Assembly (NCBI GenBank): GCA_025055675.1
Contig: JANWWT010000001.1
Span: 558,001 to 622,000, forward strand
Direction: 5' to 3'
Origin: Pseudanabaenaceae cyanobacterium SKYG29
GTDB taxonomy: Bacteria > Cyanobacteriota > Cyanobacteriia > Pseudanabaenales > Pseudanabaenaceae
DNA: 64,000 nucleotides
In this document: positions 1 to 64,000 of the stretch, in pieces
Position numbering within the stretch: position 1 is the first letter of the stretch
Layout of the letters: each line of letters starts with the position of its first letter
Notes under the pieces: model-generated
The model's input: only the letters and a program-made list of their open reading frames with translations
Told to the model about the DNA's origin: nothing
Databases searched by the model: none
Program-made: the position numbers and the translations under genes

Positions 1-107
1 CAGACTCTCCAGAAACTAGTTGCTAGTTCTTCGATACCAGAGTTTCAATTATCCTGAATCCCGTGCCCGATTTTGGTAAGATGTAGCAGTACATTCCACA
101 AAAACCT

Positions 108-1766
108 ATGCCTCCAGCTCCACTACCTAGCAACGAGTCTGAGCGTTTGCAGGAACTGTACCGTTACGGCATATTGGATACGCCGCCTGAGCCAGATTTC
201 GATAAGCTGACTCTCCTAGCTGCAAATATCTGTCAAGCTCCCGTAGCTATGATAAACCTGGTCGATGCCGATCGGGTGTGGGTCAAGTCTTCCTATGGAT
301 TGCCAGTTTGTGAAGTAGGAAGGCAAGATGCCATGTGCAGTTACACCATCCTTTCCGAGAGCCCCTTTATAGTTGAGGATGCTACTCAGGATGCTCAGGT
401 AAGCGACAGTCCCCTTGTATGCCAAGTCCCCCATGTTCGCTTTTATTTGGGAGTGCCCCTAATTTCTCCCCGCCGTTTTTCCTTGGGGTCGTTTTGCATC
501 ATTGATTTTGTACCACGTCAAATTGAGCAGCAGAAAGTACAAATGTTACAGACTTTGGCTGAGCAAGCGGTGCATTTGTTTGAGTCCAAGCTGTATCAGC
601 AAAAAATCCACCAGTATGCCAAAGCTCTGGCGGAGGCAAATTTAGCCAAGTCACGCTTTGTGGCTACTCTCTCCCACGAGATTCGTACTCCCCTCAATGG
701 GGTAATCGGTAGTTTGCATCTACTAGGACAAACAAATCTGGAGCCAGCTCAGCAGGAATACTATCACATTGCCTACATTTCCAGCAAAGCAATCCTTGCC
801 CTCGTCAATGAAGTGCTTGACCTTGCTAAAATTGAAGCGGGGAAATTGGAACTGGTGCCACAACCTACCAACCTAGAGTCTCTTGCCAGGGAGGTGCAAA
901 CGATCGTTACTCCCCAACTACAGGAAAAGCAAGTAAATTTAATCCTCGATTACGACGACCATATACCAAGTTGGGTAAGTGTAGATGGTGACCGTGTGCG
1001 CCAAGTTCTACTTAACCTGACAGGTAATGCTGTCAAGTTCACGCCTACGGGAAAATCCATCACGTTGAAGTTTGTGTTAGTGGAACGATCGGATGAACAG
1101 GCGGTAGTAGAAGTGCAGGTAAGAGACCAGGGGATTGGGATGACACCCGAGGAACAGCAGAGAATTTTAGCTCCCTTCAGTCAAGCTAATAATCAGGTTA
1201 GTAAGCAGTATGGTGGCACAGGTTTGGGCTTGTCGATTAGTAATGAGTTATTAAAATTGATGGGCAGTCATCTACAACTTACCAGTGCCAAGGGGGAGGG
1301 TACTACCTTTTCATTTGTCCTAACTGTTCCCTTGGCAAGCCCGCCCTCCCCTGAGGAATCTCACCCCGAAATGAAAGATACTCTCCCATCTTTACGGATT
1401 TTGTTGGCAGAAGATAGCCCTACTAATCGTCTGGTTATTGAGCGTATACTTACTCGCAAGGGTCACAGAGTAGTAGCAGTGAGCAACGGACAAGAAGCAG
1501 TGGCGAGGGCAAAGGTAGAGCAGTTTGATGTTGCTATCCTAGACTTGGAAATGCCATTGATGAGTGGGGAAGAAGCAACAAAGGCTATTAAAGACTACAG
1601 ACCATTCCTGCCTGTTCTCATCACCTCTGGTCATGCTCTAAGCGATGTACAAGCTAGAGTGCAAGAGTTTGCCGACGGTTATCTAACCAAACCGATCGAT
1701 GTACAAGAGTTAGACAAACTACTTCGCCTTACCACTTTCCGCTCCCAGCCTGCTCCATGGAGCTAA
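108..1766 (+). CDS. GAF-domain hybrid sensor histidine kinase with receiver domain
   Basis: A 552-residue soluble signalling kinase with no membrane segment. An N-terminal GAF domain lies at about residues 20-155, followed by a short helix and a HisKA box SHEIRTPLNG with phospho-accepting His190. A HATPase domain follows (N box near LLNLTGNAVKF, G1 DQGIGM, G2 GGTGLGLSIS). The C-terminal receiver domain runs from about residue 429 to 545, with acidic residues in LLAEDS, phospho-acceptor Asp479 in AILDLEMP and the conserved Lys in YLTKP. This order is that of hybrid kinases that pass phosphate to an internal receiver and then to a separate partner. The signal bound by the GAF domain cannot be told. 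The 3' end overlaps the antisense tRNA-Ala gene by nine bases. Confidence 0.93.
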   Translation: MPPAPLPSNESERLQELYRYGILDTPPEPDFDKLTLLAANICQAPVAMINLVDADRVWVKSSYGLPVCEVGRQDAMCSYTILSESPFIVEDATQDAQVSDSPLVCQVPHVRFYLGVPLISPRRFSLGSFCIIDFVPRQIEQQKVQMLQTLAEQAVHLFESKLYQQKIHQYAKALAEANLAKSRFVATLSHEIRTPLNGVIGSLHLLGQTNLEPAQQEYYHIAYISSKAILALVNEVLDLAKIEAGKLELVPQPTNLESLAREVQTIVTPQLQEKQVNLILDYDDHIPSWVSVDGDRVRQVLLNLTGNAVKFTPTGKSITLKFVLVERSDEQAVVEVQVRDQGIGMTPEEQQRILAPFSQANNQVSKQYGGTGLGLSISNELLKLMGSHLQLTSAKGEGTTFSFVLTVPLASPPSPEESHPEMKDTLPSLRILLAEDSPTNRLVIERILTRKGHRVVAVSNGQEAVARAKVEQFDVAILDLEMPLMSGEEATKAIKDYRPFLPVLITSGHALSDVQARVQEFADGYLTKPIDVQELDKLLRLTTFRSQPAPWS

Positions 1767-1830
1767 CCGGACTCGAACCGGTGACCTTCTCAATGCCATT
1801 GAGACGCGCTACCAACTGCGCCATAGCCCC
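1758..1830 (-). tRNA. tRNA-Ala (GGC anticodon)
   Basis: A cloverleaf reads on the minus strand. The acceptor stem GGGGCTA pairs with TAGCTCC with discriminator A. The anticodon stem TCTCA/TGAGA encloses loop ATGGCAT, so the anticodon is GGC (Ala, codon GCC). The T arm carries GGTTCGAGTCC. The 3' CCA is not encoded. The 3' end of the tRNA overlaps the last codons of the convergent histidine kinase gene. Confidence 0.96.
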
Positions 1831-1945
1831 TTGTAAAAAACCATGATAGCAGATTTACTAGGATTTTAGACTTTCTTCCAGGGGTTTGTGCCTGCTGGCT
1901 TTTTATAATCAAGCCTTAATCAAGCCCGGAATTGGATAGGAAATT

Positions 1946-3367
1946 ATGCTACCCCAGAGGACGAAGATTGTGGCCACGATCGGGCCTGCCAGCAACAAAC
2001 CGGAGGTGATGGAGGCTTTGATCAAAGCGGGGTTATCCGTAGCTAGGTTGAACTTTTCCCACGGCTCCTACGATGATCACGCCCATATAATTGCCACCTT
2101 CCGCCACATTTCTCAGGTACTAGACATTCCTGTTACAGTGCTACAAGACCTGCAGGGTCCTAAAATTCGTGTGGGAGTATTGCCAGAACCTATTCCCCTG
2201 GCAATTCGGGAAACAGTGGAGCTTGTTCCCCTGGAAGTCTGGCGTAATCAGCCCAACACCATTCCTATTGATTATCCTTTTCTCGCCCGCGAAGCCAAAC
2301 CTGGTAACCGTGTCCTCCTAGACGATGGTCTGATGGAACTGGTGGTACTTGCCACCAAGGATTCTGCCACTGTCTGTGAAGTTGTGCGGGGGGGCATGCT
2401 CAGAAGCCGTAAGAGTGTGAATTTGCCCGATATTGACCTCAGCTTGCCCTCCATGACTCCCAAAGACCTGCAGGACTTGGAATTTGGCTTAGCGCAGGGT
2501 GTGGACTGGGTGTCTTTGAGTTTTGTCCGCAAACCTCAGGATGTGACTCTCCTGAAACAGAAGATTAAAGAGATGGGCTACGATGTGCCCGTAATTGCCA
2601 AGATTGAAAAGCCCCAGGCTATGGCTCATCTAGATGAAATCATCCAAGTCGCTGATGGGGTGATGGTGGCCAGAGGTGACCTTGGGGTGGAACTCAGTCC
2701 AGAAAGAGTGCCGCTCGCGCAAAAGGAAATTATCAAAAAATGCAATCGCCATGCCATTCCCGTAATTACAGCAACCCAGATGCTAGAAAGCATGATTGAA
2801 AATCCCCGTCCTACCCGCGCCGAAGCGAGTGATGTTGCCAATGCTATCCTCGACGGCACTGATGCCATTATGCTCTCAGGGGAATCAGCGGTAGGTAAAT
2901 ACCCAGTGCAGGCAGTGGAAATGATGGTGAAAATTGCCCGTGAGATCGAAGCTGTCTATCACCCTGTCAATGACCCGCCAGAAACTAATGATGCTCCCCA
3001 TGCCATCAGTGAGGCGATTCACACGATCGAAGAAATTCTCTCTTTACGGGCTATTGTCCTGTGTAGTATTACGGGGGAGAGTGCTCGCCTGGTGGCAGCT
3101 GAACGTCTGCGTACCCCCGTCTATGCTGTGACGACAGACCGATCGGTCTATTACCGCATGAATCTGCTGTGGGGGATTACACCCCTGTGGGTGTCTGAAG
3201 TGGGCAGTGTCGCCAGTTTTATCAGAATGGTAGAAAAGCTGCTGTGCAGTAGGGGAGTTGCCTGTGACGGCGACCAGATTTTAATTGTTGGCGGAACCCC
3301 TGTCCTTGCCAGCCATAGCACCAATTTTATTAAAATCCACACGGTGGGGGAAGAGTTTATCGCCTAA
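1946..3367 (+). CDS. pyk: Pyruvate kinase
   Basis: Glycolytic enzyme converting phosphoenolpyruvate and ADP to pyruvate and ATP in the cytoplasm. The 473 residues begin with the family signature RTKIVATIGPASN. They contain the substrate and metal region VIAKIEKPQAMAHLDEI followed by MVARGDLGVEL, and the ITATQMLESMI and PTRAEASDVANAI blocks. The length matches the compact bacterial form; the extra C-terminal phosphohistidine-like domain found in some longer cyanobacterial paralogues is absent. The stop codon overlaps the start of the next gene by one base (TAATG), so the two are probably co-transcribed. Confidence 0.97.
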   Translation: MLPQRTKIVATIGPASNKPEVMEALIKAGLSVARLNFSHGSYDDHAHIIATFRHISQVLDIPVTVLQDLQGPKIRVGVLPEPIPLAIRETVELVPLEVWRNQPNTIPIDYPFLAREAKPGNRVLLDDGLMELVVLATKDSATVCEVVRGGMLRSRKSVNLPDIDLSLPSMTPKDLQDLEFGLAQGVDWVSLSFVRKPQDVTLLKQKIKEMGYDVPVIAKIEKPQAMAHLDEIIQVADGVMVARGDLGVELSPERVPLAQKEIIKKCNRHAIPVITATQMLESMIENPRPTRAEASDVANAILDGTDAIMLSGESAVGKYPVQAVEMMVKIAREIEAVYHPVNDPPETNDAPHAISEAIHTIEEILSLRAIVLCSITGESARLVAAERLRTPVYAVTTDRSVYYRMNLLWGITPLWVSEVGSVASFIRMVEKLLCSRGVACDGDQILIVGGTPVLASHSTNFIKIHTVGEEFIA

Positions 3368-4116
3368 TGCAACAGTTTCTGTTGGTAACAGACCTGGATA
3401 ATACTCTAATTGGGGACAATGAAGCGACACTCAACCTAATTAGACATTTGTTGCCCCACCGCGATCGCTTTTATCTGTTCTATGCTACAGGCAGAAATTT
3501 TGACTCTGTTGCTCATTTAATGGGCTTTTTTCAGTTACTGACTCACACTCCTTTGCTGACTCCTGATTATTTAATTGCCAGTGTGGGCACAGCCATTTAT
3601 CACCGCAGCTACCCAGACCCAGCCTGGACTAGATATATCGATCGGGACTGGCACAGAGACAAAATTGCCCATTTACTACAGGGTTTTCCGGGCTTAATCC
3701 CCCAATCCGATCGGGAACAAAATCCTTGGAAACTGAGTTTTTATTTGATAACTAAAGATGACACTGCTACTATCAGCAAGATTACTGAGTTACTGTCAGC
3801 AAACCAGTTACCGTGCCACATTACCTTCAGCCATAGAAACACCCTGGATATAACCCCTACTCACGCCCATAAAGGGTCAGCTATTCTGTGGCTACAGCAA
3901 CAGTTAGGGATTAGTGCCCTCCCTACCCTCGTCTGCGGCGACTCCGGCAATGACATAACTATGTACCAGCCCCAGTTCTACGGTGTGATTGTCAAAAATG
4001 CCCAGCCGGAATTATTAGAGTGGTACGCACAACAGCAAAGCGATCGACTGCTCCTCTCCCAATTTGATTACGCTGCCGCCATTTTAGATGCCCTGCGGTA
4101 TTTTGCACTGCTGTAA
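3367..4116 (+). CDS. HAD-superfamily sucrose-phosphate phosphatase-like protein
   Basis: A 249-residue cytoplasmic phosphatase of the sucrose-phosphatase type HAD family. Motif I is LLVTDLDNTLIGD (Asp9 and Asp11), and the C-terminal motif IV is VCGDSGNDITMY, both typical of the S6PP group that removes phosphate from sucrose-6-phosphate. The length fits free-standing cyanobacterial sucrose phosphatases of about 245 residues. No sucrose-phosphate synthase lies nearby, so a related substrate such as another osmolyte phosphate cannot be excluded. It is translationally coupled to pyk, linking it to central carbon metabolism. Confidence 0.8.
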   Translation: MQQFLLVTDLDNTLIGDNEATLNLIRHLLPHRDRFYLFYATGRNFDSVAHLMGFFQLLTHTPLLTPDYLIASVGTAIYHRSYPDPAWTRYIDRDWHRDKIAHLLQGFPGLIPQSDREQNPWKLSFYLITKDDTATISKITELLSANQLPCHITFSHRNTLDITPTHAHKGSAILWLQQQLGISALPTLVCGDSGNDITMYQPQFYGVIVKNAQPELLEWYAQQQSDRLLLSQFDYAAAILDALRYFALL

Positions 4117-4155
4117 ATCCTGATAGAATAAAGCCAACGTTAAGAACTGTACACA

Positions 4156-4602
4156 ATGGCAAATCCAGACGGGTGGTTAGAGCATACTGTCCAAGTGCAA
4201 GTGGAACGACCAGTGGCAGATGTCTGGCGCTTATGGTCCGACCTGGAACAAATGCCCAACTGGATGCAGTGGATTCAAGCTGTACAGGTTTCCCGCGACC
4301 AGCCTGGTCTCTCTAGCTGGGTACTAGGGACACAACAATTTCACTTTACCTGGCGCTCCCGCGTTGTCAGGGAAATACCCCTACAATTGATTCAGTGGGA
4401 AGCGATCGATGGACTGCCTAATCGGGGAGCAATTCGTTTCTATGACCGCCATCCCCACACAATCGTGAAGATGACAGTTGCCTATGCCATCCCGGGCATC
4501 ATTGGGCAAGTTATGGACAGACTGTTTCTAGGGAGACTGGTGGAGTCCACCCTGCAAGCTGACCTCAATCGCTTTCGTAATTACGCTGTCCGCCAAGTAT
4601 AG
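4156..4602 (+). CDS. SRPBCC (START/cyclase-dehydrase-like) family protein
   Basis: A 148-residue protein with the pattern of the SRPBCC ligand-binding fold. It opens HTVQVQVERPVADVWRLWSDLEQMPNWMQW, followed by alternating strands and a C-terminal helix LVESTLQADLNRFRNYA. Members bind hydrophobic ligands; many cyanobacterial ones are annotated cyclase/dehydrase without a proven reaction. No signal peptide is visible. It lies 21 bp upstream of mreB on the same strand, so it may share that transcript. Confidence 0.8.
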   Translation: MANPDGWLEHTVQVQVERPVADVWRLWSDLEQMPNWMQWIQAVQVSRDQPGLSSWVLGTQQFHFTWRSRVVREIPLQLIQWEAIDGLPNRGAIRFYDRHPHTIVKMTVAYAIPGIIGQVMDRLFLGRLVESTLQADLNRFRNYAVRQV

Positions 4603-4623
4603 ATTCAGTTTGGGAGAAGGAGT

Positions 4624-5661
4624 GTGTCAATTCTGCGCTTTTCTAAAGACATCGGCATTGACTTGGGCACCGCCAACACCCTGATTTATGTAGCAGGGGA
4701 AGGTATAGTCCTACAGGAGCCTTCGGTAATAGCGATCGATGAACGGGACGGGACTGCCTATGCCGTGGGTCACGAGGCTAACAAAATGATCGGGCGTACT
4801 CCCAAAGACATTAGGACAGTTAGACCCCTGCGCGACGGTGTAATTGCTGACTTTGATGCGGCGGAAATGATGCTCAGAGCTTTTATCCAGCGGGTACGGC
4901 GCGGGCTGTTCAACCCCCGCATTGCCATCGGTATCCCCAGTGGTGTGACTTTAGTGGAGTGGCGAGCTGTCATGGATGCCACCCGGCGGGCAGGGGCGCG
5001 GGAAGTCTATCCCATCGATGAACCCCTAGCAGCAGCGATCGGGGCAGGGTTACCCGTGACAGAACCTACAGGCAATATGATTGTGGACATTGGAGGGGGA
5101 ACAACGGAAGTAGCTGTCCTCAGTTTGCAGGGGATAGTAATTAGCGAATCGGTGCGGGTAGCAGGGGACGAACTGACCAACGCCATTATGAATTACTTGA
5201 AACGGGAACACAACTTGGTGGTGGGGGAGCGCACCTCGGAAGAGATCAAAATTCGTATTGGTTCCGCCTATCCCACAGGAGAGGAAGAGAGTATGGAAGT
5301 ACGGGGCTTACATCTCCCCTCTGGCTTACCCCGCACGGTAACAGTAAAAACTTCGGAAATTCGCGAAAGTATGGCAGAACCCCTCTCTGTGATTGTAGAG
5401 GCTGTCAAACGTACCCTGGAAAATACTCCCCCCGAATTGGCGGCAGATATTATCGATCGGGGGATTATGCTGACTGGGGGTGGTGCTTTGTTGCGGGGAC
5501 TGGATACCCTGATCAGTCACGAAACAGGCATTGTCACACTAGTTGCCCCTGCTCCCCTTAATTGTGTAGTTTTAGGGGCGGGGAGAGTCCTAGAAGACTA
5601 TAAAAATCTCCATCGTGCCCTGACGATCAGTCGGTTTAACTTTGCCAAGGGACAGACCTAA
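4624..5661 (+). CDS. mreB: Rod shape-determining protein MreB (GTG start)
   Basis: Bacterial actin homologue that polymerises under the inner membrane and guides peptidoglycan synthesis. The 345 residues start with DIGIDLGTANTLIYV (phosphate 1 motif). They carry MIVDIGGGTTEVAV (phosphate 2) and the adenosine motif MLTGGGALLRGL. A GTG start at 4624 is preferred because it follows a GAGAAGG Shine-Dalgarno sequence and gives the usual N-terminus. It is the first gene of a compact mreBCD operon. Confidence 0.97.
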   Translation: MSILRFSKDIGIDLGTANTLIYVAGEGIVLQEPSVIAIDERDGTAYAVGHEANKMIGRTPKDIRTVRPLRDGVIADFDAAEMMLRAFIQRVRRGLFNPRIAIGIPSGVTLVEWRAVMDATRRAGAREVYPIDEPLAAAIGAGLPVTEPTGNMIVDIGGGTTEVAVLSLQGIVISESVRVAGDELTNAIMNYLKREHNLVVGERTSEEIKIRIGSAYPTGEEESMEVRGLHLPSGLPRTVTVKTSEIRESMAEPLSVIVEAVKRTLENTPPELAADIIDRGIMLTGGGALLRGLDTLISHETGIVTLVAPAPLNCVVLGAGRVLEDYKNLHRALTISRFNFAKGQT

Positions 5662-5665
5662 TCCT

Positions 5666-6400
5666 ATGGCGCAGGTGGGTAAGGGCTGGTGGCGCTACGG
5701 CTGGCAAGTCGGTCTGATTTGTGTGGGGATTTACTTCGCTCTTCTCCTCCGCCAGGGAGATTCTCTGCTTTTGGGAGAAATTTACGAATTTTTTAGCCGT
5801 CCCTTTCAAGCCACAATTTCTGTCCAGGACTACCTACGGGACGCTCAGATACAAGGATTGGAAGCCCGCATTGCCGAGCTGGAAAATCAAATTGCCCAAC
5901 TCCAAGCCTTACTGCAGCTACCTTCTGCTAGCCAACCTAATGCCATTTGGGCACCCGTGATTGGCAGAAGTGCTGATGCTTGGTGGCAGCAGTTACTAAT
6001 TGGCAAAGGCAAACAGGACGGTATCCAGCCAGGGGCAGTAGTAGAGGGACAGGGGGGCTTAGTAGGGAGAGTCACTAAAGCGGGGGAGCGCAGTAGCCAA
6101 GTGTTGTTAATCAGTGATATGTCCAGTCAGGTAGGGGTGATGGTCAGCCGCTCGCGGGTGATGGGCATTTTGCGGGGACAAAATCAAAATACAGGGCTTG
6201 TGGAATTTTTTGTGCGGGATGCGGACGTAAAAGCGGGAGATATTGTTGTCACTTCCCCTGTCAGTTCTCTGTTTCCCCAGGGCATTCCCGTAGGGCGAGT
6301 GCGATCGGTAGATGTCAATAAACAGCCTGCTCCCGAAGCAGTGGTTGAATTTTTAGCACCCTTGGGCTGGTTAGAGTATGTGCGGGTACTGCCATCGTGA
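5666..6400 (+). CDS. mreC: Rod shape-determining protein MreC
   Basis: Bitopic membrane protein linking MreB filaments to periplasmic wall synthases. The frame is open from a TTG at 5642 inside mreB, but ATG 5666, just after the mreB stop, is the likely start and gives 244 residues. An N-terminal membrane segment (about residues 12-35) precedes a coiled coil (LEARIAELENQIAQLQALLQ). The MreC beta domain follows, with VIGRSADAWWQQLLIGKG and the QGIPVGRV signature near the end. The gene overlaps mreD by four bases. Confidence 0.93.
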   Translation: MAQVGKGWWRYGWQVGLICVGIYFALLLRQGDSLLLGEIYEFFSRPFQATISVQDYLRDAQIQGLEARIAELENQIAQLQALLQLPSASQPNAIWAPVIGRSADAWWQQLLIGKGKQDGIQPGAVVEGQGGLVGRVTKAGERSSQVLLISDMSSQVGVMVSRSRVMGILRGQNQNTGLVEFFVRDADVKAGDIVVTSPVSSLFPQGIPVGRVRSVDVNKQPAPEAVVEFLAPLGWLEYVRVLPS

Positions 6401-6951
6401 GCCACATCCTGCGTTGTACCTGTTTGTATAGTCTGGGGTTAGGGGGAACTTTACTCCTTTGTCTTCTGTTGTTACCCGCTCGTTTACCGGGGACAACTAT
6501 TTTTGGCTATGCCCCTAACTGGCTCATGATTTGGTTAGTGGGCTGGAGTCTACGGCGGCCAATCCCCCTAGCAGTAGGAGTGGGTGTTTGCCTGGGGTTA
6601 CTTCAGGACACATTTGTGTTGCCTCCCGCAGCAGGTATCCTGCCCACCCATGCCCTGGGTTTAGGAATCAGTGGGGGTCTGACAGCTATGTTACAAAAAC
6701 AGCGCTATGTGCAGGAGGATTTCATCTCCGTTGCTCTCATCGTCTTTGCCATGGTGGTCATCAGTGAAACAATTAACGCCCTCCAACGTACTTGCCTCGG
6801 GGAAGACCTTGTGCAGGTCTGGACTGCCCATCAGCGCATTGCCCTCTCCTGTGCTGTCCTCACTAGCTTGTGGTCCCCTGTCCTTTACTTCCCCCTTACC
6901 CAACTTCGCCACTGGTTTTACCGATCGGTTCACTTTGTTAATAAAACTTAA
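6397..6951 (+). CDS. mreD: Rod shape-determining protein MreD (GTG start)
   Basis: Polytopic inner-membrane partner of MreC in the elongasome. The 184 residues contain about five hydrophobic segments with little soluble sequence. The GTG start overlaps the mreC stop as GTGA, which fixes the start and indicates translational coupling. Sequence conservation in MreD is weak, so the call rests mainly on position in mreBCD, length and hydropathy. Confidence 0.88.
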   Translation: MSHILRCTCLYSLGLGGTLLLCLLLLPARLPGTTIFGYAPNWLMIWLVGWSLRRPIPLAVGVGVCLGLLQDTFVLPPAAGILPTHALGLGISGGLTAMLQKQRYVQEDFISVALIVFAMVVISETINALQRTCLGEDLVQVWTAHQRIALSCAVLTSLWSPVLYFPLTQLRHWFYRSVHFVNKT

Positions 6952-7020
6952 CGTAGCCTTGGTGATCACTGACCAGGGAGGGGCGGGTAGCCTAAGTGTA
7001 AAGAGGAATAGGGAAAAGCT

Positions 7021-7902
7021 ATGGTGGCACAGGTGAGAACCTACAAAATAACCAAGGGTATTGGCAGGTATGACCTTGATGACTACTATGCTGTTTTGGG
7101 AGTACCCCTCAGCTCTACTGCCGAGGCTCTAAGGCAGCGCTATCTCACCCTGGCTAAGCAACTCCACCCAGACCTTGTACCTCAGAACCCCCAAGCTCAT
7201 CAATATTTATCGCGGTTAGTCAACCCTGCCTACGCTGTTTTGCAGCAGGAGCGGGAACGATCGGAGTATCTTGACCTGCTACGTCTTCTGGCGAAGCGGC
7301 TAATGAAGCAATCCGTCAAAGATTTTACCCCCCAGTCGGAAGCAGCGCAAAGGTTAATAGCGAATCCCAGTATCAGTTTATACGAGCGGTTAGTGACAGA
7401 GATTGCTGCTAAACAATTTCAGGATTTAAGCAAAACTTGGGACTACATTAACTGTTTGAGTGAACTAAATTTAGTTTATCTCCTACTGCAGGAAGGTTTT
7501 CGTCCCCATAGTCCCCAAAGTGCACCAGCAGTCCGCTACGAAGATTTCCGTACTGTCAAAGACACTAGCAAACCTAGCCCCCCTACAGCCAAGCAACACA
7601 TTGTCAGGGCCCAGGAACACATGAAGGCGGAATTGTGGACAATGGCACTCCAGGAATTGCGGGCAGCTTTACAACTAGAACCCCAAAACAGCCTCTGTCA
7701 TGCTCTCCTAGGTAAGGTCTATCTCCATCAAAACGTGCCGGGCATGGCAAAGGTCAGCTTCCAGCAGGCATTGAAGTATGACCCGCAAAACCCCATTGCC
7801 TTGTTAGGGATGAAGGAAGTAGAAAAACTGAAATCAAAGACACAAACTAAAGGCAAGAAAGATGAGGGCGGTTTCTTCGGTTGGTTAGGGAATAAAAAGT
7901 AA
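7021..7902 (+). CDS. J-domain protein with C-terminal TPR repeats
   Basis: A 293-residue cytoplasmic co-chaperone-like protein. Residues about 19-85 form a J domain (DYYAVLGVPLSSTAEALRQR) with the HPD motif in LAKQLHPDL that would stimulate an Hsp70. The central part (about 95-175) is helical with no domain I recognise. The C-terminal third has TPR-like helices (LWTMALQELRAALQLEPQN and the following unit), and a Lys-rich tail ends the protein. The Hsp70 partner is not in the window. Confidence 0.87.
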   Translation: MVAQVRTYKITKGIGRYDLDDYYAVLGVPLSSTAEALRQRYLTLAKQLHPDLVPQNPQAHQYLSRLVNPAYAVLQQERERSEYLDLLRLLAKRLMKQSVKDFTPQSEAAQRLIANPSISLYERLVTEIAAKQFQDLSKTWDYINCLSELNLVYLLLQEGFRPHSPQSAPAVRYEDFRTVKDTSKPSPPTAKQHIVRAQEHMKAELWTMALQELRAALQLEPQNSLCHALLGKVYLHQNVPGMAKVSFQQALKYDPQNPIALLGMKEVEKLKSKTQTKGKKDEGGFFGWLGNKK

Positions 7903-7912
7903 TTACTTGTGC

Positions 7913-7918
7913 TATAGT
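7913..7918 (+). promoter_or_regulatory. Candidate extended -10 box for tRNA-Val
   Basis: TATAGT preceded by TGC forms an extended -10 element 12 bp before the mature 5' end of tRNA-Val, a normal distance for a tRNA promoter. No clear -35 box is seen. Confidence 0.45.
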
Positions 7919-7930
7919 AGAAGCTCACAG

Positions 7931-8004
7931 GGACGTATAGCTCAGGTGGTTAGAGCGTCACGTTGACATCGTGAAGGTCACTGGTTCGAGTCCAGTTACG
8001 TCCA
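7931..8004 (+). tRNA. tRNA-Val (GAC anticodon)
   Basis: A full cloverleaf is visible. GGACGTA pairs with TACGTCC with discriminator A, the D arm is AGCTCAGGTGGTTAGAGC, and the anticodon stem TCACG/CGTGA encloses TTGACAT (anticodon GAC). The T arm is CTGGTTCGAGTCCAG. CCA is not encoded. Confidence 0.97.
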
Positions 8005-8090
8005 TTTTCTTCAGGTTGTGTTAAGTTCTGTTAGTAGAAATTGAAGTAAAGCCAAAATTATTCCTAGGGGCAGTTAATCTCCCACTATGA

Positions 8091-9395
<1,305 letters not shown>

Positions 9396-9408
9396 TCACC
9401 CACAAGAT

Positions 9409-9828
9409 ATGGGCAAATTCTACATCGACTGGGATTACTGCCTAGCCTTGGCAGAGACCCTCTCTGACCTGCAAACAGGTAAACTGAATTCCCAAGAACG
9501 CTTGCACCTTGCGACAGAACTAATAGAAGTAAGCCAGCCTTACCATCGGGATTTTGCCTTGCAACTGCAAGTGTTTCTTGCCTCCCTTTGCCGAACTCTG
9601 TCTGCTCGTTCTGCCGCTGCCCAAGCCTTCTACCGTGCTAACCTGCTCCAGCAACTGTACGATATTCAGAATTGCCTAACCCAGTACCCTAGCCTAACTC
9701 ACTACAGCTCCAGGCTATTCGATCGATTCTGGCGCACTCTAGATTTACTCCCCCTGCAACTGCAGATTAGCGACGAAGCAGACAGGAAAAAGGGCAGAGA
9801 GTCCAGCAAACTCGATCGGGCTGCTTGA
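9409..9828 (+). CDS. Hypothetical protein, mostly helical
   Basis: The frame is open from inside eno (9304), but ATG 9409, 13 bp after the eno stop, is the reasonable start and gives 139 residues. The sequence is mostly amphipathic helix (LQTGKLNSQERLHLATELIE, SAAAQAFYRANLLQQLYDIQ) without signal peptide, membrane segment or recognised motif. It probably shares a transcript with eno. No function is proposed. Confidence 0.6.
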   Translation: MGKFYIDWDYCLALAETLSDLQTGKLNSQERLHLATELIEVSQPYHRDFALQLQVFLASLCRTLSARSAAAQAFYRANLLQQLYDIQNCLTQYPSLTHYSSRLFDRFWRTLDLLPLQLQISDEADRKKGRESSKLDRAA

Positions 9829-9852
9829 AACTCCTGCCTCTTCTACCTTCCC

Positions 9853-11463
9853 CTAGCGGAGTTCTGCCACTAGAGGAGCTGTTCGTGCCGCAAAAGCAGG
9901 TAACTTACTTGTAGCAAAGGAGTGTCTGACCTCGGCATTGACAGCAACTGTTTTAGCATCAAACACCGTCGTACAGAGCTTGGGATATAAGCCGACGGCA
10001 ATCACAGGCACCAAGAAACAGAGAGCAATGAATACCTCCCTGGGCTTGGCATCTGTGAAAATCGTCTCTGGCTCAAGGGCGCAGCTATGACCAAAGCAGT
10101 TAGCCCCTCTATTCTCGCTCACCATCTGCGCTACAGGCTGACCATAAAACACTTGCCGCAACATGGACAACAAATAAACGGGTGTTAAAATCAGACCCAC
10201 CGCTGCTAACAACACCGTCACCGTGCGGAAGGTGTCGCCGTAGACTTCGTTAGCCGTAAAGCCCACAAATACAGACAACTCACTAGCAAAGCCACTCATC
10301 CCAGGCAACGCCAAGGAAGCCATTGCTGCCGCAGTAAATAAAGCAAACGTCTTGGGCATCGAGCGGGCAATACCACCCATTTGCGCCATTGCCAACGTAT
10401 GGGTACGGTCGTAGGTTACCCCTGCCAAGTAAAAGAGGGCTGCTGCAATCAGACCATGGGAAATCATCTGCAGGAGAGCACCGCTCATCCCCAAATCAGA
10501 GAAAGAAGCTAGACCCACCAACACAAACCCCATATGGGAGATAGAAGAGTAAGCCAAGCGCCGCTTCATGTTGCCCTGACCAAGGGAGCTGCAAGCGCCA
10601 TAGATGATGTTGACTACACCCAAAATCGCCAATACTGGGGCAAAGTAGATGTGGGCATCACTGAGGGCTTCCAGGTTAAACCGGGCTAAACCATAGCCCC
10701 CCATCTTCAGCAGAACGCCCGCCAAAATCATGGACACAGGAGCAGAGGCTTCCCCATGGGCATCGGGCAACCAGGTATGGAGAGGGAAAACGGCTAACTT
10801 GGTGCCAAAGGCAATCAAGAGACCAGCATAAAGGAATAATTGCAGGGTTAGGGGATAGTCCTTGGTTGCCAGTTGGGCAATATCAAAACTCGTCTCCCCA
10901 GAAAACGCCATAGCTAACCCACACAGGAGAATGAATACCGAACTTGCTGCTGTGTACAACAAAAACTTAGTCGCCGCATAGCGCCGCTTTGCTCCCCCCC
11001 AAATGGAAATCAAGAGATATACAGGAATCAACTCAATCTCCCACAGCAGGAAAAACAGGAGCATGTCTTTAGCGACAAATACACCAATCTGGGCACCATA
11101 GAGCACTAGCATCAAAAAATGAAACAGGCGGGGCTTGTGATCTACTTGCCAAGCAGCAAATATCCCCAACGTGGTCACTAGTCCTGCCAACAACACCAGC
11201 CAAAGGGAAATGCCATCTACCCCCACTGACCAATACAACCCTAGCTGGGGCAGCCAAGGGAGCGTGTCCACCATCTGCCAGCCCACTGCTGTGGGGTCGT
11301 AATTGCGCCACAGGGCATAGACCATTAGGACAAAATCTAGTAGAGCAACGCCCAAACTATACCAACGAATATTTTTGCCTTCCTTATCTGGTAAAACCGG
11401 TATCAATAAAGCCGCCACCAGGGGTAACAGAATAATAGTCGTAAGCCAAGGGAAATGTTGCAT
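9853..11463 (-). CDS. ndhD: NAD(P)H-quinone oxidoreductase chain 4 (NdhD)
   Basis: Membrane-arm antiporter-like subunit of the cyanobacterial NDH-1 complex, which carries out respiratory and cyclic electron flow across thylakoids. The 536 residues hold about 14 hydrophobic helices. The N-terminus [20 protein letters not shown] is characteristic of the NdhD1/D2 group. Key charged residues sit in the helix [17 protein letters not shown] and in [19 protein letters not shown]. It is not next to ndhF here, so whether it is NdhD1 or NdhD2 needs a phylogeny. Confidence 0.95.
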
Positions 11464-11793
11464 TGTTCTCTATAAACCGTGAGTAAATACCTACTCTCTA
11501 TTCTTTCACAAAATTTAACTTTTCTTCATAAACATCAATCCAATTTCCCACTAGGGAATCATATAGAATCTTCAATAGATTGGGGGTATTTACCTATTGA
11601 CAAAACAGAGCTTCTTCCCTTAGGAGGAGGCGGGAGCTAGGTAGCAGGAAGGAGTAATTCCTGGGGTAGAAACGATCGGGAGGTAACAATTACCAAAGTC
11701 AACAGAAACAGAGCGAAAATTATTGCTGGCGCGACTCTTTGCACAAAAAAATGCATAAACCTTTGTTTCTCTGTATCCCCATCCTAGCACTTT
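11464..11793. other. Intergenic region upstream of ndhD
   Basis: About 330 bp between ndhD and the globin stop. It should hold the ndhD promoter and leader (minus strand). A purine-rich patch near 11620-11690 includes a small dyad GGAA..TTCC, but no RNA gene, strong terminator or credible small ORF was recognised. Confidence 0.5.
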
Positions 11794-12213
11794 TTAAGTG
11801 GGTACGCCTGCTTCCAGCATCAGCTCACGGATTTGGGCAAAGGCGTATTCCCAGGCTTCCTCCACTGCGGGACACCAATCCTTGCCTAGGTGTTGTTCTA
11901 GGGATTGCCGGACGGCTTGGTTAAAGGGGGCAAAGTATTCAGCTTTAACTCCGTAGCGGACGTGTCTTTCTGCCAGGGCACGCATGGTCGTGCGGAATAG
12001 ACTAGGGTTGTGCAGGTTCTTCACCATTAAAATCAGGGCACCCATGAGCATTTTTTGTTGTTGTGGCCAGTTGGTGTGGCTAAATAAAGCCCGCGCAGAG
12101 GGAGCACTGAAAAAGAGGTAGCTGTAAACCGATCGGGCAAAGTCTTCCTCTTTTTGCCGCACAAGTTCAAAACTGTCCCTCAGGATAGCTGCTGCTTGTT
12201 CTCTGTCCATCAT
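11794..12213 (-). CDS. Single-domain globin
   Basis: A 139-residue protein with a full-length three-over-three globin pattern, not the truncated type. Proximal heme ligand is His84 in the F-helix segment LAERHVRYGV. Gln51-Gln53 in NWPQQQKML lies at the distal E-helix position, as in bacterial flavohemoglobin-type heads. An FAxSVYSYLFF helix precedes it. No reductase domain is fused. It may bind oxygen or nitric oxide or act as a sensor. It is divergent from the next gene. Confidence 0.85.
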   Translation of the reverse strand: MMDREQAAAILRDSFELVRQKEEDFARSVYSYLFFSAPSARALFSHTNWPQQQKMLMGALILMVKNLHNPSLFRTTMRALAERHVRYGVKAEYFAPFNQAVRQSLEQHLGKDWCPAVEEAWEYAFAQIRELMLEAGVPT

Positions 12214-12332
12214 GGCTGACAGTTGTGTTAGTTCTTGCTGTTAATTTAGGGGCGGGGGGAGGGTAACTGTCGGTTTTACCATGATTTCTTCAGATTCTGC
12301 GCTAAGATTTTAGCGAGAGTGGGCAGGTAGGT

Positions 12333-13511
12333 ATGGTCAGCTGGGAATTTCTATTACAGAAGAAGGGAGACCGCTCCTGGTTGCCCCTGGAGTCAGCCCA
12401 AGTGGAAGTTCTAGCAGGAGAATACCGTCTAGCAGCACGATCGGGATTTCAGCGCCAAGCCGTAGACATTACCTGGCACTACACCCCTGCTACAGCAGAG
12501 CAGCAAGAGCTTAGCCAGTCTGTGCAGCAGGAAATCAATGAGGAGGGGCTATTGCTGGTTATGCCCTTTACTCAGCTGAGGGAGGGCAGTTGGCAGATTA
12601 ACTGTAGAGTGGGCAAGGACTTTGCTACTAGTTTAGAACTGGTGGTTTTACCTGACCAGGCAGAGGAAGCGGCAGTGCCGCAGTTCCATCTCGCTACTAC
12701 CCACTTTCTCTTGGAACAGGAAAGGATTGTCCATATCAGGGGTACTACCAGTCAAGCAGGGGAACTGCAGGTATTGGTTATGCATCCGCAAAATCTCAGC
12801 CCCCTCTTCGATCGCACTTTTGCTGTCAGTGCCGGTGAGTTTAATTTGCCGATCGAGTTACCTGATTTGGTAGATTTCTTGGTGCTCCTGGGAGAAGTGC
12901 GTTACCAAAACCATACGATTGCCACATTAACTTTTACCTTCCCCCCAGAAAGACTGCGCCCTGCCACTCCCCCACCGTCTGCCAAACCAGAGGTAAAGCT
13001 ACCTCCCATCAAAAGCTCCCCTATGCAGCCGATGACTCCCCCCCAACAGGAGGTAACCAATGGCAAGGTAACAGTGGTAGAAGAAGACACCCTGTTTGCT
13101 GATTTGGACGATATTTTTGCTCCCATTGCTGAGCTACTGCAGGAAGCCCCGCCGCCACCTCCCCCTAAGACGGAGGAATTTATTCCTCCCCCTGTGCCCC
13201 ATGTGAGTTTACCCCCTGAACCGATTGAACCAGGTAGACCCCTTACCCTGAGGGTGACAATTCCCCAGCAAGCCGGGAAGTGGGCGGTAAAACTGTGGTT
13301 GAAAGACTGTCAGACCCGCAAATTGGTAGATGGACCCCGCTGGCTTTTGGATTGGCAGACGCAAGACCATCTACTGTACGCAGAAAGCATGCTTACATTT
13401 CCCCTTGGTTACATGACAATTAGCCTAGAGGCGATCACCGTGGAGTTGGAATCGGGGGCGCAAAGTCGTAAGTTTCACCAGGATTGTACCATTAATCTCC
13501 TGCGTTTATAG
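12333..13511 (+). CDS. Hypothetical protein with proline-rich linkers
   Basis: A 392-residue protein of unknown function. Residues 1-200 are rich in beta strand with no signal peptide. Two proline-rich linkers (about 208-235 and 270-300, including a PPPPPP run) flank an acidic segment VVEEDTLFADLDDIFAPI. A C-terminal beta domain of about 90 residues follows (PLTLRVTIPQQAGKWAVKLW). The layout of two sandwich-like domains joined by flexible linkers suggests a binding or scaffolding role, but this is inference. Confidence 0.7.
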   Translation: MVSWEFLLQKKGDRSWLPLESAQVEVLAGEYRLAARSGFQRQAVDITWHYTPATAEQQELSQSVQQEINEEGLLLVMPFTQLREGSWQINCRVGKDFATSLELVVLPDQAEEAAVPQFHLATTHFLLEQERIVHIRGTTSQAGELQVLVMHPQNLSPLFDRTFAVSAGEFNLPIELPDLVDFLVLLGEVRYQNHTIATLTFTFPPERLRPATPPPSAKPEVKLPPIKSSPMQPMTPPQQEVTNGKVTVVEEDTLFADLDDIFAPIAELLQEAPPPPPPKTEEFIPPPVPHVSLPPEPIEPGRPLTLRVTIPQQAGKWAVKLWLKDCQTRKLVDGPRWLLDWQTQDHLLYAESMLTFPLGYMTISLEAITVELESGAQSRKFHQDCTINLLRL

Positions 13512-13573
13512 CTTGCCTTTCTCTTTCTGCTAGGGTCAAGGGGAAAATTCCCCCTGATTACTTACTCTATGAC

Positions 13574-15805
13574 CTAGAGTTTTGCCCGCAGTTGCTTGGC
13601 TGCCTCCACCATGTTCTTGAGGGCAGGGATTACTTCTTCCCATTGGCGAGTTTTCAAGCCGCAGTCTGGGTTGACCCAAATCTGTTGCACGGGGAGTTTC
13701 TCCACCCCAGCTCGTAGTTGTTCTAGTATCTGGGCAACGCTCGGTATGGCAGGACTGTGGACATCATAAACACCGTTGCCCACCTGGTGCTTGTATCCCG
13801 CTGCAGCAATCTCCCACAGAGTGGCGTTGTTGCTACGGCTGTTTTCGATCGAGAGAACATCGGCATCGAGGCGCTGAATGTGGTGGATGATGTCCCCAAA
13901 TTCGGAGTAGCACATGTGGGTGTGAATTTGTGTTTCTGGTCTCGCTACCGCCGCTGCCAGACGAAAAGCATCCACTGCCCAGGTGAGATATTCATCCCAG
14001 CGCTCTTGTTTCAAGGGCAACCCTTCCCGCAGAGCTGGTTCATCGATTTGGATGATCCTTGCCCCTGCTGCCTGTAGGTCTGCCACTTCGTCCCGCAAAG
14101 CCAGAGCAATTTGCCAAGCCTGTTCTCGGCGGGAAATATCCGAACGGGGGAAAGACCAGTTGAGCATGGTGACGGGGCCCGTGAGCATGCCCTTGACAAT
14201 TTTGTCCGTCAGGGATTGGGCGACCTTAAATTCCCGCAGGGTCATAGGTTGGGGACGGCTAATATCACCGTAAATGATGGGGGGACGAACACAGCGACTG
14301 CCATAGCTCTGCACCCAACCGTGTTCAGTAAAAGCAAAGCCTGCCAGTTGTTGCCCGAAAAATTCCACCATGTCGGTACGCTCGAATTCTCCGTGCACCA
14401 ATACATCTAACCCCACTTCCTCTTGGCAACGAATACATTTGGCAATTTCAGCATCGATCGCCTGCTCGTACTCCTTTTGCGTGATCTCTCCCCGTTTGTA
14501 CTGGAGCCGCAGCCGGCGAATTGCTGCAGTTTGGGGGAAAGACCCGATCGTTGTAGTCGGCAACAGGGGTAAGGGGGGTTGTAACTCCTGGCGGTCTGCG
14601 TAGGGCAGAGGTCTTTGCAGGTCTGCAGGGGAGAGATGGGCTAAACGCTCTTGCACAGCGGTATTGACGGGGCGGAAGGAGGCAAACTCCTGCCATTGCT
14701 GCTTTAGTAACTCCAGTTTGGCACTGTGGGTGTCTCTGTCCTCTAGATAATCGGCTAACCAGCGCAACTCCCCTAGTTTCTGTTGGGCAAAACTAAGGAC
14801 ATTTTTTAGGGGAGCAGGCAGATTAGTCTCTAACTCCACGTCATAGGGCACAAATTGCAAAGATGCGGAAGTCTGTAGTCGGATGTTATCAGTTATCGAT
14901 CGGATGACAGCAAGGGTTTTGATCACCCCCTCAGGTTGCAGCCGCCAGACATTGCGGGCATCTATGATTCCCACACCCAACTGTTTGTCCCTAGGAAAAC
15001 CATACTTTTCCAGGAGAGAGAGATTTTCTCCCCGCGTGAAATCCAAACTAATGCCCGCTACTGGTAATGCCATCACCCAGGGATAGGCTGCTCCCAAGTC
15101 ATCAAAGTAGGTAACCAGTTGAATGGGTACTCCCACAGTCCCTAGGCTGTGGTAAACAGACTGATAAAGTGCCTGCCACTGATTGGCATCACTGAGCACA
15201 AGGGTGGGTTCATGTATCTGTACTTCCGTCACTCCCAGTTGCTGCAACTGCTGTAATAACAGTAGATAGCGTTCTGTCAGTCTTGCCACTACCCGTTCTT
15301 TGTCTAATTCTGTTTTGCTCAGGCGGAGAAATGTCAAAGGACCTAAAACGATCGGGACAGCCCGTTCTCCTAGGAGTTGTTGTGCCTGCTGCACAGTTGC
15401 CAGAAAATCACCAAAATCAGGTGCTTGCCAGTCGGCACCAATTTCCGGAACGAGGTAGTGATAGTTAGTGTCAAACCATTTGGTCATCTCCAGCGCGGGA
15501 ATTCCCTCGCTTCCCCGTGCCATGGCAAAATAACGCTCCAGCCCCGTCAATCCTAGAAAGCGCGGCGGCACAATTCCCAAACGACAGCTCCAGTCCAAAA
15601 CATGGTCGTATAAACTGCTATCCCCTACCCCAATTCGATCGATGCCTGCTTGTAACTGGGTTTGCCAGCTTTGCTGTTCCAGTTCCGCCTTCGTGTCTAA
15701 TAACTGCTGGGCAGGGGATTGACCATGCCAAAAAGATTCCAATGCTTTCTTCAACTCCCTCTTTTTGCCAATACGGGGATACCCCAAAGTAGCAGTAATA
15801 ACCAT
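13574..15805 (-). CDS. metE: Cobalamin-independent methionine synthase
   Basis: Catalyses methyl transfer from 5-methyltetrahydropteroyl-triglutamate to homocysteine, giving methionine without B12. The 743 residues comprise the N-terminal barrel (starts TATLGYPRIGKKRELKKALE) and the catalytic barrel with TTTIGSFPQTAAIRRLR. The zinc site includes IHTHMCYSEFGD (His, Cys) and VNPDCGLKTR (Cys). ATG 15805 follows an SD GAGG eight bases upstream. The SD lies in an 11-nt element complementary to an upstream arm behind a cobalamin riboswitch, so synthesis should fall when B12 is plentiful. Confidence 0.97.
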   Translation of the reverse strand: MVITATLGYPRIGKKRELKKALESFWHGQSPAQQLLDTKAELEQQSWQTQLQAGIDRIGVGDSSLYDHVLDWSCRLGIVPPRFLGLTGLERYFAMARGSEGIPALEMTKWFDTNYHYLVPEIGADWQAPDFGDFLATVQQAQQLLGERAVPIVLGPLTFLRLSKTELDKERVVARLTERYLLLLQQLQQLGVTEVQIHEPTLVLSDANQWQALYQSVYHSLGTVGVPIQLVTYFDDLGAAYPWVMALPVAGISLDFTRGENLSLLEKYGFPRDKQLGVGIIDARNVWRLQPEGVIKTLAVIRSITDNIRLQTSASLQFVPYDVELETNLPAPLKNVLSFAQQKLGELRWLADYLEDRDTHSAKLELLKQQWQEFASFRPVNTAVQERLAHLSPADLQRPLPYADRQELQPPLPLLPTTTIGSFPQTAAIRRLRLQYKRGEITQKEYEQAIDAEIAKCIRCQEEVGLDVLVHGEFERTDMVEFFGQQLAGFAFTEHGWVQSYGSRCVRPPIIYGDISRPQPMTLREFKVAQSLTDKIVKGMLTGPVTMLNWSFPRSDISRREQAWQIALALRDEVADLQAAGARIIQIDEPALREGLPLKQERWDEYLTWAVDAFRLAAAVARPETQIHTHMCYSEFGDIIHHIQRLDADVLSIENSRSNNATLWEIAAAGYKHQVGNGVYDVHSPAIPSVAQILEQLRAGVEKLPVQQIWVNPDCGLKTRQWEEVIPALKNMVEAAKQLRAKL

Positions 15806-15814
15806 AGACGAGTC

Positions 15815-15938
15815 CTCAACTCAACACTAAATAAAGAAAGATAGAAAAGAGAAAGACAGCCCCCACGGCTAGGAAAAGATTACAACCGCCTCTAACCACT
15901 AGCGATCAATGACAACTGTCCGTTCAAGTTGAGTTGAG
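15815..15938 (-). promoter_or_regulatory. Putative SD-sequestering expression platform of the metE riboswitch
   Basis: In the metE mRNA, CUCAACUCAAC (15938-15928) is perfectly complementary to GUUGAGUUGAG (15825-15815), an 11-bp helix that takes in three bases of the GAGG Shine-Dalgarno sequence. A competing hairpin at about 15905-15948 (outer ATCAAT/ATTGAT, inner CAACT/AGTTG) would occupy the upstream arm instead. The two structures are mutually exclusive, as expected of a translational switch. The complementarity is seen; the switching is inferred. Confidence 0.6.
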
Positions 15939-15989
15939 AGATTGATAGAAATTTAGCGCAACCATATCTGTACCTCGCAGATCAATGCC

Positions 15990-16130
15990 ATAGAGAACAA
16001 ACACAGCGGCGGGCATTCTGGCTGAGAAAGGCTAACTTTCATCACAGCTGCGGGACAGCGACGGACTCACACCGCACTTTCCCCATTACTTCCAAGGGCT
16101 GACCCCCTGGGAACCGCGTGTAGCTTTCAC
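15990..16130 (-). ncRNA. Cobalamin (B12) riboswitch upstream of metE
   Basis: Read on the minus strand, the leader contains the B12-element landmarks in order: GGTTCCC near the 5' side, GGGGAAAGTGCGGTGTGAGTC, then GCTGTCCCGCAGCTGTGA. The 3' side is GCCAGAATGCCCGCC, resembling the AGCCAGGAGACCTGCC box. Such aptamers bind adenosylcobalamin or related corrinoids and turn off B12-independent isozymes such as MetE. The cobS gene elsewhere in the window shows the organism makes or salvages cobalamin. Confidence 0.9.
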
Positions 16131-16135
16131 TTTAA

Positions 16136-16173
16136 CATAAAAAGACAAAGACCCCCGCCCGTAGGCAGGAGTC
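16136..16173 (-). terminator. Rho-independent terminator of the hli gene
   Basis: In the minus-strand RNA, GACUCCUGCC pairs with GGCGGGGGUC (two G-U pairs) around a UACG loop closed by C-G, a very stable UNCG-type tetraloop. The tail is UUUGUCUUUUU. It lies 25 bp after the hli stop and just before the metE riboswitch, so it insulates metE from the hli transcript. Confidence 0.85.
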
Positions 16174-16197
16174 GTAGATACAATCAAGGAACTTAAG

Positions 16198-16350
16198 CTA
16201 GATGATACCCCAGAAGTGGAGTACACCTTGACCGGAGATCAGCTCAGTCACGATCGCTGCTACGAAACCGATCATTGCCAAGCGACCATTCCAGTTCTCT
16301 GCACCAGCAGTAAAACCCCAAGACCAAACATTGCGATTTTCGTTTTCCAT
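16198..16350 (-). CDS. High-light-inducible protein (Hlip/Scp, one-helix CAB-like)
   Basis: A 50-residue single-helix thylakoid protein related to chlorophyll a/b-binding proteins. The chlorophyll-binding signature [20 protein letters not shown] runs from about residue 18, with the ExxNGR and AMIGF elements intact, followed by [13 protein letters not shown]. Hlips bind chlorophyll and carotenoid and protect photosystem assembly and repair under excess light. The ATG is at 16350; an RpaB-like half-site (GTTACATT) is 29 bp upstream. A strong terminator follows, so it is monocistronic. Confidence 0.95.
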
Positions 16351-16455
16351 AATGCCAACCCAGAACTACTACGATAAGAAATGTAACAAAACGTCATACT
16401 CATCGCAATAATTTCTTAATATTTCTCTCCAGGGAAATAGCCCCCATAGACCTTT

Positions 16456-17718
16456 ATGAGTAGTAAAACCGCCGAAGTTATCTGTATTGGTACAGAGTTG
16501 TTGCTAGGGGAAATTACTAACACCAACGCCCAGTATCTGGCGCAGCAACTGGCTAAGCTTGGTATTTGTCACTACTATCAAACAGTTGTAGGAGATAATG
16601 TGACGCGCATTCAAAAAGCCCTGGCGATCGCGGCTGGGCGGTCAAATTTAATCATTACTACTGGCGGTTTAGGACCTACGGCGGATGATTTAACAACACA
16701 AACAATCGCCCAATTTTTTGACACACCCCTAGAAGAACGAGCAGAAGTGTGGGCAGACATCCAAGCCAAATTTGCGGGCAGGGAAATTCCCTCCAGTAAT
16801 CGCAAACAAGCCCTCCTCCCGCGGGGAGCAACGGTACTGCCCAATCCCACTGGCACTGCCCCTGGCATGATTTGGGAACCCAAACCCGGTTTGGTGATTA
16901 TGACCTTTCCTGGTGTTCCCAGCGAACTCTATCCCATGTGGGAGGAAACGGCTGTTCCTTGGCTGCAGTCCCACGGCTGGGTATCTGACCCCCTGTGGTC
17001 CCGAGTGTTGCTCTACTGGGGCATTGGTGAATCAGCCCTAGCAGAACAGGTAAGTGACCTCCTACAACTGTCCCAGCCCACAGTCGCTCCCTACGCCAAT
17101 TACGGTCAAGCCAGACTGCGCATTACTACCAGAGCAAAAGACCAGGAAACAGCCCTGGCGATTATCCAACCGATCGAGCAGGAAATCCTACGGCGCACAG
17201 GGCAATACTGCTATGGCTTTGACGATGACACTCTGGAACTAGTGGTGGGCAGGCATCTCCGCGCCCAGGGACAAACCTTAGCAGTGGCTGAATCCTGTAC
17301 GGGGGGCTGGCTAGGCAAGATGATTACCTCTGTCCCTGGCTGTTCTGACTACTTTGTGGGGGGAGTCATTGCCTATAGCAACCAGGTCAAGGTGGAAGTT
17401 TTGGGGGTAAATAAAACTGACCTAGAGCAGCACGGGGCAGTGAGCGCCGTTGTTGCAGAACAGATGGCAGCAGGAGTAAAAAGCAAACTAGGCACTGACT
17501 GGGGTATTAGTATCACAGGCATTGCTGGACCAGGAGGCGGCACCCCCAGAAAACCAGTGGGCTTAGTCTACATCGGGCTAGCTACTCCAACAGGGAAAGT
17601 AGAGAGTTTCGAGCACAGATTTTCCCCCTCCAGGGATAGAAATTGGCTGCGGCAAGTGAGTGCCTGCTCTGCTCTTAACCATTTACGGGAAAGATTTGTT
17701 ATGATGCAAAATACTTAG
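16456..17718 (+). CDS. cinA: CinA family protein (competence/damage-inducible; NMN amidohydrolase domain)
   Basis: A 420-residue two-domain protein. The N-terminal MoCF-like domain (about 1-170) contains ICIGTELLLGEITNTNAQYLA and TTGGLGPTADDLT, associated with ADP-ribose pyrophosphatase activity. The C-terminal CinA domain (about 255-415) has VAESCTGGWLGKMITSVPGCS and ITGIAGPGGGTPRKPVGLVYIG, associated with nicotinamide mononucleotide deamidation. Both domains look complete. ATG 16456 gives the standard N-terminus. Confidence 0.95.
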   Translation: MSSKTAEVICIGTELLLGEITNTNAQYLAQQLAKLGICHYYQTVVGDNVTRIQKALAIAAGRSNLIITTGGLGPTADDLTTQTIAQFFDTPLEERAEVWADIQAKFAGREIPSSNRKQALLPRGATVLPNPTGTAPGMIWEPKPGLVIMTFPGVPSELYPMWEETAVPWLQSHGWVSDPLWSRVLLYWGIGESALAEQVSDLLQLSQPTVAPYANYGQARLRITTRAKDQETALAIIQPIEQEILRRTGQYCYGFDDDTLELVVGRHLRAQGQTLAVAESCTGGWLGKMITSVPGCSDYFVGGVIAYSNQVKVEVLGVNKTDLEQHGAVSAVVAEQMAAGVKSKLGTDWGISITGIAGPGGGTPRKPVGLVYIGLATPTGKVESFEHRFSPSRDRNWLRQVSACSALNHLRERFVMMQNT

Positions 17719-17738
17719 GTATTTGGGGTTAACTAATT

Positions 17739-17858
17739 GTGAAAACTATTAAAAAAATCCTAAGAAAGTTAGGGGAATTTATCAACAATCTCCTGGATGG
17801 CTTACTGGGCAATCGTCAACCGGCACCTGTACCCGTACCTGTACGTCACCGTCGCTAG
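17739..17858 (+). CDS. Putative 39-residue small protein
   Basis: A GTG-started micro-ORF, GTGAAAACTATTAAAAAAAT onward, fills the gap between cinA and smpB. The peptide starts with a basic amphipathic helix (MKTIKKILRKLGEFINNLLD), then GLLG, a PAPVPVPV repeat and a basic end RHRR. Helix plus Pro-Val linker plus basic end is a plausible small membrane- or RNA-associated peptide. No clear Shine-Dalgarno is seen and I do not recognise the family. Confidence 0.45.
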   Translation: MKTIKKILRKLGEFINNLLDGLLGNRQPAPVPVPVRHRR

Positions 17859-17909
17859 ATTACCGCTAAGATAGGATTCTCCCTTAGTTGGTAGTCAATA
17901 GCGATCGCG

Positions 17910-18368
17910 ATGAACAAATTTAACTCCGTCTTTGCCGAAAATCGGCAGGCTCGCTTTAACTATGAGATTTTAGAGGTCTATGAGGCAGGCATAGAACTGC
18001 GAGGGACGGAGGTGCGCTCGATCAAGGCGGGGCTAGTCAATCTGCGGGATGCCTTTGCCCTAATTCGCAATGGGGAAGTGTGGCTGCTGAACATGTACGT
18101 TGCGCCCCACAAAACCACGCGTAGCTATTTTAACCATGAACCTACCCGCAGCCGCAAATTATTGCTCCATAAGGACGAGATTAGAAAATTGATTGGCAAG
18201 GTGGAGCAAAAGGGATTCACCCTAGTGCCCCTCAAGTTGTACCTCAAAAATGGGTGGATTAAGGTGAGTTTAGGCTTAGCCAAAGCGAAGAAACTCTATG
18301 ACAAGCGGGAAGACATTAAAAAGCGAGATGACCAGCGGGAGATGGCAAGAGCACTCAAGTTACGTTAG
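17910..18368 (+). CDS. smpB: SsrA-binding protein SmpB
   Basis: Partner of tmRNA in rescue of stalled ribosomes. The 152 residues contain NRQARFNYEILEVYEAGIEL, GTEVRSIKAGLVNLRDAFA, and the basic C-terminal tail KKLYDKREDIKKRDDQREMARALK that inserts in the mRNA channel. ATG 17910 gives a standard start. The stop lies 5 bp from the stop of the convergent GntR gene. Confidence 0.96.
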   Translation: MNKFNSVFAENRQARFNYEILEVYEAGIELRGTEVRSIKAGLVNLRDAFALIRNGEVWLLNMYVAPHKTTRSYFNHEPTRSRKLLLHKDEIRKLIGKVEQKGFTLVPLKLYLKNGWIKVSLGLAKAKKLYDKREDIKKRDDQREMARALKLR

Positions 18369-18373
18369 GGATG

Positions 18374-19327
18374 TTAAGCTAGTCCCAGTTCTAGCCGCAG
18401 TTGGTGTAGGGATGCAGGCGCAATGTAGGGGTCGCAGTAGACCACTTCTAGGGGACGATGGCGGTGGGGTTTAGCTTTTTCTAGTACCTGCTGTACTACT
18501 TCCGCGGAATCCCCCACGAAAATCACATGGGCATAGCGGGCAATGTTGTAGAGTTCCTCCTCTTGCTGGGGCATACAGGCAACGACTGTCAGTTCCTCCC
18601 CCCTAATACTGCGCACAATCGTCTCCGCTACCCGCAAAATACCACTGCTAGCAGACACAATGCCCACATAGGTACCAACGGGTAATGCTTGCAGCTTGTC
18701 TATTTCTTTCTGGTAGCGATTGATTTTCAGGGGAATAATGGGAATGTCAAAACCCTCTGCTGCTGCCTTGGTGGCAGGATAGAGGTAGGGATTAGTCACG
18801 ATCGTGGTAGCATTGTTGGTCTCCTCTAACAGATGGGGCAGACTCTCGATCGCTACCACCTGTACAGGGATAGCAAGAGCGTGGCGAATCTCCCTCGCCA
18901 TAATTTCCCCTACCCCTGGGTCACGGTCATGACAAGCCACCCAGACCCTGGCGGCACATTGTAAGCGCCAATTCAGTTCTGCCTGCATTGCCCGTTGGAT
19001 TTCTTCTAGCCTGTGCCCCCCTTGGACGAGGCGATCGATGGTCTGTCTGACTAGAGAGCGCAACTCCCCTATCCTGTTGTCCTCCCCTTGTTGTTTGACA
19101 AATACCCCTGCCCCTGGCTGCGCATCGACCAAGCCTGCTTCCTTTAGTTGTTGATAAACTTTGCTGATGGTATTGCGGTGCACTCCTGTCCACATTGCCA
19201 ATTGGCGAGTACTAGGGAGTTGTTTACCTGGGGGATACTGCCCAGAGGTAATGGCGAAACTGATTTGATTGTAGAGCTGGGTGGCAACGGGAATAGAACT
19301 ATCAGGCTGGATGTAGAATTTAACCAT
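18374..19327 (-). CDS. GntR-family transcriptional regulator
   Basis: A 317-residue DNA-binding regulator. Residues about 1-80 form a GntR winged helix (PVATQLYNQISFAITSGQYP, PSTRQLAMWTGVHRNTISKV, DAQPGAGVFV). The C-terminal 220 residues are not an aminotransferase domain or a typical FadR/HutC domain. They resemble the cyanobacterial group that includes Synechocystis Sll1961, a light-acclimation regulator, but orthology is inferred from general architecture only. Confidence 0.82.
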   Translation of the reverse strand: MVKFYIQPDSSIPVATQLYNQISFAITSGQYPPGKQLPSTRQLAMWTGVHRNTISKVYQQLKEAGLVDAQPGAGVFVKQQGEDNRIGELRSLVRQTIDRLVQGGHRLEEIQRAMQAELNWRLQCAARVWVACHDRDPGVGEIMAREIRHALAIPVQVVAIESLPHLLEETNNATTIVTNPYLYPATKAAAEGFDIPIIPLKINRYQKEIDKLQALPVGTYVGIVSASSGILRVAETIVRSIRGEELTVVACMPQQEEELYNIARYAHVIFVGDSAEVVQQVLEKAKPHRHRPLEVVYCDPYIAPASLHQLRLELGLA

Positions 19328-19334
19328 TGTCCTA

Positions 19335-19751
19335 TCAACAGCTACCTTTAGTCCATTTGTTGTCTTTGCGACACTTTTGTTGTTTACCCGCCCAGGTCAA
19401 TTTCCATTTGCCGTTGACTAAACTCATCTCCAGGCGATACTTCCAAGCTGACACCGCCGCGTCCGTCGACCCCGTCACTGTATGGGTAACTACTGCTTTG
19501 CCGGTGGAGTAGCTGACAGAAATACTTTCCGATTTCAAACCCTCTGGTTGGGGAGTGCTAAACTTAGCGAAGGCACGGAAAGCAACCAGCTTAGGGTCAA
19601 TGTCGCCAACAGTACTGAAGGGAGTTATATCTAGGGGGGCAAAATCTTCTTTGGTGGTTCTTTTCTTAGTAGTAGGTGGTGAGGTTGACTCCGCTAAAAC
19701 AGCTAAATTCAAGAGTCCTAGGCATAAATATAGAACCAATAACTTGCCCAT
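19335..19751 (-). CDS. Secreted or periplasmic hypothetical protein
   Basis: A 138-residue protein with an N-terminal signal sequence (KLLVLYLCLGLLNLAVLAES). After it comes a Thr/Lys-rich spacer, then a beta-rich domain ending in KCRKDNKWTKGSC, where two cysteines could form a disulfide. The WKYRLEMSLVNGKWKLTWAG segment has the look of an ARC6/NTF2-like terminal strand pair, but I do not assign a family. It lies just upstream of the co-directional GntR gene and may share its transcript. Confidence 0.65.
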   Translation of the reverse strand: MGKLLVLYLCLGLLNLAVLAESTSPPTTKKRTTKEDFAPLDITPFSTVGDIDPKLVAFRAFAKFSTPQPEGLKSESISVSYSTGKAVVTHTVTGSTDAAVSAWKYRLEMSLVNGKWKLTWAGKQQKCRKDNKWTKGSC

Positions 19752-19876
19752 AGACCACCCTTTCTGCCTGCACTAATTCTAAGTCCACTGCACTAGGCTT
19801 GTCAAATTTCTATGCCATCTATAAGTAAAAATCAATGCTAAAATGGTCGGCGTTCTTTAGTAAATTAAGATGCACT

Positions 19877-20848
19877 ATGGTTCCCAGTGATGCCCGCGCT
19901 AGAGTTAGTGAATTCATGAGAGCTATCCAGGATGAGATTTGCTCTGGCTTGGAGGCAATGGATGGCGGTGGCAAGTTTCGTGAAGACAGGTGGGAAAGAG
20001 TGGAAGGTGGGGGTGGACGCTCCCGTGTAATGACAGAAGGCAAGATATTGGAACGAGGAGGAGTAAACTTTTCGGAAGTGTTTGGCAAGGAATTGCCTCC
20101 CAGTATTACTAATCAACGCCCAGAAGCTAAGGGGCACGAGTTTTATGCCACGGGGACATCGATGGTGCTCCATCCCCGTAACCCCTATGTGCCTACAGTG
20201 CACCTGAACTACCGCTACTTTGAGGCAGGTCCAGTATGGTGGTTCGGCGGTGGTTTGGATTTGACTCCCTACTACGGCTTTGCTGAAGATGCCCAACACC
20301 TCCATCGTTGCTTGAAAGAAGCTTGCGACCGCCATAATCCCCACTACTACAGCGTATTCAAACCCTGGTGCGATGAATACTTCTACCTCAAACATCGGCA
20401 GGAAATGCGGGGCGTAGGGGGTATTTTCTTTGACTACCAGGACGGCAAAGGCAAGCTCTATCGCGGTGACCAGCAGGGGGAAGCCTTCCGCATCAGTGAG
20501 GCAATCGGGGAACTGCCGGAGCGCTCCTGGGAGGAATTGTTTGCCTTTGTCCAAGACTGTGCCCGCACATTTCTGCCTGCCTACTTACCGATCGTGGAGC
20601 GTCGCCAGGGGATGGAATGGGGCGAGCGGGAACGCCAGTGGCAACTCTATCGCCGTGGTCGCTATGTGGAGTTCAACCTGGTTTATGACCGGGGAACGGT
20701 GTTTGGTTTACAGACCAATGGGCGCACAGAGTCAATTTTGATGTCCCTGCCTCCCCTAGCCCGCTGGGAGTACGACTACCATCCCCAACCGGGCACCCCA
20801 GAGGCGGAACTAGTCGAAGTCTTCCTCAAACCAAAGGCATGGGTATAG
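19877..20848 (+). CDS. hemF: Oxygen-dependent coproporphyrinogen III oxidase
   Basis: Converts coproporphyrinogen III to protoporphyrinogen IX with oxygen, in heme and chlorophyll synthesis. Family signatures are [31 protein letters not shown] and [15 protein letters not shown] (catalytic His and Asp region). Further ones are [14 protein letters not shown] and [13 protein letters not shown], with a C-terminal [20 protein letters not shown] 19877 (323 residues, [14 protein letters not shown]) resembles other cyanobacterial starts; ATG 19835 would add 14 residues. Neither has a clear Shine-Dalgarno. A DUF3067 gene follows directly. Confidence 0.96.
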
Positions 20849-20849
20849 G

Positions 20850-21167
20850 ATGACAGGGGCGGAACTCCGATCGATTTTAGTGGCAAAGTGGGGCTATTCC
20901 TACGATGTACAGCTGCGGCAGACCGGGAATAGAATTTACCTGCAAGTGATGTGGCGGTACTTAGAGCAAGCCTCCTTTCCCCTTTCAGAAGGGGAATATC
21001 TCGCCCATCTCGATCGGGTTGCCGCCTACCTGAGTGATTGGCAGGTCACGGAACAGGTAATTGCCGCCATTAGAGACAGCCGTATCAAGCCCAGACTAGG
21101 CAAGGCTGTAGCGATTCCCCTCCAATTGCCCCAAGGAAGAGCAGTAGAATGGTTGATGAATGGCTAG
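20850..21167 (+). CDS. DUF3067 family protein
   Basis: A 105-residue protein of a family conserved in cyanobacteria and chloroplasts. It starts TGAELRSILVAKWGYSYDVQ, continues LQVMWRYLEQASFPLSEGEY and ends PRLGKAVAIPL. It starts one base after the hemF stop, so the two are almost certainly co-transcribed. The molecular function is unknown; coupling to hemF hints at tetrapyrrole or thylakoid biology but that is inference. Confidence 0.85.
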   Translation: MTGAELRSILVAKWGYSYDVQLRQTGNRIYLQVMWRYLEQASFPLSEGEYLAHLDRVAAYLSDWQVTEQVIAAIRDSRIKPRLGKAVAIPLQLPQGRAVEWLMNG

Positions 21168-21228
21168 ATTTTTCCTCTAGCTAGGTTTATTGTGGAAGAG
21201 TAAGGGCAAGATAACGGAAGCTGGGGGG

Positions 21229-23997
21229 ATGGGGGAAACAGGTTCCAACTACTGGGATCGCCAGTTTGTCAGTCTGGGGCGGGCGGTACACACTTTGCGG
21301 GAAGCTAGCAGTGAGGCAGAGTTAATTGCCACTGCCATCAGTTATTTGAAGGAAGCTTTTGATTACCGCCTAATTTGGATTGCCCTGTTTGACAGCGAGA
21401 ATTACACTCTCATTGGCAAAGGGGGGGTGACCCCAGCGGGGGATATTAAGTTTTTGTATGAGAAGTTCAAACTAGAGCCAGGGGATTTACTCGATACGGT
21501 GGTAGTACAGCGCAAGCCCTTGCCCATCCCTGACCTACGCCAGGAAATCCGCAGTGGTGAGTGGATGAAAGTAGCACAAAAGTTTGAAGTCCAGGGGACA
21601 ATTATCTACCCTATTTTCTATCGCAAAACTACGGTTGGTCTGTCTATCCTTGGTTCCCATCACTGGAATGTCTCTCCCCGAGCAGAGGAGAAAGCTAAGC
21701 TATCTATCCTCTTTGGTACCCTAGCAGCTAGTCTCAATCGCCTGCAGTTAGAAAGTCAGCAACAGAAGCGGGCGGATGACCCCCTCCTCAACTGCCTCGA
21801 TCGCTTTCGCAGTATTACCCAATTGCAGCAACGTCTGGAAGAGGTGGTGGAGGAAACCCAGCGGTTTTTAAGTCCCACCCGTACCTATTTGTACTGGTAT
21901 GACCCCCAACAGCGCCTGTTTGTCCGCCGTGCCGCTAACCGCCTCAAAGCCCCAGGGAAAAAGTCCGACTCCCACACAATTTCACCCCAAGGTTCCCCTG
22001 CCCTCTATCAGACTCTCAGCAGTGGGCAGATGGTGGCAATTGCCAATACCAAAACTACCCGATCGGACTTGAACCTAGTCAATTTACGGGTGTTCAACAA
22101 CCCCAACCTAGGGGCATTTATGGTGGCACCAATTACTTTAGAGGGAGATTTAGTGGGCTTCTTGCTGGTAGAAAATGACCAACCTCGATTGTGGACAGAG
22201 GAAGAAAAGCGCTACCTCAAAGGCATTACTCAATTACTCTCCCTCCTCTTGCCCCTGGAGGAGATGGATAAGCGCTTGCAGCAGGTGACCACCGACCAAG
22301 TGTTAGTGGCAGGGATTGCCCAAGCCGTCTACAGTGAAGAAGAATTCCACAGTGCCCTGGAAAAAGCTGCTACCCAACTCTGCCAACGCTTACAAGCGGA
22401 GAGATTTTGGCTGGCTGCCCTCAATTCCGATCGGGGTACTTTTGAAATTTACTACCAATATCACCCCAAGAATGTCCGTCCCTTGCCCCCCAACCTAGGG
22501 GAACTCTCCCCCGTCGATACCCAGTTACTGGAGCAATCCCTGGAAGCTGTAGCAGTGGAAAATCTGGAGTATGACTTAAAATTTTTGGCATGGCGGTCAG
22601 TTCTAGCCAATTTTGGTATCAAAACCCTTCTCCTCAACAGTACCCGCAAACGGAAAGCCAAACTAGAAGGGATTGTGGTTGTGGGGCACACAGAACCCCG
22701 TGCCTGGTCTAAGCTCGATCGGGAATTACTGCGCTCCGTTGCCCAACAGTTAGGGGTATTACTACAACAGCGTCAGATGCAGCGGCGGGGGGAAGAGCAA
22801 GACCGCCTACTCAAAAGCATTAAAAATGCTCTCCTCCATTTGCAAAGCTGCTATACCCTTGACACGCTCCACCGTACTGCTGTCCAGGAGATAGTCAAGG
22901 TGACAGTATCGCCCCTAGCAGTCCTGTTGACCTGGCTGCCCGGACGATCGGGGGGGAATATTGCTGCCAGCTTTGCCACCCAGGATGCCTTCAAACTCAA
23001 CTACACGGAGACAACGCTTTCCATCGACAATGACCCCCTGGTGCAGTGGTGCCTGCAGACGGATGGGGTGTTAACCCTCAGTGTCCATGACTTACCCGAG
23101 GTGACAAGGCAGTGGCTAAATGCCCCTGGGATTGGTCAAGTGGCGGCGATGGCGCTCCACATAGCTCCCCACCTTGCTCCCACCGGCTTGATTTTAGTAG
23201 CCGACCGTTTGACTAGGGTATGGGAGGAAGCAGCATTGCAGGCATTGGCAATTGTAGTCAATCAACTGGCGTGGCTACGGCGGGATTTAGTCTTGGTGGA
23301 AGATTTGCTCAGGCAAAAACAGGAATTAGAGCGATTGAACTGGTATAAGACGCGCCGCTTAGAAGAAATCAAACGCTCCGTGGGCGTAAGCCTACAACGT
23401 CTAAACAGCAAAGAAGGTGATGGAGACACTAACCTCACTGCCCGTCTGCAGCAAACCGCTAATCAACTACAAAATACGATCGCTCCTTTAGCCAATATCG
23501 AAAAAGAAAGCTGGCGATTGCGGCTAGATTACGATACTGCCTCCCTCTCTGGCATTCTCAAACGCGCCCTAGAGAGATTAGAAAACATTGTCCATCAAAA
23601 ACAACTATGGGTGCAGATACACAACCAAATCAACGCCACAATTGTAGGAGACATTGGCAAAATTGAAATGGTCTTCCATGAACTGTTGTTGTTTGCCTGT
23701 AACCGATCGGCAGCAAAGGAGCGCATTGACATCTGGTGTCGGGAAGAAGAGCAACGGGCGGTAGAAATAGTAATTACGGATTATGGCGAAGTTGATCCCC
23801 AATTACTGCAGGAATTACAGGAAGGGCGTAGTCCCGATTTTTTAGTTCCCTCTCTCCTGGATCAGCCCCCAGGGTTGAATATAGCTATCTGTCAGCGGTT
23901 AATGGCAGAGGCAGGGGGGGAAGTGGCTATCTATGTCCTAGAAGACCATCGCACCTTAACTCGTTTAGTCCTGCCCATTGCCACTAGCCCAGCCTAG
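21229..23997 (+). CDS. Multi-GAF sensor protein with degenerate histidine-kinase-like C-terminus
   Basis: A soluble protein of about 922 residues. ATG 21229 is preferred over the upstream TTG 21190 because a G-rich Shine-Dalgarno-like run precedes it. At least three GAF-like domains occur in tandem (about residues 20-180, 190-360 and 370-530), with a probable fourth at about 545-700. A helical region follows and then an ATPase-like domain. The kinase end is unusual: no HE(L/I)RTPL box, the N box is only FHELLLFACNRS, the G1 box reads ITDYGEVD instead of DxGxG, and G2 reads PGLNIAIC. It may be a pseudokinase or an anti-sigma-like ATPase. Confidence 0.8.
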   Translation: MGETGSNYWDRQFVSLGRAVHTLREASSEAELIATAISYLKEAFDYRLIWIALFDSENYTLIGKGGVTPAGDIKFLYEKFKLEPGDLLDTVVVQRKPLPIPDLRQEIRSGEWMKVAQKFEVQGTIIYPIFYRKTTVGLSILGSHHWNVSPRAEEKAKLSILFGTLAASLNRLQLESQQQKRADDPLLNCLDRFRSITQLQQRLEEVVEETQRFLSPTRTYLYWYDPQQRLFVRRAANRLKAPGKKSDSHTISPQGSPALYQTLSSGQMVAIANTKTTRSDLNLVNLRVFNNPNLGAFMVAPITLEGDLVGFLLVENDQPRLWTEEEKRYLKGITQLLSLLLPLEEMDKRLQQVTTDQVLVAGIAQAVYSEEEFHSALEKAATQLCQRLQAERFWLAALNSDRGTFEIYYQYHPKNVRPLPPNLGELSPVDTQLLEQSLEAVAVENLEYDLKFLAWRSVLANFGIKTLLLNSTRKRKAKLEGIVVVGHTEPRAWSKLDRELLRSVAQQLGVLLQQRQMQRRGEEQDRLLKSIKNALLHLQSCYTLDTLHRTAVQEIVKVTVSPLAVLLTWLPGRSGGNIAASFATQDAFKLNYTETTLSIDNDPLVQWCLQTDGVLTLSVHDLPEVTRQWLNAPGIGQVAAMALHIAPHLAPTGLILVADRLTRVWEEAALQALAIVVNQLAWLRRDLVLVEDLLRQKQELERLNWYKTRRLEEIKRSVGVSLQRLNSKEGDGDTNLTARLQQTANQLQNTIAPLANIEKESWRLRLDYDTASLSGILKRALERLENIVHQKQLWVQIHNQINATIVGDIGKIEMVFHELLLFACNRSAAKERIDIWCREEEQRAVEIVITDYGEVDPQLLQELQEGRSPDFLVPSLLDQPPGLNIAICQRLMAEAGGEVAIYVLEDHRTLTRLVLPIATSPA

Positions 23998-24056
23998 GAA
24001 AGAAGACAAAAGCTTAGCTTGCCCCTACCATTGATCCTGCTGGATTCCCATTCTCT

Positions 24057-25544
24057 ATGACCAAACTAGATGCAGAAGTAATTGTTGTTGGTGCTGGCAT
24101 AGGTGGCTTAGTTACTGCCACACAGTTAGTAGCAAAAGGAATTGATGTTCTAGTGCTAGAAAAATACCTCATTCCTGGGGGCAGTGCTGGTTATTTTAGT
24201 CGCAATGGCTATCGGTTTGATGTAGGTGCCTCCATGATTTTTGGCTTTGGCAAACAGGGAACGACTAATTTACTAACCCGTGCCCTAGCTGCTGTGGATC
24301 AGGAGGTGGAAACCATCCCCGACCCCATCCAAATTCACTACCATTTGCCCAAGCTAGACATCAAAGTCCACCGTGATTACCAACAGTTTGTAGATGAACT
24401 GAGCCGAAAGTTTCCCCATGAGAAACGGGGAATTAGACAATTCTATGATGAGTGTTGGCGAGTGTTTAACTGTTTGAATGCTATTCCCCTTCTCTCCCTG
24501 GAAGAATGGCGCTATTTACTGACAGTGTTTGGGCAAAATCCCCCGGCTTGTCTGGGGCTAGTAGGATATTTACCGCAGAATGTAGGCGATGTGGCGCGGC
24601 GCTATATTGCTGACCCTGAATTACTCCAGTTCATCGACATGGAATGCTACTGTTGGTCGGTGGTACCCGCCGATCGGACTCCCATGATTAATGCGGGCAT
24701 GGTATTTAGCGATCGTCACTATGGGGGCATCAACTATCCCAAGGGGGGCGTGGGACAAATTGCCCTCAAACTGACAGAGGGGTTGACAGCTAAAGGGGGC
24801 AGAATCCGTTATGGTGCCCGTGTTACCCATATCCGTCCCCATGACCATAGCATTTCCGTTGCATTAGCCACAGGGGAAACCCTGACAGCCAAAAGAGTAG
24901 TATCCAATGCTACCCGCTGGGATACCTTTGCCCTACTAGAACAGAAACCTAGCTGGTGGGAAAGACAGTGGCTCGATCGTTATCAAAAATCCCCTAGTTT
25001 TTTAAGTTTGCATTTAGGCGTAGATAAATCTATCGTACAAAACGTGACAGACTGTCATCACATCCTATTAGAAGACTGGTCACAGATGGAAGCAGAACAG
25101 GGCACAATTTTTGTTTCCATCCCCACTTTGTTAGACCCTGAATTGGCACCAGCGGGTTATCACATTTTCCATGTATTTACTCCCAGTTGGATGCAAGCTT
25201 GGCAAGGGCTATCCCCTCAACAATACGCGGAGAAAAAAGAAAGAGATGCAGAACGAGTGATCGATCGGTTAGAAACCATCTTTCCAGGCTTGACAAAAGC
25301 GATCGATTATCAAGAGGTAGGGACACCTCGCACTCACCGGCGGTTTTTAGGTAGAATTGACGGCACCTATGGACCGATTCCCCGCCGTCGACCTTTAGGT
25401 TTACTGGGCATGCCATTTAATCGCACGTCCATACCCAATTTATTTTGTGTGGGGGATAGCACTTTTCCAGGGCAGGGCTTGAATGCTGTGGCTTTTTCGG
25501 GATTTGCCTGTGCCCATTTAGTAGCTACTACTTTGGGGAAATAA
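24057..25544 (+). CDS. crtH: Carotenoid isomerase CrtH/CrtISO (prolycopene isomerase)
   Basis: FAD-dependent enzyme isomerising poly-cis lycopene to all-trans lycopene in carotenoid synthesis. The 495 residues begin with a dinucleotide-binding motif VIVVGAGIGGLVTATQL and GGSAGYFSRNGYRFDVGASM. The CrtH-specific stretch CYCWSVVPADRTPMINAGMV and then SDRHYGGINYPKGGVGQIA separates it from CrtI/CrtP desaturases. The C-terminal FAD site is LFCVGDSTFPGQGLNAVAFSG. It is followed 2 bp later by a membrane protein gene in the same direction. Confidence 0.93.
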   Translation: MTKLDAEVIVVGAGIGGLVTATQLVAKGIDVLVLEKYLIPGGSAGYFSRNGYRFDVGASMIFGFGKQGTTNLLTRALAAVDQEVETIPDPIQIHYHLPKLDIKVHRDYQQFVDELSRKFPHEKRGIRQFYDECWRVFNCLNAIPLLSLEEWRYLLTVFGQNPPACLGLVGYLPQNVGDVARRYIADPELLQFIDMECYCWSVVPADRTPMINAGMVFSDRHYGGINYPKGGVGQIALKLTEGLTAKGGRIRYGARVTHIRPHDHSISVALATGETLTAKRVVSNATRWDTFALLEQKPSWWERQWLDRYQKSPSFLSLHLGVDKSIVQNVTDCHHILLEDWSQMEAEQGTIFVSIPTLLDPELAPAGYHIFHVFTPSWMQAWQGLSPQQYAEKKERDAERVIDRLETIFPGLTKAIDYQEVGTPRTHRRFLGRIDGTYGPIPRRRPLGLLGMPFNRTSIPNLFCVGDSTFPGQGLNAVAFSGFACAHLVATTLGK

Positions 25545-25546
25545 CC

Positions 25547-26293
25547 ATGCGCAAATGGCGAATTCTGCTGCAAATTTTGCCCTTAACAGGGTTATTTTGT
25601 CTTGTCAAATTGTGGCTATATCGTCTAGGCTGGCAACCTTGGCAGTTTGATGCTTTCACGGGAGCATTATTTGCCACTGCCAGTTTTGTCACTAGTTTTG
25701 TCCTAAATGGCACCTTAACCGAATATCGCAGAAGTGAAGAATTACCCATCCTAATTGTCAATGCTTTAGAGTCTATTCAAGACTGCCATATTTTATTTGC
25801 TTCCCTCTGCAAAGATTATGACCCTAGACCCCTAGAGCAACAGTTAGCTGCTATGGCTGCATCAATAGTGGAATGGCTCCTTGGTAAAGACAGTATAGAC
25901 AAAGTTTACCGACAGATTGACAAAATTAACTTGGCTTATCAAACCATGTCGGAATTAGGAGGTGCTAACTGGATTCAGCGACCACAAATTGAACTAGGAA
26001 AAATTCGCCTATACGTGCAGCAGATTAGAGCTTCCCGTGACAGTGATTTTGTTGCCCCTGCCTATATCATATTGCTCATATTTTTGCTAGCAGCAATTGT
26101 AGCTCTGCTCCTAATTAGGGGAGAAAATATAACAGAGACTTTTACAGTATCGGTCTTTATTTTCGTTTCCTTTGTATATTTGTTTGTACTAATCCGCGAT
26201 TTGGAAAATCCCTTTCAGTACGACGGTACTTCCAGTGTTGATGTTGACCTCTCTCCCCTACTACATTTCGGACAGCGCTACCAAGTTACCTAG
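25547..26293 (+). CDS. Membrane protein, bestrophin-like/DUF4239-like topology
   Basis: A 248-residue inner or thylakoid membrane protein with two N-terminal hydrophobic helices (about 8-26 and 35-53). A soluble helical loop follows, with a second hydrophobic pair at about 167-215 (AYIILLIFLLAAIVALLLI and VSVFIFVSFVYLFVLI). The C-terminal DLENPFQYDGTSSVDVDLSPL resembles DUF4239/bestrophin-like proteins, which share a D-L-E-N/D-P-F motif. The start codon lies 2 bp after crtH. Function unknown. Confidence 0.7.
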   Translation: MRKWRILLQILPLTGLFCLVKLWLYRLGWQPWQFDAFTGALFATASFVTSFVLNGTLTEYRRSEELPILIVNALESIQDCHILFASLCKDYDPRPLEQQLAAMAASIVEWLLGKDSIDKVYRQIDKINLAYQTMSELGGANWIQRPQIELGKIRLYVQQIRASRDSDFVAPAYIILLIFLLAAIVALLLIRGENITETFTVSVFIFVSFVYLFVLIRDLENPFQYDGTSSVDVDLSPLLHFGQRYQVT

Positions 26294-26568
26294 GTTGATG
26301 CTATTTCTTATAGTCATTCCAGATAGAGAATGCACCCAAGACGGGTGTAAGATAAGGGCAGAGTAGGAATTATGGCAAAGATTGAAGACGCCCTAGAGCA
26401 TCGACTCAAGTCAGAAAGTGATAGCTGTGATTAAGAAGATAGTTTCAAGTAAGCACTGATGATAACAAATAAGTTAAATTGTCTAAAGTTAAGTTGAGTC
26501 TGAGTTCTGCGAAAAGTCCCGTAGATATTGGCTCATTTTCCAAATCAATAAAACAGGTTTCAAGATAT
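26294..26568. other. Intergenic region at the left edge of the glycan cluster
   Basis: AT-rich DNA between two convergently transcribed genes. It contains a 20-codon ORF (26372-26434, beginning MAKIEDALEHRLKSESD) that reads like a truncated N-terminus and may be a gene remnant. No terminator hairpin stands out. Confidence 0.4.
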
Positions 26569-28113
26569 CTATTCAAAGTAGCTTAAGTCAATCTCCGCGT
26601 TGTCTGTATCCAGCTGTAGCTCGGCTATTCGTTTGGCCAAAACTTCTATAGTTGATTTGGTATACTCCAATCTTGACTTAGTTACTGTTAGTTCTTCCTG
26701 TAGAGACTGCACTTTTTGTGCGATGTAGGATTCAGAAATCTTGACTTCATCTAGGTATGCCCTTAGAGCATCATAACAATAATCTTGAGGACACAATTTG
26801 TCTGGTGGAGGGAGTAACTCCCCTTCTCTTATCTGATGTAAACTATCCTTGAATACATTAGGCGTGTTATAACGCAAGTAATGTTCACGAGCTAATTGGG
26901 ACTGCTGTATTAGTAACGGCTCACTAATTGATTCTAAGCACTCATACAAATCAGACAAATTTCTCCATACCATAGCTTCTGGATAAATAATTCCTGCTCC
27001 CGAAAACAGGCTAGTTTTATAGTGTTGATGATTGAGAATTGGTGTTCCTGAGGACATGACCTCCACGGAGGTCTTGCCACCACCTAATGGAAATGAACTG
27101 ATGTAAACATCAACCTGAAATTCTATCATTGCTTGCGCTACACTTCTAACCCAAGGAATGTACACAAAATTCTTTTCATCAATCCCTCTCTCCGCTAGCC
27201 TTTTTCGCACCAACTTCAGTAAGTCTTCTGTTACAGGACCAATATGTATGTGTTTACCTCTTGTCAATCTCAGAATTTGGGGTATTTCATCAAAGTAACT
27301 AAACGAGTACGTGCCAATAAATTTTTCTAACCTCCCTGAACTACAAGTTATAATTGAACCTGATTGTAGAAATTTCCTATCAGTAAATGTTGGAACATCA
27401 GTAACGGAAAGAGGCAAATAACAAACTCTTTGAACTCCAAGACTTTCTTTACAGTTAAAGTATCCAAAAGGATGAGGATCGATGTGAGTTACGTTGGGTA
27501 GATACAATCCTAAGGTACAAGTGTGGTCACCATGATGGTAATAATATACATCAAAACCTCTATCCATATAGGCAACTAGAAGTGGAATAGGGTCCTGATT
27601 ATGACCAAATATAAATACCTCAGAAGGAGATAGGTCAATTATTTGCGATTTAATAAAGGTTGCTTTTACTGTATAGGCTCCATTAGGAGCATGTCTTACA
27701 TCGATGCCATAGGTGGAAAACCTGTCTATTACTTCCCTTCTCTCTCCTCTATTGTAGAGATCAGTTAATAGAATTATGTGTTGCCTCTCTGGCTGGAACT
27801 TGATCAGATCCTCTATAACTGCTGTATGTCCGCCTGCTATATACAGTTCAGTTGCTACGTAAACAGATAAGCTAGTATTCTTCCTGGTAGAAACTGCAAA
27901 ACTAGGCTGCAGAGAGTCAAATTTTTCCCATATCATTCTACACATACGGTCTAAGTCATGCGAACCGAATACTCTACCTACTGATCTTTGATCACAAATA
28001 ACAGTCAGTACAAAGCTAGTCAACAAGTTACACGCACTATCAATGTCATCATTTTTCAGAAACAAATTAATTCTATCCTCAATGTCCTGAATAGGGTCAA
28101 CCATACTTTTCAA
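26569..28113 (-). CDS. GT-B-like glycosyltransferase with C-terminal IDLSYF tag
   Basis: A 514-residue protein. After a helical N-terminus, residues about 80-440 look like a GT-B fold, with the C-terminal nucleotide-sugar-binding pattern [20 protein letters not shown]. No DxD motif or signal peptide is evident. The last 75 residues turn into a coiled coil ([20 protein letters not shown]) that ends KRIAEL, a short spacer and IDLSYFE. The same ending occurs on the fusion protein at 60061-62355. It is the last gene of the minus-strand sugar cluster and overlaps the aminotransferase by 17 bp. Confidence 0.75.
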
Positions 28114-29212
28114 AGATCATGGACAATTTATCGCATACATATTCTAACATAGAGTTTGTTAAGTTTGGGTACAGGGGTAAACTAAAAATTGTATTGGATA
28201 AAGCCTCCGTAGTTGACAAACCTGATATAGGCAACTTAACCAAATCTGATTTGTAGTAAGCACCTGAGAGGTGGGGTGGAATAGGATAATGAATTAAAGT
28301 TCCTATGCCATATTCAGCTAGCTTAGACATTAAGTAGTTCCTCTCCCTATGGGCAACAACAAACAAGTGCCACACTGAGTCGGTAATAGAAATTTGGGGT
28401 AAGCACAAGCTAGTTCCGTTCAAGCAGTCCAAATACTTGCTTGCCATTTCTGATCTTCTTAGATTCCATTCATCTAGTTTGCGCAATTTGACCCGTAAAA
28501 AGGCTGCTTGCAGTTCATCAAGTCTACTGTTGTATCCCTGTAGTTCATTGTAATACTTCTTCCGAGAACCATAATTGCGCAAAAGCCTTACTCTTTCTGC
28601 CAACTCTGGGTCGTTAGTTGTTACTGCTCCTCCATCCCCGATCGCTCCCAAATTTTTAGTGGGATAGAAACTAAAAGCTGCCGCATACCCCAAATTACCA
28701 GCCTTCTTACCCTTGTAGGTTGCCCCATGTGCTTGCGCCGCATCCTCCAAAACGAACAAGCCATACTTTTGAGCAATACTGTTGATCTCATCCATATCTG
28801 CTGGATGCCCGTATAGATGAACAGCAATGATAGCTTTGGTTTTATCTGTAATTGCCTCCTCAATCAATTTAGGGTTGATATTGTAAGAGTTGGGGTCAGG
28901 TTCTACAGGCACGATCGTTGCCCCTGTGCGGGAAACAGATAGCCATGTGGCAATGTAAGTATTGGCAGGTACAATTACTTCATCTCCTGTTCCAATCTCG
29001 ATAGCTTTCAAAATCAAAAAAAGTGCGTCTAGACCGTTACCAACACCGATGCAATACTTGGTACCACAATAGTCAGCAAACTCTTGCTCAAATGCTTCCA
29101 CTTCTCTACCGAGAATATAACTGCCCGAATTGATTACCCTCTCATATGCTTGCCTTAGTTCCTCCTTAATCTCCAAGTGCTGTGACTTTATATCTAAAAA
29201 CGGGACTTTCAT
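28097..29212 (-). CDS. DegT/DnrJ/EryC1 sugar aminotransferase (FdtB/QdtB-like)
   Basis: PLP-dependent enzyme of the sugar-nucleotide aminotransferase family, expected to convert a dTDP-3-keto-6-deoxyhexose to the 3-amino sugar using glutamate. The 371 residues start [17 protein letters not shown]. They include [40 protein letters not shown], and the PLP Schiff-base Lys186 in [17 protein letters not shown]. The gene overlaps the FdtA-like gene by 4 bp, a classic FdtA-FdtB pairing that points to dTDP-Fuc3N or dTDP-Qui3N. Confidence 0.9.
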
Positions 29213-29640
29213 GATTCTTCTCCCCTAGTAGCCTTAACAAATTCACTATAATCACGATAGTAATCATCAGGGTCATAGAGGGTAGAAACGATCGCCATGC
29301 ATACTGCACCAGAGGAAAAATTATTGATTACTCGCCAGGTCATAGGTGGGATGTATAAGCCATAGTAGGAACGATTAAGAGTAAATTTCTGACTGTGGTA
29401 ACCATCGTCGACAATTACGTCAAAGCTACCCGACATAGCTACCAAAAACTGCTGGCAAGTTTTCAAAGCATGACCTGCTCTCTCTGCCCCCCCTGGTACA
29501 TCATATAGATAGTATACCCGCTTAATTTCAAAGGGCACATGTTTTAGTTCCTCAATGAAAGTTAAGTTGCCCCGCGGATCGGTTATCTTGGGTAACTCTA
29601 TGATCTGCCACGTCGATTTACAGGCTGAATCTTCTAGCAC
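29209..29640 (-). CDS. dTDP-6-deoxy-hexose 3,4-ketoisomerase (FdtA/QdtA, WxcM-like cupin)
   Basis: A 143-residue cupin that moves the keto group of dTDP-4-keto-6-deoxyglucose to C3, preparing it for amination by the next gene. Motifs are [36 protein letters not shown] (active-site His) and [19 protein letters not shown], ending [13 protein letters not shown]. It is translationally coupled to the aminotransferase. Whether the product has galacto or gluco configuration cannot be read from the sequence. Confidence 0.9.
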
Positions 29641-29664
29641 AGAACCTCTCCCTGTTGATAGTAA

Positions 29665-30402
29665 CTAAACTACATTTCTGGCTACAATCACCAACTCCGC
29701 AGCAATGTCGGGATACCTTTCGCCCAGAATCATAAATGCATCTAACATCTCCAGTGTCCAACTCTGCTCAATCTGCCGATCGGATAGAGGCTTTAACCAG
29801 TACCCCCCGAAGAAATCAATAGACAACCCCGCGGCTATGAAGTCACGGCGAAAAGTTTCGGGGTTGTAAACTCTACGATGTCCGTGATGTATATCTTTTT
29901 CACTCATAGTCTCTTCATGGGGTATTAATCCCATAATCACTGCTGCTTGCCGATGCAAAGAACGTGCATTAGGAACTGCGGCTAGAACTAGACCGCTGTT
30001 TGGTACTAACCACTGTCTGATTATACTCAAAACTTGAACAGGATTCTCCACATGTTCTAGGACATGACCAAGGATAATTACATCATAAAGCTCAGTAGGA
30101 GAAAAATTTTCTATCAAAGAATTGTACACACGCAGGTGAGGAAACTTTTGTTTTAGTTCACTAGCAAAAATACGTGAACCCTCCAAAATATCTGGGTGAA
30201 AATTATCTGCAACCAGCATCTCCGTCATAACTCCCTCTGCGGGGCCAATCTCAAGAATACGGCTAGCAACATTATGGATAAATCTCCTAAAAACCTTGTA
30301 GCCATGACGAATCATTGCTATGTTCGCTGGAAGTGTATACCAACTTTCGCTAGCAACGGCATCTAACCTGATTTGCTCCGAAACATTTTGACTCTGCATC
30401 AT
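29665..30402 (-). CDS. Class I SAM-dependent methyltransferase
   Basis: A 245-residue Rossmann-fold methyltransferase. Motif I is RILEIGPAEGVMTEML, the acidic strand-2 region is DILEGSRIFASELK, and the post-I region IILGHVLEHVENP is typical of Methyltransf_11/23 groups. It then has the LVLAAVPNARSLHRQ strand. Placed between the HAD and FdtA genes in the same direction with short gaps, it may methylate the amino sugar or an attached group. Substrate unknown. Confidence 0.85.
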   Translation of the reverse strand: MMQSQNVSEQIRLDAVASESWYTLPANIAMIRHGYKVFRRFIHNVASRILEIGPAEGVMTEMLVADNFHPDILEGSRIFASELKQKFPHLRVYNSLIENFSPTELYDVIILGHVLEHVENPVQVLSIIRQWLVPNSGLVLAAVPNARSLHRQAAVIMGLIPHEETMSEKDIHHGHRRVYNPETFRRDFIAAGLSIDFFGGYWLKPLSDRQIEQSWTLEMLDAFMILGERYPDIAAELVIVARNVV

Positions 30403-30416
30403 ATTTTTTATCGCTC

Positions 30417-31067
30417 CTAAATATAAGCTAACATGAATTTTGGTAGTCGAGATATGTCCTCTATTATAGCCCTACTAGGGTAACAACGCAGCATATCTTG
30501 CGATCTTTGCCCGCAAGAAACGCCTACAAAACTTATACCTGAGTTTTGGCTTGCAATAGCATCAATTTCTGAGTCACCACAGTGTATTATAGGTTGTATT
30601 CTTGACAAGACATTAGATTTGTGAAATTCTGCATTTTGTGGTGATACAACATAAACTTCTGTAAAAAAACTTTCTAGATGATATTTATTTAGAATCCTAT
30701 ATACGCCCTCCTGGTTTTGCCTAGCAGTTAATAGTACCATCGAGAAGTACATCCCACTCAATTGCTGCAGCGCATCTCTAGACCAAGGAAAAGGTTGATC
30801 TAAAGCTAACCATTCATCCTGTTCTATAACTGATAGCCACTCTAAACGAAAAATATCAACCAGCTCTTTATCAACTCTCTGGAAAGTTAAAGCCTCGGCA
30901 GTCGAAAAACCTTGCCTCTTATGCTCCCATAAAGTATCTAAGTTAACAACATCTTGAAGTTTTAACCTACGCAAAATGCTGCCGATAACTGCCATTTGAC
31001 GTGGGTAGCAATCAATAACTGTTCCATCTAAATCCAATGTAATCACACCATTCCTAAGCATAGGCAA
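30417..31067 (-). CDS. HAD-superfamily hydrolase
   Basis: A 216-residue phosphatase-like protein. Motif I is ITLDLDGTVIDCYP (two catalytic Asp), motif II LLTARQ, and motif IV HCGDSEIDAIAS. Helical cap residues lie between I and II. The start overlaps the end of the upstream ATP-grasp gene by 14 bp, so the two are translated together. A likely role is dephosphorylation of a sugar or small-molecule precursor in this cluster; the substrate is not predictable. Confidence 0.82.
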   Translation of the reverse strand: MPMLRNGVITLDLDGTVIDCYPRQMAVIGSILRRLKLQDVVNLDTLWEHKRQGFSTAEALTFQRVDKELVDIFRLEWLSVIEQDEWLALDQPFPWSRDALQQLSGMYFSMVLLTARQNQEGVYRILNKYHLESFFTEVYVVSPQNAEFHKSNVLSRIQPIIHCGDSEIDAIASQNSGISFVGVSCGQRSQDMLRCYPSRAIIEDISRLPKFMLAYI

Positions 31068-32043
31068 TATGCTCCCTGTAGGACCTAGTTACAAAACACT
31101 CTCTGTACTCTTGTTTGAGATAAGACCTAGGTTCATGTCCTAGAAAGCAAGCAACGTGGGCTGAAGGGAAATCTATTCCCAATGCAACAGACATGGCTGT
31201 AGCTCCGCCTATTCTAGGATTAACATCAATAACAAAATTATCTTGACCACGTGTCTGAAAACAAAAAGAGCCAAATAGATTGAATGACTTTGCTATCTTG
31301 TATGCAACATCAAAATATATAGGATCATAAAATATATGAGCTTTCGTTGTAACACCACTCTTGATCTCTAGTCTTTTTCGACAAACAACCTTTCCAAACG
31401 AATAATTGGAAGGGAAGAAAGCATCTATTGTAACTTCTGGCTCATCTATCCACTCCTGAACCACATAATCGTCAATGTTTGACTCTACCTTAGCTGTCAT
31501 TATTTCTAATTCTTTTTCTGTCTCAATGACCTGTACAAACTTGCTTCCATTCCCATATCTATCCTTAACAATTAATCTATTAGCAAAATCTATGCCTTCA
31601 GATAGTAGATATGTTTTGGGAACATGTATCCCTTCCTTAAGTAACCTCCTAGTAGACTCTAATTTATCGGTACATAACTTTGCGGCTTCTACACCTACAC
31701 AACAAGGTGTAATATTATTTGCCTGAAATACTTCTCTAGCTTTGGCAGTGGCAATAATCTCCTGATCATGAATTGGATAGAAGTAACCTATATTTTGGGA
31801 CTTGAACAAATCAATTGTCTTAGGCACAAACTCAGGGTCAACTGCAGGCGGTAACTGCAAAAAATCATCCGCAACTGTAGCTGCTGCAACCAAATGTCTG
31901 GGGTTTGTATCACAAGCGATTACCCTATATCCTTGGCGACCAAATGAGTTCTTCAAAGCACTTACTGCTGTGTATCCTGTGGCTGAACCTGATGAGCCAA
32001 TAGCAATTGCTAAATCCTTCTTAAAGCTGTCTTGTCTCTTCAT
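31054..32043 (-). CDS. ATP-grasp ligase (carbamoyl-phosphate-synthase-like fold)
   Basis: A 329-residue ATP-grasp enzyme. The N-terminal pre-ATP-grasp domain starts LAIAIGSSGSATGYTAVSAL. The ATP-binding lid includes IVKDRYGNGSKFVQVI, and the metal site is FVIDVNPRIGGATAMSVALG (Asp, Asn, Arg). Such proteins form amide or thioester-like bonds through acyl-phosphate intermediates; many surface-polysaccharide clusters carry one to attach amino acids. It is the first gene of the minus-strand cluster. The substrate pair is unknown. Confidence 0.85.
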   Translation of the reverse strand: MKRQDSFKKDLAIAIGSSGSATGYTAVSALKNSFGRQGYRVIACDTNPRHLVAAATVADDFLQLPPAVDPEFVPKTIDLFKSQNIGYFYPIHDQEIIATAKAREVFQANNITPCCVGVEAAKLCTDKLESTRRLLKEGIHVPKTYLLSEGIDFANRLIVKDRYGNGSKFVQVIETEKELEIMTAKVESNIDDYVVQEWIDEPEVTIDAFFPSNYSFGKVVCRKRLEIKSGVTTKAHIFYDPIYFDVAYKIAKSFNLFGSFCFQTRGQDNFVIDVNPRIGGATAMSVALGIDFPSAHVACFLGHEPRSYLKQEYRECFVTRSYREHIAYA

Positions 32044-32321
32044 CTTAGCTAATTGTCAATTATTTTAGCTAACCTAAGGTAAGTTTACCTAATTAAGCAT
32101 ACCCAACTTAATGATAATAATTACACTTTGTACAAAACTTAACACAAAATTGGTACGATCGTTAGTAAGTACTAGATAAACTTTTCTAACCCCACAACTC
32201 CTTGGTAGGAATACCTGGAGAACACACCCAAGATGTAAAATGAAGATTGCAGGTTCATATCTCTAAATTTTCTGTATTAGCCTATACGGGAAATTTTAAT
32301 AACTAACCTAGCCAAGGAACT
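32044..32321. other. Intergenic region upstream of the glycan cluster
   Basis: AT-rich DNA between the first cluster gene and the terminator of the nucleotidase gene. It must hold the promoter of the minus-strand cluster. No operator, RNA gene or ORF is recognisable. Confidence 0.5.
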
Positions 32322-32345
32322 CAAAAAAGACCACTGGTGTGGTCT
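32322..32345 (-). terminator. Rho-independent terminator of the RTX nucleotidase gene
   Basis: The minus-strand RNA forms AGACCAC-ACCA-GUGGUCU, a perfect 7-bp stem with a 4-nt loop, followed by UUUUUGA. It lies 30 bp after the stop codon of the nucleotidase. Confidence 0.85.
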
Positions 32346-32374
32346 AGTAGATGTAGAGATGGGTGGGGAGGGTT

Positions 32375-34795
32375 TCAGCCGGGAAGCAGAGACCCAGCGG
32401 CAGTGACGAAATCTGCCTGGGTAATGGCACTGGGAGCTATTCCCTGCAAGACAGCCAGGACTTCGTTATTGGCAGTGAGAACAATTTCGGTGTTATTAGC
32501 GGCACCTCGAATAGTTAGGTTGGCAAAGGTCAAGCCTAGATAGAGACCTAACCGATCGACACCGTCTTCAAAGTCAGTAATCACATCCACACCGCGCCCT
32601 GAGGCAATCAAGAAAACATCTGCACCAACTCCCCCTGTGAGTGTGTCGTTGCCCAAGTCGCCAGAGAGAATATCAGCCCCTGTGCCGCCGTTGAGGACAT
32701 CATCACCCTTGCCACCAAAGAGGAAGTCTGCTCCATCTCCCCCCAAAATGGTGTCATTGCCGACATTACCATTGATCCGATCGTTGCCTGCACCGCCAGT
32801 GATGCGATCGTTGCCATCTAAACCACGAATGATTTGGGCAGTGGCAGCACCTGTGAGAGTGTCATTGCCAGCTGTACCATTGAGGAGAGTGCGTTGGAAG
32901 TCCAGATTGCGAATGCGGGTGTCCCGATCGGGGGGCGTATCGGCTTGATTGAAGGGCGTGGTGCGGAAGCGAGCTGCCAGGAAATCGGCAAAAGCCTTTT
33001 GCTCGGCACCAGGAGTGGTGAAAGTAACTGTTGTGTTGGGGGGTACTAGATCAACTCGGTTAGCCCGTTGGGGATTTTCATTGACAAAGCGAGGGAAGGG
33101 ATAGCCATCACCACCCAAGCCACTGCCAGGCGTACTTTCATTGGCTAAAAAGTTGAGCGTAACGACACGGAAGGTGCGGGTAGGACTGCCCACAAACTCT
33201 CCATTGTTGATGATCGTATCTGCTACTTCTCCCCGATCGTTTAACACGACCAAATTGGTCACCCTTCTGTTAGCAGGACGATTGACATCAAAGGTAAAGC
33301 TAATGCCCGCTACTTGGGGGAAACGCCCCGGTGTCCGCCCAGGACCAGAATCAGCCACACCATGTTCAATCACTTCCGCCAATTGAGTTGCTGTCAAAGT
33401 TAGGAGTGTCAGAGTGTTGTTGAAACGCAGTGAATTTTCAATGTCCAACTGGGAAATCTGTCCTGCGGCTTTGTTAGCCAGGGGATTGGCAGGGGGCGGT
33501 AACCGATCGACTTGCCCACCCACAGCACCACCAGCCCCCGATACTGCTCCGATGTTATCGCGAATACCACCGCCGTTCTTGAGGGAAATAGTGACAGTGG
33601 GGTCAGTTTGTCGGGCCACAAACAAATTAGCATCAGCAGTTAAATTGCCCAAATTAGTTTCCTGGGTGCGCACATCATCCCTTGTCCCATTGAGGAAGAC
33701 AGAAGTAGCGCCAAAAATATTGCTGTCCTTGGTAGTGATTACATTGCGCATAGCATTGACAACTGCCACTACTTCCGGGTCAGCTGTCCCAGGGTTAGTC
33801 GCCACTAGAGCATTAACACTGGCATCATCCGTAGCGTAGGAGCCATTGATAGCAGGATTGAGTCTGCCGACTTCAATTACCCCGTTTGTGTCGAATTCCA
33901 CCACCAAGCGTCCCACATAGCGATAGTTGGAGCCAGTGTTGACCACTAACACCGGTTGATTATTGGCGGAAGTGAAGACAGCAGGGTAAGTATTAGCCAC
34001 CCGATCGCCCGGACGAATGCGGTCATTACTGTCAGCGAAGACAGCGTGGGAGCCCCCTGCCACAATCACATCTACGTTACGCAAGCGCGTCGCCAAGCCA
34101 AACTCAATAGGGAACTGCTGCATATGGGCTAGCAGAATAATTTTGTTAATCCCCTGTCTGGTCAGTTCGTCCACTGCGGGTTGAATAGCAGCTGCCAAAG
34201 CATCCAATTCAGCAGGAGAGGGATTAGCAGGGAAATTGGGGGGTGTGACCCTAATACCAGGACCAGGGGAAGAAATTACAGGCAGAGTTGGCGTAGTCGC
34301 CCCCACTACCCCAATCCGCTCCCCACCCACCGTAAATACCACACTCTTGGCAATGGAGTTAGGACGGGGTGCTTGTCCATCAGGCACCACCAACCCCCTG
34401 AGACTACTGTCCCCTGAAAAGTCTAAATTAGCACTCAAGTAAGGAAAACGCGTCCCCGTATATTCCCGATCGGCAGCAATCAAAGACTGGACAGTGGTAG
34501 GTCCTAAATCGAACTCGTGGTTACCAAAAGCCGAGGCTTGAAAGCCAATCTCATTCTGGATCACAATGTCAGCGCGCCCAATTCCTTCCCTACCCAGCAC
34601 AGACCGTAGAGCACTGTCGCTAGCGGCAGAGAAAAACGGACCAGGAATGTAGTTATCCCCCGAAGACAGGATCAAAGTATTAGGAAAGTCATCCCGCAGC
34701 GCGTTAACAACCCGTGAAAAATTGACAATATCGGTAAAGTTGGCAATTCCTGCTTCCAAATCAGAAGCATGCAGCAGTTGTAATGTAAAAGCCAT
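32375..34795 (-). CDS. Secreted 5'-nucleotidase/metallophosphatase with RTX calcium-binding repeats
   Basis: An 806-residue extracellular phosphohydrolase. ATG 34795 is chosen over the upstream frame to 34843 because AAGGA precedes it and FTLQLLHASDLEAG then begins the metallophosphatase domain. Metal motifs are SSGDNYIPGP, GNHEFDLGP and VAGGSHAVF. The 5'-nucleotidase C-terminal domain follows, then residues about 640-740 with five or more GGxGxDxLxGG-type nonapeptides (GGAGNDRI, GGKGDDVL), and a type I secretion-style tail. No Sec signal is present. It probably releases phosphate from nucleotides outside the cell; an 11-bp-phased Pho-box-like array lies 50 bp upstream. Confidence 0.9.
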   Translation of the reverse strand: MAFTLQLLHASDLEAGIANFTDIVNFSRVVNALRDDFPNTLILSSGDNYIPGPFFSAASDSALRSVLGREGIGRADIVIQNEIGFQASAFGNHEFDLGPTTVQSLIAADREYTGTRFPYLSANLDFSGDSSLRGLVVPDGQAPRPNSIAKSVVFTVGGERIGVVGATTPTLPVISSPGPGIRVTPPNFPANPSPAELDALAAAIQPAVDELTRQGINKIILLAHMQQFPIEFGLATRLRNVDVIVAGGSHAVFADSNDRIRPGDRVANTYPAVFTSANNQPVLVVNTGSNYRYVGRLVVEFDTNGVIEVGRLNPAINGSYATDDASVNALVATNPGTADPEVVAVVNAMRNVITTKDSNIFGATSVFLNGTRDDVRTQETNLGNLTADANLFVARQTDPTVTISLKNGGGIRDNIGAVSGAGGAVGGQVDRLPPPANPLANKAAGQISQLDIENSLRFNNTLTLLTLTATQLAEVIEHGVADSGPGRTPGRFPQVAGISFTFDVNRPANRRVTNLVVLNDRGEVADTIINNGEFVGSPTRTFRVVTLNFLANESTPGSGLGGDGYPFPRFVNENPQRANRVDLVPPNTTVTFTTPGAEQKAFADFLAARFRTTPFNQADTPPDRDTRIRNLDFQRTLLNGTAGNDTLTGAATAQIIRGLDGNDRITGGAGNDRINGNVGNDTILGGDGADFLFGGKGDDVLNGGTGADILSGDLGNDTLTGGVGADVFLIASGRGVDVITDFEDGVDRLGLYLGLTFANLTIRGAANNTEIVLTANNEVLAVLQGIAPSAITQADFVTAAGSLLPG

Positions 34796-34845
34796 AGGAA
34801 ATTCCTTGTTTTGCCAGGTGTATCCTCTATTACCGTTGCACACTC

Positions 34846-34886
34846 AGGTTAAGAACCAGTTATTACTGCCCTAAGAAACGGTTAAG
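34846..34886 (-). promoter_or_regulatory. Candidate Pho box (PhoB/SphR site)
   Basis: Read toward the nucleotidase gene, four octamers spaced exactly by 3 bp occur: CTTAACCG, CTTAGGGC, AATAACTG, CTTAACCT. The outer two match the cyanobacterial Pho-box octamer YTTAAYYW at 7 and 8 of 8 positions; the inner two are weak. The array ends 50 bp before the start codon of a phosphate-releasing enzyme. Confidence 0.5.
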
Positions 34887-35334
34887 ACAACCAGAATTAT
34901 TGACGAAATTTAACCCTTTTGATAGATGTGACAGCAATCAACCCTAAGAAATGTCGCAAATCACAGCACTCCCGTACAGGCATCTCTGAAAATTTTGCAA
35001 CTCCGGGCAAAAAATTTTTGGTTTTATGGAAGGTTGGCATTTGAAGTAGCTTGCGGAAGCAAAAACGAGAAAAACGGAGATTTGACCAGAAATGACCGAT
35101 CGGGGGCACTAAAATTCTCAAATACCTTCTCAAGCAACTCTCTGTTAAAATGCCTGAAAATGCAATGATCCTGCCTGGCTCTGCGCAAAGCAAAAGGCTG
35201 AACTGCCGAAAAAAGCAAAAAATTTTTCCGCCCAATACGAGGATTTAAGCAAATTTAAGAGATATTGACAGGTTTAATGCTTGTGTGCATAGGCAGCCTG
35301 CAGGTGACTTGATGCACATGTTGGTAAAAATTTC
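34887..35334. other. Long intergenic region
   Basis: About 450 bp with no credible gene. A 112-codon minus-strand frame (34897-35235) has poor coding character. The element GCAAAAAATTTTT occurs twice, near 35007 and 35214. An inverted repeat TGTGCAT (35284-35290) / ATGCACA (35312-35318) lies in the leader of the LysM peptidase gene. Confidence 0.45.
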
Positions 35335-35349
35335 TGTTCACAGTGAACA
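35335..35349. promoter_or_regulatory. 15-bp palindromic operator-like site
   Basis: TGTTCACAGTGAACA is a perfect dyad (7-bp arms, one central base) located 82 bp upstream of the LysM/M23 gene start. Its size and symmetry suit a dimeric repressor. The protein that binds is unknown. Confidence 0.45.
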
Positions 35350-35373
35350 AGTTTAGGAAAACTAACCAAGTTA

Positions 35374-35404
35374 CGGTTACGGAGGTGGTAATCACCGAGT
35401 ACCG
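35374..35404 (+). promoter_or_regulatory. Leader hairpin before LysM/M23 gene
   Basis: CGG-T-TAC-GGA-GGTG-GTAAT-CACC-GA-GTA-CCG folds as stacked helices of 3, 3 and 4 bp with a 5-nt loop, ending 16 bp before the GGAGG Shine-Dalgarno at 35421. It may tune translation; it does not match a riboswitch class I know. Confidence 0.4.
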
Positions 35405-35431
35405 CCTACAAGTCGAGTTAGGAGGCTTCTA

Positions 35432-37000
35432 TTGAACAGATTCTCTATGACCATGCAAACCTGCAGCAGTCGAGCCGCATACGGGAGTCGTGTACAGCGT
35501 TCTATTGCTCTGATAGGCTTGGCGCTAGTTGGTACAAGTGGAGTATATGCCTACAGCCCCAAAGACGACTGGCAAACTCAAACTGTTCCAGTGAAAACCG
35601 ATCGGGATGATGGGCTATGGAAGTCTAGCCAGACTGAGGGCGGTGTTTACACAGTGCGACCAGGGGATACGATTGAGGAAATTGCCCAAACATTTCAAGT
35701 CTCTCAGACAGAGCTGATCGCTCATAACAATCTGGCAGACCCTAACTTTATCCTCGTGGGGCAGGAGCTAACTATTCCCGCAACCAAACCGGAACTGCCC
35801 AGTTTTTTACCCACGATCTCTCAGGAAATTGCCCAGGGAAAGAAGAGCGAATTAGTCACGTTAGCAGCTATGTTCGGAATTTTGCCTGTCGGTGGCGATT
35901 CTCCTGTTATCCCTCTTGCAGTAACTGATCAGCAACCTGAGCCATCTCCCCCTGTGATGGAGCAGAAAGTTGCCGCCCTGCCTACCGAACCCCAGTTACC
36001 TGTGGTAGGGGAACAACAACCTGTAGTAGTGGCACCGGCTGTGACGGAGCAGAAAGTTGCTGCCCTGCCTACCGAACCCCAGTTGCCCGTGGTTGCTGAG
36101 CAGAAACCCGTAGAGTCTGTGTTAAACCCGCCTGATAAAGTGGCAGTAGTGTCTGACCAGTCTGGCATTACTCCCCCGCAGCGCATAGCAGCGTTGACCA
36201 CGATCGAGATTGTCCGTCGTTCGCCCACTGATTCCTTAGATGCGGCCCCTGCTGTGAAATCTCCTGAACTGCCACCTTTACCCAAAACCTCTCCCACCAC
36301 TCAGTCTGATGTCACTGCTACTAGTAAATCTTCTCTCCGTCCTCTGGAGGTACCTGCTACCAAAGTAGAGGTGAAAAACATTTACCAGGAGGTGGAAAAA
36401 CTGAGACAGGAGCTATACAGCAATCAACCCCAAAAAGTAGCCGCCCTCAATCCCGATTCCCGCGCTGGAGTTAGAGTTGACCCGATCGATTTTGGGCAAC
36501 CAGAACTTCCTTCCCTCAGTGCCGCCCATTTCCTGCCTGTGCCTGAAGAGTTACCCAGTCTAGATGAATATGACTTTGTTTGGCCTGCCAGTGGCATTAT
36601 CACCTCTGGATTTGGTTGGCGCTGGGGACGCTTGCATCAAGGTATTGACATCGCCGCTCCGATCGGTACGCCTATATGGGCAGCGGGATCAGGTGTCGTC
36701 CAATTTGCGGGTTGGAACAACGGCGGTTACGGTTACATGATTGATATTCTGCACAGCAACGGCACCGTCACGCGCTATGCTCACCTCAACGCTATCTATG
36801 TCAAGGTTGGACAAAGAGTACAGCAGGGACAAGTGATTGCTGAAATGGGCAGCACAGGGTATAGCACTGGTCCGCACCTGCACTTTGAAATCCGCCCCAA
36901 CGGAGGCGTTGCTGTTAACCCCATGACCTATCTGGCTAGGGTACCCCGCGATCGTCGTACGGCTCAATCTCGTCCTTTTGCCACTACTGCCCAGCGGTAA
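35432..37000 (+). CDS. LysM and M23 peptidase domain protein (peptidoglycan hydrolase or activator)
   Basis: A 522-residue envelope protein. A TTG start at 35432 lies 6 bp after GGAGG; ATG 35447 is an alternative. A signal or anchor segment (ALIGLALVGTSGVYAY) is followed by a LysM domain at about 70-113 (YTVRPGDTIEEIAQTFQVSQ). A long Pro/Val-rich linker contains a 29-residue tandem repeat (EQKVAALPTEPQLPVV twice). The C-terminal M23 domain has His402 and Asp406 in HQGIDIA and His482/His484 in GPHLHFEI, so the zinc site looks complete. Likely cleaves septal or wall peptidoglycan. Confidence 0.92.
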   Translation: MNRFSMTMQTCSSRAAYGSRVQRSIALIGLALVGTSGVYAYSPKDDWQTQTVPVKTDRDDGLWKSSQTEGGVYTVRPGDTIEEIAQTFQVSQTELIAHNNLADPNFILVGQELTIPATKPELPSFLPTISQEIAQGKKSELVTLAAMFGILPVGGDSPVIPLAVTDQQPEPSPPVMEQKVAALPTEPQLPVVGEQQPVVVAPAVTEQKVAALPTEPQLPVVAEQKPVESVLNPPDKVAVVSDQSGITPPQRIAALTTIEIVRRSPTDSLDAAPAVKSPELPPLPKTSPTTQSDVTATSKSSLRPLEVPATKVEVKNIYQEVEKLRQELYSNQPQKVAALNPDSRAGVRVDPIDFGQPELPSLSAAHFLPVPEELPSLDEYDFVWPASGIITSGFGWRWGRLHQGIDIAAPIGTPIWAAGSGVVQFAGWNNGGYGYMIDILHSNGTVTRYAHLNAIYVKVGQRVQQGQVIAEMGSTGYSTGPHLHFEIRPNGGVAVNPMTYLARVPRDRRTAQSRPFATTAQR

Positions 37001-37038
37001 ATGGAGTGCTAAACTAGGGGGAGTTTTGTAGAGACACA

Positions 37039-38046
37039 ATGACCGATCTCGCTGTACTGCGCTCTCAACTGGCGGAAATGGCAGCTGGGGTAAAAGACCT
37101 AGTCAACAGTGCTGCTACCCCTGAGCAACTGGAGCAAATCCGCGTTGATTTCCTGGGTAAAAAAGGTAAACTGTCCCAAATTCTGGGAGCGATGGGCAAA
37201 CTCCCTCCCGCCGATCGCCCTGTGATTGGTGCTCTGGCTAATGAAGTTAAGGAACTAGTCCAGTCTCTTTTGGAGGAAAAAAAGACCGCTCTCCAGCAGG
37301 CAGAAATCGCTCGCAAGTTAGCCGCAGAAACGATCGATGTCACTATGCCAGGGGTTTGCCCTTGGCAACTGGGGCGGGTGCATCCCATCACAGCCACGAT
37401 CGATCGGGTTTTGGACATCATGGTAGGTTTGGGGTACACCGTGGCCCAGGGACCGGAGGTGGAAACAGACTACTACAACTTTGAAGCCTTAAACACGCCT
37501 GCTGACCATCCTGCCCGCGATATGCAGGACACTTTTTACCTGCGGGATGGCTTGCTGCTGCGTACCCATACCTCCTCCGTGCAGATTCGCTACATGGAGC
37601 AAAACGAGCCCCCTATCAGAATTGTCTGCCCGGGCAGGGTTTATCGCAAGGATGATGTGGATGCTACCCATTTCCCTATGTTCCATCAGGTGGAACTGCT
37701 AGCGGTAGATGAGGGTTTGACTTTCGGTGACCTCAAGGGGACAGTGCGGCTGCTAGTGGAAGCTCTGTTTGGCGGGGAATGTGAAGTGCGTTTTCGTCCC
37801 AGTTTCTTCCCCTTCACCGAGCCATCGGCAGAAGTGGATGTTAGGTGGCAAGGGCGGTGGCTGGAAATTGGCGGTTGTGGTATGGTTGACCCCAATGTGT
37901 TCAGGGCCGTGGGCTATGACCCCGATCGTTACACGGGCTTTGCCTGGGGCTTAGGGATAGAGCGCTTGGCGATGGTGCTCCACAGGATTGACGATATTCG
38001 CCGCTTCTTTACGAGTGACTGGCGGTTCCTGCAACAGTTTTATTGA
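37039..38046 (+). CDS. pheS: Phenylalanyl-tRNA synthetase alpha subunit
   Basis: Class II aminoacyl-tRNA synthetase catalytic subunit, 335 residues. The N-terminal coiled coil (about 1-90) precedes motif 1 [19 protein letters not shown]. Further signatures are [21 protein letters not shown], motif 2 [15 protein letters not shown] with [14 protein letters not shown], and motif 3 [18 protein letters not shown]. Complete and conserved. The pheT partner is not in the window. Its last 38 bases overlap the convergent hydrolase gene. Confidence 0.97.
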
Positions 38047-38857
38047 TAAAGTCCAGGATACCCTCGGTATAGATTTTGCCTGAATCCAGAAAACCCTTGT
38101 TGTGGTCACCCTGCAGCTCGAGGAACACCTTTGGCTGATTAGCTCGCTCAAACAACTTCTCCCCGTGATGGTAGGGAATCACCATATCGGCGCGGCTGTG
38201 CATGACTAGGACAGGCATTTTAATCTGGGGTAACCGATCGTAGGTGTTGAACTTGTACTTGGAGAGAAGATTGACGGGCAGGAAGGGGTAGATTTCCTTG
38301 GCCCGATCGGTGAGGGAAGTGAAAGTGGAGGCGAGAATTAGACCAGCGGCAGGTTTTTCGGTGGCGAGATAGGAAGCTACGCCCCCACCCAGGGATTCCC
38401 CGTAGATGATGATCTGGTGGGGGGGAATTTGGCGCACTTGGGTGAGATATTCCCAAGCGGCGATGGCATCGAGATAGAGACCTGCTTCTGTGGGTGTGCC
38501 CTCGCTGTTACCGTAGCCCCGATAGTCAAAGTGGAAACTACTGAGACCCATTTGGTGAAAGAGGAGGGCATAATCCAGCCGATGACTGATATTGCCACCA
38601 TTCCCGTGACAAAACAATAAAACGTAGCTTGCGGGGTCGGCACTGGGAATCCACCAACCAGCTAGGCGCAACCGATCGGCGGTAGTAAGCTGCACTGACT
38701 CAAACTTTAGCCCCACCGCCTTGGGCGTGAGGTTGACCTGACGGGAAGGGACAAACACCATATTATCCTGATTGAGATATATTAGTCCCATGATGCCAGA
38801 GTAACCCATGCCAAGGCTAGTTAAAGCGATAAGGGTTACCGCTCGGAAGTTGTCCAT
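38009..38857 (-). CDS. Membrane-anchored alpha/beta hydrolase
   Basis: A 282-residue serine hydrolase of the BEM46/FrsA-like kind. An N-terminal hydrophobic segment ([22 protein letters not shown]) anchors or exports it. The oxyanion region is [16 protein letters not shown], the nucleophile is in [13 protein letters not shown], the acid in HSRADMVIP and the His in LQGDHNKGF, so the triad is complete. [12 protein letters not shown] is typical. The substrate is unknown. The 3' end overlaps pheS by 38 bp on the opposite strand. Confidence 0.88.
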
Positions 38858-38933
38858 GACTTTGGTAAATTCCTAGCTGAGCAATACCAAAATACTGAAC
38901 TGTACCATAGGATGTCTAGGTCAGCTATGTCAA

Positions 38934-41903
38934 ATGGTTGTTACAGGGGTTCCCGTGTTAGGAGGTACTTTGGCACAAGCTAGGCAGTGCCTGGGAGCTA
39001 TCATTAGCGGCTTGATGCTAACTGCCTGGGGGGGGAGAGTGGGTAGTCAACCGATCGTGCCTGATGGCAGTACCAGTACCGCTGTGGAGGCAGGAAATGT
39101 AGTTGTTCCCACTAACCTCAACTCCATTCGGGGCACAAATTTATTTCATAGCTTCGATCGGTTCCATGTTCCCCTGGAGGGGGTTACCTTTAGCGTCGGC
39201 ACTACGGGTATCAACGGTGGGCGGATCACCAATATTTTTAATCGTGTCACAGGGAATGAGCCTTCCTCCATTTTGGGCACCATCCAGACAGCACGGGAGT
39301 TCCCCATTGCCAATTTCTACCTCCTCAACCCCAATGGCATAGTTTTGGGCAGCAACGCGCGACTGGATGTGGGAGGGTCATTTATCGCCACCACTGCCAC
39401 GGCGGTGGGATTTAGTGGGGGTGGTAGTTTTACCACCGATCGGCGCAACACCAATTTCTTTGCCGGTTCTCCCCTCACTTTGCAGTTTTCTGTAGAGCAA
39501 CCGGGGGCAATCATCAACCAAGGGCAATTGGAAGTCAAAACAGGACAGGACATCATCTTAGCGGGAGGCACAGTAGTCAGTCCCAGAACCCTGGTGGCAC
39601 CAGCAGGCAAAGTTGATGTGGTAGCAGTAGCAGGGAATGCCACTGTCACTCTGCGCGCGCCGGGGTCAATTGTGGGGTTAGAGGTGCGGGCCGGCAGTTT
39701 AGCTCCCCAGTGGTCAGGCAAAATAACAGAACTACCCCAACTGGCACAATGGTTGACAGGGGCATCCAGTCGTCCAGAGGCGCAGGAATTAGCCGTAAAT
39801 CCCGATGGTTCCCTAGAATTGTTACCCCAAGGACGATCGCCGGGCTTAGGGACTCTGCTCCTGGGCAATGGTAGGCTTGAACCGATTGGAGAATTGGTAG
39901 TACAGCCGGGGGATGTGATTTTGGGTTCGATCGCGGCGGCTGATATTCAAGCCATTGCCAGTAACAATTTGGCAGTATTTGTCCCCAATATCCAGGGACG
40001 GGGTAGTGTGCTCTTGCAAGGGCAAAATCGTCTGCTTCTGCGGGATACTTTGGAGACAGCAGCAGTAATTGGGGCAGGTAGTAACCTCACCTTCAGGGGC
40101 GATCGGGAAATTGATATTTTAGCCCTCAATCATCCCACCAGTCCCATGAACAGTGGTGGAAATATTACCTTCCGCAGTGATGGCAAAATTCTAGCTGATG
40201 GCTTTTTTACCGCCCAGGGCACGATCGGGGCACGGACTGTCACCAACAATGTTACGGGTTTGCTCAGTGCCGTAGAATTTGAGGAGGTGCAGGGGAATGT
40301 GCGCTTTTTACCCCTCGATCAGCAGAGACGAACCCTAACCGAAAATCTATTAGCCCATCGTAATCTCGATCGTATTGCCCGCAATACCACTGACCCTGTG
40401 CCTGTAGCCCCCCCGCCCTCACCCCCTACTCCAGCGGCAGGAGATAGTTTGACCACCCTTGCTGTGCAAGCCAGTTTAAGCAGTCTCCATCTTTCTACCG
40501 CTACTCCCCTCCCCCTTGCCCTCGACCTGTTATTGGAACGGGGGAAGATTCTGGAAGCCCAGCAGACTTTGGATTTGGCAATTTTGGGAGAACTCGATCG
40601 CTATCTTGGCAACATCACCCCCAAAGTTAACAGTCAAGTTTTAGCTCAACTCAATCCCGACCAACAAAAACTCTACCAGCAGTATCAAGCATTGCAGGGT
40701 AAAGAGGGGGAACTGGGCCAGTTTCTGGCTAGACCTGATGTCCAAAGACTAGCGCAGCAAGTTAGGGAGATCAATCTGCAACAACTGCAAAGGGAATTAG
40801 ACCAACTCGATCCCCAAGCAGCGATCCTGTATCCTGTCCTGCGGCAGGACCGAGTGGAAATGATCTTGATTGCCCCTGGTATCCCTCCCCTGCGGCGCAC
40901 TAGCTACATTTCCCGTGCTCAATTCCTAGAACTATTGCAAAATTTTCGCTACAGCCTCGAAGCTATCTACGATGTGGAAGCTAATCCCCAGGGTCAGGGA
41001 CAAGCTCTTTACCGCCATCTCATCCAGCCCTTGGAGGACATTTTAGAAGCTCGGCGCATTCGTACCCTCTTCTATGTTCCCACTGCCCAACTTCGTTATG
41101 TGCCCTTGGCTGCTCTCCACGATGGTCAGCAATGGTTGGGGCAACGTTTCCGTATCAGCACAATTACCAGCGCCAGTCTGCAAAACTTTACTCCCCGTCT
41201 ACCCTCTCTACCCCGTCTACTCGCAGGTGCTCTCACCCAAAGCCAAACGGTCAACCTGGGTGGGCGGCAATTCCTGTTTGCTGGTTTGCCCTCAGCCAGA
41301 GGGGAAGTGAACTACCTCACCAGTCTGGTTAAAAATAGTAGTAAATTATTTGACCAGGATTTCTCCCCCCTAGCGGTACAGGGACAAACCCGATCGTTTA
41401 ACTGGCTCCATCTGGCTACCCATGCTGTATTTTTGCCAGGGACTCCTGCTGATTCCTTTATTGTGTTTGGCAATGGGGAACGACAGAATTTTCAGGATTT
41501 ACGGCAGTGGGACTTGGGCAATGTAGATTTAGTAGTGCTCAGTGCCTGTGAGACGGCAGCGGGGGAGGTATTAGGAAATGGGGAAGAGATTTTGGGGTTT
41601 GGCTACCTGATGCAGGAGCGGGGAGCAAGGACAACGATCGCCTCCCTCTGGTCGATTTCCGATGGCGGCACCCAGGCATGGATGGAAATTTTTTACACTC
41701 TCCTAACCAGTCAAAACCTCAGTGTTGCTGAAGCAGTTCGCTTGACCCAACAGATTTTGATTACGGGGGATTTCCGTCCCCTAGGAGAAAAAGCCCAGGT
41801 TTTACAACAGCGTCTGCGCTCCCATTTACCCCCCTCTACCCTAGAAAATCTCAGCCATCCCTATTACTGGGCACCGTTTCTGGTGATCGGCAACGGTCTC
41901 TAA
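38934..41903 (+). CDS. Filamentous-hemagglutinin N-terminal domain fused to CHAT caspase-like protease
   Basis: A 989-residue secreted protein. After an N-terminal hydrophobic stretch, residues about 40-170 match the two-partner-secretion/FHA domain (NIFNRVTGNEPSSILGTI, FYLLNPNGIVLGSNARLDVG). Beta-helix-like sequence continues to about 450. A Pro-rich hinge and helical region precede a CHAT domain (about 690-985) with catalytic His830 in LHLATHAVF and Cys872 in VVLSACETAAGE. CHAT domains are caspase-family peptidases. No TpsB transporter is in the window. The fusion recurs in cyanobacteria but its biological target is unknown. Confidence 0.88.
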   Translation: MVVTGVPVLGGTLAQARQCLGAIISGLMLTAWGGRVGSQPIVPDGSTSTAVEAGNVVVPTNLNSIRGTNLFHSFDRFHVPLEGVTFSVGTTGINGGRITNIFNRVTGNEPSSILGTIQTAREFPIANFYLLNPNGIVLGSNARLDVGGSFIATTATAVGFSGGGSFTTDRRNTNFFAGSPLTLQFSVEQPGAIINQGQLEVKTGQDIILAGGTVVSPRTLVAPAGKVDVVAVAGNATVTLRAPGSIVGLEVRAGSLAPQWSGKITELPQLAQWLTGASSRPEAQELAVNPDGSLELLPQGRSPGLGTLLLGNGRLEPIGELVVQPGDVILGSIAAADIQAIASNNLAVFVPNIQGRGSVLLQGQNRLLLRDTLETAAVIGAGSNLTFRGDREIDILALNHPTSPMNSGGNITFRSDGKILADGFFTAQGTIGARTVTNNVTGLLSAVEFEEVQGNVRFLPLDQQRRTLTENLLAHRNLDRIARNTTDPVPVAPPPSPPTPAAGDSLTTLAVQASLSSLHLSTATPLPLALDLLLERGKILEAQQTLDLAILGELDRYLGNITPKVNSQVLAQLNPDQQKLYQQYQALQGKEGELGQFLARPDVQRLAQQVREINLQQLQRELDQLDPQAAILYPVLRQDRVEMILIAPGIPPLRRTSYISRAQFLELLQNFRYSLEAIYDVEANPQGQGQALYRHLIQPLEDILEARRIRTLFYVPTAQLRYVPLAALHDGQQWLGQRFRISTITSASLQNFTPRLPSLPRLLAGALTQSQTVNLGGRQFLFAGLPSARGEVNYLTSLVKNSSKLFDQDFSPLAVQGQTRSFNWLHLATHAVFLPGTPADSFIVFGNGERQNFQDLRQWDLGNVDLVVLSACETAAGEVLGNGEEILGFGYLMQERGARTTIASLWSISDGGTQAWMEIFYTLLTSQNLSVAEAVRLTQQILITGDFRPLGEKAQVLQQRLRSHLPPSTLENLSHPYYWAPFLVIGNGL

Positions 41904-41946
41904 TACCTATTGCTACAATGAAAAGCAGCTTGCTAATTGGTTATCT

Positions 41947-42201
41947 ATGTTTTTACTGCGTAATCCCCGTTACAATTGGCTAATCCTGCTGGCGAGTCTG
42001 ATTTACCTGATTAGTCCCCTCGACGTTTTGCCAGATATTTTCCCCCTCCTTGGTCAGGTGGACGACTTTTTATTACTGGCATTTCTCATCACTAACCTGT
42101 TGCAAAATCTCTCCCAATTCTTCCTACAACCACAGAATAGCCATAGCCGCAGTGAAGAAGAGATTAAAACGATCGATGTTGATGCCACTACCATCAACTG
42201 A
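41947..42201 (+). CDS. DUF1232/YkvA-like small membrane protein
   Basis: An 84-residue protein with the DUF1232 signature YLISPLDVLPDIFPLLGQVDDFLLLAFL. Two hydrophobic helices and an acidic tail follow. Members are widespread, of unknown role. It lies 2 bp before murQ in the same direction and is probably co-transcribed. Confidence 0.85.
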   Translation: MFLLRNPRYNWLILLASLIYLISPLDVLPDIFPLLGQVDDFLLLAFLITNLLQNLSQFFLQPQNSHSRSEEEIKTIDVDATTIN

Positions 42202-42203
42202 CT

Positions 42204-43112
42204 ATGGACAGGGGGCATCTCACCACAGAACAACCCCATCCTGGCAGTTACGACCTTGACCTGCTGTCAGTGGAAGCGTTTTTGGATTTATGTCAGCAAG
42301 AGGACTACAAAGTTATAGCCGCTGTGGGGGAGCAAAAACCCCAAATTGCCCAAGCTATTCGTCTGATCACGGAAGCTATACGAGCCGGGGGCAGATTGTT
42401 TTATGTCGGAGCAGGCACCAGCGGTAGGTTAGGGGTACTGGATGCTGCCGAGTGTCCCCCCACTTTTTGTACACCGCCAGACTTAATTCAAGGCATTATT
42501 GCAGGTGGCGTAGAAGCTATGGTACGCAGCTCCGAAGGTTTAGAAGATGATGCCAACGCCGGCGCTCAAGCTATCCAGGCGCACCAGGTAAACGATCGAG
42601 ATGTGGTAATGGGCATTACTGCGGGTGGCACAACTCCCTATGTCCACGGCGCATTGACAGCAGCGCAGCAATTAGGAGCAAAGACTATCTTTTTTACCTG
42701 TGTTCCCCCTAGCCAAGTCCCCAGCCGTTACGATTTAGACATCAGACCGATCGTGGGTGCCGAAATCCTCACTGGCTCCACCCGTCTCAAAGCGGGCACA
42801 GCGACCAAACTTGTCCTCAACATGATTTCCACGGGGGTTATGATTCAACTGGGCAAGGTCTATGGCAACCGCATGGTAGATGTAGCGGTGACTAACAACA
42901 AACTCACTGACCGGGCGTTGCGTATCCTTACTGACCTGTTAGCTATCGATCGTGCCACGGCTTTTGATTTGTTAGAACGAGCGGGTAGACAAGTGAAAAC
43001 CGCCATAGTTATGTACCGTTGCCAAACCGATCGACAGACAGCGGAAGCAATTTTACAAAAGTGTCAGGGTTATTTACGTTTAGCGATCGAAAACCACAAC
43101 AGTAGCAGCTAG
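42204..43112 (+). CDS. murQ: N-acetylmuramic acid 6-phosphate etherase
   Basis: Cytoplasmic SIS-domain enzyme that cleaves the lactyl ether of MurNAc-6-phosphate to give GlcNAc-6-phosphate, in recycling of wall sugars. The 302 residues include AGTSGRLGVLDAAECPPTF (with the catalytic Glu), AGGVEAMVRSSEGLEDD, GITAGGTTPYVHGAL, and TRLKAGTATKLVLNMISTG. Complete length. It agrees with the wall-active LysM/M23 gene 5 kb upstream, though they are not linked. Confidence 0.95.
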   Translation: MDRGHLTTEQPHPGSYDLDLLSVEAFLDLCQQEDYKVIAAVGEQKPQIAQAIRLITEAIRAGGRLFYVGAGTSGRLGVLDAAECPPTFCTPPDLIQGIIAGGVEAMVRSSEGLEDDANAGAQAIQAHQVNDRDVVMGITAGGTTPYVHGALTAAQQLGAKTIFFTCVPPSQVPSRYDLDIRPIVGAEILTGSTRLKAGTATKLVLNMISTGVMIQLGKVYGNRMVDVAVTNNKLTDRALRILTDLLAIDRATAFDLLERAGRQVKTAIVMYRCQTDRQTAEAILQKCQGYLRLAIENHNSSS

Positions 43113-43153
43113 GCTTCCTATCTTATATTCTTGACCCCTAGTCCTGTGGGAAA

Positions 43154-43171
43154 GCAGGTAGAAATACCTGC
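43154..43171. terminator. Hairpin between convergent murQ and alkaline phosphatase
   Basis: GCAGGTA-GAAA-TACCTGC is a perfect 7-bp stem with a GNRA tetraloop, placed between two convergent stop codons. There is no T tract on either side, so it could be a weak bidirectional terminator or an mRNA 3'-end stabiliser. Confidence 0.4.
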
Positions 43172-43185
43172 CTCCTCAATCAACC

Positions 43186-44763
43186 CTAGGTGCGAGTGGG
43201 AGCCGTCAGCCCAACGCCAGGGGGAAGTCCCTTACCGAAGAGAGTTAGGTACATGAGGCGATACACATCGGTATTATCGAACCGCAGCCTAAACGTGTTA
43301 TGTAACTCCTCCGCATTCAGACCCTGAGCACGGGCAATGATACCCCCTGAAATATCGGGAGTACCCACCCAACTGACAGCAAAAGGTAACTGTTTACCAA
43401 AGGAATCAGGCTCACTCAGGAACGGTGCCGAGTTGCGTCCGTAACGCCCGTCCAAGGGAGAAAGTACATTACGAGCAGACTCCCCTGTAGGGTTGTTGTT
43501 GTAGGTACCGACATTTCCTGTGGCTGAGACTGTGCCAATTTGTAAACCACCGGCATCACTGTCAGCAGCAGTGAGAATCAAGGTGTTAGGGTTACGTTCC
43601 TGGAAACGCTGGGCTATGCTGATTGCATCGTTGGCGACCTTTAGCCCCGTGAGCGTACCGATCGCATTGTCCACATTGCCAAAGTTATCTACACTCTCTG
43701 TTTCCACCACCATCATAAAAGGCTTACCTACCTGGCGTGAGCGGCGCTCCATAATAGTCAGTGCCAAACTAGTCATTTCCGCCGCGGTGGGGGGATTGAA
43801 CCCCAAAGTACCAGGACGACTACCGAAAAGAATTAGGTTTGTCCGCTTGTCGTTTACATCGATGCCAGGGTCTACCAAATTCAAACTAATCAGGCGTTCC
43901 TCCTGCGTATCATTGAAGATGTCATCTCCTGCAAACAAGCCCAGTACCTTTGGCACAAACTGAGGCTCGCGCTCAACCCGATCGCGCAAAGCGTCAAACT
44001 CAGCACGCGTACGGATAACCGTGTACCCCTTAGCAGCGAACTCCCGCAGTAAATTGCGACCGTCTGTACGGCTGGGACCTTCACCCGTGACTTGGTCTAA
44101 ATGTACAAAACAATCCAAATTGACCCTCCCAGCAGAGCACTGAGGCGTTCCTTGGGGTAGAAAGAAACGTTCTCCCCCGGCGAGGATCACATCTGGGGGT
44201 GGTTCACCCTCAAACCCTGGGCGACCATCTAATATCTGCCGCACAATTTCATTATCGAGGTTGCGATTCCCCACCTCCGAAACAAAAGCGGCTGTACCAG
44301 GTTCGGCAATATCGCCATCGTTTACCAAAGCAGTGGGATGACCTTTACTGATTGCCTCTCGCATAATGCTACCGGGGAATCCAGATAGAGCCAAAATACT
44401 GCGGGCAGCAGCACCATCCCCATCTTTGCCAAAGGAGCCAAGTCCCTCCACCTTGTACCCAAAAGCATGGGTAGTAGCACCACCATTGGACGTACCAGTC
44501 AAAATGTCAGCCATATGCCCACGGTAGATTGTGCTCTCTGGTAGGGTATCCCAGGGGCTAAGGGCATCTGGACCGTACCAATAGATGCGGGCAGCACTCC
44601 AGTGATTCAAACCAGCCCCATCGGGATGGATAAAAATGACATTGCCAGTGCGGGATGAGTCTCGCGATGAAAAGAACCCCTGGCTCGCCACAGTTGCAGA
44701 CAAAACTCCAATGAGTAGTAGGGCTAAACCTACTGCATTGAGGATGCGGTTCCTAGTGAGCAT
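43186..44763 (-). CDS. Atypical alkaline phosphatase family protein
   Basis: A secreted phosphatase-like protein of about 525 residues. ATG 44763 is preferred over the upstream TTG 44793 because GGGGGAG precedes it; the N-terminus is then a signal peptide (AVGLALLLIGVLSATVASQG). The metal Asp lies in VIFIHPDGAGLNHW, and the nucleophile region is LTGTSNGGATTHAFGYKV. Later motifs read VVETESVDNFGNVDNAIG and LTAADSDAGG, where classic PhoA has His residues; a terminal metal His is also not obvious. It belongs to the superfamily, but metal content and specificity may differ. Confidence 0.8.
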   Translation of the reverse strand: MLTRNRILNAVGLALLLIGVLSATVASQGFFSSRDSSRTGNVIFIHPDGAGLNHWSAARIYWYGPDALSPWDTLPESTIYRGHMADILTGTSNGGATTHAFGYKVEGLGSFGKDGDGAAARSILALSGFPGSIMREAISKGHPTALVNDGDIAEPGTAAFVSEVGNRNLDNEIVRQILDGRPGFEGEPPPDVILAGGERFFLPQGTPQCSAGRVNLDCFVHLDQVTGEGPSRTDGRNLLREFAAKGYTVIRTRAEFDALRDRVEREPQFVPKVLGLFAGDDIFNDTQEERLISLNLVDPGIDVNDKRTNLILFGSRPGTLGFNPPTAAEMTSLALTIMERRSRQVGKPFMMVVETESVDNFGNVDNAIGTLTGLKVANDAISIAQRFQERNPNTLILTAADSDAGGLQIGTVSATGNVGTYNNNPTGESARNVLSPLDGRYGRNSAPFLSEPDSFGKQLPFAVSWVGTPDISGGIIARAQGLNAEELHNTFRLRFDNTDVYRLMYLTLFGKGLPPGVGLTAPTRT

Positions 44764-45086
44764 TCCATTCTCCCCCTTGTTGAATTGCTTCAAGCATGTA
44801 AATTCAGGCTATTTCTAGCCAGTTACTCCTACCCGACCTTAAACCTGTCACAGTTAGTCGCAGAGTAGCTTAACCGTGCAGCCCAAGAACTTCGGAGTAC
44901 TCTCAATAACACCGACTGCAGACTACCATAGAGCACAACTCAAAGTCTATGGCTGAAAAAAATAGATTTAGCGGTCAGATTGGGATAAATTGCCCTAAAA
45001 ACGTTTTTTCCAATAAAAATTGCTCTCTTCAGGGAATTTTAGCGCTTAACACCCAATTCTGTTTGCGCCAAGTCCGTGAGCCCTTG
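44764..45086. other. Intergenic region upstream of the phosphatase gene
   Basis: About 320 bp that should contain the phosphatase promoter. Two octamers, CTTAAACC (44838) and CTTAACCG (44869), resemble Pho-box units but are 31 bp apart and out of 11-bp phase. No gene is seen. Confidence 0.4.
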
Positions 45087-45608
45087 CTAGTCCTCTAAGG
45101 GATAGGTCATTATCAAATCTCGAAAGAAGTCATCCCCTTCTCTGAGGGACCGCAGATTTTGCCAGTCTCGTTTTGGATCAGTTTCTCCATCCTCAATAAT
45201 GAGCAGGACAAAATTATCTACACCTAGTGCCTGTACCGCCCTGGCTAACCGTTTACATTGCCGTCTCTGCTGCTCAAGATGATCCCGATCGGGTTCTACC
45301 ACAATTTTGAATGCTACAGTATGCCCTAGCCGACTACCTATGTAATCAGTTGTAAAACAATGGTATAAAATGTCGTCCGTGGCAATGAAGCATAAACGAT
45401 CGAGTCCTCGTGTATCAAGCTGGTACCTGGATACCAGATCAACCAGGAAATCGTAGCGCAGTTTTTGAGGTCTATATCCTAAATGATGTAGATACCGTAA
45501 AATCCCCATTTCATAACTGCTCCGCAGGTTCGAGTTAGTTTGTGTTGGGCACAGATCAATTAAGGAGGGGGGTGAAGCCTCGATCGTCCCCCTATCAATT
45601 GTTGTCAT
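45087..45608 (-). CDS. Hypothetical protein
   Basis: A 173-residue cytoplasmic protein without signal or membrane segments. It has a helical N-terminal half (YEMGILRYLHHLGYRPQKLR) and an alpha/beta-looking second half (HTVAFKIVVEPDRDHLEQQR, NFVLLIIEDGETDPK). I do not recognise the family. The start ATG 45608 has no close upstream neighbour, so it is probably monocistronic. Confidence 0.6.
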   Translation of the reverse strand: MTTIDRGTIEASPPSLIDLCPTQTNSNLRSSYEMGILRYLHHLGYRPQKLRYDFLVDLVSRYQLDTRGLDRLCFIATDDILYHCFTTDYIGSRLGHTVAFKIVVEPDRDHLEQQRRQCKRLARAVQALGVDNFVLLIIEDGETDPKRDWQNLRSLREGDDFFRDLIMTYPLED

Positions 45609-45818
45609 CGGCAGTGCTCCTACTTTGGGTCGAATTTAAGTTTTCAAGCAACTCCTGTTGAGAACAAAGATAACTTTTAGATTCTACCAAAAAACACACT
45701 GAAGGAAGTTTCCCACAAGTCCATCTCTCCCTTGCCAAGGGGATAAGGTTTCGTTTCCTAGCTTCAACAATTGTTTGACTTTATTTTTCTTGGAACCTTT
45801 CTAACCTATTGGCAAAGA

Positions 45819-45892
45819 TAGCAGCGCTGGGACTCGAACCCAGGACCTAAGGATTATGAGACCTTCGCTCTAACCACCTGAGCTACGCTGCC
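45819..45892 (-). tRNA. tRNA with CAT anticodon (tRNA-Met, elongator-like)
   Basis: Cloverleaf on the minus strand. GGCAGCG pairs with CGCTGCT (a G-U first pair), discriminator A. The D arm is AGCTCAGGTGGTTAGAGC. The anticodon loop CTCATAA gives CAT, with a U-U mismatch at the top of the AAGGT/TCCTT stem. The T arm is CTGGGTTCGAGTCCCAG. The paired first base argues against initiator tRNA; a lysidine-modified Ile tRNA remains possible. CCA is not encoded. Confidence 0.9.
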
Positions 45893-45968
45893 AACTTTTC
45901 CATTATAGTACACGATTTTACAGCCGATCGCCATCGGGGTAGAATGTCTTCATAGACAGGAGGGGGCA

Positions 45969-46337
45969 ATGGAAGCTGTACACAACCTGGAGGAAGGACT
46001 GCGAGTTATTGGTGCATTTGCCAAATTAGCCCTGGAAGCTTCCTCTGTGTTCTGTATTATCATCGGCTTCTTGATTACGTTCATGGGGGGTGTGAGGACG
46101 AGAAAATTCCTCAACGTGAGGCTGCAGCTTGGTATTTGGATGTCCTTGGCATTGGAATTTCAGTTAGCGGCGGATATTCTGGCTACAACTATTTCCACTG
46201 ATTTCAGTGACCTGATAAAGTTAGTAGTGTTAGCTCTGGTACGCACGTTCTTGAACTTTTTCCTGCAACGCGAAATCAGGGAAGAGATTGAAATCAGACA
46301 GAGACATTTGGAAAAGATAGCTGAGGTGAAAGAATGA
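45969..46337 (+). CDS. DUF1622 family membrane protein
   Basis: A 122-residue protein with three hydrophobic segments (about 20-40, 55-75 and 80-100). The DUF1622 pattern is GVRTRKFLNVRLQLGIWMSLALEFQLAADIL and then VRTFLNFFLQREI. A charged helical tail ends it. It overlaps cobS by 4 bp (ATGA), so the two are translationally coupled, although no functional link with cobalamin is known. Confidence 0.85.
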   Translation: MEAVHNLEEGLRVIGAFAKLALEASSVFCIIIGFLITFMGGVRTRKFLNVRLQLGIWMSLALEFQLAADILATTISTDFSDLIKLVVLALVRTFLNFFLQREIREEIEIRQRHLEKIAEVKE

Positions 46338-47053
46338 AGGGTTTGTGGGGTGCTTTACTGTTTTATACTGTTTTGCCTTTGCCCCCGTATCCCTACCTAG
46401 ATTTCCGTGGCATTGCTGTGTGGTCACCGATCGTGGGTATGCTTCTAGCCATCATTCTTGGTTTATGGGATGGTTGTTTGGAAGTGGTTTTACCCTTTTC
46501 GTCAGCATTGCGGGGGGGATTGGTGGTAGTGCTCTGGCTAGTTTTAACAGGAGGTTTGCATTTAGACGGCGCCATGGATACAGCAGATGGCATGGCAGTC
46601 ACTGACCCCCAACGGCGTTTGGCGGTGATGGCAGATAGCCGAGCGGGGGCTTTTGCGGTTATGGCGGCTATTGTGATTTTGGGTTTGAAGACTTTTGCTT
46701 TGACGGAAATTGCTAGTCATCGTTTTTCGGTATTGCTGCACGCTTTGGCTTGGGGAAGATGGGGACATTTGTTCGCTATTACTCACTATCCTTATTTGAA
46801 AGAGGAAGGAAAGGGGAAATTACATCAGGAGGGTAACAATCGCTTATTTGTCTACCTCATCGCAGGTTTACTGTTGTCATTGATCTTTTTTGCCTGGGAC
46901 TTGCGGTTTATCATTCCTTTAAGTTGTTTAATTGCTCTATTGGTCGGATTTGTGATCAATAGCAAACTAGGTGGGCAGACAGGGGATACCTATGGTGCAA
47001 TTGTGGAATGGACGGAAGCTTTAACTTTAGTGGTGGCAGCTTTGTTACTGTAA
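46334..47053 (+). CDS. cobS: Adenosylcobinamide-GDP ribazoletransferase (cobalamin synthase)
   Basis: Integral membrane enzyme joining adenosylcobinamide-GDP and alpha-ribazole in the final stage of B12 (in cyanobacteria pseudo-B12) synthesis. The 239 residues have about six hydrophobic helices, with the signature GGLHLDGAMDTADGMAV and downstream GAFAVMAAIVILGLKT. Complete length. Its presence gives meaning to the cobalamin riboswitch on metE. The stop overlaps the convergent GTPase gene by 9 bp. Confidence 0.93.
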   Translation: MKGLWGALLFYTVLPLPPYPYLDFRGIAVWSPIVGMLLAIILGLWDGCLEVVLPFSSALRGGLVVVLWLVLTGGLHLDGAMDTADGMAVTDPQRRLAVMADSRAGAFAVMAAIVILGLKTFALTEIASHRFSVLLHALAWGRWGHLFAITHYPYLKEEGKGKLHQEGNNRLFVYLIAGLLLSLIFFAWDLRFIIPLSCLIALLVGFVINSKLGGQTGDTYGAIVEWTEALTLVVAALLL

Positions 47054-48367
47054 CCGATCGAGTTTTTGCCGTAATTCCTCCTTGATTCTAGCCATAATGG
47101 AGTTGTGGTCGAGGGAATTCAGGATGCGATTGATCACAGCTTTAGGACCCTGGACTCCCCAACTAGCGCCGTTGGCTAAATACTCTTTGGTAATCATGCC
47201 AATATTGTAGGTGGAGATGCCTCCGATCGTAGCTTGGGACAGGGCAACAGGCAGTCCTCCCACTCCTTTCAATAATCCCAAACTTAAATTACTTAACAGG
47301 TCTGTGAGACTAACTCCCCCCATCGCCAAGGCAATTTGTTTAAGCAGATTAAATGCACCCTGATGGGTCATACTGATACCGTAAAGTTTTGCCAAAGAAA
47401 GAATAAGATAGATGTTAATAACAGCCGTGGTGATCAAATCAATCACTGTAATCGGACTGACAGCAATAACAATCGCTTGGGTCATCACGCCGTTCCAAAT
47501 CACCCGATCGGCACGGTGGTTGCGAATGGTCATCTTCCGCTCAATAATCCGATCGTGGACAAGATCAGCATAGAGCAGGGAGTTAAGAGCAAGAATCGAT
47601 TTACCTTCCCGATCGAGTATTTCCAGGATTTTCAGCTTCAAGTCCGTCACCTGGGGTTTACCCCGCACCATCTCAATTTCATAACTGCCGTCAGGCTGAG
47701 GAATTACTTTGGGCACGAGGGGGGCAGAGGCTGCTAGGACAATCTCGCCAGGGGTGAGCAACTCTTTCACCCTTTCGTCCGCAATTTTGCGATAGATAAC
47801 TTCCCGATCGGGGGGAGCATACTGGTCAATTTTGTTAAAGACTAAGAGCATCGGTTTAGCACAGCGACGGAGGTGGGAGAGGGCTGTAAATTCTACTCTG
47901 GTAATGTCCCCCGCCACCACAAACAAAATTAGGTCTGCCTGTTGTGCCACCCTTGTGGCTAATTCCTCCCGTTCCCGCCCATCGATCTCATCCAGCCCAG
48001 GGGTATCTACCAATTCAATGCGCCCCCCCAGGTCATGTTTGATAGCAACTGTGGTTACCCCCCTCTCCACCTGCCATTCTACTTTGTCCACTGATTGGGT
48101 GACCCCATGGGTTGCCCCCGTACGGAAAATTTCCCTCCCTACCAGGGCATTGAGCAAAGAGGATTTTCCCCGCCCCACCATGCCAAAGACAGCAATCTGA
48201 ACAACCTGGCGATCGAGTTTGTCTAGCATCATCTCTAAACCGGCAATTTCTGCCTCTAATCCCGATCGCTCCCTGGGTGTGAGGTCAAGCTGAGCAAGGA
48301 TGTGGCGGAGAGTGCGCTGGGCTTGGCGATAGTGCAGTTCTTGATTAAGGTCGGCGAAACTGGTCAT
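47045..48367 (-). CDS. Era-like GTPase with DUF697 membrane domain
   Basis: A 440-residue GTP-binding protein. The G domain (about 55-240) shows Walker A FGMVGRGKSSLLNALVG, switch Thr in TGATHGVTQ, G3 VDTPGLDEIDG, and G4 FNKIDQY. The C-terminal half is DUF697-like with hydrophobic helices (AIVIAVSPITVIDLITTAVI, GVSLTDLLSNLSLGLLKGVG). Such proteins are common in cyanobacteria and may act in membrane remodelling or stress. Function not established. Confidence 0.88.
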   Translation of the reverse strand: MTSFADLNQELHYRQAQRTLRHILAQLDLTPRERSGLEAEIAGLEMMLDKLDRQVVQIAVFGMVGRGKSSLLNALVGREIFRTGATHGVTQSVDKVEWQVERGVTTVAIKHDLGGRIELVDTPGLDEIDGREREELATRVAQQADLILFVVAGDITRVEFTALSHLRRCAKPMLLVFNKIDQYAPPDREVIYRKIADERVKELLTPGEIVLAASAPLVPKVIPQPDGSYEIEMVRGKPQVTDLKLKILEILDREGKSILALNSLLYADLVHDRIIERKMTIRNHRADRVIWNGVMTQAIVIAVSPITVIDLITTAVINIYLILSLAKLYGISMTHQGAFNLLKQIALAMGGVSLTDLLSNLSLGLLKGVGGLPVALSQATIGGISTYNIGMITKEYLANGASWGVQGPKAVINRILNSLDHNSIMARIKEELRQKLDRLQ

Positions 48368-48409
48368 GGAATGAGCTAAAGGGATTGCTTCTATGATATT
48401 AAAAAGTGA

Positions 48410-49282
48410 CTAGTTCCCATCCCCTAAAGCTTGCTTCACCCGATCGATTAACGGTTGCACCTGGGGATAAATGTGGGGATTGAGGGTACGACCAGCAGTA
48501 AAAAAGGCATCAGCTTCTGTCCACTTGCCCAACTGAGTAGCGAGGATACCCATTTCGTAATAGGCAGGGGCATAGTTTTTATCTAGGGAGAGCAGTTCTT
48601 GAAAGGCGAGGAGTGCTTCTTTGAGTTGACCGAGTTTGGCGAAAGTCAGGGCAAAATAAAAATGAGCCTCTAGGTAATCAGACTGCATTGCTATCGCAGT
48701 TTCTAAATAGGTTTGCCCTTGGCTGATGCGATTATATTTGAGCGCAAGTTTAGCCAAATTAGTGTACTCCGTTGCTAGATTAAAGCTAGGGTCAAGGTGA
48801 CGGGCATGGGTCAAACTGTTATGAGCACTTTCTAAATCTTCTAAAAGTAAGTAAGCCTGGGCGCGTAATTGCCATGCCTCTGGTAAATCAGCACAAAACT
48901 CAGTTGCTTTGATGGCTGCTTGGGGATTGTTACGTGCCAATAACAGTTTAGCTAATTTTAGATGCTCTGGGGGGGAAAACTGTTCTGGTACAGCTGTCAT
49001 AACAGTCTGCCAAGTTTGTAAGGCTAATTCTGCTAAACCCTTCCGATCGTAAATAATGCCCGATCGCCACAAACTCTCCCACAATGTGCTGTCTAGGCGA
49101 TAAGCCTCTTGATAACAGGTCAGTGCATCATCTAGTTGGTGATTCTGTTCTAAGATTTTACCCATTGCTAATAGGGCAGGGGCACAGTTAGGGTCAATTT
49201 CTAGGGCACGGCGGGCATAGCTAAAAGCCGCTTCTAAATTCCCCTCCGCTAACAATTGATGGGCACGATCGAGGTAGGACAT
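48410..49282 (-). CDS. Tetratricopeptide repeat protein
   Basis: A 290-residue protein made of about eight TPR units (AHQLLAEGNLEAAFSYARRA, DDALTCYQEAYRLDSTLWES, GKWTEADAFFTAGRTL). No signal peptide. TPRs mediate protein-protein contacts. The start lies 3 bp after the stop of the upstream prohibitin gene, so it probably shares that transcript and may be an assembly factor for the same membrane system. Confidence 0.85.
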   Translation of the reverse strand: MSYLDRAHQLLAEGNLEAAFSYARRALEIDPNCAPALLAMGKILEQNHQLDDALTCYQEAYRLDSTLWESLWRSGIIYDRKGLAELALQTWQTVMTAVPEQFSPPEHLKLAKLLLARNNPQAAIKATEFCADLPEAWQLRAQAYLLLEDLESAHNSLTHARHLDPSFNLATEYTNLAKLALKYNRISQGQTYLETAIAMQSDYLEAHFYFALTFAKLGQLKEALLAFQELLSLDKNYAPAYYEMGILATQLGKWTEADAFFTAGRTLNPHIYPQVQPLIDRVKQALGDGN

Positions 49283-49285
49283 AGG

Positions 49286-50248
49286 CTATGGCTTGGCTGC
49301 CGCTGCTTGGCGCGGATTTAGTTTATCAGAGTCAACGTTCAAAAACACAGTAGTATTGCCCTCTACCCGCATAACCTTGAGGTCACTACCCTTGCGCAGC
49401 CGTTCCTCTAGTTTTTCATAGAACAACAAATCTGCCAAATTCTTGCTCACTGCTGATGCTCTGCCCTTTAGTTCAATTGCTTTTTGATTCGCTTCTGCTA
49501 GAATAAGCACCCGATCGGTTTCTTTGTCCTGAATTTTTGCCCTAACAGCAGCAGTTTGTGCCAGAATTGATTGTACCTGCTTCCTTTCAATGGAATCCTT
49601 GAGAGCACTAGGAAATTGGGCTGACTCAATTAACACCGCTTCTACTAAAATCAGTGGTACTTGCTGACCCTGCACCGTCACCTTCGGCATTTCTGAGGCG
49701 ATCAGTTCCTTAGCTTGCTGTTGAATTATATCCCGTTTTTCTTTTTTGTAAAAGTCACTGGAGTCAAACTTAGCTGCCACATCTCTAACTTTGGAACGCA
49801 CGATCGGGATAACAATATTGGTCATGTAATTTTCGCCAATTTCGGCGTGTAGCTGGTCTAAAGTATCAGGATTAGGGCGCAGAGCAATATTAGCATCCAG
49901 AGTGAAAGATTGACCATCAGAACTAATAATACTTATGGGCGGTCCTGCCAGGCGCGGAGAATTAGTAGCATCGGTAAACTCCCACACCCTAGTACGCACA
50001 TCGTAGGAAATTGGCTGTTCTACAAAAGGCATAACAAAACTCATCCCCGGCTGGAGAATTTTTCCCCGTTTGATGCCACTAAAAATATTAAAAACTACAC
50101 TAGCCCGCCCTGGCGGTGTAACGTAAAAGAAGGGGGGATTGCGTAAAATCACAAATACCACAACCGCCCCGATGGGGAAGAGAAATAGGTGCCACCAATT
50201 GCCAGCTTCACCAAGACGAGTACCGCGCAAGGGAGAGAGAATATTCAT
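49286..50248 (-). CDS. Prohibitin/SPFH family protein, long paralogue
   Basis: A 320-residue membrane-anchored SPFH protein. One N-terminal hydrophobic segment (WHLFLFPIGAVVVFVIL) precedes the band-7 domain (GRASVVFNIFSGIKRGKILQ to LVEAVLIESAQFP). A coiled coil (about 215-280) and an Ala-rich tail follow. Prohibitins form large rings that scaffold membrane proteases such as FtsH. A second, shorter paralogue lies just upstream, 7 bp away, in the same operon. Confidence 0.87.
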   Translation of the reverse strand: MNILSPLRGTRLGEAGNWWHLFLFPIGAVVVFVILRNPPFFYVTPPGRASVVFNIFSGIKRGKILQPGMSFVMPFVEQPISYDVRTRVWEFTDATNSPRLAGPPISIISSDGQSFTLDANIALRPNPDTLDQLHAEIGENYMTNIVIPIVRSKVRDVAAKFDSSDFYKKEKRDIIQQQAKELIASEMPKVTVQGQQVPLILVEAVLIESAQFPSALKDSIERKQVQSILAQTAAVRAKIQDKETDRVLILAEANQKAIELKGRASAVSKNLADLLFYEKLEERLRKGSDLKVMRVEGNTTVFLNVDSDKLNPRQAAAAKP

Positions 50249-50255
50249 AGTTTTT

Positions 50256-51026
50256 TTACTTGGTCACTAGAGTGTCTAAAGAATCACCAAATACCTTAGA
50301 TTTCACCACCTCCAAATATTCAGGGTTGCGGTTGAGGGCATCTGCTTTTGCTTTCAATTCGCCTGCCTCCGCCCTAGCCTGGGAAATAATGGCTCTTGCG
50401 TCTTCTTTAGCCTGGGCAATCTCAAATTCCTTCTGGGCAAGCTGATTTTCAGCTATTGTTTTCGCCTCGATCGCCTGGACAAATTCCTTGCTAAAGCCTA
50501 CATCCCGAATCAATAAATCCCGCACTTGAATACCCTTGGGTTGCAATGACTTTGTAACTGCTTCGCGAATTTGGGATTGCAGGATAGGTCGATCGGTGGA
50601 GTAGAGAGCCTGGGCAGAAAAGGCACCCGTCTCCGAGTAAACTGCTGACCTCACCAAAGCTGCGATGTAGTCTTCGTATTCTAACCCCAGGGAATTGAAA
50701 GTTTTCACCGCATCTACCACTTGGTATTGCACAGTTAGGTCTAACCGGATTTCTTGCCCATCCCGCGATAGGGAAATTAGGGGAGCATCATAGGCACTGG
50801 GGTCATTTTCTTTCCATGTCAAAGCGCGGGTTTTTACATCGAAACTGTAGGTGGAGGTAAATAGAGGCATCACCATATGAAAACCAGGGTGCAGGGGGTT
50901 AGGTTGTACACCGCGGAGACGGGAGAACACTACTTGATTTTCCCCGTTCCCCACGAAGCGAAAGGAACTGGGCAGTAACAACAACATAAACGTAGCAACC
51001 CCCAATCCCAGACCATAACGGTTCAT
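50256..51026 (-). CDS. Prohibitin/SPFH family protein, short paralogue
   Basis: A 256-residue prohibitin. The N-terminal anchor is LGLGVATFMLLLLPSSFRFV; the band-7 domain starts GENQVVFSRLRGVQPNPLHP and includes VRDLLIRDVGFSKEFVQAIE. The coiled coil (ENQLAQKEFEIAQAKEDARA) leads to a short tail. Differs strongly in sequence from the adjacent paralogue, so the pair may form hetero-oligomers, as eukaryotic PHB1/PHB2 do. This is inference. Confidence 0.88.
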   Translation of the reverse strand: MNRYGLGLGVATFMLLLLPSSFRFVGNGENQVVFSRLRGVQPNPLHPGFHMVMPLFTSTYSFDVKTRALTWKENDPSAYDAPLISLSRDGQEIRLDLTVQYQVVDAVKTFNSLGLEYEDYIAALVRSAVYSETGAFSAQALYSTDRPILQSQIREAVTKSLQPKGIQVRDLLIRDVGFSKEFVQAIEAKTIAENQLAQKEFEIAQAKEDARAIISQARAEAGELKAKADALNRNPEYLEVVKSKVFGDSLDTLVTK

Positions 51027-51092
51027 AATTGTTGCCTACATTCTTTACCCTGAATATACAATACCCTGCCTCCCCAAACATAAATCAAGTCT

Positions 51093-51752
51093 TTAGTTCC
51101 GTTGCATCAGGAAATAGGTCACCATGGGCACGATCGTGGCAGCTGCCAGGAGAGCAATCACCCAGGTGGTGGAAGTTTTGGTATCCACAGGGGGGGCTGC
51201 TTCCTTTTGCACCTGCGCTACTACTACGGGGGGACCAGGGTCTGGCTCACCCGCCAGGACTGCCAACAAACGTTTCGCTCCATCCTGTAGTGCCTGATTA
51301 AAGCGAGCTGCTTGCACAGGGGGTAGCATGGTTTCTTCTGTTACGCTGTTTAGGAAGTCTGGGGTCAGGATAGATTGAATCTCTTCCCCCGCTTGCCAGG
51401 CGGTGCGATGGTCTTGGGCAGCTATCAATACCAAAGCTTGGTTCTTGCCTGCTTCTGGGTCAGGAAACCATTTAGCAAATACTTCTTCTAAAAATTCCTG
51501 GGCAGGTTGACCAAAATCAATTCTGGGCACTGTAATAAATCTCACTGCTTTCCCTGTTGCCTTTTCTATCCCGTCTAATTTGCGGCTAATTTCCCCCTCT
51601 GTGGCACTGCTGATCACATCGGCAAAATCTACTATCCATGTCCGATCGTTGGCAGGTAAATCAGGAATATCCGCAATTTCCAGGGCAGCCAGGGGTAACA
51701 TCCATCCCCCAATCAGGCAGACAGAGAGCAAAAATACTAACAACCGACGCAT
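51093..51752 (-). CDS. psb32: TPM-domain protein, Psb32/TLP18.3-like
   Basis: A 219-residue thylakoid-lumen or periplasm-facing protein. A signal peptide (LLVFLLSVCLIGGWMLPLAA) is followed by the TPM domain (about 35-165) with WIVDFADVISSATEGEISRKL and GKNQALVLIAAQDHRTAWQAG. A C-terminal transmembrane helix (TTWVIALLAAATIVPMVTYF) anchors it. Psb32 and plant TLP18.3 act in photosystem II repair. It precedes the two prohibitin genes on the same strand, a neighbourhood consistent with thylakoid quality control. Confidence 0.85.
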   Translation of the reverse strand: MRRLLVFLLSVCLIGGWMLPLAALEIADIPDLPANDRTWIVDFADVISSATEGEISRKLDGIEKATGKAVRFITVPRIDFGQPAQEFLEEVFAKWFPDPEAGKNQALVLIAAQDHRTAWQAGEEIQSILTPDFLNSVTEETMLPPVQAARFNQALQDGAKRLLAVLAGEPDPGPPVVVAQVQKEAAPPVDTKTSTTWVIALLAAATIVPMVTYFLMQRN

Positions 51753-52087
51753 ACAACTTTTTACCTTTCACCGATAAGTTAATGGTAAACTAGACTGGCC
51801 CCATAGTACACTTTTATCTTTGAGAATTCTGGAGAAGATTTTAAGGTTTCTAGCTTCATCTTGTTTTTGTCTGCCAACGAAAGTTCCCCCAGTTTTCTTG
51901 CGGCTTTGAGGGGGTAATCACAGCCTTTCATCTTGCTGCAATTTCCTTGTGGGGTTCCAGCAGCGCCCTGCTCTCGATTCCAGACTTCTAGTATGCTTGT
52001 GATGGTAAAAAGTCTATACCTGAGTCTCGTCAGCCAGAAGGAGTATCACTGATTTGCTATAATAACCCCAAAATCGACGCTAGAAAT
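51753..52087. other. Divergent intergenic region between psb32-like gene and sufS
   Basis: About 335 bp serving two divergent promoters. It contains an extended -10 box for sufS at 52055-52063. A CCCCC/GGGGG dyad near 51890-51915 is too short to call. No RNA gene was recognised. Confidence 0.5.
52055..52063 (+). promoter_or_regulatory. Extended -10 promoter element of sufS
   Basis: TGCTATAAT combines the TGn extension with a perfect TATAAT hexamer, 24 bp before the sufS ATG. No clear -35 hexamer is seen at the proper distance, which suits an extended -10 promoter. Confidence 0.65.
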
Positions 52088-53335
52088 ATGGTATTAACTT
52101 CCGATCGGTGTTTAGCAGACCTCGTGCGTGCTGACTTCCCTATTTTGCACCAAACTGTGAATGGCAAGCCTTTGATCTATTTTGACAATGCTGCTAGCTC
52201 GCAAAAGCCTGAGTATGTGTTGCAAGCTTGGTTGAACTACTACCACCGCGATAATGCTAATGTTCATAGGGGGGCACACACTCTAAGTACCAGAGCCACA
52301 GAAGAGTTTGAGGCGGCGAGAGAAAAGGTTGCCAGGTTTATCAACGCCCGATCGGTACAGGAGATTATCTACACACGCAATGCCACGGAAGCAATTAATT
52401 TAGTGGCACGTACATGGGGGGAAGCTAGTATCAAGGCAGGGGATGAAATTATTCTAACGGTAATGGAACACCACAGCAATATTGTCCCCTGGCAATTGCT
52501 AGCGCAGAAAACGGGAGCGGTACTGAAATTCTTGACTCCTACATCCATGGGTAAATTAGATTTAGGGCAGTTGCAACAACTCCTAACCGATCGGACTAAA
52601 TTAGTTTCTGTTGTCCATGTCTCTAATGTGTTGGGATGTGTTAATCCCGTAACAGAAATTACAGAGTTTGCCCACAGAGCAGGGGCGAAGGTACTGATTG
52701 ATGCTTGCCAAAGTGTTCCCCATATGCCGATCGATGTGCAGAAAATTGACTGTGATTGGCTAGTAGCTTCGGGACATAAAATGTGTGCCCCCACCGGGAT
52801 CGGCTTTTTGTACGGTAAAGCAGAAATCTTAGCAGAGATGCCTCCTTTTCTTGGGGGTGGGGAAATGATTTCTGAAGTCTATCTTTATCACTCCACCTAT
52901 GCGGATTTACCCCACAAATTTGAAGCAGGAACGCCTGCGATCGGGGAGGCAATTGCTTTGGGGGCAGCGGTAGACTATTTAACTAAAATTGGTATGGACA
53001 AAATCCATGCCTATGAGCAAGAACTGGTTACTTACTTGCTAGGGAAATTACAGGCAATGCCTGAACTGACTATCTACGGTCCCCACCAAGGAAGGGCAGG
53101 TTTAGTGGCTTTTAACGCTCCCCCTGGTATTCATGCCAATGATATTGCTGCTTTTTTGGACCAAGAAGGGATTGCCATCCGATCGGGTCACCACTGCACG
53201 CAACCTCTGCATCGTCATCTAGGGATAAACGGGAGTGCCAGGGCTAGTTTGTATTTCTACAACACCAAAGAGGAAATCGATCGGTTTGTGGCTGTGTTGC
53301 AAGATACTTTGGCATTCTTGGGCAAGCTAGTCTAA
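52088..53335 (+). CDS. sufS: Cysteine desulfurase SufS
   Basis: PLP enzyme removing sulfur from cysteine for iron-sulfur cluster assembly by the SUF system. The 415 residues contain [17 protein letters not shown], the PLP Lys231 in [25 protein letters not shown], and the persulfide Cys370 in [12 protein letters not shown] on the group II (SufS) active loop. No other suf genes are in the window. It is divergent from the psb32-like gene. Confidence 0.95.
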
Positions 53336-53368
53336 GATAGTATTCTGCACTGCTAGAGGGCTTGTTTA

Positions 53369-54796
53369 GTGTCTGTTCGTGTGCGTATTGCTCCCAGTCC
53401 TACAGGGAATCTCCATATTGGTACAGCTCGCACGGCTTTGTTTAACTGGCTATTTGCGCGGCATCACGGCGGTAAATTTCTCCTGCGGATTGAGGATACA
53501 GACACAGAACGATCGCAGCCGGAATATGTGCAGAATATCCTCAGTGGGTTGCAGTGGTTGGGGTTGCATTGGGATGAGGGACCGTTCTTTCAAACCCAGC
53601 GCCTCCACCTTTATCAGCAGGGGATACAGAAGTTGTTGGACAAGGGGCTTGCCTATCGCAGTTACGAAACGCCGGAGGAGCTGGAGCAACTAAGAGAAGA
53701 GCAAAAGGCAAAGGGTTTACCACCAAGGTATGACAATCGTCACCGTAATTTAACTCCAGCAGAAGAAGCTAAGTTTATTGCAGAAGGCAGACAGCCAGTC
53801 ATTAGATTCAAGATTGACGACGATCGGGAAATCCGTTGGCAGGACATGGTGCGGGGGGAAGTCATCTGGCAGGGGAAGGATTTGGGAGGTGATATGGTGA
53901 TCGCCAGGGCATCGGGACAGCCCCTCTACAACTTTGTCGTGGTCATGGATGATATTGATATGGGGATTACCCATGTCATTCGGGGCGAAGACCACATTGG
54001 CAATACACCGAAACAGATTCTCTTGTATGAAGCTCTGGGCGCTCCTATACCCCAGTTTGGCCATACACCCCTAATTCTCAATCAACAGGGGGCGAAACTA
54101 TCGAAACGGGATGGAGCTACTTCTGTCGATGAGTACCGCGCCATGGGCTATCTGCCAGAGGCGTTTAACAACTACATGCTGTTGTTGGGTTGGTCACCCC
54201 CTGATGCAAGAGAACTCTACACCCTAGAAGAAGCAATACCTGTGTTTGACTTCGATCGGATTAACAAAGCAGGGGCAAGGTTTGACCTAGACAAACTCAA
54301 CTGGATTAACAGTCAGTATCTGCATCAAAAGCCAACCCAGGATTTATTACCTTTGGTGATGCCTTTTTGGCGGCAGGCAGGGTATGAGGTGGATCAAGAG
54401 AGGGATAATACCTGGTTATTGGGAATCCTGGATTTGATCAAACCCAGTATGACAGTTTTGAAGGATGCAGTGGGTTTAGCAGAATATTTCTTCATTGACC
54501 AACCTGAATACAAACCGGAAGCAAAGGAGGTTTTGCAGCAGGAACAAACAAAGACTATCTTACAAAAGGCAAAGGAGATGTTAGAAGCAAGTCCTACCCT
54601 GGATGCAGGGAAAGCCAAAGAGGCAATTGACCAACTAGTTAAAGACTTAGGTGTGAAAAAAGGAGTGGTAATGAAGCCCTTGCGCTGTGCTCTGACAGGG
54701 GATGTGCATGGACCTGATCTAATCATTTCCCTCACTCTGCTACACCAAAAACAAAAAGCTGTACCCCGCTTGCAGTATGCGATTAAGTTAGCTTAG
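53369..54796 (+). CDS. gltX: Glutamyl-tRNA synthetase (GTG start)
   Basis: Class I aminoacyl-tRNA synthetase supplying Glu-tRNA for translation and, in cyanobacteria, for tetrapyrrole synthesis; usually nondiscriminating in this phylum. The 475 residues begin VRVRIAPSPTGNLHIGTART (HIGH motif) and carry KLSKRDGATSVDEYRAMGYL (KMSKS equivalent). The anticodon-binding half ends LRCALTGDVHGPDL. GTG 53369 gives the standard N-terminus. Confidence 0.97.
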   Translation: MSVRVRIAPSPTGNLHIGTARTALFNWLFARHHGGKFLLRIEDTDTERSQPEYVQNILSGLQWLGLHWDEGPFFQTQRLHLYQQGIQKLLDKGLAYRSYETPEELEQLREEQKAKGLPPRYDNRHRNLTPAEEAKFIAEGRQPVIRFKIDDDREIRWQDMVRGEVIWQGKDLGGDMVIARASGQPLYNFVVVMDDIDMGITHVIRGEDHIGNTPKQILLYEALGAPIPQFGHTPLILNQQGAKLSKRDGATSVDEYRAMGYLPEAFNNYMLLLGWSPPDARELYTLEEAIPVFDFDRINKAGARFDLDKLNWINSQYLHQKPTQDLLPLVMPFWRQAGYEVDQERDNTWLLGILDLIKPSMTVLKDAVGLAEYFFIDQPEYKPEAKEVLQQEQTKTILQKAKEMLEASPTLDAGKAKEAIDQLVKDLGVKKGVVMKPLRCALTGDVHGPDLIISLTLLHQKQKAVPRLQYAIKLA

Positions 54797-54822
54797 TTTG
54801 ATATTCCTTTAGCACGCACTAT

Positions 54823-57800
54823 CTAAAACCTCAAGGTACCCTGAAGCCTACTTTCTAAACCGCCTGTGCCGGTACCTACAGTGGCATCCAAACCAAAGGG
54901 TGAACCATCAAAGCTGTACCTTACTCTTACTCCCACAGCAGTTCCTGTTTCTCTTCTGCCACTACCTGACAGGAAGTCTGTGAAATTACGGTAATAAAGT
55001 CCCGCCCCAAAAGAGTCACTAAAATTGTTGAAACCTTCCAACTGATAAAAAGTAACATTGCCCATCTCAATCGACCCAGAAAACTGCAGAGACCGTAGTT
55101 GCAGAGAGGAAGATAGAGCAGTAGAAAAGGAACCACTCAGGAAACCACCTGGGTCTCGGTCAGTGGAAACGATCGTTACACTTGGCGTGACGAATAGTGT
55201 ACTGTCTCTAGTACTACGGGTGAAACTATAACTGAGGGAAGCAAAAGAGGGATTGAGAGAGTTAGGACTGGTGTTGTAACGCACATTTATACCAGGGATA
55301 GAGCTAGTAATTGTTTGCACATTACCTTGTTCATCCTTCTCTATGTTGACATTCGCTAAATTCAAAAGAGCATTTAAGTACAAACCAAAGTCAGGTTCTG
55401 TCACACCAGTAGCATTGCGGGGCACATTAAAAATGGCATTATTCCGCAGGTTAAGCCACATTCCCCCACTGAAACTGTAGTTGAATTCTCCCGCACTGCC
55501 AGCAAAGTTTAACTCTACGCTGGGTAGAAATTGAAAGCCACCAAATACATTTGCCCGATCGGTTCTGATAGCATCTCTTTGAATTTCCAAACGATCGAAG
55601 GCAATAGCAGCAGCACGGGTAGGAATGGGTACAGGAGTAACTGCATTTTGGTCAGCACGGACAATGACTTGTTCTCCGTTGGGGGAGGTGAAGAGAGTTT
55701 CCGCAACTATCGATTGATTGATAGGTACAGGAATAAAAGGTGTAGAAAAGCCCAAACCAAAATTATCATCAGACAAACGGACTGTACGGTAGAAAATTTC
55801 TCCTTCACTAAAAGTTGGTTCGGATTGAAAAATAAAGCTAATACCTCTCCTTAGAAGACCTGTACGAAGTTGCAAAAAAGAAAAATCCTCAGGACTGGCT
55901 TGACTGGGGAAGGTTAGGCTACCAGATACCTGTTCCACACGACTAGTGAAGTTACTATAAGCCAAACCAGTATTGATGCGACGATTGATACTTCGTCTTT
56001 GGTCACTAGTCATCCGAGTTTGTAGAGGGGTAAAGTCTTCATTTTTCTCTCTTTTTTCTTTAGCATCAGTCAAACTAGCATTGACATCTCCTGGGTTAAA
56101 AAATCTAAAGAAAATACCTGCCAGTAAGCCAAGAGTATTATTTAGCCACTCCTGATTATCCACTCTGCCACCACCTAGATCAACAGGAGCAGACACCCCA
56201 GGGTTAGAAAACACTTGGGCAAAAGTCGCGATTGTATCCTTGGAATCGTACTGAATGAAAGAACGTTGATGGGGCAAACTGAAATAGAGGCGATGCCAAT
56301 CATTGCTAGCATCTTCAAATAGTCTCTGTCTGGGTCCACCACCTCGGATAACCTCACTCAATTCCGAGACATCAGTGCGAATACCCAAAGACACCCACTG
56401 CAAAGAATTGAGGTAATGGAATCTTCTTTGGGAGCTTGTAAGAGACCGATCGAGCAAAACCTTTAATAAATCAGTATTATCGAACTTACCAAGTTGCCCA
56501 ACTTTGATGCCAGGCAAACTAGAGACAGGCGCAGTAATTTCCGGGGGCTTACCCGTCAAAACATTACCAAAAGTGATACCAGCTGCCGCCAACTCCGCTT
56601 CAGTTACTCTGCCACCTTCCCACAAATCTGTATTAGCTAGAGGCTGTAAGTTAACCGTAGGGAAAGCTTGCAATAAAACAGGTTCATTTACTGCTAGCTG
56701 GCTAAATAGTTCGCCACCGTTTAGTGGAAATTGAATGGAGTTAGCATCAATAACACGTACATTTCCTAAATTCTCTGTTAGATTAGTGGTAATTGTAGGA
56801 GCAGGAATACCCTCTGGATTATTAATTTGACCAACCACCGATAGAATTCCCCCCAGAGAAGTTGTATTCACATTGTCAGGATTAAACCTTAGTCTTTCTA
56901 GGTCAGCAGGAATGACTGTAACAAACTGTAAGCCATTATAACTCTGAATTTGGCGGAATATACTCTCTTGTCTTATATCCCTCGATCGTCCTTGATAGAT
57001 CAAACCAATCTGATACCCAGTAGTTTCAAAGACAATTTTGTTGTCAGGTAATACCCAATAGAACTGGTCATTGCGGGGAAAGAAGGAAGCAGTAAACTTA
57101 CCAATGTTGGGGTCTTGCTTTGCCCCCGATCGTAAATCAAATTCAAAATAGTAGTCCTTTTCCAGCGGTCTGAAAGCACTAGGAGTAAATGTCACCCGAT
57201 CGGTAACATTGAGGATGAAGGGATAAGAAAGAGCAGTGTTAGACAGGGCATTTTTAATTTTTAGATCAACCAATCTTCTCTTTACTTCTAGGTCAATTTC
57301 AGGAGCAGGAGGTTCTGCAGGAGTAATTTCAGGAGGTGGTACAACTGGGGGAGTGGGGTCAGGTGGGGGTGACTCTCTACGGAGGTCAGGGTTCACCGTA
57401 CCAGGAATAGTGGGTGTAGTTTGAGCTAAGCTATCGCCAGGAACAACAGGTAATACTGTTTGTCTAAGCGGATTATTGAGGTTGCTGGGCAAAAAAGGTA
57501 CAACAGTTACTACCTCTGATGGTCTAGAAGTATTTGTAACAGTTTCCTTCTCTGTCTTGGGATTGCCTGTATTTTTTGTTGCATCTAAACTGTTAGAATT
57601 GCTTTGTGCCACGATCGTTTTTTCTGCTGATTTAGTTTTATGAAGTAGAGACTCTAATACTCTTGTCAATCTGGTACCGTTTGCAATTGCCTGTTCTAAT
57701 TCTTTAGCAGTAATTTCCCTGGCTTGGGTACTCACTAGCTTCGTTGATTGTTGATTTTCAGCGACAAAGTTGTCTGTAGGTCTAATAGGAGAAGAAGAGG

Positions 57801-58281
57801 AAACAGACTTTCGAGCAATTGTAGCTCCCTTTACAATTTCATTGACTTGCGTATCAGGTATGAGATTTTTTACAAATATCTGCTCCAAGTTGACCAAAGT
57901 CTCTTTGGGAGTAAGTACGATCGGTTGATTTTCTACTATAGTCGGGGGTGAAGTAACAGATGATCTTAATGAGTTTGGCTGAGTTTGTTCTGCTATTGCT
58001 GAGGGACGAACGATCGTTACTGTATTTATCTTCTTATTAGGAGGTAAGTCAAAGGCATAAGGGTCTAAAACTTGCCCGTAGGTTGGTTTTATAGAATTAG
58101 GAGTGACTGATGCTTTTGCGGACGATGCAGGAGAAATATAGTTACCGTAGACAGCCCCCGATCTTCCCGTGAAAGATACAGAAGCAATAGTTTGCGCTAA
58201 TGACTTACTAGAATCACCCCAGAAAATTACTGCTCCCCAAAACAAGGCACCATAAGAGATAAATTTGCCTCTCACTAGCAA
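54823..58281 (-). CDS. Large predicted outer-membrane surface protein, family unknown
   Basis: A 1152-residue envelope protein. The N-terminus has a signal peptide (YGALFWGAVIFWGDSSKSLA). Residues about 60-330 are a low-complexity Ser/Thr/Pro linker ending in a PPPDPTPPVVPPPEITPAEPP-like run. The remainder is beta-rich with many alternating aromatic strands. The last residue is Phe (SRLQGTLRF), the classic end signal for BAM-inserted outer-membrane barrels. The last 250 residues read as barrel strands (FASLSYSFTRSTRDSTLFVT). It follows the 140-residue secreted protein gene on the same strand, 32 bp away. Confidence 0.75.
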   Translation of the reverse strand: MLVRGKFISYGALFWGAVIFWGDSSKSLAQTIASVSFTGRSGAVYGNYISPASSAKASVTPNSIKPTYGQVLDPYAFDLPPNKKINTVTIVRPSAIAEQTQPNSLRSSVTSPPTIVENQPIVLTPKETLVNLEQIFVKNLIPDTQVNEIVKGATIARKSVSSSSPIRPTDNFVAENQQSTKLVSTQAREITAKELEQAIANGTRLTRVLESLLHKTKSAEKTIVAQSNSNSLDATKNTGNPKTEKETVTNTSRPSEVVTVVPFLPSNLNNPLRQTVLPVVPGDSLAQTTPTIPGTVNPDLRRESPPPDPTPPVVPPPEITPAEPPAPEIDLEVKRRLVDLKIKNALSNTALSYPFILNVTDRVTFTPSAFRPLEKDYYFEFDLRSGAKQDPNIGKFTASFFPRNDQFYWVLPDNKIVFETTGYQIGLIYQGRSRDIRQESIFRQIQSYNGLQFVTVIPADLERLRFNPDNVNTTSLGGILSVVGQINNPEGIPAPTITTNLTENLGNVRVIDANSIQFPLNGGELFSQLAVNEPVLLQAFPTVNLQPLANTDLWEGGRVTEAELAAAGITFGNVLTGKPPEITAPVSSLPGIKVGQLGKFDNTDLLKVLLDRSLTSSQRRFHYLNSLQWVSLGIRTDVSELSEVIRGGGPRQRLFEDASNDWHRLYFSLPHQRSFIQYDSKDTIATFAQVFSNPGVSAPVDLGGGRVDNQEWLNNTLGLLAGIFFRFFNPGDVNASLTDAKEKREKNEDFTPLQTRMTSDQRRSINRRINTGLAYSNFTSRVEQVSGSLTFPSQASPEDFSFLQLRTGLLRRGISFIFQSEPTFSEGEIFYRTVRLSDDNFGLGFSTPFIPVPINQSIVAETLFTSPNGEQVIVRADQNAVTPVPIPTRAAAIAFDRLEIQRDAIRTDRANVFGGFQFLPSVELNFAGSAGEFNYSFSGGMWLNLRNNAIFNVPRNATGVTEPDFGLYLNALLNLANVNIEKDEQGNVQTITSSIPGINVRYNTSPNSLNPSFASLSYSFTRSTRDSTLFVTPSVTIVSTDRDPGGFLSGSFSTALSSSLQLRSLQFSGSIEMGNVTFYQLEGFNNFSDSFGAGLYYRNFTDFLSGSGRRETGTAVGVRVRYSFDGSPFGLDATVGTGTGGLESRLQGTLRF

Positions 58282-58313
58282 TCTTCCTCACACAAAGATA
58301 CAGAGGAGAAAAG

Positions 58314-58736
58314 CTAGTCCAAACCAATAGAACCAGCCGCTGCGCGCACGATCGAGATGTATGCTGCTAGATTAGCCTGGTTAGTTGTTAAGTTAGTGAT
58401 TTGGGACAAATTTTGAGCAACCTGGGTAGAGACAGTTAGGGTAGAATCCCTCAATACAGTGCCTGGTGTAAGAGTCAGTGAGGTAGGTCTAAAGTCATTA
58501 CTACCAGCAGTTCCAGTACTTGTGTAGCTGACTGTGGAATTGGAGCCACTACTGAAGAATAAGCCTGGTGGTAAAACAATCTGACCACTAATTGAAGTAG
58601 TTGCCCCACTCGGGGCAATATAAGTTAAAGCGCCAGAGAAAGATGCAGTTTGACTCAGAACTGCTCTACCAGGCAAGAATGCTAAGCTAACTAAACTCCC
58701 GATCGTTGCTACTTGTTTCCATGGAATTACTCTCAT
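58314..58736 (-). CDS. Small secreted protein with C-terminal NLAAY-IVRAAAG motif (paralogue A)
   Basis: A 140-residue exported protein. The signal peptide covers about residues 1-29 (LVSLAFLPGRAVLSQTA). The mature part is Ser/Thr-rich and beta-like (SFSGALTYIAPSGATTSISG). It ends QANLAAYISIVRAAAGSIGL plus Asp. The tail shares 14 of its last 20 residues with the protein at 59467-59892. It lies 32 bp upstream of the large envelope protein gene in the same direction and is probably its operon partner, perhaps its substrate. Family not recognised. Confidence 0.75.
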   Translation of the reverse strand: MRVIPWKQVATIGSLVSLAFLPGRAVLSQTASFSGALTYIAPSGATTSISGQIVLPPGLFFSSGSNSTVSYTSTGTAGSNDFRPTSLTLTPGTVLRDSTLTVSTQVAQNLSQITNLTTNQANLAAYISIVRAAAGSIGLD

Positions 58737-58938
58737 AGTTACTCCTCTAGCTGCACATAAACCTGAATTCAGGGGCAGTATATATAATAGTTTCTAGCTA
58801 GTCAAGAAAAGTTTTTATCAAGCTTTGAGGCATGTGCAATATCCATGCATCTAGTAAATTTCTTGAACCTTATCGATCGTTGAACCTGTAACCTCAGCTA
58901 TCTCCTCTTCCCAGGGCTAAAAAGTTCATGGCGATTTT

Positions 58939-59396
58939 TTATCTTGCCAACTGCCTGCCCTCTTCCAAAATTTCCTGATACATCATATTCCTCCGCAATA
59001 TCTGCTTGATGATTTTTAATCCTCCCAAAATGGCTGTGGCAGCAGCAATCTTCGTCCTCTCTCGCCTGTCCTTGTTGAGCCACCCGCCCGAGTGCTCCCA
59101 CTTCACCTTGGCTAACAGTGCTAAAGGAATTAAACCTGGGGTTTGCAACAGTTGTTCTAGGGGTTGTTCCTACAGCCTCAGCACTTTCAACTCATGCCTA
59201 CTCTTGGGTGTAATTGAGCATGCTGAAGAGGATGTCCTCCCTTGATGTGCAAGATGATTTCTGCCCCTACCAAAAAGCCAACAGATTTGGCACTAATTGG
59301 CTCTAGGGAAGGTTCCGAGGGTTGCAATTTGGTGAGGGGGATAGTAGCGGGCATAATCAGCGCTGTAGGTTTCAATCAGGAATTTGGTAATGGAGT
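58939..59396 (-). pseudogene. Decayed Rpn/PD-(D/E)XK nuclease (putative transposase, DUF4351-type) gene
   Basis: Family-like pieces occur in order but in different minus-strand frames. ITKFLIETYSADYA (about 59392-59350) is followed after a shift by IPLTKLQPSEPSLEPISAKS (about 59340-59280) and VGAEIILHIKGG. A later frame gives TPGLIPLALLAKV, then KIAAATAILGGLKIIKQILR and YQEILEEGRQLAR. These resemble the start, LTKLxPxELSLEPI block, LLxTPGLIPLA block and C-terminal EGxxxG region of cyanobacterial Rpn-family proteins. Frameshifts and a missing middle show it is not functional. The small frames here are its fragments. Confidence 0.7.
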
Positions 59397-59429
59397 CAGA
59401 CAATTGCCTATCTTCAATCCCGTGGAGGC

Positions 59430-59453
59430 AAAAAAAGGGAGCTAATAGCCCCC
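59430..59453 (-). terminator. Rho-independent terminator of secreted paralogue B
   Basis: The minus-strand RNA forms GGGGGCU-AUU-AGCUCCC (7 bp with one G-U pair) followed by UUUUUUU. It sits 13 bp after the stop codon of the 59467-59892 gene and before the pseudogene. Confidence 0.8.
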
Positions 59454-59466
59454 TCCTAACCTGAGA

Positions 59467-59892
59467 CTACTCCAAACCATCATTGCCAGCAGCGGCACGA
59501 ACGATCGCGACATAGGCAGCCAAGTTAGGTTGGTTGGTGCTACCGAGGATGTTAGCTGCTCCAGGACCAGCAATGGCAGAAAGATTTTGAGCCACTACCT
59601 GACTAACAGAGATAGGGGCTGCACTAGCATTAACTATAGCGTTTAAGGTCAAGTTGTTGACAAAGGAGTTTACTCCAAAAAACGGACCCAAGTTGTAATT
59701 CGGTTGGACAATTACACCATTGGCTTGAACACCACCAATTTCTGCTCCCAAACTGGTGCTGGCACCGGTAATGTTGGTTAGAGTCACACTACCTGAAACA
59801 TAGGATTGAGCTTGAACGGACCGACTAGCTAAGGCACAAAGCGTAAAAGTACCTATAGAAGCAGTGGATACCAGAACTACTTTTTTTAGCAT
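59467..59892 (-). CDS. Small secreted protein with C-terminal NLAAY-IVRAAAG motif (paralogue B)
   Basis: A 141-residue exported protein. A signal peptide (VLVSTASIGTFTLCALASRS with AQA cleavage) is followed by a beta-like mature domain (SYVSGSVTLTNITGASTSLG). It ends QPNLAAYVAIVRAAAGNDGL plus Glu. It shares the QVVAQNLSxI segment and the tail with paralogue A at 58314-58736. It has its own terminator, so it is transcribed separately from the paralogue A-envelope protein unit. Family not recognised. Confidence 0.75.
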   Translation of the reverse strand: MLKKVVLVSTASIGTFTLCALASRSVQAQSYVSGSVTLTNITGASTSLGAEIGGVQANGVIVQPNYNLGPFFGVNSFVNNLTLNAIVNASAAPISVSQVVAQNLSAIAGPGAANILGSTNQPNLAAYVAIVRAAAGNDGLE

Positions 59893-60060
59893 AGCAAGAC
59901 TTCCCTAAACAATCTTAATGGTCGTTTACCCAAATTATACCCCCTAGGAGGCTTATTTCAGTCTATCAAATATCTTGTATTTGAGTTGCTTTTTGCTTTC
60001 GGTTGCTTCTGCGAAACTACTTTGATAACATGGAGCCAACAAATTTAAGGGGTTGTTCCG

Positions 60061-62355
60061 ATGCTTGTCAGTGTCGTCAGTGCCGTTACTGGTAACTCCC
60101 TGTTACGCTATGCGATTGAGAGCGTACAAAATCAGACTTACTCTCGTATTGAACATTTAATTGTCATAGATGGGCAGGAGCGGGAAGCCTCAGTTAGACA
60201 AATTTTAGCAAGCATGGATTTATCACGGCACAGGACTCATATCCTCTGTTTACCCTACCCCACTGGCAAGGACAATTACATTTGTCATCGCATCTATGGC
60301 ATGGCTCCCTTTTTAATCAATGGGGAATATGTTTGCTACCTAGACGAAGATAATTGGTATGACCCCAACCATGTAGAGTCCCTAGTCAGAATAGTAGAAG
60401 AAAAAAACTTAGATTGGGCTTATGCTTTGCGCAAGATTGTAGACAGAGATGGCAACTTCTTATGCTTGGATGACTGCGAAAGTTTAGGCAAGTGGGCATG
60501 CAGGGAAAATTACCACATGGTCGATACTAATTGCTATTTCCTAAAGAAGGAGATAGCGATCGAGTTTTCTCAGATTTGGTATGCTAAGTTTAGGGAAGTT
60601 ACAAAAGTTACTGGCAATACCTATGTTGATAATCCAGATATAGCTCTATGTAAAATTCTGTTAGAGAAATATCAAAGAGTTGACACTACAGGTATTTACT
60701 CTGTTAACTACCGCTTGGGTAGCAGTTCTAGTTCAGTTCAGCTATCTTTCTTTTGGGAAAATAATCAAAGGAAACAAGAACAGTATCCTTATGGGTTTCC
60801 TTGGCGCAGAATAAAGTTAAAGGATATTCCCCTACCACGATCTTTACCCAAACAAGCAAGCGCCGATTGCTACAAGGAGGAATTTTTCCATGAAGTTAAA
60901 ACAGCAGCACATAGTAGTGCATCTGCAGTCCTTCCTTATCTGTGGCAGTTACTGGATCATAGAGTGCAATCAGTTGTAGATGTGGGGTGTGGTACTGGTT
61001 CATGGTTAGCAAAAGTGCAATCTTTGTTTGGCATAACTGATATCTTGGGCATTGATGGAGATTATGTAGAACGGGATAGGTTAGAAATACCTGTTGACAA
61101 GTTTCTGAGTCATGATTTAATTGAGCCACTACCTATACAACGCAGGTTCGACCTAGTTATATGTCTAGAAGTAGCGGAACATTTGCCTTACACCTGCGCA
61201 GCAACTTTCATCCAGACTTTGACAGAATTGGGTGATGTCATTCTGTTTTCAGCTGCTATTCCTCTGCAACCTGGAACTAATCATATCAATACCCAATTCC
61301 CCCACTATTGGTTACAGCTATTTCAGGAGAGGGGCTATAAGTGCATTGATTGCTTACGGGATAAGTTCTGGCAAGATAGCCGTGTAGAATGGTGGTATGC
61401 TCAGAATATGTTGCTATTTGTGAAAGAAAATATTCTAACAGAAAATACTAATCTCTTGGCTTTACACCAGATGACTGATTTGAACTGCTTAGTAAGAATT
61501 CACCCTCGTAACCTGCCTGCTAAAATTGCCTTTGGACATGATGATACTGTTGAATTAAAGGTAGAAACATCAGCAATAGGAACAGATGACGAGAAATACA
61601 AATTGCACAGAGAGTTATTACTTAAGTTTTTTGACAAATCTCCCTACGAAGACTTTCCTTATCTGGACTACAGTTGTGACTTACAAGGCTGGGGTAGCAC
61701 TGTAACTGTATTTGAGAGATTAATAAGTCAGTTATTGCCCAAGTTGATCATAGAAGTGGGTACGTGGAAAGGAGCCTCTGCTATTCACATGGTTGATATA
61801 CTAAAGTCACACGGAATTGTTTGTCCTGTACTTTGTGTTGACACCTGGCTTGGCGGCTTAGAAGTAGCAAAAGACAACCCGATTTCCTATCTGGGAGTAA
61901 CTGTACCAAGACGTTATGGTTATTCTCAGCTCTATTTTCAGTTTCTGGCGAATGTGATGCATAGGCAAGCGCAAAACTATATTGTTCCTATTCCCCTGCA
62001 TGCTGTAGCGGCATTTAAGTTATTGCTATATTGGCGAGTGTCTGCTGATCTGATCTATGTTGATGCTTCTCACGAAGAAGAGGATGTATATGCAGACTTG
62101 TCTAACTACTGGCAGTTGCTCCGATCGGGTGGTGTGCTTCTAGGGGATGATTATCCTGACCCCAGATTCCCTGGAGTATATGCCGCTGTTAATCGCTTTG
62201 CTAAGGAGAACAACTTAGAGATACAATCCGAGGGTAATAAGTTTTGGTTTAAGAAACCTGTCAGTGCAGAGGACAAGATTGAGGCTTTGACTAAACGTAT
62301 CGCTGAATTAGAGTTAAAGCTAAATCCTGATATTGATTTAAGTTATTTTGCCTAG
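60061..62355 (+). CDS. Three-domain fusion: GT2 glycosyltransferase, SAM methyltransferase, second SAM methyltransferase, with IDLSYF tag
   Basis: A 764-residue protein. Residues about 1-230 are a GT-A/GT2 domain (VSVVSAVTGNSLLRYAIESV, acidic motif CYLDEDNWYDP). Residues about 285-455 are a methyltransferase with motif I VVDVGCGTGSWL (from residue 305) and CLEVAEHLPYTCA. Residues about 525-740 are a second SAM domain of the Methyltransf_24 kind, with IIEVGTWKGAS (from 563), CVDTWLGG and YVDASHEEEDVYADL. The end KRIAELELKLNPDIDLSYFA matches the tail of the GT-B-like protein at 26569-28113. A TPR/SPINDLY-like gene starts 9 bp downstream. Confidence 0.85.
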   Translation: MLVSVVSAVTGNSLLRYAIESVQNQTYSRIEHLIVIDGQEREASVRQILASMDLSRHRTHILCLPYPTGKDNYICHRIYGMAPFLINGEYVCYLDEDNWYDPNHVESLVRIVEEKNLDWAYALRKIVDRDGNFLCLDDCESLGKWACRENYHMVDTNCYFLKKEIAIEFSQIWYAKFREVTKVTGNTYVDNPDIALCKILLEKYQRVDTTGIYSVNYRLGSSSSSVQLSFFWENNQRKQEQYPYGFPWRRIKLKDIPLPRSLPKQASADCYKEEFFHEVKTAAHSSASAVLPYLWQLLDHRVQSVVDVGCGTGSWLAKVQSLFGITDILGIDGDYVERDRLEIPVDKFLSHDLIEPLPIQRRFDLVICLEVAEHLPYTCAATFIQTLTELGDVILFSAAIPLQPGTNHINTQFPHYWLQLFQERGYKCIDCLRDKFWQDSRVEWWYAQNMLLFVKENILTENTNLLALHQMTDLNCLVRIHPRNLPAKIAFGHDDTVELKVETSAIGTDDEKYKLHRELLLKFFDKSPYEDFPYLDYSCDLQGWGSTVTVFERLISQLLPKLIIEVGTWKGASAIHMVDILKSHGIVCPVLCVDTWLGGLEVAKDNPISYLGVTVPRRYGYSQLYFQFLANVMHRQAQNYIVPIPLHAVAAFKLLLYWRVSADLIYVDASHEEEDVYADLSNYWQLLRSGGVLLGDDYPDPRFPGVYAAVNRFAKENNLEIQSEGNKFWFKKPVSAEDKIEALTKRIAELELKLNPDIDLSYFA

Positions 62356-62364
62356 GGAGGGTTT

Positions 62365-64000
62365 ATGGAAGAGGGGCTAAAACTGATTGCGGAACAGCGT
62401 TTACCTGAAGCCTTAGTTTTTTTCCAGGGTCTCATTGCTCAGGATGCTAATAATGCAGAGGCGCACAACTATTTGGGTATGGTCTATGCTTTTTTAGGAG
62501 AGATGGAAGCAGCCATCAATTCAATCCGACAGGCAGTTGCTCTCAATCCTAACTACGCTGAAGCTCTGACTAATTTGGGGGTATTGTTGGCTATGACCGA
62601 TCGGAAGGAAGAAGCGATCGAGTACTATCAGCAAGCGTTAGGGATCAACAGGGCATTACCAGAAGTGCACAATAATTTGGGAGTTTTACTGCGGGAAAAA
62701 GGAGAAATTGAAGAGGCAGTTAAATGTTTTGAACAGGCATTGAGTTCATATCCTAATTATGTGGATGCTCTCAATGGCTTGGGTCTGTGCTTTTCTAATC
62801 TAGGCAAACTAGATGATGCCTGTGAGTATTTACGCCGTGCTTTGACTTTAGACCCCGATCGCTTAGAAACTCATCTCAATTTGGGTCTAGTTTTGCGGGA
62901 AAAGAAGGAACTGGATGAGGCGTTGGTGATATTGCAAAAGGCGATCGAGATTGATCCCAACAGTCCAGAAGCTCACAACCATTTGGGATTAGTTTACCGT
63001 GATCAAAAGCGCCTACTGAATGCGGAGATAGAATTTCGCCAAGCGATTAGCCTGAATCCTGAATATGCCGAAGCTTATCGCAATTTGGGCGTAGTTCTTT
63101 ATCGGCAGAGTAAGTTGGAGAACAATCGACAGAAGGAAGAAGAGGCAATCTCTTACTTTGAGAAATGCTTGGCACTTGATCCCGACATGCCTGAAGTGCA
63201 TAACAACCTGGGAATTGTCCATAGAGACAAGGGGAATTGGGCAAAAGCGAAAGAGAGTTTTCTCAAAGCCTTGGAACTACGCCCTGGCTATCCTCTCGCT
63301 TGTAAGAATCTGGCAGAAGTTTACGCTAATGAGAAGGACTACGCTAATGCTATTCGCTACTACTCCCTAGCAGTGGATCAGAATCCCAAAGATGTTGATT
63401 CTTTCGTTTGTCTAGCGGGTACCTTACAGAAGGAAGGTAAGTTGGAAGAGGCGGTGACAGTTTGTACTAAAGGCATTGAGCAGAATCCAGAAGCGATCGA
63501 GCTGTACAAATTACAAGCTTCTTTCTTTTTGCAGGGTAATCGGGCGGACAAGGCAGTAGAACTGTTGGAAAAAGCAAAAGAGATTAAACCAGAGGATCGG
63601 AGTGTTAGGGAACTGCTGGGCGGTGCTTTGATCGGGGAGGGTAAGATTCAGCAGGGACGATCGGAGTGGGAAGCGCTATTACGCCAACCCCAATCTAACT
63701 TCAACCTAGAAATTAAGTTGGCGTTTTCTTTACCTATTATTCTAGAATCGATCGAGCAGATTAAATCAGAACGATTACGCTTGGTCAATTCTCTGCGCAG
63801 ACTGACAGAAAGAGGTGCAATCTTCAATGATCCCCTCACGGAGATTGCTACTTCTAACTTTTATCTTGCCTATCACGGGGAAAATGATCGTTCCATCATG
63901 GAAGAGATTGCTCAATTTTTCCTCAAAGCTTGTCCCAAACTAGAGTGGACTGCTCCCCATTGTCGCAGTGTTTCCCTTCCCAAAGAACGCATTCGTCTTG
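62365..64000 (+). CDS. TPR/SPINDLY-like (GT41 O-GlcNAc transferase type) protein, partial at window end
   Basis: The reading frame opens at ATG 62365 after GGAGG and runs past the window end. At least 545 residues are visible. About twelve TPR units make up residues 1-440 (AEAHNYLGMVYAFLGEMEAA, ALTNLGVLLAMTDRKEEAIE, PEVHNNLGVLLREKGEIEEA), with one unit enlarged by a short charged insertion (ENNRQKEEE). The last visible part, FYLAYHGENDRSIMEEIAQF, resembles the linker that precedes the GT41 catalytic domain in bacterial SPINDLY-like proteins. It is probably co-transcribed with the fusion gene 9 bp upstream. The catalytic part lies outside the window. Confidence 0.8.
   Translation, partial: MEEGLKLIAEQRLPEALVFFQGLIAQDANNAEAHNYLGMVYAFLGEMEAAINSIRQAVALNPNYAEALTNLGVLLAMTDRKEEAIEYYQQALGINRALPEVHNNLGVLLREKGEIEEAVKCFEQALSSYPNYVDALNGLGLCFSNLGKLDDACEYLRRALTLDPDRLETHLNLGLVLREKKELDEALVILQKAIEIDPNSPEAHNHLGLVYRDQKRLLNAEIEFRQAISLNPEYAEAYRNLGVVLYRQSKLENNRQKEEEAISYFEKCLALDPDMPEVHNNLGIVHRDKGNWAKAKESFLKALELRPGYPLACKNLAEVYANEKDYANAIRYYSLAVDQNPKDVDSFVCLAGTLQKEGKLEEAVTVCTKGIEQNPEAIELYKLQASFFLQGNRADKAVELLEKAKEIKPEDRSVRELLGGALIGEGKIQQGRSEWEALLRQPQSNFNLEIKLAFSLPIILESIEQIKSERLRLVNSLRRLTERGAIFNDPLTEIATSNFYLAYHGENDRSIMEEIAQFFLKACPKLEWTAPHCRSVSLPKERIRL

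What the first reader, a model, noticed from the sequence alone, without database searches (positions are those of the whole stretch)
38934..41903. Secreted FHA-CHAT fusion with intact caspase-like dyad
An FHA/TPS secretion domain and beta-helix carry a CHAT peptidase (His830, Cys872) that would be exposed outside the cell. No partner TpsB or substrate is nearby. CHAT peptidases are often effectors in conflict or cell-death systems, so an extracellular one deserves attention.
Basis: partly seen in the sequence, partly recalled or inferred. Interest (0 to 1): 0.5.

Follow-up and report, generated by a model that had tools for sequence, protein, structure and literature searches.

The report
Secreted caspase-like protease in cyanobacteria
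A cyanobacterial gene joins a two-partner-secretion export domain to a caspase-like peptidase; relatives show that exported peptidases of this kind often sit beside, and were fused more than once to, large secreted surface proteins, which suggests that they act on those proteins in the cell envelope.

Summary
The gene is real: 989 aa (38934-41903, +), Pfam TPS secretion domain at residues 41-251, CHAT peptidase domain at 688-987, dyad His830/Cys872 intact. The dyad is kept in 88 of 88 CHAT domains aligned. Cys872 is the only cysteine left after the signal peptide. The CHAT half folds like Csx29 and separase (VIA Z 26.5 and 24.8). The genome does hold TpsB partners; an orphan TpsB 250 kb away is closest to the TpsBs beside TPS-CHAT genes in 4 of 4 loci of a related genus. 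The fusion is not unique: nine intact TPS-CHAT proteins in eight genomes, whose CHAT halves fall into two distant clades, so fusion happened more than once. Of 38 TPS-centred cyanobacterial regions, 15 also encode a separate CHAT protein (controls 1 of 20); in 11 it lies directly downstream of the TPS gene on the same strand, often with DUF928 and CHASE2 genes near. Most such CHAT proteins have signal-peptide-like N-termini. Best reading: an exported, catalytically competent peptidase that processes TpsA-type exoproteins in the envelope, in fused form. The conflict-effector reading is not supported: no defence hit, no conserved immunity gene, no variable tip. No substrate is known.

The parts
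38934..41903 (+). TPS-CHAT gene (989 aa from the ATG)
   Evidence: orthologues
38960..38972 (+). AGGAGG (38960-38965) followed by an in-frame TTG (38970-38972): possible true start, giving a 977-aa protein
   Evidence: read from the sequence; inference
38934..39044 (+). Sec-type signal peptide region (residues 1-37), ending before QPIVPDG
   Evidence: crude scan; aligned orthologue signal peptides read
39054..39686 (+). TPS secretion domain (residues 41-251)
   Evidence: Pfam PF05860 E 9.3e-31; similar to HxuA 4i84 E 5.3e-05
39699..40253 (+). Continuation of the presumed beta-helix (about residues 256-440)
   Evidence: shared with the 432-aa CHAT-less paralogue; fold inferred, not modelled with confidence
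40365..40514 (+). Proline-rich linker (about residues 478-527)
   Evidence: sequence
40449..40814 (+). Alpha-helical segment before the peptidase (about residues 506-627)
   Evidence: helices in the model, blocks with pLDDT about 60-94
40995..41894 (+). CHAT peptidase domain (residues 688-987)
   Evidence: Pfam PF12770 E 1.1e-54; fold match to Csx29 and separase
41421..41423 (+). Catalytic His830 codon
41547..41549 (+). Catalytic Cys872 codon, the only cysteine after the signal peptide
41947..42201 (+). 84-aa DUF1232 ORF directly downstream; adjacent gene, probably not part of the system
   Evidence: found next to the orthologue in G165 only

Best explanation
The protein is a TpsA-type exoprotein that carries a catalytically competent caspase-like (CHAT) cysteine peptidase at its C-terminus. 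Proposed course: Sec export into the periplasm; the TPS domain docks on a TpsB outer-membrane transporter, most likely the orphan TpsB at G000:C1:849502-851055; the N-terminal part moves out and folds at the surface; the CHAT domain follows, or stays at the outer membrane or in the periplasm as a C-terminal domain. There it acts as a processing peptidase on TpsA-type exoproteins: itself, the CHAT-less 432-aa TPS paralogue, or the 1199-aa TpsA. It is the one-chain form of a partnership that many cyanobacteria encode as two neighbouring genes, tpsA and an exported CHAT gene, often with DUF928 and CHASE2 genes. Shown by computation: domains, dyad, fold of the CHAT half, purifying selection, gene association, repeated fusion. 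Inferred: export route, cognate TpsB, activity, substrate.
For: Domains over Pfam cut-off. Dyad in 88 of 88 aligned CHAT domains. One cysteine (Cys872) in the 952 residues after residue 37; likewise a single catalytic cysteine after the start of the TPS match in G165, both G098 proteins and G007, i.e. 5 of 9 intact fusions; the other 4 have one extra Cys pair; control ORFs have 0.92% Cys. CHAT half matches Csx29 Z 26.5, separase Z 24.8, secreted gingipain RgpB Z 17.3. Orphan TpsB 44-46% identical to the TpsBs beside the fusion in 4 of 4 loci of genus g2, and of the several TpsBs in each of these 4 genomes that one is the best match. CHAT in 15 of 38 TPS-centred regions against 1 of 20 controls (Fisher p 0.004), DUF928 14 of 38 against 0 of 20, CHASE2 13 of 38 against 0 of 20. 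CHAT directly downstream of a TPS gene, same strand, in 11 of 38. Fused CHATs fall in two far-apart clades. TpsA-adjacent CHATs have signal-peptide-like N-termini in 16 of 18 by a crude scan, against 37 of 155 control ORFs.
Against: No substrate or cleavage site was identified, and nothing here shows proteolysis. The window gene has no CHAT, DUF928, CHASE2 or TpsB neighbour of its own. The TpsB grouping has moderate support (87/73). G306 has a frame-broken TPS-CHAT but no TpsB match at 1e-30 (its genome is 74% complete), while G226, G272, G038 and G284 have a close TpsB without a demonstrated fusion. The gene is frame-broken in three relatives: G296 (same record as M5B4), G306, and G088, where it is split by an IS-like insert, so it is dispensable there unless the first two are assembly errors. 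The window's CHAT belongs to another clade than most TpsA-adjacent CHATs. The TPS regions were hand-picked from a list, not drawn at random.
Confidence: 0.5

Rival explanations
1. Surface exoprotease acting on outside proteins (nutrition, matrix turnover or competitor proteins), in the manner of gingipains: the TPS part displays the enzyme, and the substrates are not TpsA proteins.
For: Extracellular clan CD peptidases exist, and gingipain RgpB matches the model at Z 17.3. Export and an intact dyad are as well explained.
Against: It does not explain why separate CHAT genes sit directly beside tpsA genes (11 of 38 regions) nor the repeated fusion.
Confidence: 0.2
2. Contact-dependent or other conflict effector: the CHAT domain is a toxic tip delivered into neighbours.
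For: TpsA proteins of CDI systems carry C-terminal toxins, and caspase-like domains occur as toxin or releasing domains in polymorphic toxins (passages of PMC3482391).
Against: That survey lists HINT as the processing protease for T5SS and names T7SS, PVC, TcdB/TcaC and T2SS for caspase toxins. The tip is conserved (CHAT 89% identical, dN/dS 0.07). The downstream DUF1232 ORF is kept in one other genome only. PADLOC E 0.014. Related CHATs are separate exported proteins beside tpsA genes.
Confidence: 0.12
3. Non-proteolytic role: the CHAT domain is a binding or regulatory module of an adhesin, and its activity is not needed.
For: Nothing here shows activity; caspase-like repeats without catalytic residues occur in other toxins.
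Against: The dyad is kept in 88 of 88 domains, and Cys872 is retained as the sole cysteine of an otherwise cysteine-free exported chain.
Confidence: 0.1
4. Cytoplasmic or misassigned protein: the TPS domain is a relic and the protein is not exported.
For: No TpsB beside the gene; a weakly typical signal peptide with an uncertain start.
Against: TPS domain under purifying selection (dN/dS about 0.06), signal peptides in orthologues, near-absence of Cys, TpsB of the matching kind in the genome.
Confidence: 0.04

Closest known systems
TpsA exoproteins of two-partner secretion (FHA, HMW1, HxuA)
   Same: N-terminal TPS domain and signal peptide; TpsB (ShlB/POTRA_2) partners in the genome
   Different: Carries a C-terminal caspase-like peptidase; the likely TpsB gene lies 250 kb away
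TPR-CHAT / Csx29 of Craspase (type III-E CRISPR)
   Same: CHAT fold with His-Cys dyad preceded by helices; Z 26.5, 351 residues at 3.4 A
   Different: No TPR repeats found by Pfam, no CRISPR neighbours among the flank products scanned, exported instead of RNA-guided
Separase
   Same: Same peptidase fold, Z 24.8 over 316 residues
   Different: Eukaryotic cohesin protease; no secretion domain
HetF of Anabaena (cyanobacterial CHAT protein)
   Same: Cyanobacterial CHAT protease; the active site is needed for its function (passages of PMC8406250)
   Different: TM/TPR protein at the divisome, with no TPS domain in the domain plan of its figure legend
DdvA, transmembrane anti-sigma factor (8rot, 8rw5)
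   Same: CHAT-like C-terminal fold, Z 19.9; the PDB chain is named CHAT domain-containing protein
   Different: Membrane anti-sigma factor; no paper on it was listed in the library search
Gingipains RgpB and Kgp
   Same: Secreted clan CD cysteine peptidases, Z 17.3 and 17.1
   Different: Other secretion route (recalled: type IX), other sequence family

Membership tests
TpsA (two-partner secretion exoprotein) | N-terminal TPS secretion domain | tested here: met
   PF05860 E 9.3e-31, 108 bits against a cut-off of 33.5; TIGR01901 NPXG domain E 6.8e-17
TpsA (two-partner secretion exoprotein) | Sec signal peptide before the TPS domain | tested here: met
   Hydrophobic segment and cleavage-like site by a crude scan; same in orthologues by eye. 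No dedicated predictor was run
TpsA (two-partner secretion exoprotein) | TpsB partner in the same genome | tested here: met
   Two ShlB + POTRA_2 proteins; the orphan one resembles those beside TPS-CHAT genes
TpsA (two-partner secretion exoprotein) | Right-handed beta-helix | tested here: inconclusive
   Model pLDDT under 50 for 26-503; sequence match to HxuA only
TpsA (two-partner secretion exoprotein) | Found outside the cell, dependent on TpsB | not testable with these tools
   Needs localisation experiments
CHAT peptidase (PF12770, caspase-like) | CHAT profile over the family cut-off | tested here: met
   186 bits against 24
CHAT peptidase (PF12770, caspase-like) | His-Cys dyad | tested here: met
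   H830/C872; 88 of 88 domains
CHAT peptidase (PF12770, caspase-like) | Caspase-like fold | tested here: met
   Predicted model against PDB: Csx29 Z 26.5, separase 24.8
CHAT peptidase (PF12770, caspase-like) | Proteolytic activity | not testable with these tools
   No assay possible
Craspase TPR-CHAT (Csx29) | TPR repeats and Cas7-11 partner gene | tested here: not met
   No TPR hit in the protein; the four neighbouring products scanned with Pfam are not Cas proteins, the other flank ORFs were read by eye only. The rest of the genome was not searched for Cas7-11
Polymorphic toxin / CDI TpsA | Variable toxin tip with an adjacent immunity gene | tested here: not met
   CHAT tip conserved; downstream DUF1232 ORF found again only in G165 among the loci held
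Known anti-phage defence proteins (PADLOC) | Significant match to a defence model | tested here: not met
   Only BovA at E 0.014, over part of the model

The most novel reading that the evidence does not exclude
Cyanobacteria possess a widespread, undescribed envelope system in which an exported caspase-like CHAT peptidase, encoded beside or fused to a TpsA exoprotein and accompanied by TpsB, DUF928 and CHASE2 sensor proteins, controls the maturation or release of surface exoproteins in response to outside signals; the window protein is its one-chain form.
Probability: 0.4. Interest if true: 0.68.

Novelty: new variant of a known kind. Interest (0 to 1): 0.52.

Why it matters
CHAT peptidases are best known from inside the cell (Craspase, separase). 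If exported ones are tied to two-partner secretion across cyanobacteria, this gives a function-guiding context to many CHAT and DUF928 proteins of unknown role (DUF928 occurs in 94 of 116 sampled genomes), and a testable maturation step for cyanobacterial surface proteins. The single remaining cysteine makes the enzyme easy to test: one substitution removes the only thiol.

Tried and rejected
Defence filing: PADLOC gave BovA at E 0.014 for the window protein, and E 8.1e-08 and 3.6e-07 (local matches) for two of three relatives scanned; this reflects the shared CHAT domain, and the gene context does not support defence.

Polymorphic toxin: rejected for lack of a variable tip and of a conserved immunity gene. 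The DUF1232 ORF beside the gene was followed and found next to one orthologue only.

Programmed frameshift: the frame is broken in three relatives within the N-terminal half (G296/M5B4, G306, G088). Looked at because two breaks fall close together; one is an IS-like insert with inverted ends and the others are draft assemblies, so I treat them as decay or assembly error, not as a shared mechanism. Intact copies exist in other genomes.

Beta-helix by structure: not settled; only three sequences covered the N-terminal half in the alignment that the tool allowed. The absence of a fold match for that half means nothing.

'Other CHAT' proteins (12 of 44 with a signal peptide by the scan) are not usable as a contrast, because many of these loci start inside the gene. 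Eleven N-termini of close relatives from longer loci, printed, look exported by eye, three of them with a lipobox-like end; nine of these 11 reach a mean hydropathy of 1.9 or more, against 32 of 89 control ORFs.

Counts dropped: loci L123 and L124 were fetched for DUF928/TpsB pairs and left out of the 38 TPS-centred regions. The regions were picked by hand from the printed part (sorted by score): 18 around long frames (nearly all printed frames of 1200 aa or more; at least one such row, in G020, was not taken) and 20 around frames of 800-1200 aa. Several come from the same genomes. Five regions are shorter than 12 kb, one of them 4.6 kb, which lowers the chance of seeing neighbours. Control regions are arbitrary round coordinates in 11 genomes, most of which also gave TPS regions.

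Literature: ten searches. None listed a paper on a TPS-CHAT fusion or on a tpsA-CHAT-DUF928-CHASE2 cluster. One passage (PMC5587647) reports CHASE2 and DUF928 in one Nostoc cluster with WD40 genes. Most subscription papers, and preprints, are not in that library. That public annotation already labels such proteins as CHAT or hemagglutinin-domain proteins is recalled, not checked.

Full report
What is there. The ORF at 38934-41903 (+) encodes 989 aa with two Pfam domains over cut-off: TPS secretion domain (41-251, E 9.3e-31) and CHAT (688-987, E 1.1e-54). The start may be the TTG at 38970, which follows AGGAGG, rather than the ATG (sequence; inference). The neighbours are an alpha/beta hydrolase on the other strand upstream, and an 84-aa DUF1232 ORF and a sugar-isomerase-domain (SIS) gene downstream. 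The window lies in a 2.56-Mb cyanobacterial genome; the nearest named relatives are an uncultured Pseudanabaenaceae bin and 'Cyanobacteria bacterium M5B4'.

Is it functional? The dyad is present in 88 of 88 CHAT domains that I could align, most of them found by similarity to the window's own domain. After residue 37 the protein has a single cysteine, Cys872. The same holds, counted from the start of the TPS match, in the fusions of G165, G098 (two proteins) and G007; the four fusions of genus g2 have three cysteines, a C-x5-C pair and the catalytic one. Control ORFs over 400 aa have 0.92% Cys, about nine in a chain of this length; TpsA-like ORFs without CHAT have 0.20%. I read this as an exported chain purged of thiols that keeps its nucleophile.

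Fold. The model of the CHAT half is confident (505-989 mostly above pLDDT 70) and that of the N-terminal half is not. VIA-align 2 gives Csx29 Z 26.5 (351 residues, 3.4 A), separase Z 24.8, the anti-sigma factor DdvA Z 19.9 and gingipain RgpB Z 17.3 (Foldseek). By sequence, the TPS domain matches HxuA (E 5.3e-05).

The missing partner. The genome has two ShlB/POTRA_2 TpsB proteins: one at C3 beside a 1199-aa TpsA, and an orphan at C1:849502-851055, about 250 kb from the gene. Fusions of the same plan in four genomes of genus g2 (G023, G076, G117, G108; the genus is unnamed by the tool, and I take it for Pseudanabaena) all have a TpsB gene next to them (4 of 4). The orphan TpsB is 44-46% identical to these four and 33-39% to the others compared, and it groups with them in a tree (support 87/73, under the tool's star level). 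In each of those four genomes, with 4 to 9 TpsB matches, the best match is the one at the fusion locus. Exceptions: G306 has a frame-broken fusion and no match; G226, G272, G038 and G284 have a close TpsB, while a fusion there is not shown because contigs end.

Not a one-off. Intact TPS-CHAT ORFs: the window, G165, G098 (1089 and 1797 aa), G023, G076, G117, G108 and G007, nine proteins in eight genomes (Pfam confirmed both domains in 6 of 6 relatives scanned). In G296/M5B4, G306 and G088 the frame is broken; in G088 by an insert with inverted ends and a transposase-like ORF without a Pfam hit. DUF928 lies next to the fusion in G007, G088 and G306, that is 3 of 12 loci; TpsB in 4 of 12. A CHAT-less paralogue of the N-terminal half (432 aa in G000) has matches in G000, G165 and G296.

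The wider pattern. I took 38 regions centred on TPS genes from the 116 genomes and 20 control regions, and scanned them with profiles built here. CHAT: 15 of 38 against 1 of 20 (Fisher p 0.004). DUF928: 14 of 38 against 0 of 20. CHASE2: 13 of 38 against 0 of 20 (tests). TpsB: 8 of 38 against 0 of 20. In 11 of 38 regions a CHAT ORF lies on the same strand within 300 nt of a TPS ORF, downstream of one in all 11. The window's own genome has the same set at C3: TpsB, two Uma2-like genes and TpsA, then DUF928, a CHASE2-kinase and a TPR-CHAT on the other strand. Selection was by hand and regions are not independent; these are indications, not a survey.

Exported CHAT. TpsA-adjacent CHAT proteins have signal-peptide-like N-termini in 16 of 18, DUF928 proteins in 23 of 25, control ORFs in 37 of 155, by a crude scan. 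So the peptidase looks extracytoplasmic in the two-gene form too.

Origins. In a FastTree of 86 CHAT domains, the g2, G007 and long G098 fusions sit with the TpsA-adjacent CHATs (branch support 99), while the window, G165 and the short G098 fusion sit in the other large group with free-standing CHAT proteins. The label 'fused' needs 4 changes. At least two origins, or CHAT swaps within TpsA proteins, are implied. Repeated joining of the same two partners is the best evidence that they work together.

Mechanism, with likelihoods. Exported by the TPS route: about 0.85. Catalytically active: about 0.8. Main substrates are TpsA-type exoproteins, in cis or trans: about 0.5. Whether the CHAT domain is finally outside or kept in the periplasm is open; a title in the reference list of PMC5422565 says that the prodomain of the TpsA protein FhaB stays inside the cell.

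Prior knowledge. The survey of polymorphic toxins lists HINT as the T5SS processing protease and gives other routes for caspase-like toxins (PMC3482391, passages). HetF is a cyanobacterial CHAT protease whose active site matters, acting at the divisome (PMC8406250, passages). Hmw1B-type TpsB proteins are numerous in cyanobacteria (PMC4104836, passages). Ten library searches listed no paper on this fusion or cluster; the library is partial.

Verdict. The gene is a variant of known kinds (a TpsA with a CHAT peptidase) that opens onto a broader, apparently undescribed association.

Noticed in passing
L108:6766-11118 and L113:6894-11321 (G051, G022): Single ORFs of 1451 and 1476 aa that carry a TPS domain at the N-terminus and POTRA_2 plus ShlB barrel at the C-terminus: TpsA and TpsB in one chain, each followed by a CHAT gene, with DUF928 and CHASE2 near.
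   Followed up: partly
L008:6026-7589 (G000:C3): Two closely similar Uma2-like genes in tandem between tpsB and tpsA in the window's own genome (Pfam run on the first only).
   Followed up: no
L090:7475-8900 (G088:C5): IS-like element with matching inverted ends and a transposase-like ORF without a Pfam hit, inside the TPS-CHAT orthologue.
   Followed up: partly
window:32375-34843 (-): 822-aa protein with a 5'-nucleotidase C-terminal domain and RTX calcium-binding repeats at the end, likely another secreted enzyme.
   Followed up: no
window:41947-42201 (+): 84-aa DUF1232 ORF directly downstream of TPS-CHAT; 83% identical copy beside the orthologue in G165, not found in the other loci held.
   Followed up: yes
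L024:6651-9509, L025:6645-9509, L027:6735-9602 (Nitrosomonas): CHAT proteins related to the window's CHAT whose N-terminal hydrophobic segment ends in a lipobox-like C, so probably lipoproteins (by eye).
   Followed up: no

Follow-up and report, generated by a model that had tools for sequence, protein, structure and literature searches.

Gene content of the locus

The window analysed here, a stretch of 64,000 nucleotides from Pseudanabaenaceae cyanobacterium SKYG29, carries two genes for small, putatively exported proteins and, next to one of them, a gene for a large envelope protein:

54823..58281, minus strand: large envelope protein, 1152 aa from a TTG start, with signal peptide, linker and a predicted barrel ending in F
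54823..57279, minus strand: modelled part of the large protein, 818 aa (pLDDT 84, pTM 0.71), conserved across cyanobacterial homologues
58282..58313, minus strand: gap of 32 bp that separates the large gene from that of small protein 1
58314..58736, minus strand: small exported protein 1, 140 aa, C-terminal end NLAAYISIVRAAAGSIGLD-COOH
58737..59466, minus strand: stretch of 730 bp between the two small genes, with no intact family reading frame and no Pfam match
59467..59892, minus strand: small exported protein 2, 141 aa, with signal peptide, beta domain and C-terminal helix, end NLAAYVAIVRAAAGNDGLE-COOH

Both small open reading frames (58314-58736 and 59467-59892) begin with hydrophobic, signal-peptide-like N-termini, in agreement with a preliminary description of this DNA that had proposed two secreted paralogues of about 140 residues. 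The nearly identical 20-residue ending claimed there is also borne out, with 14 of 20 positions identical. The same description had set this conserved tail against differing middles. Although the tail is indeed the best conserved part, the middles are related as well: a BLASTP alignment spans the full length of both proteins (52/147 identities, 35%, E 1e-12), and a central motif, SVSxE..xPxGxxF, is conserved throughout the family. No lipobox is apparent in the small-protein sequences read, and these two copies are the only ones in the 2.56 Mb genome. Between them, in 58737-59466, all reading frames are broken; a likeness of this stretch to a decayed Rpn-type nuclease gene found no support in Pfam.

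Small protein 1 lies 32 bp upstream of the 1152-residue reading frame, as described, when the latter is counted from its TTG. The TTG may not be the true start, as judged from the sequence; a GTG at 58275 has the better spacing relative to a GAGGAA motif. The two genes probably form one transcription unit.

In the large protein, the signal peptide is followed by a low-complexity, Pro-rich linker of ~320 residues and then by a predicted outer-membrane beta-barrel of ~820 residues. The AlphaFold2 model, built with 47 homologues, contains roughly two dozen or more strands as read from the DSSP string, together with an N-terminal helix and a helical insert at model residues 375-445. Signal peptide, many antiparallel strands and a C-terminal aromatic residue are all present, as is general for outer-membrane beta-barrels. 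A Foldseek search with the model returned ushers (PapC and FimD prominent), LptD, FhaC/CdiB and TonB-dependent barrels at E values of 1e-5 to 1e-3, at low TM-scores of about 0.1-0.28 for large barrels, which do not set the fold class. The protein is thus predicted to be a large outer-membrane beta-barrel. Among ten examples read, the low-complexity region between signal peptide and barrel ranges from ~100 to 600 residues. The barrels L083:5370-9047 and L086:5382-9452 carry long N-terminal extensions of near-identical repeats (~48 residues in L083), and these are the same loci at which the small proteins are four-domain fusions.

The barrel module begins right after gltX (54800-62400 region). 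In sister species of the same genus both the barrel and the small family are absent, and in two of them the gene directly after gltX is presumably dnaE, going by its N-terminal sequence. GC content is 0.41-0.43 over most of 55 kb to 62 kb, compared to 0.46-0.49 outside. Given its absence from the sister species, the different gltX neighbour and the drop in GC, the module looks like an accessory unit that was acquired or patchily lost. Adjoining it, 60061-62355 encodes a 764-aa protein in which a family-2 glycosyltransferase is fused to two methyltransferase domains; the gene for a long TPR-repeat protein comes next, from 62365 on.

The small-protein family and its C-terminal tail

Members of the family share one layout, in which a signal peptide precedes a small beta domain and two helices, and the chain ends in -(I/V)(I/V)RA-xAG-xxGL(D/E)-COOH. 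Conservation is highest in the tail, with a mean relative entropy of 1.86 bits over the last 22 residues and 2.15 over the last 8, as against 1.47 for the beta domain. When family members were collected with a profile lacking the last 22 residues, 103 of 109 distinct reading frames ended in (L/M)(D/E), a count made slightly circular by the fact that the training sequences had first been chosen with the tail in view; the same ending was found in 11 of 659 other reading frames from the same loci. The six exceptions end in LF, LL or LN, or continue beyond the motif. In the order to which the window belongs, every relative has the ending A(A/G)AGxxGL(D/E) or one close to it. Endings of small proteins beside cyanobacterial barrels include IIRAGAGANGLGGLE, LDEFTALVRAAVGNDGLE, DVIGIVKSWQSGGSAALD and LDAYAAILKAAAGANGLE.

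Four proteins consist of three to four fused copies. Their internal copies keep the helix core (I/V)(I/V)RA and its variants, and the tail helix is therefore part of the domain. The terminal L-(D/E), in contrast, is present at every chain end and at none of the internal copies, so that the final residues seem to mark where the chain ends. The tail is thus retained in homologues, including the chain ends of fused proteins, and its conservation exceeds chance.

The AlphaFold2 model of small protein 1 (54 alignment rows, pLDDT 76) places strands at residues 32-96 and helices at 102-111 and 120-134. Its beta domain is confidently predicted; the last helix, which spans the conserved tail, is of lower confidence. 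The tail itself is predicted as an alpha-helix followed by a short coil. A fold search of the PDB with this model gave no match, and no Ig-like or pilin fold was found.

These features bear on the preliminary suggestion that the tail acts as in pilin-like or donor-strand systems. If its usher and pilins were very divergent, a chaperone-usher pilus of the donor-strand type would fit the presence of several subunit genes beside one barrel gene and the prominence of PapC and FimD among the fold matches. Chaperone-usher pili (FimD/PapC; cyanobacterial CccS-CccP-Slr0019) likewise combine a large outer-membrane barrel gene with several small exported subunits, and ushers are among the best fold matches of the barrel. 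However, the predicted beta domain with two helices is not an Ig-like subunit, and the C-terminal signal would be helical rather than a donor strand. Neither the PapD-type chaperone PF00345 nor the usher domain PF00577 was detected in the window's genome (the E. coli control was positive for the usher), and PF00577 was likewise missing from the 47 barrels. Profile comparison of the barrel family with E. coli FimD gave an hhalign probability of 0.1, and that of the small family with E. coli FimA showed no similarity. Moreover, cyanobacteria have a separate, recognised type of chaperone-usher locus, in which SCPU, PapD and PF00577 genes occur together (PMC4390875). We find a divergent chaperone-usher pilus barely credible here and do not retain the pilin analogy.

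Distribution and pairing with the barrel

For the window's small proteins and barrel, Pfam, NCBIfam, PADLOC and PHROGs returned no matches. Scans of both family alignments gave weak, scattered matches in a few members only, and PDB sequence profile searches with both families gave nothing meaningful. No relatives were found in viral contigs or plasmids. Genome contigs scanned for patterns from one sequence alone gave no match. With an alignment of 20 large proteins as query, the scan retrieved 64 named loci, all of them cyanobacterial by name (Pseudanabaena, Nostoc, Anabaena, Moorena, Geminocystis, Leptolyngbya, Laspinema, Snowella, Fischerella and others); it relies on conserved peptide patterns and may miss remoter or non-cyanobacterial relatives. 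Two weak single-sequence matches in the window's order (G004 and G024) disappeared when the family profile was used.

Across 386 cyanobacterial genomes from the whole phylum, the barrel was detected in 26 and the small family in 24, each of these 24 being among the 26 (p about 3e-36). Of the 38 genomes that make up the window's order in this set, the same 11 have both families. Of the two barrel genomes with no detectable small protein, G281 has a partial barrel match (509/816 profile positions) and G120 a barrel with a different secreted neighbour. Some divergent barrels have beside them another kind of secreted protein, Pro-rich and with LD as its last residues (L099:3416-4225, L100:3915-4613, L153:10744-11256 and L156:10624-11154), which may represent another partner class.

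The two genes are also physically linked. In the window's order, one to three small genes per locus sit directly upstream of the large gene. Over the wider set, a small gene was found near the barrel at 51 of 65 loci, with a median gap of 128 bp and 45 of the 51 within 500 bp; at 8 of the 14 loci with no adjacent small gene, the barrel lies within 1.2 kb of a contig end. The small-protein homologues thus do neighbour the large protein, at 51/65 loci, and co-occur with it in 24/24 genomes; neither outcome that the preliminary description named as refuting, loss of the tail conservation or lack of the large neighbour, was observed. As for orientation, 35 nearby small genes lie on the opposite strand past the 3' end of the barrel gene and 14 upstream on the same strand. 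Since linkage is kept while orientation changes, the two genes appear to be a functional pair rather than merely to share a promoter. The small family, for which no published description together with the barrel was found in the open-access literature, is one not described before and occurs almost only beside this one barrel family.

Pairing extends to subtypes. Distances among barrels correlate with those among their nearest small proteins (Mantel r 0.86, 0/2000 permutations), a correlation partly expected from shared descent. Where a genome has two or three barrels, the small subtypes next to them differ accordingly. In Nostoc sp. FACHB-973, three barrels are accompanied by three different small subtypes, and for each of them the sets of loci that hold the closest relatives of the barrel and of its small partner are identical or match closely.

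Proposed function and known export systems

The window contains both elements by which we define the family here, a barrel and small proteins ending in GL(D/E). Because the two families co-occur, adjoin and diverge together, and because the C-terminus of the small proteins is conserved, we read them as a dedicated pair. Our preferred reading, held with a confidence just short of even, is that the large gene and its two small companions encode a dedicated surface system of two components. The barrel would read the chain end of the small proteins and export, assemble or display them. Sec would bring the small proteins to the periplasm; the barrel would recognise the chain-end helix with its GL(D/E)-COOH, move the proteins through or onto the outer membrane and arrange them into a coat on the cell surface, a short fibre or an adhesin. 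Paralogues and three- to four-domain fusions would serve as alternative or repeating subunits. Of the original proposal that the tail is a recognition or assembly signal tied to the large envelope protein, this keeps the part favoured by tail conservation, linkage and co-occurrence, and drops the donor-strand version.

The arrangement is reminiscent of two-partner secretion (FhaC/CdiB with TpsA), in which a barrel serves only the secreted protein encoded next to it; the fold matches of the barrel also include CdiB and, weakly, FhaC. There, however, the signal is an N-terminal TPS domain on a large protein, whereas here it would be C-terminal on small ones, and no POTRA or Omp85-family Pfam match was found in the 47 barrels.

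Genes for type B CTD proteins and PorP-like barrels of the type IX system lie adjacent to each other. In Bacteroidota, type B CTD proteins are reported to dock on barrels of the PorP-like kind (PMC9143113), and this pairing of a C-terminal element with a particular barrel resembles the gene-adjacent barrel and conserved C-terminus described here. By analogy, the barrel could be a surface anchor or receptor, with the small proteins leaving the cell by another route and docking through their C-terminus on its outer face. Proximity and pair specificity fit such an anchor equally well. Yet the module is not linked to any other export machine, and the type IX pairing is restricted to Bacteroidota. 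The CTD is a beta-sandwich domain (PMC4804311), in contrast to the cyanobacterial short helix and terminal GL(D/E)-COOH. No CTD or PorP match was found for the small proteins in Pfam or NCBIfam, nor a Pfam match of that kind for the barrel family. We regard a pure anchoring role as unlikely.

A large barrel with a small partner also recalls LptD-LptE, and LptD is among the fold matches; the small proteins might then remain in the periplasm, without ever leaving the cell, as gates or accessory subunits that serve the barrel much as LptE serves LptD. The strict co-occurrence would suit this role, and the predicted C-terminal helix could insert into the barrel. A stoichiometric accessory nevertheless fits poorly with the one to three or more divergent genes that accompany a barrel and with versions of three to four fused domains. 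The partner here, multi-copy and tandemly fused in some species, shows no apparent lipobox and is apparently not a lipoprotein. Membership of the barrel in the LptD type found no support (no LptD/OstA Pfam match; hhalign probability with E. coli LptD 0.1). Such a gate or accessory seems quite unlikely.

The appearance of TonB-dependent barrels among the Foldseek matches, and the pairing of a secreted protein with a barrel, would further be compatible with small proteins that bind a nutrient outside the cell for import through the barrel, in the manner of the HasA/HasR haemophore. Against this, none of the 47 barrels matches the TonB receptor family, the Pfam scan showed neither plug nor receptor domain, profile comparison with E. 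coli FhuA gave nothing (hhalign probability 0.6), and no conserved transport genes are linked to the module. We judge nutrient scavenging very unlikely.

Taking the export and assembly reading one step further, we tentatively, and with more doubt than belief, propose a cyanobacterial outer-membrane secretion or assembly pathway that has not been described, in which a large, chaperone-free barrel would recognise a short signal at the chain end of small subunits (the helix with GL(D/E)-COOH) and build a surface polymer. Both families recur across cyanobacteria such as Nostoc, Anabaena, Moorena and Pseudanabaena, yet have no Pfam or NCBIfam entry and no sequence relative in the PDB. If the proposal is true, cyanobacteria would possess a route of outer-membrane export or display that falls under none of the known secretion types. 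Its signal, only a few residues long, would be easily tested and possibly useful for surface display.
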